NCBI GenBank assembly: GCA_029564595.1
Contig: JAKQPS010000045.1
Location: 1 to 22,406 of the forward strand
Direction of reading: 5' to 3'
From: a bacterium
Lineage (GTDB): Bacteria > UBP15 > UBA6099
Length of the DNA stretch: 22,406 bases
Below, piece after piece: positions 1-22,406 of the stretch. The notes under the pieces were generated by a model. That model made no database searches. It saw nothing but the letters and a program-made list of their open reading frames with translations, and was not told where the DNA came from. Position 1 is the first letter of the stretch, and every line of letters begins with the position of its first letter. Made by a program: the position numbers and the translations under genes.

Positions 1-1302
1 CGTTCCGTCGCCTAATTGTCCGTAGTCGTTATTTCCCCAACATTTGACGCCGCCTGAAGTTGTGACCGCGCATGTGTGTCGATTTCCTGAAGAGACTGAA
101 TCGACGCCGCTTGTGAGTTCGACCACGTCAACAGGCATATATCTGCTTATATCCGAACCATCTCCAAGTTGACTGTAATAGTTGCTTCCCCAGCATTTAA
201 CGCCGCCAGAGTTTGTGACCGCGCATGTGTGTAGATTTCCTGAAGAGACTGAGGCGACGCCGCTTGTGAGTCCGACCACGTCAACAGGCGTATAACTATT
301 TGTGGTTGTGCCGTCGCCAAGCTGTCCATTTTTATTGCTTCCCCAGCATTTAACACCGCCTGAGGTTGTGACCGCGCATATGTGCCTGCCGCCGGAAGAG
401 ATTGAGGCGATGCCGCTTGTAAGTCCTACAACATCAACAGGAGTATATCTGCGTCTGGTCGTTCCGACTCCAAGTTGTCCGTTTTCGTTCCATCCCCAGC
501 ATTTTACACCACCTGAGGTTGTGACCGCGCATGTGTGGCGGTACCCGGATGAAGCAAAAGCGACGCCGCTTGTGAGGCCGACAACGTCAACAGGTATATT
601 ACTGTATGTTGTCGTTCCGTCGCCTAGTTCGCCGTAATAGTTACTTCCCCAGCACTTGACGCCACCAGAGGTTGTGACCGCGCAGGTGTGCCAATAACCA
701 GTTGAAACAGAAATAATGCCGCTTGTAAGGTCTACAACATCAACAGGAACATAACTGTCAGAGTACGTCCCATCGCCAAGTTGACCGAAGTCGTTATCTC
801 CCCAGCATTTAACGCCGCCAGAGGTTGTGACCGCGCAGGTGTGCCTATAACCAGTTGAAACAGAAATAATGCCGCTTGTAAGGTCTACAACATCAACAGG
901 AACATAACTGTCAGAGTACGTCCCATCGCCAAATTGGCCGAAGTCGTTATCTCCCCAGCATTTAACGCCGCCGGAGTTTGTGACCGCACATGTGTGGTCG
1001 CCCCCTGATGAGACTGAAGCGATCCCGCTTGTAAGGCCGACAACGTCAACAGGCGTATTTCTATATGTAGTTGTACCATCGCCTAGTTGGCCGAAATAGT
1101 TTCCTCCCCAGCATTTAACGCCCCCATTGGTAGTGAGCGCGCATGTGTGGTCAATGCCAGTGGAGATTGAGGTGACACCGCTTGTAAGGCCGACAACGTC
1201 AACGGGAGCATGTCTGTCTGTGTTTGTTCCGTCGCCAAGCTGGCCGTAATCGTTATCTCCCCAGCATTTTACGCCGCCAGAAGGCGTGATCGCACAGGTG
1301 TG
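1..1302 (-). repeat. Tandem 153-bp RCC1 coding repeats (eight full units and part of a ninth)
   Basis: The CCCC of the conserved Trp-Gly codons recurs at 35, 188, 341, 494, 647, 800, 953, 1106 and 1259, always exactly 153 bases apart and in frame. Bases 665-819 and 818-972 differ at only three positions by eye, so one unit was duplicated or converted recently. Other units are more diverged, mainly in the loop after GDGT and just before the His-Thr-Cys. Confidence 0.95.
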
Positions 1303-1443
1303 GGCTTCGCCAGATGAGACAATCGCGGCGCGGGATTCCTGAACAGGCGCGGGAAGCGGCGCAAAAAGGCCTTTGCCTCCGCAGCCTGCTAGCGACAGCG
1401 TACACAGCATCGCCGCCATAAAAATATAACGAGCTTTCCTCAA
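1..1443 (-). CDS. RCC1-repeat lipoprotein (3' end outside window)
   Basis: The 481 visible residues begin with a short basic segment, a hydrophobic stretch and a lipobox (L-A-G-C, Cys21), so export and lipid anchoring are predicted. From about residue 48 the chain is wholly RCC1-type beta-propeller repeats of exactly 51 residues. Each carries the signature HTCAVTTSGGVKCWG, then GQLGDGT and PVDVVGLTSG. Nine units are visible and the ninth is cut by the window edge. Each repeat has two cysteines ten residues apart, which could form disulphides outside the cytoplasm. I chose the TTG at 1443 because AAGGA lies six bases upstream. An in-frame ATG at 1470 lacks a ribosome binding site but would give a longer basic N-terminus. 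RCC1 propellers are protein-interaction modules; the partner and function here are unknown. The family and lipoprotein calls are firm. Confidence 0.9.
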   Translation of the reverse strand, partial: MRKARYIFMAAMLCTLSLAGCGGKGLFAPLPAPVQESRAAIVSSGEAHTCAITPSGGVKCWGDNDYGQLGDGTNTDRHAPVDVVGLTSGVTSISTGIDHTCALTTNGGVKCWGGNYFGQLGDGTTTYRNTPVDVVGLTSGIASVSSGGDHTCAVTNSGGVKCWGDNDFGQFGDGTYSDSYVPVDVVDLTSGIISVSTGYRHTCAVTTSGGVKCWGDNDFGQLGDGTYSDSYVPVDVVDLTSGIISVSTGYWHTCAVTTSGGVKCWGSNYYGELGDGTTTYSNIPVDVVGLTSGVAFASSGYRHTCAVTTSGGVKCWGWNENGQLGVGTTRRRYTPVDVVGLTSGIASISSGGRHICAVTTSGGVKCWGSNKNGQLGDGTTTNSYTPVDVVGLTSGVASVSSGNLHTCAVTNSGGVKCWGSNYYSQLGDGSDISRYMPVDVVELTSGVDSVSSGNRHTCAVTTSGGVKCWGNNDYGQLGDGT

Positions 1444-1502
1444 GGTCTTTCCTTTTCGTGTTTTCGTCATACGATGCTATAAATCTTTGAATGTGCGACT
1501 GT

Positions 1503-1531
1503 ATTTTATTAGCAATCCGCGCAAAAATCAA
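1503..1531 (-). promoter_or_regulatory. Predicted sigma70-type promoter of the RCC1 lipoprotein gene
   Basis: On the minus strand TTGATT (1526-1531) is followed after 17 bases by TAAAAT (1503-1508). Transcription would start near 1496, giving a leader of about 50 bases to the TTG start or about 25 to the alternative ATG. Prediction from consensus only. Confidence 0.5.
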
Positions 1532-1547
1532 GAATTCATGTATCAGC

Positions 1548-1594
1548 GAAGAAAAGGGGACACCCATCGCGCAAAAGCCATGCTGGATGTCCCC
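1548..1594 (-). terminator. Predicted intrinsic terminator of the TetR-aminotransferase unit
   Basis: Read on the minus strand, 25 bases past the aminotransferase stop, GGGGACA pairs with TGTCCCC. A wobble and three more pairs extend the stem to about eleven pairs (arms 1584-1594 and 1556-1566). It is followed at once by TTTTCTTC. The loop and inner stem consist of the dispersed repeat described at 1563-1592. Confidence 0.6.
1563..1592. repeat. Dispersed intergenic repeat, copy 1
   Basis: A 30-base sequence that matches 16771-16800 at 26 of 30 positions in the same orientation. Both share the core GCGCAAAAGCC and the end ATGTCC. Here it sits inside a hairpin closed by GGGGACA and TGTCCCC. 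Both copies lie just beyond the 3' end of a gene. This resembles a REP-like element, but two copies cannot define a family. Confidence 0.55.
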
Positions 1595-1619
1595 ATCATT
1601 CTAAACTGAGATTTCTGCG

Positions 1620-2930
1620 TCAGAACAATTCAGACAGGTTGTCGAACACTTTGCGGATTGCTTCCGCGTACAGTTTCATCGTGTCGATGCTCTGAGAAAT
1701 GACAGGGAACGAGTGAGACCCGATAACGATGGAAGAATCCAGAAGCGCGGCGGCTTGAGCGTAGTCTTCCGGGGCCGCCGGGGCCGCCGGTTTGTCTCTA
1801 AGCGGACATGACCACGGGCATTCCCGCCCGTAACCGACGCGCGCCGCGAAACTTTTCTGCAAGGGCAGGGGAAGCGTCTCCCACAAACAAGCCTCCACGC
1901 CTTCCGCCTGAATCGCCGCCAGAACGCGGTCGCGAAACGCAGTATGAGCGGCGTTCACGCCTGCGGCGGCGGCGTCAAGCCGTATCCGGTATTTGTGATA
2001 AACGGTGACTCTGTTTTCGGGTATGCGAGGAGGAATGACTCCCGGTATATCTTTGATTGCGTTTGAAAGGAAGTCCCCGTTCGCGCGTGCGTTGGCGTTC
2101 CGCTCGTCGAGCTTGCGAAGTTGCGCTCTGGTAACAGCGGCTGGAAGTTCTCCGGGCATGTACTGCCAGCCCATGCCGATCGACTCGAAACCGCGCCCGC
2201 GGTCCAGCGGCCTCAGCGGATCGACTAGGCTCTCGTCGTCGAACGACGCGTTCTGACCGAACAGGCGCACGCTGTTGGCGGCGGCGGCGAACTTCTCGTT
2301 GTTCGTCACGAAGAAGCCGCCCTCTCCGCAGGGCAGGTTCTTGCTGGCCTGAACGCTGAAAAACGCCATGTCGCCCATAGTCCCGGCGGCGCGGCCTTTG
2401 TACTTTGCCCCATGCGCCTGCGCGCAGTCCTCAATCACCAACAGACCGCGACGCCTCGCTATCTCCAGCACGGGGTCCATGTCCGCGCACAAGCCGTGCA
2501 GGTGCACCGGGATTATCGCCCGCGTGCGCGGCGTTATCTTGCTCTCAATCTTTTCAGGGTCGATATTAAATGTGTCCGGCTCAATGTCCGTAAACACCGG
2601 GACGGCGTTGTTGTGCATGACCGCAAGCGCGCTTGCCAAGAAAGTGAACGACGGGACGATTACCTCGTCGCCGGGCCCGATTCCCGCGGCGGCCACAGCC
2701 ATGTGAAGCGCTGCCGTTCCGCTGTTGGACATGAGGCAGTATTTAACGCCCAGCCATTCCGCGAACTCGCGTTCGGCTCCCTGAATCTGCGGCCCGTACG
2801 GCCCGGTCAGAATCCCCGAATCGAGACACTCCATAACCATCTTCTTGTCTTCATCCGTGATAATCGGCCAAATCTTGTGCGAGCCGTCCGGAACTGTTTT
2901 CTTTCCCCCGTTGATTGCTAGAACTGACAT
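1620..2930 (-). CDS. DegT/DnrJ/EryC1/StrS-family PLP-dependent aminotransferase
   Basis: This 436-residue protein is a fold-type I sugar or cyclitol aminotransferase homologue; the family makes amino sugars for surface glycans and antibiotics. Visible marks are LAINGG at the start, a cofactor-binding stretch around SNSGTAALHMA, PSFTFLASALAV, VIEDCAQAHGA with Asp168 expected to hold the pyridine nitrogen, and SVQASKNLPCGEGG with Lys197 as the likely Schiff-base lysine. A typical QL-x-KLDERN stretch follows. The chain is slightly longer than many relatives because of extra residues around 235-255. I prefer the ATG at 2930, with GGGG eight bases upstream, over the GTG at 2939. It lies 13 bases after the TetR stop, so co-transcription is likely. 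The substrate cannot be read, and no nucleotide-sugar or glycosyltransferase genes are nearby. Confidence 0.9.
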   Translation of the reverse strand: MSVLAINGGKKTVPDGSHKIWPIITDEDKKMVMECLDSGILTGPYGPQIQGAEREFAEWLGVKYCLMSNSGTAALHMAVAAAGIGPGDEVIVPSFTFLASALAVMHNNAVPVFTDIEPDTFNIDPEKIESKITPRTRAIIPVHLHGLCADMDPVLEIARRRGLLVIEDCAQAHGAKYKGRAAGTMGDMAFFSVQASKNLPCGEGGFFVTNNEKFAAAANSVRLFGQNASFDDESLVDPLRPLDRGRGFESIGMGWQYMPGELPAAVTRAQLRKLDERNANARANGDFLSNAIKDIPGVIPPRIPENRVTVYHKYRIRLDAAAAGVNAAHTAFRDRVLAAIQAEGVEACLWETLPLPLQKSFAARVGYGRECPWSCPLRDKPAAPAAPEDYAQAAALLDSSIVIGSHSFPVISQSIDTMKLYAEAIRKVFDNLSELF

Positions 2931-2943
2931 GTCGTTCACCCCG

Positions 2944-3654
2944 TCATAAGTTGTTTTGACCGGAAGAGCCGCCGATCAGACAGCATTCCGGGATTTGGGA
3001 CTCAGTTGAATTTTGAGAAACATCAGACGCCGAATCTCTTATTAGAATTCCATAAGACTGGAAATCGACGATTTGGGCGGCAAGGGAATCAAGGTTCGAC
3101 AATGCGGTTTTGTTTCTGACAGCGTCGGAGATGACTTTTTCCGCCGCGCCTGCAAAACACAGCGCCGCCGTCCGAGGCTCGACATCAGGCCTGACCATGC
3201 CTGCAGCCAATCCCATCCTTATGCCGTTTTCTATCTGCGCCGCAAGCGCGGCGTTGAGCGCGTCAAGCCGCTTCATCGCCTCCCCGCCCACATAGCGGGA
3301 CTCGCTGAAAAACAGCTTCGCAACGTCGATATTTTCCATGAATACCGAAGCTATCCTGCGGGCGTTGTCTACGGCAAGCTCCCTGTCCGCAAGAGCGAGC
3401 CTGCCGTTTGCTCGCGTCTCGTTTTCAATAATCACGACCGCAAGCTTGTTAATGAAATCGATGAGGATTTCATCGAAGATAGCTTGTTTGTCTTTGAAGT
3501 GATAGTAAAAAGTGCCCTGACCCGATTTGACTGCTGAAACGATGTCCGAGACATTAGCGGACTGGAACCCTTTTTCGGAGAATATTTTAGCTGCCGCCTC
3601 AAGAAAGCGTTTTTTAGTGGCGATTTTTTTATCGTGCGGTTTTTGGACTGACAT
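2944..3654 (-). CDS. TetR/AcrR-family transcriptional regulator
   Basis: The 236-residue protein has the standard TetR N-terminal DNA-binding domain. Residues 14-30 (KKRFLEAAAKIFSEKGF) form helix 1, and residues 33-56 carry the helix-turn-helix with the hallmark GTFYYHFKDKQAIFDE. The rest is helical and should hold the ligand pocket and dimer interface, but this part diverges and gives no ligand clue. The last 30 residues are polar and probably disordered. The ATG at 3654 is the only reasonable start before the helix-turn-helix. A perfect palindrome covers that ATG, pointing to autorepression that would also control the aminotransferase gene immediately downstream. Confidence 0.93.
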   Translation of the reverse strand: MSVQKPHDKKIATKKRFLEAAAKIFSEKGFQSANVSDIVSAVKSGQGTFYYHFKDKQAIFDEILIDFINKLAVVIIENETRANGRLALADRELAVDNARRIASVFMENIDVAKLFFSESRYVGGEAMKRLDALNAALAAQIENGIRMGLAAGMVRPDVEPRTAALCFAGAAEKVISDAVRNKTALSNLDSLAAQIVDFQSYGILIRDSASDVSQNSTESQIPECCLIGGSSGQNNL

Positions 3655-3666
3655 ATCAGTCCAAAA
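3641..3666. promoter_or_regulatory. Predicted TetR operator palindrome over the start codon
   Basis: TTTTGGACTGA (3641-3651) and TCAGTCCAAAA (3656-3666) are a perfect 11-bp inverted repeat around the four bases CATA. The palindrome touches the -10 box, spans the expected transcription start and includes the tetR start codon. Size and placement fit a TetR dimer operator. The identity of the bound protein is inferred from adjacency. Confidence 0.7.
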
Positions 3667-3693
3667 TATAACGCCTTTTTTACCTCATGTCAA
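3665..3693 (-). promoter_or_regulatory. Strong sigma70-type promoter of the TetR-aminotransferase unit
   Basis: On the minus strand a perfect TTGACA (3688-3693) is followed after exactly 17 bases by TATATT (3665-3670). The start site would fall near 3658, only a few bases before the ATG at 3654. There is no room for a ribosome binding site, so the transcript is predicted to be leaderless or nearly so. Confidence 0.75.
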
Positions 3694-3775
3694 TATCCGC
3701 TGAAAACAACTCGGCGAAAAGCGGGCGCTGGCAGTCGTGAGACGCGCGTTGCTGCCAGTCGCCGTTCTACTTGTG

Positions 3776-3808
3776 TTAACCACGGAGATACAAAGACACA
3801 AAGGAAAA
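3776..3808 (+). repeat. Purine-rich intergenic motif (TTAACCACGGAGAT...)
   Basis: This non-coding stretch begins TTAACCACGGAGATACAAAG and continues as ACACAAAGGAAAA. It resembles a short intergenic motif of the type 'accacggagacacagagg' that I recall from many environmental genomes. There is only one copy in the window, so calling it a repeat rests on recollection, not on anything shown here. Confidence 0.3.
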
Positions 3809-3820
3809 TCGTTTTTTCAC

Positions 3821-3870
3821 ATCGTTACCATCGTCTTTAACATCGTTACCAAGGTCTCCTTGGTAACGAT
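3821..3870. repeat. ATCGTTACCA repeats forming a 13-bp hairpin
   Basis: ATCGTTACCA occurs at 3821-3830 and again at 3842-3851, with its inverse TGGTAACGAT at 3861-3870. Bases 3842-3854 and 3858-3870 pair perfectly over 13 bp around the three-base loop TCT. The hairpin begins 30 bases past the stop of the outer-membrane protein gene. No T-run follows on the minus strand, so it is a weak candidate for a simple intrinsic terminator. It could be a 3' stability hairpin or a mobile palindrome. Confidence 0.65.
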
Positions 3871-3899
3871 AATGAAACTCTTCATTTGGTTTTTTCATA

Positions 3900-6800
3900 T
3901 TAAAAATCGGAGCGGAGTTTCAGGTTGAAGAGAGTGCCGTCGTAAGCTGATGAAGAGCCGGTTTGTTTGTCTTTTTTCAGGCTGAAAGAAAGAGTGAAAT
4001 GCTTATCGAGGAGAGTTTCAGATTCGAGAAGGTATCTGACGCGGTCGGGGGAGCCGGGGCCGGATTTTTCAGTGTTAAATTCTGCGCGGAGGCTGGTCGA
4101 CGGAGAATACGCGTAGGAGGCTCCGGTGGTGTAGGAGGAGCGAGTTTCGCCGCCAGAAGCGCCGCTGGTTCTGATGAAGGTGGCGGAGGTTTTCCAGTCG
4201 AGACGCCCGCCGGGGAAGTACCGGGTAGAAAATGCTGTTCTGTCCTGATTAGACGTGTCGGAAGTCCAATCCGCCGAAGATGAGGAGCCGGCGCGGGAAG
4301 AAGTCCTGCGGTTGCGGTATCCCTCAAGCGTGGCTGTCCATGGCGAAGAGCCGCCGGGGGTATACATTGCCCTTGCTCCGAAATCCCTGTTCACGCTTCC
4401 GCTGCGTTCCTCGACGAGTGTTTTGGAATAAACAACGCGCGGGCTGAGGAGCCATTTGCAGTTCAGACGGTAATCGATTCTGCCGGTGGACGCTTCGGTC
4501 AGCGAGTCGCCGTAATAAGGATTGGGTTTTTTCTGTCTGCTGAAGCTGACGAGGACGGACTCGGTTTTTGTGCCGGGTTTCATTTTTGCGATGGCTTCCA
4601 TGTTGTCCACCCGCGAGTTTTCCGAGCCGGGGCGCATGTCGTTGAGCATCTGAGTGTCGAACTTGGCCATTATCACCCATAGAGGGTCGGGTATGTAAAC
4701 CACGTCAAGGAGGCCGGAGTTCGTGATTGTCTTGAAAGTCGAGTCTGTCCCCGCAGAAATGGAATCGGGAGCGACGTATTTGACCTCGTTTTTATTCAGG
4801 GAAAGCTTCATTTTCAAGTTCGGTTCAGGATCGTATTTGATGTCCACGCCGCCTTTGGAGACGAAGTAGTCGCTAGTGCGGTCGGTGTCGTCGTTGAAAT
4901 CGCTTTTCTCGATATGGGCGAGAATTGAAACTTCGTCGGAGTCGTTGGGCACATAGAGAGTTTCGAGGCGGTGCGAGGCTCGGTTTTCGTCCATTTCATA
5001 ATATCTGGAAGTTTTGACGTCTTCGCGGGTGCGCAGATTTAAGGAATAACCTACGCGGCGGAATGTTTTCCCTCGATGCTCGACTGTGGCGCGGATGTCC
5101 CGGGTTTCGTAGCTGCCGCCGCCGGAGAAGTCCCTTCCGTGTTCGCGGCTGGAGTATTCCAAGCCTGTCTGGATTGATTTCATGAACAGATATTTTGCGG
5201 AGATTGAGAGCCTTTCTGATTCAAGATCGTTGTATTGATTCATTGGGGCGAAGAACCAGCTTTTGCGCATATACTCGCCGGAGAGGGAGCCGTTTTTCAG
5301 GCGGACGTCGGCGGTGGCGCGCGCGGCTTTTCCCTCTTGAGAGTCGGAGCCGGAGTAGCTTGGAGCGTGTTTGTAACTTGCGATTATCGTCGTGCCAGCC
5401 GGGAGGTCTTTCTGGAAACGGATAGCCGTTCTGTCAGCCGCCGTGTCGTATTCCATAACGTAGTCCGTGCCGGACCTCTGGCGGGAGCCGGGGGAGAATG
5501 TGTCATTCAGGTAAATCTCCTCGGTATTGCTTATGGCGTTCTGTCGGAGGTAGAAGACGCGCAGTCCGACATCCGCGGCTCCCACGGTTGCCACCCGCTC
5601 TTCGAGAACCTGAACTGATTTAAGAGTCATGTCCGAGGACGATTCGGCGTATTCGCCCCGGAGGACGGCCGGGCCGAGGGTTAGCCTTCCCGTCAGGTCG
5701 GCCACCGAGCGGGTGTGGTCGCCGCTCAATGACGCCAGCGGGGGGACAATTTCATAACTTATCACCACATGCCTGTCCAGATGCTCGTCCGGCCTTGCTC
5801 CCGTGTCCAGAAAATCAATCGAGTTGTTCGCTTCGTTTATTTCGTAATCAACGCCGGAGACAAGAGAGCGTTCGAGCGCCTCCATCAAGTAGAGTTCGGC
5901 CACTTCCGTTCCGCCGTAAACCCGCTCGCGTCCCAGAACATACGAGTCCCTAGCCGTTCCGCGCAACTCCTCGCCTGAAACCCATTGCAGGTAATCCGGA
6001 TTGTAATATTCGAAGTAAACAGAAACGGATATGGCGTCGACGGGAAATGCGACGAGGAATTTGATTCTTCCGGCGGGCCAGTCTATTTCGTAGTCCTCGC
6101 CGCGTTTGAGGGGGATATTCGACTCGCCGCTTTGCGCGAGGGCGCGGAGAGTGACGGTCTCTCTCAGTTTAACCAGTCTCGTGCGGCCTAATTCGAGAAA
6201 CACCCCGATGGCCGCGTCCGGCTCGAATATTTTTTCGCCCTCAAAAACCGTTTCCCTCGCGGCGCGGCTTACACCTTCCTCGACGTATGCCGCTCCGAAG
6301 TCGTACACTGGATGGGACGGATTCGTTCGCGCGGAGAAACCTGTCAACGCCCCTGTTTTCGCCGTCGCCATCAGCACGGATTCATAGGTGATTTCGATTA
6401 TCTCGGAGGGGTCGATATTTCTGTTGAAAGTTATCTGGCCGAGGAAGTAATCGACAGAATAATCGGAAGGCGGAACCCGGCGGTTGTTTATCGTTACCGA
6501 CTCGCTTCCTTCCATTATGGAGTGTGAGCGCAGAGCATAAGGCCCTCGGATGTTGCGGCCTCTGAATGTCTCGCGGGATGTTTCGCTTTTTCCGCGCGAA
6601 GCGAACGCCGAGACGGAATAGCTTCCGAAGTCATAAGCGGCGTCCAGTCCCCTGATGGTTTTTCTGAATTCGGCCATCGGCCCGGCTTTGAATTGGGCGG
6701 AAGTGTCTCCGACAGTGGCGTAGCCGCGCGGCCCAGACGCCTTGAAATAAAACTCGTTGTCCTGATAAGGATTCTCAACGAAAGAACCGTCTACGGAAAG

Positions 6801-7547
6801 GCCGTTCTTCATGGCTCCGTCAACGCTGATGCGAGTCCGCTGGGTGAGTTTGTCGTTGTAATAAAGAAGCCCGTTGTTTGACAGGAAAGCAATTTCGTTT
6901 CCTGTCGAGGAGGAAGTCTGCGCGTTAAGTTCGAGAGAACCATATACGCGTATTGCGTCGTCTTCGCGCGCGGCTCGTGTTTTGTCGCGTTTGCTAGACG
7001 CCGGGAAGACAGGTTCCCGTTGCGCGGGGGCCGGGCATTTCTCTGTTTCCTCTGCCGAGGCAGCGATAGCAGGGGCGCTTTTCGTGGCAGGAGATTTTTT
7101 GTCGTTTGAATCTGAGACGGGTTTTTCCGTTTCCGAGCCGAGGAGCATTTTATCAAGAGCGTCGAGTTCGCCGGGTTTTTCCTCCGGCTCGGCAATTTGG
7201 GCTGATGCGGGGGGGGCGGATTTTTCTATCGCTTTGTCTGCTTCCGGCGGGGCTTCCAAAGTTATCATCCGTTTGCGCGATTTCAAAGGCGTAATGTCTT
7301 CCGGTGGAAGATTGTCTTGGAGCCATTCGACGGATTCAGCGGCGGAGACAGCGACAGGTTGGACATAAGTCGGTTTTGCAGGTTGAGACTGGGAGATATC
7401 TTCAATCTCTTGAGCAGCCGCAAAAATTGAATTCATAAGCAAAACGATAGATAGGGAAACAATAAACAGCGATAGGAAGCCCTTCCGCTTCGAGCGGCGA
7501 CTGAGCGCGGCGCGCGGCGTTTTCTTTGCGGCCTTCATCATCGGCAT
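3900..7547 (-). CDS. Large predicted outer-membrane beta-barrel protein with SprA-like DY-ID modules
   Basis: The 1215-residue protein has a basic N-terminus, a hydrophobic segment at about 24-42 and a likely signal peptidase site after AAA (43-45). Residues 50-200 are a Pro/Glu/Lys/Ala-rich linker. From about 200 on it alternates aromatic and polar residues like outer-membrane strands. It ends LKLRSDF, a terminal-Phe strand of the kind recognised by the BAM machinery. Four modules of the pattern 'DY-x-(V/I)-(D/N/E)...(G)-x-I-x-F...I-x-(I/V)-x-Y' lie at about 351-390, 481-516, 562-600 and 692-728. The first follows RGPYALRSHSIMEGSE. Similar modules occur in the secretion channel component SprA and other large uncharacterised outer-membrane proteins. 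No plug or TonB box is evident and the function is unknown. No clear ribosome binding site precedes the ATG. Confidence 0.8.
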   Translation of the reverse strand: MPMMKAAKKTPRAALSRRSKRKGFLSLFIVSLSIVLLMNSIFAAAQEIEDISQSQPAKPTYVQPVAVSAAESVEWLQDNLPPEDITPLKSRKRMITLEAPPEADKAIEKSAPPASAQIAEPEEKPGELDALDKMLLGSETEKPVSDSNDKKSPATKSAPAIAASAEETEKCPAPAQREPVFPASSKRDKTRAAREDDAIRVYGSLELNAQTSSSTGNEIAFLSNNGLLYYNDKLTQRTRISVDGAMKNGLSVDGSFVENPYQDNEFYFKASGPRGYATVGDTSAQFKAGPMAEFRKTIRGLDAAYDFGSYSVSAFASRGKSETSRETFRGRNIRGPYALRSHSIMEGSESVTINNRRVPPSDYSVDYFLGQITFNRNIDPSEIIEITYESVLMATAKTGALTGFSARTNPSHPVYDFGAAYVEEGVSRAARETVFEGEKIFEPDAAIGVFLELGRTRLVKLRETVTLRALAQSGESNIPLKRGEDYEIDWPAGRIKFLVAFPVDAISVSVYFEYYNPDYLQWVSGEELRGTARDSYVLGRERVYGGTEVAELYLMEALERSLVSGVDYEINEANNSIDFLDTGARPDEHLDRHVVISYEIVPPLASLSGDHTRSVADLTGRLTLGPAVLRGEYAESSSDMTLKSVQVLEERVATVGAADVGLRVFYLRQNAISNTEEIYLNDTFSPGSRQRSGTDYVMEYDTAADRTAIRFQKDLPAGTTIIASYKHAPSYSGSDSQEGKAARATADVRLKNGSLSGEYMRKSWFFAPMNQYNDLESERLSISAKYLFMKSIQTGLEYSSREHGRDFSGGGSYETRDIRATVEHRGKTFRRVGYSLNLRTREDVKTSRYYEMDENRASHRLETLYVPNDSDEVSILAHIEKSDFNDDTDRTSDYFVSKGGVDIKYDPEPNLKMKLSLNKNEVKYVAPDSISAGTDSTFKTITNSGLLDVVYIPDPLWVIMAKFDTQMLNDMRPGSENSRVDNMEAIAKMKPGTKTESVLVSFSRQKKPNPYYGDSLTEASTGRIDYRLNCKWLLSPRVVYSKTLVEERSGSVNRDFGARAMYTPGGSSPWTATLEGYRNRRTSSRAGSSSSADWTSDTSNQDRTAFSTRYFPGGRLDWKTSATFIRTSGASGGETRSSYTTGASYAYSPSTSLRAEFNTEKSGPGSPDRVRYLLESETLLDKHFTLSFSLKKDKQTGSSSAYDGTLFNLKLRSDF

Positions 7548-7563
7548 CTAGCAATTCTAGCGC

Positions 7564-7592
7564 ATTTTACCCAAACCTTCACTGTCTGAAAA
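7564..7592 (-). promoter_or_regulatory. Predicted promoter of the outer-membrane protein gene
   Basis: On the minus strand TTTTCA (7587-7592) is followed after 17 bases by TAAAAT (7564-7569). The start would lie near 7557, about ten bases before the ATG at 7547. As with the TetR gene, the leader would be very short and lack a ribosome binding site. Moderate consensus match only. Confidence 0.4.
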
Positions 7593-7659
7593 GAGAGGGT
7601 TTCCCGCGCGGGCGCAAGCATACAATCTGACGGGATGGATTATTGTTAATGGCAGGTAT

Positions 7660-7665
7660 TATAAT
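7660..7665 (+). promoter_or_regulatory. Possible -10 box upstream of the acyl-CoA synthetase gene
   Basis: A perfect TATAAT stands 61 bases before the ATG at 7727, but the bases 17 upstream (GGATTA) are a poor -35. The ribosome binding site AGGAG at 7710-7714 lies 12 bases from the ATG, which is longer than usual. Confidence 0.3.
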
Positions 7666-7726
7666 TCGGTATCTCGGAGAGCGGCGGAGATGACGCCGCA
7701 AAAAAGCATAGGAGCTATGACTTAGA

Positions 7727-9805
7727 ATGCGCAAGCTGTTCTATCCTGACTCGGTCGCTGTGATCGGGGTTTCGGACAGGCCGGACAACATCGCGGGCAA
7801 CGTTGTACGGAACCTAATCAACTGGAAGTATCCGGGCGCGGTGCATGCCGTGAACCCGAAAGGCGGGCGGGCGTTCGACATGAGGATCCACGAGTCTCTG
7901 CGCGACATTCCCGGGGAAGTGGACGTCGCGGTGGTTCTGACGCCGGCGCGCGTGCTGCCGGGGATATTGGAAGACGCGCATGAAAAAGGCGTGGAATATT
8001 TGTGCGTCGAGAGCGCGGGGTTTTCCGAGCTTGGGGCGGAAGGGGAAAATCTGGCGAATGAAATCACTCTGAAAGCCGCCGGATACGGAATAAAATTCGT
8101 CGGCCCGAACGGGCTTGGAGTCATCAACGCCGAGAAAAGACTTTGTCTGCCGTTCTCGTCGCTGACCCGGTGGGAAGCGGGGCCGGTGTCTGTCATCGCG
8201 CAGAGCGGCGGGGTGGGGATGTCGCTGCTGGTGGGCATGCAGGAGCACAACGTCGCGGCCAATAAATTTGTGTCAATGGGCAACAAGTATTCTCTGGACG
8301 AAGTGGATTTTTTAAAGTATTTCATCGAGGACGAAAGCACAAAGGCGGTATTGATATATTTAGAGGGGATGAGCAGGGGCAGGGAGTTCGCGGATGTCGC
8401 GGCAAAAACGGACAAGCCGATACTGTTGTACAAGGCGAACACCACCGAAACGGGCGCGCGGCGCGCGATGTCCCACACCGCGGCGATGGCCAACGACGAT
8501 GATGTTCTGGACGCTGTTATCAAGAGAGCGGGAGTGATACGAGTCCGCTCGCTGGACCATCTTATGCAGTTTATCCCGATGTTTCTGAGGCCGAAGTTTA
8601 CGGGCCGGGGCATATCGATAGTGTCCCCCGCCGGAGGGTTCACGGTAATAGCGGCCGACCGCGCGGAAGAGAGCGGGTTCAAATTTCCGGAGCTTTCAGC
8701 GGAGACGGAAGAAACGCTGAGGGAAAAGGCGAGGGCGGGAGTAATAAAAATCGGCAACCCGGTGGATTTGGGAGACGCGTTGAGCACGGACACGCAGGTG
8801 TTGGCGGTTGACCTCACGCTGTCTCAAGAAGACATCGCGGGTTGTATGTACGTCACGGCGCGGCGGCAGGCTGGGAACTACACCGGGCCGTTTTCATCGA
8901 TGTTGCGAAACCCGGTTCCAGAGCTTGAAGAGCTATCGGACAAGAGGGGCAAGCCGGTCGCGGCCGTCTTCGTCGGACCTGCAAAGATGGCGGCGGAATT
9001 CAGAGAGAGCGCAAAGCTTCCGGTGTATAGCTCGATAGACGCGGCGACGGAGGCGATGGCCGCGTGGCGCGATTATTGTTTGAGGCCGAAGCCGCGCGGG
9101 CGATGCGGCGAGGTCCGCATGTCCGAAGAATTTACAGATATTGAGGAATCGATAAAACCCGGTTATGTGTCAGGAGCTAAGGCATTCGGATTGTTGAGGG
9201 CGGCGGGCGTTCCGGTGGTTGAATTCGAGGAAGTTTCCGACGAGGACGGCGCGGTTGAAGCGGCTTCGCGGATGGGGTATCCCGTCGCGATGAAAGTGGC
9301 TTCGGAGAAAATCGTCCACAAGACCGAATCGGGAGGCATAGCGCTGGGAATACGGAATGAAGCGGAATGCCGGGCTGCTTATGCGAGGTTGAAGAAAATA
9401 ATTGACGAGAGCGGAGCGTCAGGCTGCGTGCTCGCGCAGAAGATGGCCGGCCCCGGGGTGGAAGTGATAGTGGGAGCAAAACGAGACCCCCATTTCGGGC
9501 CTGTAGTCATGTTCGGTTTGGGCGGCGTTTTTGTTGAGATGATGAAAGACGTGGTCTTCCGGCCCGCGCCGGTTGATTTCGAAGAGGCGCTTGATATGAC
9601 CGCCGGGATCAAAGCGGCGGGGATGTTGCGGGGAGCGCGCGGTCTGCCGAAATCGGATTTAAAAGCGCTGGCGGAGGCGATAGCAGCCGCAAGCAGGCTG
9701 GCGGCAGGGAGCCGACGGATAGCTGAGTTGGACATCAATCCCCTGATTGTTTTTCCCGAAGGAGAAGGTTGCGCGGCGGTAGACGCCCGGATGATTCTGG
9801 AATGA
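7727..9805 (+). CDS. NDP-forming acetyl/acyl-CoA synthetase, fused alpha and beta domains
   Basis: Enzymes of this family (EC 6.2.1.13 type) convert acyl-CoA, ADP and phosphate to acid, CoA and ATP. They serve substrate-level phosphorylation in archaea and anaerobic bacteria. The 692 residues comprise a CoA-binding Rossmann domain (about 1-130, with VAVIGVSDRPDN at the start and FVGPNGLG near 124-131) and two succinyl-CoA-ligase-like domains (about 150-450). The phosphohistidine is probably His250 in RRAMSHTAAM. A C-terminal ATP-grasp domain (about 475-690) has YPVAMKVASEKIVHKTESGG, MFGLGGVFVE and ELDINPL. Length and order fit the single-chain alpha-beta form. The acyl substrate cannot be told from sequence. 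It stands alone between a divergent outer-membrane protein gene and the sensor kinase gene 96 bases downstream, so its operon membership is unclear. Confidence 0.92.
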   Translation: MRKLFYPDSVAVIGVSDRPDNIAGNVVRNLINWKYPGAVHAVNPKGGRAFDMRIHESLRDIPGEVDVAVVLTPARVLPGILEDAHEKGVEYLCVESAGFSELGAEGENLANEITLKAAGYGIKFVGPNGLGVINAEKRLCLPFSSLTRWEAGPVSVIAQSGGVGMSLLVGMQEHNVAANKFVSMGNKYSLDEVDFLKYFIEDESTKAVLIYLEGMSRGREFADVAAKTDKPILLYKANTTETGARRAMSHTAAMANDDDVLDAVIKRAGVIRVRSLDHLMQFIPMFLRPKFTGRGISIVSPAGGFTVIAADRAEESGFKFPELSAETEETLREKARAGVIKIGNPVDLGDALSTDTQVLAVDLTLSQEDIAGCMYVTARRQAGNYTGPFSSMLRNPVPELEELSDKRGKPVAAVFVGPAKMAAEFRESAKLPVYSSIDAATEAMAAWRDYCLRPKPRGRCGEVRMSEEFTDIEESIKPGYVSGAKAFGLLRAAGVPVVEFEEVSDEDGAVEAASRMGYPVAMKVASEKIVHKTESGGIALGIRNEAECRAAYARLKKIIDESGASGCVLAQKMAGPGVEVIVGAKRDPHFGPVVMFGLGGVFVEMMKDVVFRPAPVDFEEALDMTAGIKAAGMLRGARGLPKSDLKALAEAIAAASRLAAGSRRIAELDINPLIVFPEGEGCAAVDARMILE

Positions 9806-9901
9806 CGCTTGCGGGCGGGGATTGAGAGTTTTTTTCCTTGCCTGCGCGGACGGGCGCGCCGCATGCGCTTATAATACCGACAGGTTGAGTGGAGCGGCGT
9901 C

Positions 9902-11479
9902 ATGTTGAGGCGAAGCATCGGGTTCAAACTCATTATTCTGATAATAGCTTTCTCGTCCGCGTGTTTAACCGTGTTTGTTTATTTTCTTCAAAAGGAACTC
10001 AGCGCGCAGCACAAAGACGACCTTATGTCTCAGGCGCATGAGATCGGGGACAGAGTAAGCAGAGACATCAGAGACGGCATGCTGCTGCACGGAGATTCCG
10101 ACACGCGGCGCACTCTGGAGAGCATCGGTTATCAGGCGATAGTAAGAAAAGTGCGGATACTCGACAATAAAGGAGTCATAGCGGCGTCGACGGACGAAGC
10201 CGAAGAGGGAAGAAAAGTGGCGCTTGAGGACCCGTCGTGCGCGCGATGCCACGCCAAACAGGGAGCGGAAGGCTGGAAGATGGGCGAGGGCGACATAAGC
10301 GAATGCGTTATTAAAACAGATACGGGAGAGCGCATCGCCAACGTCGCGATACCGATTCCCAACAGGCCGAACTGTCAGACATCGCTATGTCACGCGGGAG
10401 AAAGAGGCGCGAAAACATTGGGCTTGGTTGTCGTGGAGATAAGTCTTGAAAGCGTCTATCACAGGCTTAGCGACCGCTTGAGAAAAAACATTGCATTCGC
10501 GATTATTCTAGTAGCCGGACTTTCTGCCGTCGGAAGCGCTTTTATTTACTGGATGATATATCTGCCGCTCAGAAAGATAATAAGCGGAACAAAGGCCGTC
10601 GCGGCTGGAAGGCTTAACGAGCCTATCGATATAGGCAATAAAAGAGATGAAATCGGATACCTCGCCCGGTCTTTCAACAAAATGACGGAAAGAATAAGGG
10701 ACATGACCGGGCATTTGAACAGGATGAACGTCGAGCTTGAGCACAAGGTCGAGGAACGCACTCTCGAATTAAAGAAAACGCAGGAAAGCGTGATGCAGTC
10801 GGAGAAGCTGGCGTCTCTCGGTCTTATGGCCGCCGCCATCGCGCACGAAATCAACAACCCGCTCACAGCGGTGTTGACATACAGCGCGCTGTTGGCCAAG
10901 CAGGCTCCCGAAGGCTCGGAAACCAAAGAAGACCTCGAAGTGATAGTGTCCGAGACAACCCGATGCAGGTCTATCGTCAGAGGACTTCTGGACTTTGCCC
11001 GCGAAACGGAGTTCAGACAGAAATCGGTCAATATCAATCAGCTTCTCGAAGAGACGATAGCGTTGCTCAAGCATCAGGTGATGTTTCAGGATATAGATAT
11101 CGTTAGAAACATGGCCGCTTATCTGCCGGACACAATAATGGACGCGGATCAGGTCAAGCAGGTGTTCATAAACATGATGCTGAACGCGGCGGACGCGATG
11201 CCGAGCGGCGGCAAACTTTTCGTCAGGACTTCCTCGGACTACATCCAGAACGAGATAACGATAGAGTTCACGGACACCGGGGTAGGCATCCCCGAAAGAG
11301 ACGTAAAAAGAGTATTCGACCCGTTCTTCACAACGAAGGAAAAAGGGCGCGGAACGGGGTTGGGGCTGTCGGTGTCGTACGGCATCGTGCAGAGGCACGG
11401 CGGCGCCATTGATGTTAAAAGCAGGGTTGGGCAGGGGACGACTTTCATGATAACATTCCCGGTCGACAATACGCAGTGA
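9902..11479 (+). CDS. Membrane sensor histidine kinase with periplasmic c-type haem motifs
   Basis: This 525-residue kinase has a first membrane helix at about 8-28, a periplasmic domain to about 195 and a second helix at about 197-222. A HAMP domain (about 222-275) and a short coiled coil (275-300) follow. The HisKA phosphoacceptor is His315 in AHEINNPL. The ATPase domain has the N box around NMMLNAADAM, DTGVGIP and GTGLGLS. The periplasmic part holds CARCH (Cys113-Cys116-His117), a canonical c-haem attachment motif, and a CX4CH motif (Cys158-Cys163-His164) of the kind known from multihaem cytochromes. One or two covalent haems, and so redox or gas sensing, are therefore inferred. GGAG lies seven bases before the ATG, and TATAAT stands at 9870-9875 without a good -35. 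The NtrC-type gene 13 bases downstream is the expected partner. Confidence 0.92.
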   Translation: MLRRSIGFKLIILIIAFSSACLTVFVYFLQKELSAQHKDDLMSQAHEIGDRVSRDIRDGMLLHGDSDTRRTLESIGYQAIVRKVRILDNKGVIAASTDEAEEGRKVALEDPSCARCHAKQGAEGWKMGEGDISECVIKTDTGERIANVAIPIPNRPNCQTSLCHAGERGAKTLGLVVVEISLESVYHRLSDRLRKNIAFAIILVAGLSAVGSAFIYWMIYLPLRKIISGTKAVAAGRLNEPIDIGNKRDEIGYLARSFNKMTERIRDMTGHLNRMNVELEHKVEERTLELKKTQESVMQSEKLASLGLMAAAIAHEINNPLTAVLTYSALLAKQAPEGSETKEDLEVIVSETTRCRSIVRGLLDFARETEFRQKSVNINQLLEETIALLKHQVMFQDIDIVRNMAAYLPDTIMDADQVKQVFINMMLNAADAMPSGGKLFVRTSSDYIQNEITIEFTDTGVGIPERDVKRVFDPFFTTKEKGRGTGLGLSVSYGIVQRHGGAIDVKSRVGQGTTFMITFPVDNTQ

Positions 11480-11492
11480 GCGGAGGCGCGGC

Positions 11493-12905
11493 ATGGCCGC
11501 AAGACCACGGATACTTGTAATAGACGACGAGCCGACAGTATGCAAAAGCGTGTCTAAAATCCTTACGCCCGAAGGATTCGATGTGGACATGGAGACGGAG
11601 CCGAAAGAGGGCCTCGTCAAAGCCGTGTCTGGGGCCTACGACCTTGTGATAACGGACATAAAGATGCCCGGAATCAGCGGCATCGACATACTCCGGATAG
11701 TTAAAGAAGAATCTCCGTGGACGTGCGTGATTGTGATAACCGGCTATTCGACCGTCGGTTCGGCGGTGGAGGCTATGAAGGAGGGCGCTTTCGACTACGT
11801 GCCGAAGCCTTTCACCCCTGACGAGCTTTCCCTAGTCGTGAAGCGCGCTTTCGAAAAAAAGATACTAATCGAGGAAAACAGATATCTTCGCGGAGAGATC
11901 GAGGACAAGTACAAGCTCGACAGAATGGTGGGCAAGAGCGGCGTGATGCAGCACATCTTCAAGCTGGTGAACATCGTGTCGCCGACCAACAGCGCCGCCC
12001 TGATTTACGGCGAGAGCGGAACGGGCAAGGAGATGGTGGCCCGCGCGGTTCATTACAACAGCCCGCGCTCGAAGAAAAGATTCGTCCCTGTGGACTGCAA
12101 CGCGCTGGCTGACAACCTTTTTGAGAGCGAGATGTTCGGGCATGAAAGAGGGGCCTTCACAGGGGCGGTGCGGGAGAAAAAGGGCCTTATCGAAGAAGCG
12201 GACGGAGGCACTCTTTTTCTAGATGAAATCTCCAATATCAGCCTCGACGCGCAGGCGAAACTCCTTCGCGCCCTCGAATCTCGCGAGGTCAAACATGTGG
12301 GCGGCGCGGAATTGAAGCGAGTCGATTTCAGGCTTATATGCGCCACCAACAAAGACTTGATGAAGATGGTTCAGGAGGGAACGTTCAGAGAGGACCTTTA
12401 CTACAGAATAAACGTGTTTCCCATAAACCTGCCTCCTTTGCGCAAGCGTCCGGAAGACATACCGATGCTGGCCGCGCATTTTCTGAAGAACTTCGCCTCG
12501 GAAACCGCCAAGAATATCACAGGGATCGACCGGGACGCGATGGACCTGCTGGCCGGGCATGACTGGCCGGGCAACGTGCGCGAGTTGAAAAACGTGATAG
12601 AGAGAATAGTGATAATGACATTCAGCGACACGGTCTCGCGCCGAACGGTGGCGGAGATATTGGGCAAAGCAGCCGGCGCTGAAGAGAACGAGGCGGCCCC
12701 TGAGAATAACGAGGAGTTGAAAGAGGCCCGGCGGGCGGCGAAAAAACAGGCGGTCGAGGAAATCGAAAAGAAATTCGTGATCAACGCTCTCAAAAAATCC
12801 GGCTGGAACATCACCAAAGCCGCAAGAGAAACAGGAATGCAAAGACAGAATTTTCAAGCCTTGGCAAGCAAATTCAAAATAGAGGCCGAAGACGACGAGC
12901 AGTGA
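11493..12905 (+). CDS. NtrC-family sigma54-dependent response regulator
   Basis: The 470-residue protein has three domains. The receiver (1-122) has acidic residues Asp11 and Asp12, phosphoacceptor Asp55 in ITDIKMPG, and Lys105 in VPKPF. The AAA+ domain (about 145-380) has Walker A GESGTGKE (173-180), the sigma54-contacting loop GAFTGA (220-225), Walker B LFLDEI (241-246) and an arginine-finger region at FREDLYYRINVFPINLPPLR. The C-terminal Fis-type helix-turn-helix (about 438-461) reads WNITKAARETGMQRQNFQAL. All elements needed to activate sigma54 promoters are intact. The ribosome binding site GGAGG lies six bases before the ATG. It follows the haem-motif kinase by 13 bases, so that kinase is its probable phosphodonor. 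Its targets are unknown. Confidence 0.96.
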   Translation: MAARPRILVIDDEPTVCKSVSKILTPEGFDVDMETEPKEGLVKAVSGAYDLVITDIKMPGISGIDILRIVKEESPWTCVIVITGYSTVGSAVEAMKEGAFDYVPKPFTPDELSLVVKRAFEKKILIEENRYLRGEIEDKYKLDRMVGKSGVMQHIFKLVNIVSPTNSAALIYGESGTGKEMVARAVHYNSPRSKKRFVPVDCNALADNLFESEMFGHERGAFTGAVREKKGLIEEADGGTLFLDEISNISLDAQAKLLRALESREVKHVGGAELKRVDFRLICATNKDLMKMVQEGTFREDLYYRINVFPINLPPLRKRPEDIPMLAAHFLKNFASETAKNITGIDRDAMDLLAGHDWPGNVRELKNVIERIVIMTFSDTVSRRTVAEILGKAAGAEENEAAPENNEELKEARRAAKKQAVEEIEKKFVINALKKSGWNITKAARETGMQRQNFQALASKFKIEAEDDEQ

Positions 12906-12944
12906 CGGAGCCGCCGCGCGGCTCTCAAATTCACACGGAAGGAC

Positions 12945-13844
12945 GTGCGAACTGTGGCGGATAGAAGAAAAGCTCTCGTAATAGACGACGAGCCGCTGGT
13001 CTGCAGAAGCGTAAAAAAAATCTTGGCCATTGAGGAAATCGACACAGACATCGCGACATCGGGTCGCGAAGGGCTTGTGATGGCGCGCAACTCGAAATAC
13101 GACATGTTGCTGGTGGACGTGAAGATGCCTGAAATGAACGGATACGCCGTGGTGAGGATGATGCGGGAAATCCAGCCGACCCTTCCAATCATCGTTATTT
13201 CAGGATACAACACCCCGCACACGCGCGAACAGGCATTCACCAGCGGGGCGAACGAATTTGTTCCGAAACCGTTCCTGCCGGAGGAAATCAGAGATGTCGC
13301 TCTGAAACTTCTCAAAGGCATGGGAACCGATAAGGCGAAGGCGGACGCCTCCGCGGAAAGCGGGAGCGGCTCTGATTCCGCGCCGGGCTCCGCTTCGAAA
13401 CGGGACGCAAAATCGGCGATAGGCTATGCCTGCGTCAATCAGTCCGGCTCGCATGACGCGCTTTCTGCCGAAGAACAGAAGAAGCTGATTTGCAGATTCG
13501 CGGATTCATCCGGGATGACTATTTCCTCAGTCTATGAGGATACCGAGGCGGGCGTTCAGGCCATAAAACGGCCCGCGTTGCTAAGGATACTCGACACCGA
13601 AACAACCCCCGGAACGGTGATCGTCGGAGAAATTTGCTGCGTCGGGAAGAACCGCCGGGAACTCCGCGACACTCTTGAAGCCCTTGACGCCGCCGGGATG
13701 AAACTTGTCTCCGCGTCGGAAAAAATGGACCACCTGTCCCAATTCGTGCGCATGTGGTATGAAGACAGAGAAGCGGCGCGGCGGGAAGAAGCGGAAGAGT
13801 CGAAGGATAGCGGCGGCGCCGCCGCAGCGCCGCCGGACGTTTGA
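12945..13844 (+). CDS. Receiver domain fused to a serine-recombinase-like domain lacking the catalytic Ser
   Basis: Residues 7-125 are a complete receiver domain: Asp14 and Asp15, phosphoacceptor Asp58 in LLVDVKMPEMNG, Ser86, and Lys108 in VPKPF. A Ser/Ala/Gly-rich linker (about 128-155) leads to residues 157-260, which read as a resolvase/invertase N-terminal fold. IGYACVNQ replaces the family's GYARVS, AEEQKKLICRFADSSGM matches helix A, and VYEDTEAGVQAIKRPAL matches the 'ED-x-GS...RPAL' stretch. TVIVGEICCVGKNRRELRDT stands where 'VVxKLDRLSRS' is expected, followed by AAGMKLVSASE. The catalytic Ser is Asn165, the neighbouring Arg is Cys163, and the Asp-Arg-Leu-x-Arg group is lost, so recombination should be impossible. 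There is no recombinase DNA-binding tail, only a charged low-complexity end. The start is GTG at 12945; a second GTG stands at 12954. It lies 39 bases after the NtrC-type gene. Confidence 0.88.
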   Translation: MRTVADRRKALVIDDEPLVCRSVKKILAIEEIDTDIATSGREGLVMARNSKYDMLLVDVKMPEMNGYAVVRMMREIQPTLPIIVISGYNTPHTREQAFTSGANEFVPKPFLPEEIRDVALKLLKGMGTDKAKADASAESGSGSDSAPGSASKRDAKSAIGYACVNQSGSHDALSAEEQKKLICRFADSSGMTISSVYEDTEAGVQAIKRPALLRILDTETTPGTVIVGEICCVGKNRRELRDTLEALDAAGMKLVSASEKMDHLSQFVRMWYEDREAARREEAEESKDSGGAAAAPPDV

Positions 13845-13891
13845 AGGAAGGAAGCAGGCGGGTTTTTAATCGAAATCTGGAGATATGAAAA

Positions 13892-15628
13892 ATGATATTG
13901 CAAGACGCGCTATCGTGCGGCATCCCTTGGGCCGAGTCAAGAAAACTGGTTTACAGGAACGCTCCCGAATCATGCAGGGATATGTTCAGCGAAGACGGCC
14001 AGTTCAGCGACGTTGAGCCTTTCACGCCGGTGGAGATGGACGCGCTGAAGGATTTGCCCTCTCTCGTTTCGATTATGACGGAGCCGGAGAACTACGTGAC
14101 GGGAATAAAGTCGGGCGCGCGGCTCGGCGACGCGCGGCTGAACTGGCACGCCGGTTTGATAGAGACCTCCGCAAGCGCGGAATTCCTATGGCTCGACCTG
14201 CGCGAGCTTCAGATAAAAATAATGTATCAGAATACCTTCAGGGGGCTTCTGCAGAGGGATGAGCATTCCACGGACCAGATTGCGGAGATGTTCAGATACT
14301 ACAACAGGGCTTTGCACACTTTCAGACGCCTGAAATTCATCCGGTGGACAAAGATCGCGGTGCGCGACGGCAGGGCGAGAATCTTCATATACAACGAACA
14401 GTCGCCGTATCCTAACCAAAGGGCGCAGTTGTTGCTGGAACGCTCCTTTTTCTCAAACCGCCCGGCGGAGTGCGAGATGCTGGACGAGGAAAGGTGGCAG
14501 GATGCGTGGCCTCATGTCCGTAAAAGGATAGAGTTCTGGAGACTCGAAGAAAGCGGTGAGCTTACGGACGACTATCTCGACGAAGCGATACGCTCCGACG
14601 ACAAGGTTCTGGCGGCGTGGGCGGGCGGATATATGCGGCGCGCGGGAGACCCGCTCGTTGTGGAACGGATCCGCGAGCAGATAGTGGGAGCTCCCGCCGA
14701 GGAGGCGCGCGCCTCGATACGAGCCGCCGGAAGGCTGTGGCTCAACGAACTCGAAAACGATGTCATGGCCCAATACAACAGGCACGGCAACTCCGTCGGC
14801 CCGGCGGTCGCCGACTACATAGGAGCCATCGGCCTCACAGGTCGGACTTTCCTTCCGAAGATACTCCGCACCATGACCCGTCGCGGCGATTTGGCCACTA
14901 TCATGGCCGCCGTGGCCGCGATGCGCTCCTTCCCGCACACTGCGGAGGCAAAGGCTCTGCCGGAGAGCCTTGAGCTTCTGCTCAAGCTTTCGGGCGACAT
15001 GGAATCAGTTGTAGAAAGGTTCCCCGGAATCGCGTCAGACCTCTACACGGCGAAGGAACCGCGGCGGTCGGCCCGGCCTCTGACGCTCGAAATCCTCCGC
15101 GCATCTGCCGCCGGGGCGATAATCGAAACAACAGCTCAAAGCGCGGACGAACAGACTTTCGCCGCAGTCACAAGCTTCATCCCTTTCGACTCTCAACTCT
15201 TGGACAAATTGCTCGAAGAAATCGAAACGAGCATCCGGACGGACGCGTCGCCGTATCTGCTGGGTCTCTTGCGCGCGGCGTCGGACACATCGAAGAAATG
15301 GGCCGGTGGCCTGCCCGCCACCCGCCGCATGGTCATTATCGCCCGCACTCTCATGAGAGTGAACAAGCCGGAGGACCGGTTCCAGCTTCTCGTCGAGGCC
15401 CTGCCGTTTCTGGCCGCTCACGTCGGCTCTTTCCACAAAGACTGCAACCTTGAATTCTGCTTCCACGTGGACAATCTCCCTATGGAGCCACTGATTTCTC
15501 TCAGGTCCATACTCAAGGGGTTGCCGGACGAGGCGGACATTGTGGACAGACTAATATCGAGGGGCGGGTTCAGCGACAAAGAGAAGTTTCTTGTAAGCGA
15601 GATGGCGGTCGACCGGCAGGGCTTTTAA
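13892..15628 (+). CDS. Uncharacterised 578-residue helical protein (possible HEAT-like repeats)
   Basis: I do not recognise a family. There is no signal peptide or membrane segment, so it is predicted cytoplasmic. Residues 1-220 are mixed and rich in aromatic residues, with a helical stretch around 105-150 and a likely beta hairpin near 152-168. From about 225 to 350 pairs of amphipathic helices (such as DEAIRSDDKVLAAWAGGYMR and VMAQYNRHGNSVGPAVADYI) resemble HEAT or ARM repeats, though this is an impression, not a family match. The C-terminal part stays helical and includes HKDCNLEFCFHVDN, a Cys/His-rich patch. GGAG lies nine bases before the ATG, and the gene starts 47 bases after the receiver-resolvase gene in the same direction. 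Co-transcription is likely, and it may be the effector or partner of the cluster. Codon use looks like its neighbours. Confidence 0.8.
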   Translation: MILQDALSCGIPWAESRKLVYRNAPESCRDMFSEDGQFSDVEPFTPVEMDALKDLPSLVSIMTEPENYVTGIKSGARLGDARLNWHAGLIETSASAEFLWLDLRELQIKIMYQNTFRGLLQRDEHSTDQIAEMFRYYNRALHTFRRLKFIRWTKIAVRDGRARIFIYNEQSPYPNQRAQLLLERSFFSNRPAECEMLDEERWQDAWPHVRKRIEFWRLEESGELTDDYLDEAIRSDDKVLAAWAGGYMRRAGDPLVVERIREQIVGAPAEEARASIRAAGRLWLNELENDVMAQYNRHGNSVGPAVADYIGAIGLTGRTFLPKILRTMTRRGDLATIMAAVAAMRSFPHTAEAKALPESLELLLKLSGDMESVVERFPGIASDLYTAKEPRRSARPLTLEILRASAAGAIIETTAQSADEQTFAAVTSFIPFDSQLLDKLLEEIETSIRTDASPYLLGLLRAASDTSKKWAGGLPATRRMVIIARTLMRVNKPEDRFQLLVEALPFLAAHVGSFHKDCNLEFCFHVDNLPMEPLISLRSILKGLPDEADIVDRLISRGGFSDKEKFLVSEMAVDRQGF

Positions 15629-15676
15629 CCTGATTCAACTTGCCTCCTTTGCGTTTTGAAAAATCCGCCGCCCACC

Positions 15677-15705
15677 TTTACTTCCTATTTCTATTCGGAT
15701 AGAAT
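15677..15705 (+). promoter_or_regulatory. Predicted promoter of the secreted TPR protein gene
   Basis: TTTACT (15677-15682) is followed after 17 bases by TAGAAT (15700-15705). A small perfect inverted repeat, AATTC then ACAT then GAATT (15703-15716), overlaps the -10 box and expected start. The surrounding 15629-15777 gap is unusually AT-rich for this window. Confidence 0.4.
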
Positions 15706-15777
15706 TCACATGAATTAGTTGCATTTTTTGTGATATTTATGTTGTTTCAAACATTATATAGACATAGGCGGCGAGCG

Positions 15778-16722
15778 ATGAAAATAGGCGCGAGGGTTTT
15801 TTATGCGGTCGCTGTGGCGGCTGCGATTGCCGTCACCGGGACGGTTGCTGGAGCGCAAGGCATATCGTACGGCACGGTGACATCCGTCAGCTCGGACGGC
15901 TCACTGTACGTTGACGCCGGGAGCGAAGCCGGATTTGAAGCCGGAGATGTGCTTGTCATCCAGAGGGGCGGCATACGGGTGGGACTGGCTCATATCGAGC
16001 AGTCCGGCTCCGGCAGTTCAACCGCGGTTGTCATGCGGCTCAACCCCGGAATGTCTCCTCAGATAGGCGATATTGCGGCTTATCAGATGCTGTCTTCCGC
16101 GGCTTCTTATTCCGCGCCCGCCGCGCGGCAATCTGTTTCCGCGCCCTCTTTCGCGCAGTTCGCTCCCGCCGCTCAGGAGCCTGTGCCGAACATTATGAAA
16201 CAAGAATGGCTCGCAACCCCCGCGGCGGTCACCGACTACGACGACGAAATCAACCGCCGGCTTGCCGAACTCAAGAAATCGCCATCCAACCGAGCCTCAA
16301 TGATTCGTCTGGCGGACGCATATTTCAAAAAAGGCTGGCACAACCACGCTATCGAGTGGAACCGCCGCGCAATCGAGCATTCTCCGAAAGCGGAAGACAA
16401 CGATAAACTGATATTTCAGATTTACCGCTCCTACGGCTATCTAAATCAGCCCGACAACCAATTCAAATATATGGAGATGCTGACCAAAGCGTATCCCAAC
16501 AGCGTATTTATTTCCATGAAAGACAAGAGCGCGGCAAAGATGCCGCAGATAAAAATCGGGGCGGACGCGATGTCTCCGCTGGAAGATTCTCTCGGATTCA
16601 GACGAGGCGGAATGAGGGTGATGAGCCAGAGCGGAACTGCGACGACCCGCATCGAAGGCCGCCTGCTTGGCGGAGAGCCGGCGCTGATATCTCCCAACAT
16701 TTTCGAGCCTTCGGTTAGATAG
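15778..16722 (+). CDS. Secreted protein with beta-barrel-like N-terminal domain and TPR helices
   Basis: I chose the ATG at 15778, which begins a classic signal peptide (MKIGARVF, a hydrophobic core, then cleavage after VAGA at about residue 26) and has AGGCGG six bases upstream. The open frame extends back to GTG 15730, but that would bury the signal. Residues 27-105 (GTVTSVSSDGSLYVDAGSEA, GDVLVIQRGG, VGLAHIEQ) form a small beta domain of the kind found in FlgT and other envelope proteins. An Ala/Pro/Ser linker follows. Residues 175-255 form TPR-like helices (RASMIRLADAYFKKGWHNHA, AIEHSPKAEDN). The C-terminal part is unassigned. The protein is probably periplasmic or envelope-associated. Neighbouring pilus genes hint at an assembly role, but the sequence does not prove it. 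Confidence 0.82.
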   Translation: MKIGARVFYAVAVAAAIAVTGTVAGAQGISYGTVTSVSSDGSLYVDAGSEAGFEAGDVLVIQRGGIRVGLAHIEQSGSGSSTAVVMRLNPGMSPQIGDIAAYQMLSSAASYSAPAARQSVSAPSFAQFAPAAQEPVPNIMKQEWLATPAAVTDYDDEINRRLAELKKSPSNRASMIRLADAYFKKGWHNHAIEWNRRAIEHSPKAEDNDKLIFQIYRSYGYLNQPDNQFKYMEMLTKAYPNSVFISMKDKSAAKMPQIKIGADAMSPLEDSLGFRRGGMRVMSQSGTATTRIEGRLLGGEPALISPNIFEPSVR

Positions 16723-16770
16723 TTTATAAATATTTCCACAGAAGAGATTTTTCATAAGAAAACTGGCATG

Positions 16771-16800
16771 CCCATAGCGCAAAAGCCGCGCTGAATGTCC
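16771..16800. repeat. Dispersed intergenic repeat, copy 2
   Basis: Matches 1563-1592 at 26 of 30 positions in the same orientation, with identical GCGCAAAAGCC core. Only a short degenerate closing stem remains (GGCAT at 16765-16769 against ATGTC). It lies about 50 bases past the stop of the secreted TPR protein gene. Confidence 0.55.
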
Positions 16801-16828
16801 AATATTGAAAAAGTTTAGGAAAAGGGGT

Positions 16829-16865
16829 TTGGGGAAAGAACCCTTTTCAAAGGGTTTTTCCCCAA
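16829..16865. terminator. Long hairpin between convergent genes, probable two-way terminator
   Basis: TTGGGGAAA, a bulged G and AACCCTTT (16829-16846) pair with AAAGGGTT and TTTCCCCAA (16849-16865), about 17 pairs with one bulge. It lies between the stops of the plus-strand TPR protein gene (16722) and the minus-strand radical SAM gene (16900). Neither side has a perfect T-run, so the terminator role rests on position and stem strength. Confidence 0.6.
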
Positions 16866-16899
16866 TAGCCGAAGGCAAAAAATCTTCTAATATTTTTAT

Positions 16900-17772
16900 T
16901 TAGAGCGCGCGCAAAAACTCCGGGCGCAGATAGCGTTCCGGATTCTCGAGTGCGCGGTCGATTACGCCCAGCAGTTTTTCGCGGTCGCGGGACAGAACGC
17001 CTTTCAAAGGCAGATAGTTTGAGGCGTGGTTGGTGCGGAAAACGCAATCCGTCGTGTTGAGATTCTCAACAAGACCTCTGACCTCGCGGAGGACGCCTAC
17101 TTTGTCCGGGAGCGCGAAATCAGGCCCCATGGATTTGCAGAAATAATCCTCGAACGGCCCCAGCATCAATGTCAGCGCGCTTACGTAAGTCGGATTCATT
17201 TCCGAGCAAAGAGAGGCGGTGTCCGCGATATGCGCTACTGACATCTCTCTGCCGCCCAATCCTAGAAGCACGGTGACGGACAGAGGGAACCCCGCTTCCA
17301 GAGCCTTGCGCCCGGCGTCGAGAATCTCCGCGCGCGTCGCCCCTTTGTCCACCCTCGCAAGAACTTCGTCGTTGCCGGACTCGACGCCGAGATATAGTAT
17401 GTCCATTCCCGCTGCGCGTATTGCCCGAAGGTCGTCCATGCTCTTTATCAGCAGGTTTGAAGGGTTTGCATAAGCTGTGACGCGTTCGAGCTTGGGAAAA
17501 ATGTCGTAGAGGAGTTTGAGTATTTTTAATATTCTCTCAGTTCTTATCGCCATAGCGTCGCCGTCTGCAAGAAATATGCGGGTGGTCTGAGGGGCGAGGC
17601 GGGCGCATTCCAGCGCGTCCTTCTCGAAGTCCTCGTGTTTCCTCACTCGGAACTGTTTCATCTTATACATTCCGCAGAACCTGCAGCGGTTGTGCGAGCA
17701 CCCCAGAGTGGCTTGAAGTATGAGCGAATAAGCCTCGCTCGGCGGCCTGTACAGCGGCATGTCGTATTCCAT
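16900..17772 (-). CDS. Radical SAM protein (Elp3/YgiQ-like type)
   Basis: The 290-residue protein begins MEYDMPLYRPPSEAYSLILQ. Its cluster motif is CSHNRCRFC (Cys25, Cys30, Cys33), a CX4CX2C spacing seen in the group with 'GCSHNxCxFCxMYK', and here followed by GMYKMKQFR. Further radical SAM features are FLADGDAM, VTAYANPSN, LYLGVESGNDEVL and VTVLLGLGG. A 4Fe-4S cluster reducing S-adenosylmethionine is therefore expected; the substrate is unknown. The open frame runs 158 codons further upstream, but that part is antisense to aroE and precedes the conserved domain. The ATG at 17772 has a GGGGGGA run ten bases before it and a promoter just beyond. It is divergent from aroE and convergent with the secreted TPR protein gene. 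Confidence 0.9.
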   Translation of the reverse strand: MEYDMPLYRPPSEAYSLILQATLGCSHNRCRFCGMYKMKQFRVRKHEDFEKDALECARLAPQTTRIFLADGDAMAIRTERILKILKLLYDIFPKLERVTAYANPSNLLIKSMDDLRAIRAAGMDILYLGVESGNDEVLARVDKGATRAEILDAGRKALEAGFPLSVTVLLGLGGREMSVAHIADTASLCSEMNPTYVSALTLMLGPFEDYFCKSMGPDFALPDKVGVLREVRGLVENLNTTDCVFRTNHASNYLPLKGVLSRDREKLLGVIDRALENPERYLRPEFLRAL

Positions 17773-17794
17773 AGTCGTTGCGTCCCCCCGCGAA

Positions 17795-17823
17795 ATTATA
17801 TGAAAAAAGTTCTTGGTTATCCA
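17795..17823 (-). promoter_or_regulatory. Predicted promoter of the radical SAM gene
   Basis: On the minus strand TGGATA (17818-17823) is followed after 17 bases by a perfect TATAAT (17795-17800). Transcription would start near 17788, about 15 bases before the ATG at 17772. This supports the shorter start over the long open frame into aroE. Confidence 0.5.
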
Positions 17824-17890
17824 TAATGGCGCTAACGATTCCCGCCGCGAGAGGTTCGCAATTCGCCAAACAGATGCGGAGAAAGGAATA

Positions 17891-18784
17891 ATGAATATAA
17901 TAAGGCTGTCGCGGAGGCGCGTTGAGGAAATGAACATAGACGGTCGCACGGAGATATACGGGATAATAGGCTGGCCGTTGGGGCACACGAGGTCCCCGGC
18001 GTTGCACAACGCGGCGTTCGAGCGGATGGGGATGAACGCGGCGTATGTTCCGATGCCGGTGGCGCCGGGCGGGTTGAGGGCGGCGGTCGAGGGCGTCCGC
18101 GCGCTCGGCATTAAGGGACTGAACGTGACGGTTCCGCACAAGGTGGAGGTCGCGCAGTATCTGGACAGGGTGGAAGGCGTGGCGGCGGAACTGGGGGCGG
18201 TGAACGTGATTGCGAACAGGGACGGCGAGCTTGTGGGACATAACACGGACGTCGAGGGGTTCCGTCTGTCGATGGAAAAGAGCGGGGCGAAAGTGGAAGG
18301 GGCCGTGGTCGCAGTTCTTGGGGCGGGAGGCGCGGCAAGGTCGGTGATTAGGGCGCTTCTGGATGCGGGAGCAGGGCGGATTCACCTTTTCAACAGGACC
18401 CTTTCCAATGCGCAGCAAACAGCCGGCGCGCTCGGCGGGACGGACGCGGGGATAGATGTCCGCGCGTTTTCCGACGCGGAAGTTGACACAACAATCGCCG
18501 ATTGTAGTATTATTATCAATGCGACCTCGGCGGGATTGAGGGCGGACGACGAGCCGCCGGTAAATCCCGCGCTGATCAGGCGGGGTCAACTGGTGGTAGA
18601 CCTGATTTACGAGCCGTGGAAGACAAGGCTGCTCGAAGCGGCGGAAACAGCGGGCGCGACGACGGCTAACGGCTACGGGATGCTGGTCTTTCAGGCGTTC
18701 GAAGCGTTCAGGCTATGGACGGGCCACACGCCTCCGCTGGACGCGATGTGGGAAGCTGGTCTCAGAGAAGGGCTTAACGGGTAA
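17891..18784 (+). CDS. aroE: Shikimate dehydrogenase
   Basis: AroE reduces 3-dehydroshikimate to shikimate with NADPH in the chorismate pathway. The 297-residue protein has the shikimate-binding GHTRSPALHN, the catalytic Lys84 in NVTVPHK, Asn105, and Asp120 in GHNTDVEGF. The nucleotide loop is GAGGAARSV (about 144-152) with FNRT after it. A typical end reads NGYGMLVFQAFEAFRLWTG. NATSAGL replaces the more usual NATPLGM, a tolerated variant. I chose the ATG at 17891 because GGAGAAAGG lies just upstream; an ATG at 17930 would give 284 residues, nearer the family norm, and an open frame also reaches 17813. Its TAA stop is followed directly by the ATG of the first pilus ATPase gene, so the two are almost certainly one operon, apparently without a functional link. 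Confidence 0.94.
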   Translation: MNIIRLSRRRVEEMNIDGRTEIYGIIGWPLGHTRSPALHNAAFERMGMNAAYVPMPVAPGGLRAAVEGVRALGIKGLNVTVPHKVEVAQYLDRVEGVAAELGAVNVIANRDGELVGHNTDVEGFRLSMEKSGAKVEGAVVAVLGAGGAARSVIRALLDAGAGRIHLFNRTLSNAQQTAGALGGTDAGIDVRAFSDAEVDTTIADCSIIINATSAGLRADDEPPVNPALIRRGQLVVDLIYEPWKTRLLEAAETAGATTANGYGMLVFQAFEAFRLWTGHTPPLDAMWEAGLREGLNG

Positions 18785-20494
18785 ATGTTCACACCGGCGG
18801 GAAAACTGGGCAAGACCCTTATCAAGAAGAACCTCGTCACGCCCGCGCAGTGGGACGAGGCGATGCGCGCTGCCAAAGAAGACCCGGATGTTTCCGTAGA
18901 CCAATTCCTCATCGAAAAAGGCTATATTGAAGAAGTAGAGATACTTAAGATAGACGCCAACGAGCTTGGACATGCCTATGTGAACCTTTCAGAGGTTGAC
19001 TTCGACCCCAAGCTCGTCAAGATGATACCCCGGCACATAGCTGAAAAGTACAAAGTGATGATAGTCAGCAGGGCGGACGGCAAGATCAACCTCGCCATGG
19101 CCAATCCGCTGAATCCTTTCGCGATAGACGACATCAATACTTTGACCAACAGCAAAATCCTGCCCATGCTCGGCTCCGAAAAACAGATAATGGAGAAGAT
19201 AGACGAGGTCTATACGCAACTCGAATCGGCGGACGACATACTCGGCGGAATGGTCCAAGAGGACCAGCAGATGAAGGCCATAGAAGACGAGGAGACGCTG
19301 TCGACAACGGCCCTAGCTTCGGCGGCTGAGGAAGCCCCGGTCATCCGGCTCAGCAACTCAATAATAATGCAGGCGGTTAAAGACGGGGCCAGCGACATCC
19401 ACGTTGAACCGAGCAAGACTTCCGTCAGGATACGTTTCAGGATCGACGGCGTCATGCACGAGGAAATGAAGTTCCCCCGGAAACTGCACGCCGCTCTCGT
19501 TTCGAGATTCAAGATACTCGCCAAGCTGGACATCGGCGAAAAAAGAGTGCCGCAGGACGGGCGCATCCCTCTCCGGGTCGAAGGCAGGGAGATCGACTTG
19601 CGCGTCGCCACTCTGCCTACTGTATGGGGCGAGAAGGTCACGATGCGCATACTCGACAAGTCAAGCATTCTCATCGGACTCGAACAGTTGGGTTTCGAAT
19701 CGAACGACTTGAAAAGGTTTAGAGAGCTTATAAATAAACCATACGGAATTATATTCAGCACTGGCCCGACAGGGTCCGGAAAAACGACGACTCTGTACGC
19801 CGTGCTCAATGAATTGAACGGCGTGGATAAAAACCTGATATCGATAGAAGACCCGATAGAATACCAGTTGTCGGGCGTGGCGCAAGCGCAGGTGAACGTA
19901 AAGGCGGGGCTGACGTTCGCGGGCGGTCTTCGCTCAATGCTTCGGCAGGACCCTGACATAGTAATGGTGGGAGAGTTGCGCGACAAGGAGACCGCCGAGG
20001 TGGCTATTCAGGCGTCTCTGACCGGACACCTTGTGCTGGCGACTATCCACGCGAACGACAGCGCAAGCACCATCACCCGGTTGTTCCACATGGGTGTTGA
20101 ACCCTACCTCGTTGCGTCGTCTGTGATATGCATTCTGGCGCAGAGGCTTGTCAGGAAGATATGCCCGGAATGCAAAGTTGACTACACGCCTCCCCCGGAA
20201 GCGCTTCAAAGGCTCGGCATACCTCCCGGAACCAAGCTGTACCGCGGGCAGGGATGCGAGTTCTGCCGCGAGACGGGATATCTAGGCCGGGTCGGCGTTT
20301 ACGAAATGATGCAACTCGACGACGAACTGAGATTGTTGATAACGGAAGAAGCGTCGGCTCCGGACATCAGACGCAAAGGGATTGAATTGGGGATGTACAC
20401 CCTGCAGCAGGACGGAATAAGGAAAGTCATAGCGGGCGTCACGAGCATAGAAGAAGCCATGCGAGTGTTGTTCGACACAGGGGTCAAAACGTAA
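18785..20494 (+). CDS. pilB: Type IV pilus / type II secretion assembly ATPase (PilB/GspE), first copy
   Basis: This 569-residue hexameric ATPase is expected to power pilin polymerisation at the inner membrane. It has two N-terminal MshEN-type segments (about 5-145; GKLGKTLIKKNLVTPAQWDE and VMIVSRADGKINLAMANPLN), then an acidic linker and the N2 domain (SDIHVEPSKTSVRIRFRIDG). The Walker A is GPTGSGKT (327-334, Lys333), the Asp box IEDPIEY, the Walker B DPDIVMVGELRD and the His box TGHLVLATIHAND. A tetracysteine zinc site (Cys460, Cys463, Cys491, Cys494) marks PilB/GspE and excludes the retraction ATPase PilT. The ATG directly follows the aroE stop with no good ribosome binding site, suggesting translational coupling. 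PilB against GspE cannot be settled without the missing partner genes. Confidence 0.93.
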   Translation: MFTPAGKLGKTLIKKNLVTPAQWDEAMRAAKEDPDVSVDQFLIEKGYIEEVEILKIDANELGHAYVNLSEVDFDPKLVKMIPRHIAEKYKVMIVSRADGKINLAMANPLNPFAIDDINTLTNSKILPMLGSEKQIMEKIDEVYTQLESADDILGGMVQEDQQMKAIEDEETLSTTALASAAEEAPVIRLSNSIIMQAVKDGASDIHVEPSKTSVRIRFRIDGVMHEEMKFPRKLHAALVSRFKILAKLDIGEKRVPQDGRIPLRVEGREIDLRVATLPTVWGEKVTMRILDKSSILIGLEQLGFESNDLKRFRELINKPYGIIFSTGPTGSGKTTTLYAVLNELNGVDKNLISIEDPIEYQLSGVAQAQVNVKAGLTFAGGLRSMLRQDPDIVMVGELRDKETAEVAIQASLTGHLVLATIHANDSASTITRLFHMGVEPYLVASSVICILAQRLVRKICPECKVDYTPPPEALQRLGIPPGTKLYRGQGCEFCRETGYLGRVGVYEMMQLDDELRLLITEEASAPDIRRKGIELGMYTLQQDGIRKVIAGVTSIEEAMRVLFDTGVKT

Positions 20495-20497
20495 GGC

Positions 20498-22234
20498 ATG
20501 GAAAAGAGCCAGAAAAAGAACGGAAGAAAGAAACTCGGCGAACTGCTAATCGAGAACGGTTTGATAACCGAAGAGCAGTTGCAGGAGGCTCTTGACGTTC
20601 AGAGGAATTCGCCGGAGCTGTTAGGAAAGATTATGACGAACCTCGGATTCGTCACCGAGCTTGACGTGCTCAAGATGATAGCGGTGCAGCTTGGCGTTCC
20701 GTTCGTAGACCTGTCTCGCGTCAAAGTCGTTCCCATCATAGCGAAGTCGCTGCCGCCGCACATAGCGCAGCGCCATAAAGTCATCCCCATCAGCAAGGAC
20801 AAACGAAAAATAGTGCTCGCGATGGTGAACCCTCTTAACGTGTTCGCCATAGACGAGGTCCGGCTGACCACCGGGCTGGACGTTGTTCCGGTTCTTGCTC
20901 AGGAAGAGCAGTTGCTGATGTCCGTGCATGCCAATTACGGCGTGGACGAGAGCACCGCGAAGGCTATAGAAAGCCTTCATAAAATGGGCATCGACGCCAA
21001 CGTCGTCGAACGGCTGGAAGACGCGGAAGAAGACGACATCGCGGTTTCAAAAGTCAAGGACCTGACTGAGGATTCGCCGATTGTCAAGCTTGTTAACGCG
21101 ATAATCGTTCAAGCGATCGAGGCTCGCGCCAGCGATATCCACATAGAGCCGATGCGGGAAATGGTCAGGGTCAGATTCAGGGTGGACGGCGTTCTTCACG
21201 AGGCTATGCGCCCCCCGAAGAAAATTCAGGCGGAGTTGCTCTCGCGCATCAAGGTTCTGGCCGATCTTAATATCGCCGAAAAACGAGTGCCTCAGGACGG
21301 TCGCATCAACCTTTTAGTCGCCGGCAGGGAGTTCGACTTCCGCGTGTCGACTTATCCGACCCAGAACGGCGAAAAAATAGTCCTTAGAATATTAGACAAG
21401 AGCAGCGTGCTCATCGGGCTTAACAGGCTCGGCTTTACGACCGACGTGCAGAGAATTTTTGAAGGCATGATACACAGCCCGGTCGGGCTTCTGCTCGTCA
21501 CAGGCCCCACCGGAAGCGGAAAAAGCACCACTCTTTACTCAGTGCTCAACCAGTTGAACACAGTTTCGACTCACATCCTCACAGTGGAAGACCCCTGCGA
21601 ATATATGCTCGAAGGAATAAATCAGGTGCAGGTCAACCCGAAAGCGAACGTCCTGTTCGCCAACACTCTGCGCTCCTTCCTCCGCAACGACCCTGACATT
21701 ATTATGGTCGGCGAAATCCGCGACAAAGAGACTGCCGAGATAGCGATACAGGCGGCGCTCACCGGCCACCTTGTGCTCAGCACTCTGCACACCAACGACG
21801 CGCCGAGCGCGGCTACCCGCCTGATAGATATGGGAATTGAGCCGTTCCTTGTGTCGTCGTCTCTCATCGGCTCGCTCGCTCAACGGCTTACCCGCGTGCT
21901 TTGCCCGGAATGTAAAGAACCTTACAAACCTCCCGAACACGAACTGCGGATGCTCAATATCCCGTTGGAAGAAGGCAAAAATCTCGCATTTTACAAACCG
22001 GTCGGTTGCGATATGTGCCGCGGCAATGGATACCGGGGCCGAATCGGAATATTCGAACTAATGGAACTGGACGACCAGTTTAAAGACCAGATTGTTAAGA
22101 AAGCAAGCGCTGTAAAACTTCGCGAGATGGCCGTCAAAACTGGCATGCAGACGCTGCAACAGGATGCCGTCACAAAGATAATTCAGGGAATCACCTCGCT
22201 CGAAGAAGCCATGCGCGTCGTTTATATCGCTTGA
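20498..22234 (+). CDS. pilB: Type IV pilus / type II secretion assembly ATPase (PilB/GspE), second copy
   Basis: This 578-residue paralogue starts three bases after the first copy and has the same layout. The N-terminal MshEN-type domain (about 10-150) begins KKLGELLIENGLITEEQLQE, with IVLAMVNPLNVFAIDEV further on. The N2 domain has ASDIHIEPMREMVRVRFRVD. Walker A is GPTGSGKS (336-343, Lys342), Walker B DPDIIMVGEIRD, the His box TGHLVLSTLHTND, and the zinc cysteines are Cys469, Cys472, Cys504 and Cys507. The Asp box reads VEDPCEY, with Cys where the first copy has Ile. All catalytic elements are intact, so both copies should be active. The difference lies mainly in the N-terminal third and linker, where partner proteins bind. 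Bases 22235-22406 beyond its stop show no gene I can support. Confidence 0.93.
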   Translation: MEKSQKKNGRKKLGELLIENGLITEEQLQEALDVQRNSPELLGKIMTNLGFVTELDVLKMIAVQLGVPFVDLSRVKVVPIIAKSLPPHIAQRHKVIPISKDKRKIVLAMVNPLNVFAIDEVRLTTGLDVVPVLAQEEQLLMSVHANYGVDESTAKAIESLHKMGIDANVVERLEDAEEDDIAVSKVKDLTEDSPIVKLVNAIIVQAIEARASDIHIEPMREMVRVRFRVDGVLHEAMRPPKKIQAELLSRIKVLADLNIAEKRVPQDGRINLLVAGREFDFRVSTYPTQNGEKIVLRILDKSSVLIGLNRLGFTTDVQRIFEGMIHSPVGLLLVTGPTGSGKSTTLYSVLNQLNTVSTHILTVEDPCEYMLEGINQVQVNPKANVLFANTLRSFLRNDPDIIMVGEIRDKETAEIAIQAALTGHLVLSTLHTNDAPSAATRLIDMGIEPFLVSSSLIGSLAQRLTRVLCPECKEPYKPPEHELRMLNIPLEEGKNLAFYKPVGCDMCRGNGYRGRIGIFELMELDDQFKDQIVKKASAVKLREMAVKTGMQTLQQDAVTKIIQGITSLEEAMRVVYIA

Positions 22235-22406
22235 CGCGCTGATATACTCTATATGGACATTTATCCAATGCTGTTCAATCAAGCGACCTCCAGAGATAGT
22301 TGCGTAAAAGCGGGCGGTGGAAAAGGTTCTTTCCATTTTTCGTGAAGCAGATACTGGAGGGGGTGGCTCGAGAATATATTCAACTGAATGAGGGACAAGA
22401 TACGCG

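Follow-up and report, generated by a model that had tools for sequence, protein, structure and literature searches.

A response regulator with a catalytically dead serine-recombinase domain as its output, one of a small family found in two bacterial phyla

The fusion gene and its receiver

Why should a phosphorylation receiver be joined to a recombinase that cannot recombine? The question is raised by one gene in the 22,406-nucleotide stretch of DNA analysed here (the window), which named relatives assign to candidate phylum UBP15. At positions 12945–13844 (+) an open reading frame of 299 amino acids, with a GTG start closely preceded by a Shine-Dalgarno-like GGAAGG, was confirmed. The preliminary description of this gene, made from the sequence alone, saw in it a complete receiver, a flexible linker and a resolvase-like N-terminal domain that had lost its catalytic residues, and this reading was supported overall.

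The receiver occupies residues 11–117 (12975–13295, +; PF00072, E 2.5e-27). Asp58 and Lys108, already pointed out in the preliminary description, are present, as are the other residues that define a response-regulator receiver, namely the acidic pair Asp14/Asp15 and, at the Thr/Ser position, Ser86; all are invariant among homologues. The linker (residues about 126–156; 13320–13412, +) is of low complexity, predicted to be disordered (pLDDT about 30 in the full-length predicted structure) and fast-evolving under relaxed selection. The full-length model is otherwise poor (pLDDT 66, four sequences) and serves for the assessment of the linker only.

A recombinase fold without its active site

Residues 158–267 (13416–13745, +) match the serine-recombinase (resolvase N-terminal) family PF00239 with an E-value of 1.5e-8; the score of 35.3 bits is 12 bits clear of the gathering cut-off of 23.3, and the E-value was 3.1e-9 when the C-terminal part of the protein was searched alone. 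AlphaFold2 gave a confident model of the domain, with a mean pLDDT of 81.5. Foldseek analysis of this model returned only serine recombinases as top matches, the best being 3bvp (E 2.7e-7). Structural comparison placed TP901-1 integrase nearest (Z 13.5), with Bxb1, IS607 TnpA, Sin and gamma-delta resolvase also among the best matches. Matches to HflX and to periplasmic-binding proteins (Z 6–8) were taken to represent a common fold arrangement. Over residues 157–280, sequence and predicted fold both match the resolvase family; the lack of a significant match, which would have refuted the preliminary description, was not observed.

Judged against true recombinases from the same and other genomes, Cys163-Val164-Asn165 (13431–13439, +; motif GYACVN) replaces Arg8-Val-Ser10, and Cys231-Cys232-Val-Gly-Lys235 (13635–13649, +; motif EICCVGKNRRE) replaces Asp67-Arg68-Leu-Gly-Arg71. 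These are the changes that had been read at the outset as Ser to Asn165, Arg to Cys163 and KLDRLSR to EICCVGKNRRE. MAFFT opens a gap of one residue near the Ser column, which makes the corresponding position either Asn165 (ungapped) or Val164, neither of which is serine. The domain closes with a shortened alpha-E-like helix (13731–13811, +; helix 112–138 of the model, equivalent to residues 263–289) carrying a Ser265-Gln266-x-x-Arg269 motif. Beyond this helix lies only a low-complexity tail of about 10 residues. The absence of a recombinase DNA-binding tail was therefore upheld: the fusion has no HTH or other DNA-binding domain, and its C-terminal region gave no further Pfam match.

The domain and its homologues, which we name dRes, share with serine recombinases (PF00239; TP901-1 integrase, gamma-delta resolvase, Sin) the fold, the profile, the order of secondary structure elements and the start of alpha-E. 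They differ in lacking the nucleophilic Ser, Arg8, Asp67, Arg68 and the DNA-binding domain, in the shortening of alpha-E, and in possessing SQxxR where serine recombinases usually have T-x-x-G. A functional recombinase was ruled out, since the catalytic residues and the tail are absent from all ten homologues.

An N-terminal receiver, a linker and a co-encoded kinase are also found in response regulators with non-DNA-binding or protein-interaction outputs, but in the fusion the output is a dead serine-recombinase fold. The preliminary description knew of no response-regulator class of this kind, and we likewise found no report of a resolvase output in the open-licence literature. The search covered open-licence texts only, and the fusion may sit uncommented in large domain databases of response-regulator architectures. 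It represents a new output type for response regulators.

The dRes family in two phyla

The fusion belongs to a small family of dead resolvases. It was found in four further UBP15 genomes, one copy being partial. Two congeners encode it with 97% identity, a third congener has its C-terminal part only, at a contig edge, and in G004, from another genus of the same family, it is 40% identical. In addition, a domain-profile search revealed stand-alone dRes proteins of about 147–190 amino acids, one each in the three congeners and G004, and a tandem stand-alone pair in G191 and G323, which both belong to one genus of another phylum. Each lineage has two versions, the fusion and the stand-alone protein in UBP15 and the tandem pair in G191/G323. 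At strict thresholds, no further dRes was found in a survey of ~880 genomes. These comprised ~490 from two large phyla and a broad taxonomic sample that for the most part took one or two genomes from each family; large phyla are thinly sampled, and dRes may also exist elsewhere. The matches in G125 and G362 retain RVST and are ordinary recombinases, and none of the best 5000 plasmid records covered the fusion.

The PF00239 profile was matched by 10/10 family members. Homologues retaining the catalytic serine would have refuted the preliminary description, and none did so: Ser10, Arg8 and Asp67-Arg68 are absent from all ten dRes sequences, across both phyla. The Arg8 position is occupied by Cys or Ser, with Cys in the fusions and the tandem copies, and the Arg68 position by Cys, Ser or Ala. 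The family-specific SQxxR that opens the last helix is invariant (10/10). The fusion carries all the marks of the family, that is, the GY-x-C/S start, the dead active site, SQxxR at the start of alpha-E and membership of a clade of its own, which in the tree is separated from three true recombinases with support of 100/100. Orthology of the fusion to tandem copy A or B was unsupported; in the tree the tandem copies group with each other in a separate clade, and the fused sequences are not resolved.

All full-length dRes copies are intact open reading frames. Between congeners, dN/dS is 0.03–0.09 in the dead domain and 0–0.02 in the receiver, as against 0.35–3.0 in the linker, where sites are few. 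The dead domain is thus under strong purifying selection and is not decaying, and these values rule out a pseudogene. It is a clear example of an enzyme from a mobile element that strong selection has maintained although its chemistry is gone.

There was no detectable dRes in G005 and G006, from two sister families of the order, so any circuit of the kind proposed below runs without dRes there; a receiver protein of G006 in a syntenic-looking position (L006) has no resolvase match. The window's own assembly contains neither a stand-alone dRes nor its etfD-like neighbour (see below). The joint absence of the two probably reflects a gap in the assembly, though perhaps a loss.

The kinase and NtrC partners

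Two genes upstream of the fusion and in the same orientation is a histidine kinase gene (9902–11479, +; HAMP, HisKA and HATPase_c domains). The periplasmic part of its product contains CARCH (a CxxCH motif) and CQTSLCH, both of which are kept in the G004 kinase (65% identical), and it is possibly a c-type-heme sensor kinase. A weak match of this kinase to the Mcp40H-20 chemotaxis sensor family (E 0.014) was also recorded. Between the kinase and the fusion lies the gene for an NtrC-type response regulator (11493–12905, +), whose REC-AAA+-Fis HTH Pfam domains are those of a sigma-54 activator. The order HK - NtrC - fusion is the same in G004.

The tandem dRes genes of G191 and G323 lie divergent to an HK/NtrC pair. 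Of the 8 and 9 candidates in these two genomes, respectively, the protein that best matched the window's NtrC was the very NtrC that adjoins the dRes genes. The G191 kinase has six transmembrane segments and the motif GGIENPF, which follows the pattern GGXXNPF of the quinone motif in RegB (PMC8191878). From these motifs, CxxCH in UBP15 and GGIENPF in G191, the kinases look redox-related. The dRes systems share with NtrC-type (sigma-54) two-component systems having redox kinases, for example RegB-like quinone sensors, an HK and a REC-AAA+-HTH regulator, and in the G191 kinase the GGXXNPF motif; their candidate -24/-12 promoters and paired palindromes are also of the kind seen in such systems. 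They differ in the addition of dRes, present as one protein or two.

The stand-alone loci

The dRes family is mostly stand-alone and is tied to an EtfD-like operon with putative sigma-54 control. In 6/6 loci, distributed over both phyla, the stand-alone dRes gene is immediately 5' of a gene for an EtfD/DUF224-like membrane oxidoreductase. This neighbour has a NarI-like membrane part, and the complete one (719 amino acids) adds Fer4 and two CCG domains, the same architecture as is given for the ETF:quinone oxidoreductase DUF224/EtfD of Syntrophomonas wolfei, e.g. Swol_0698, in the parts of that account considered here (PMC3582634). Those parts mention no dRes, whereas the EtfD-like genes described here are preceded by dRes and by a putative sigma-54-type promoter.

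The candidate promoter is a -24/-12 sigma-54-like site just 5' of the dRes start, which in G004, G191 and G323 is the sole site on the contig with no more than one mismatch. The three congeners have a weaker sigma-54-like site at the corresponding place, with TTGAT at -12. Palindromic enhancer-like sites were located in 5/6 stand-alone loci. Two copies of GTATC-N7-GATAC lie in the dRes-HK/NtrC intergenic region of G191 (C16, L181) and G323 (C112, L182), where 0.08–0.09 per contig would be expected. In the congeners (L124, L125, L126), two or three copies of GGTGAAT-N9-ATTCACC, 123 bp apart, are found upstream of the stand-alone dRes, and exact copies occur nowhere else in these genomes. The paired palindromes are separated by 121–124 bp in both phyla and lie upstream of the promoter, the nearest one (degenerate in the congener) being centred 115–119 bp from it. 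This layout is that of NtrC-type enhancers, and we infer that the palindromes bind the dRes-associated NtrC. The congener-type palindrome was not found in G004 or in the region 5' of the window's own HK operon.

Proposed role of the fusion

It seems that a recombinase has been recycled as a regulatory part. Most likely, the fused dRes acts without catalysis, as a protein-interaction module controlled by phosphorylation, in a sigma-54 circuit that senses redox state. We favour protein interaction because the dRes family cannot recombine DNA and because its fused version has an acidic domain (pI 4.8, net charge -8). The fusion is the second response regulator of the HK - NtrC - REC-dRes operon, its output being a domesticated serine-recombinase catalytic domain from which DNA cutting and the DNA-binding tail have been lost. 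The kinase, perhaps responding to redox state through a c-type heme, would phosphorylate both NtrC and REC-dRes. As in the phosphorylation-gated oligomerisation proposed in the preliminary description, phosphorylation may then alter pairing of the fused dRes with the stand-alone dRes, via the retained face of the alpha-E helix. That unlike partners pair is suggested by the two dRes versions per lineage, and the acidic fused domain and the basic tails of the congener stand-alone proteins (+5) are compatible with it. The sigma-54-driven dRes-etfD-like operon would supply the stand-alone protein in parallel with the EtfD-like one. Pairing would tune HK/NtrC output on that operon, the candidate target of the pair being the HK, NtrC or another protein. 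In this way ETF-to-quinone electron-transfer capacity could follow redox state, with the operon's own product feeding back. This whole scheme, in which kinase-controlled dRes pairing tunes HK/NtrC output, is our best explanation, and we advance it tentatively, at somewhat less than even confidence. The sequences establish the architecture, the dead active site, the selection and the gene linkage, while phosphotransfer, pairing, target and regulation are inferred from them.

Several other explanations bear on the same evidence. The receiver could be mainly a phosphate sink or kinase competitor, with dRes as a constitutive dimerisation handle only. Such receivers are well known, and the fusion is co-encoded with the NtrC regulator and a single kinase; yet the constraint on dRes nearly equals that on the receiver, and both phyla encode dRes proteins without a receiver next to the EtfD-like gene, from which it follows that the domain acts by itself. 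We consider this explanation unlikely. We would say the same of a ligand-gated response regulator, in which the former active-site cleft of dRes would hold a small molecule or redox ligand. The fold does have an open Rossmann-like cleft, and the Arg8 to Cys change in the fusions and tandem copies occurs in a redox-related setting. However, the domain has no match to any ligand-binding family, and the Cys pair is unconserved; a conserved disulfide or metal site formed by Cys163 and Cys231/232 was accordingly rejected. That the domain is a functionless leftover of a degenerate recombinase, fused by chance, would account for the missing catalytic residues and DNA-binding tail and for the narrow distribution. 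It is hardly credible against the low dN/dS of the dead domain, the intact reading frames, the invariant SQxxR and the linkage kept across two phyla.

A further alternative is a non-catalytic architectural role on DNA. Resolvase subunits are established to dimerise, and to tetramerise across two DNA sites. Perhaps dRes pairing bridges NtrC dimers bound at the two palindromes and shapes the loop to the sigma-54 promoter, the receiver providing phosphorylation dependence. The spacing of the palindrome pairs, which is kept in two phyla despite their unlike sequences, and the basic character of some stand-alone dRes proteins (pI 8.4–9.0) argue for this. Against it, dRes has no HTH and is acidic in its fused form, resolvases normally reach the tetramer-forming state in the course of catalysis, and NtrC-type activators ordinarily have paired enhancers and need no extra bridge. 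We regard it as improbable. A more elaborate version is a long shot: the recombinase would have become a phosphorylation-gated assembly module, in which unlike dRes pairs (REC-dRes with the stand-alone protein, or dResA with dResB) put the synapsis interface to new use, bringing NtrC complexes at the paired enhancer palindromes together or parting them, and so place the ETF:quinone oxidoreductase operon under redox control.

The family offers an opportunity to find out what the serine-recombinase oligomer interface is capable of when no DNA is cleaved. The setting conserved in two phyla, a redox-type kinase, a sigma-54 activator, dRes and an EtfD-like oxidoreductase, points to a testable function behind a misleading 'resolvase' annotation.

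Other genes in the window

Directly 3' of the fusion, a gene at 13892–15628 (+) encodes a 578 amino acid protein with no significant Pfam match; it is missing from the corresponding neighbourhood in G004, in which the gene after the fusion is hisH-like. Just before the HK operon is an ADP-forming acyl-CoA synthetase-like gene (7727–9805, +; CoA_binding, Succ_CoA_lig and ATP-grasp domains), a homologue of which in G004 closely precedes the stand-alone dRes rather than the HK operon. The gene at 3900–7547 (-) specifies a 1215 amino acid protein, again with no significant Pfam match, which is possibly an outer-membrane or surface protein. Tandem genes at 18785–20494 and 20498–22234 (both +) appear to code for PilB/GspE-like secretion or pilus ATPases.
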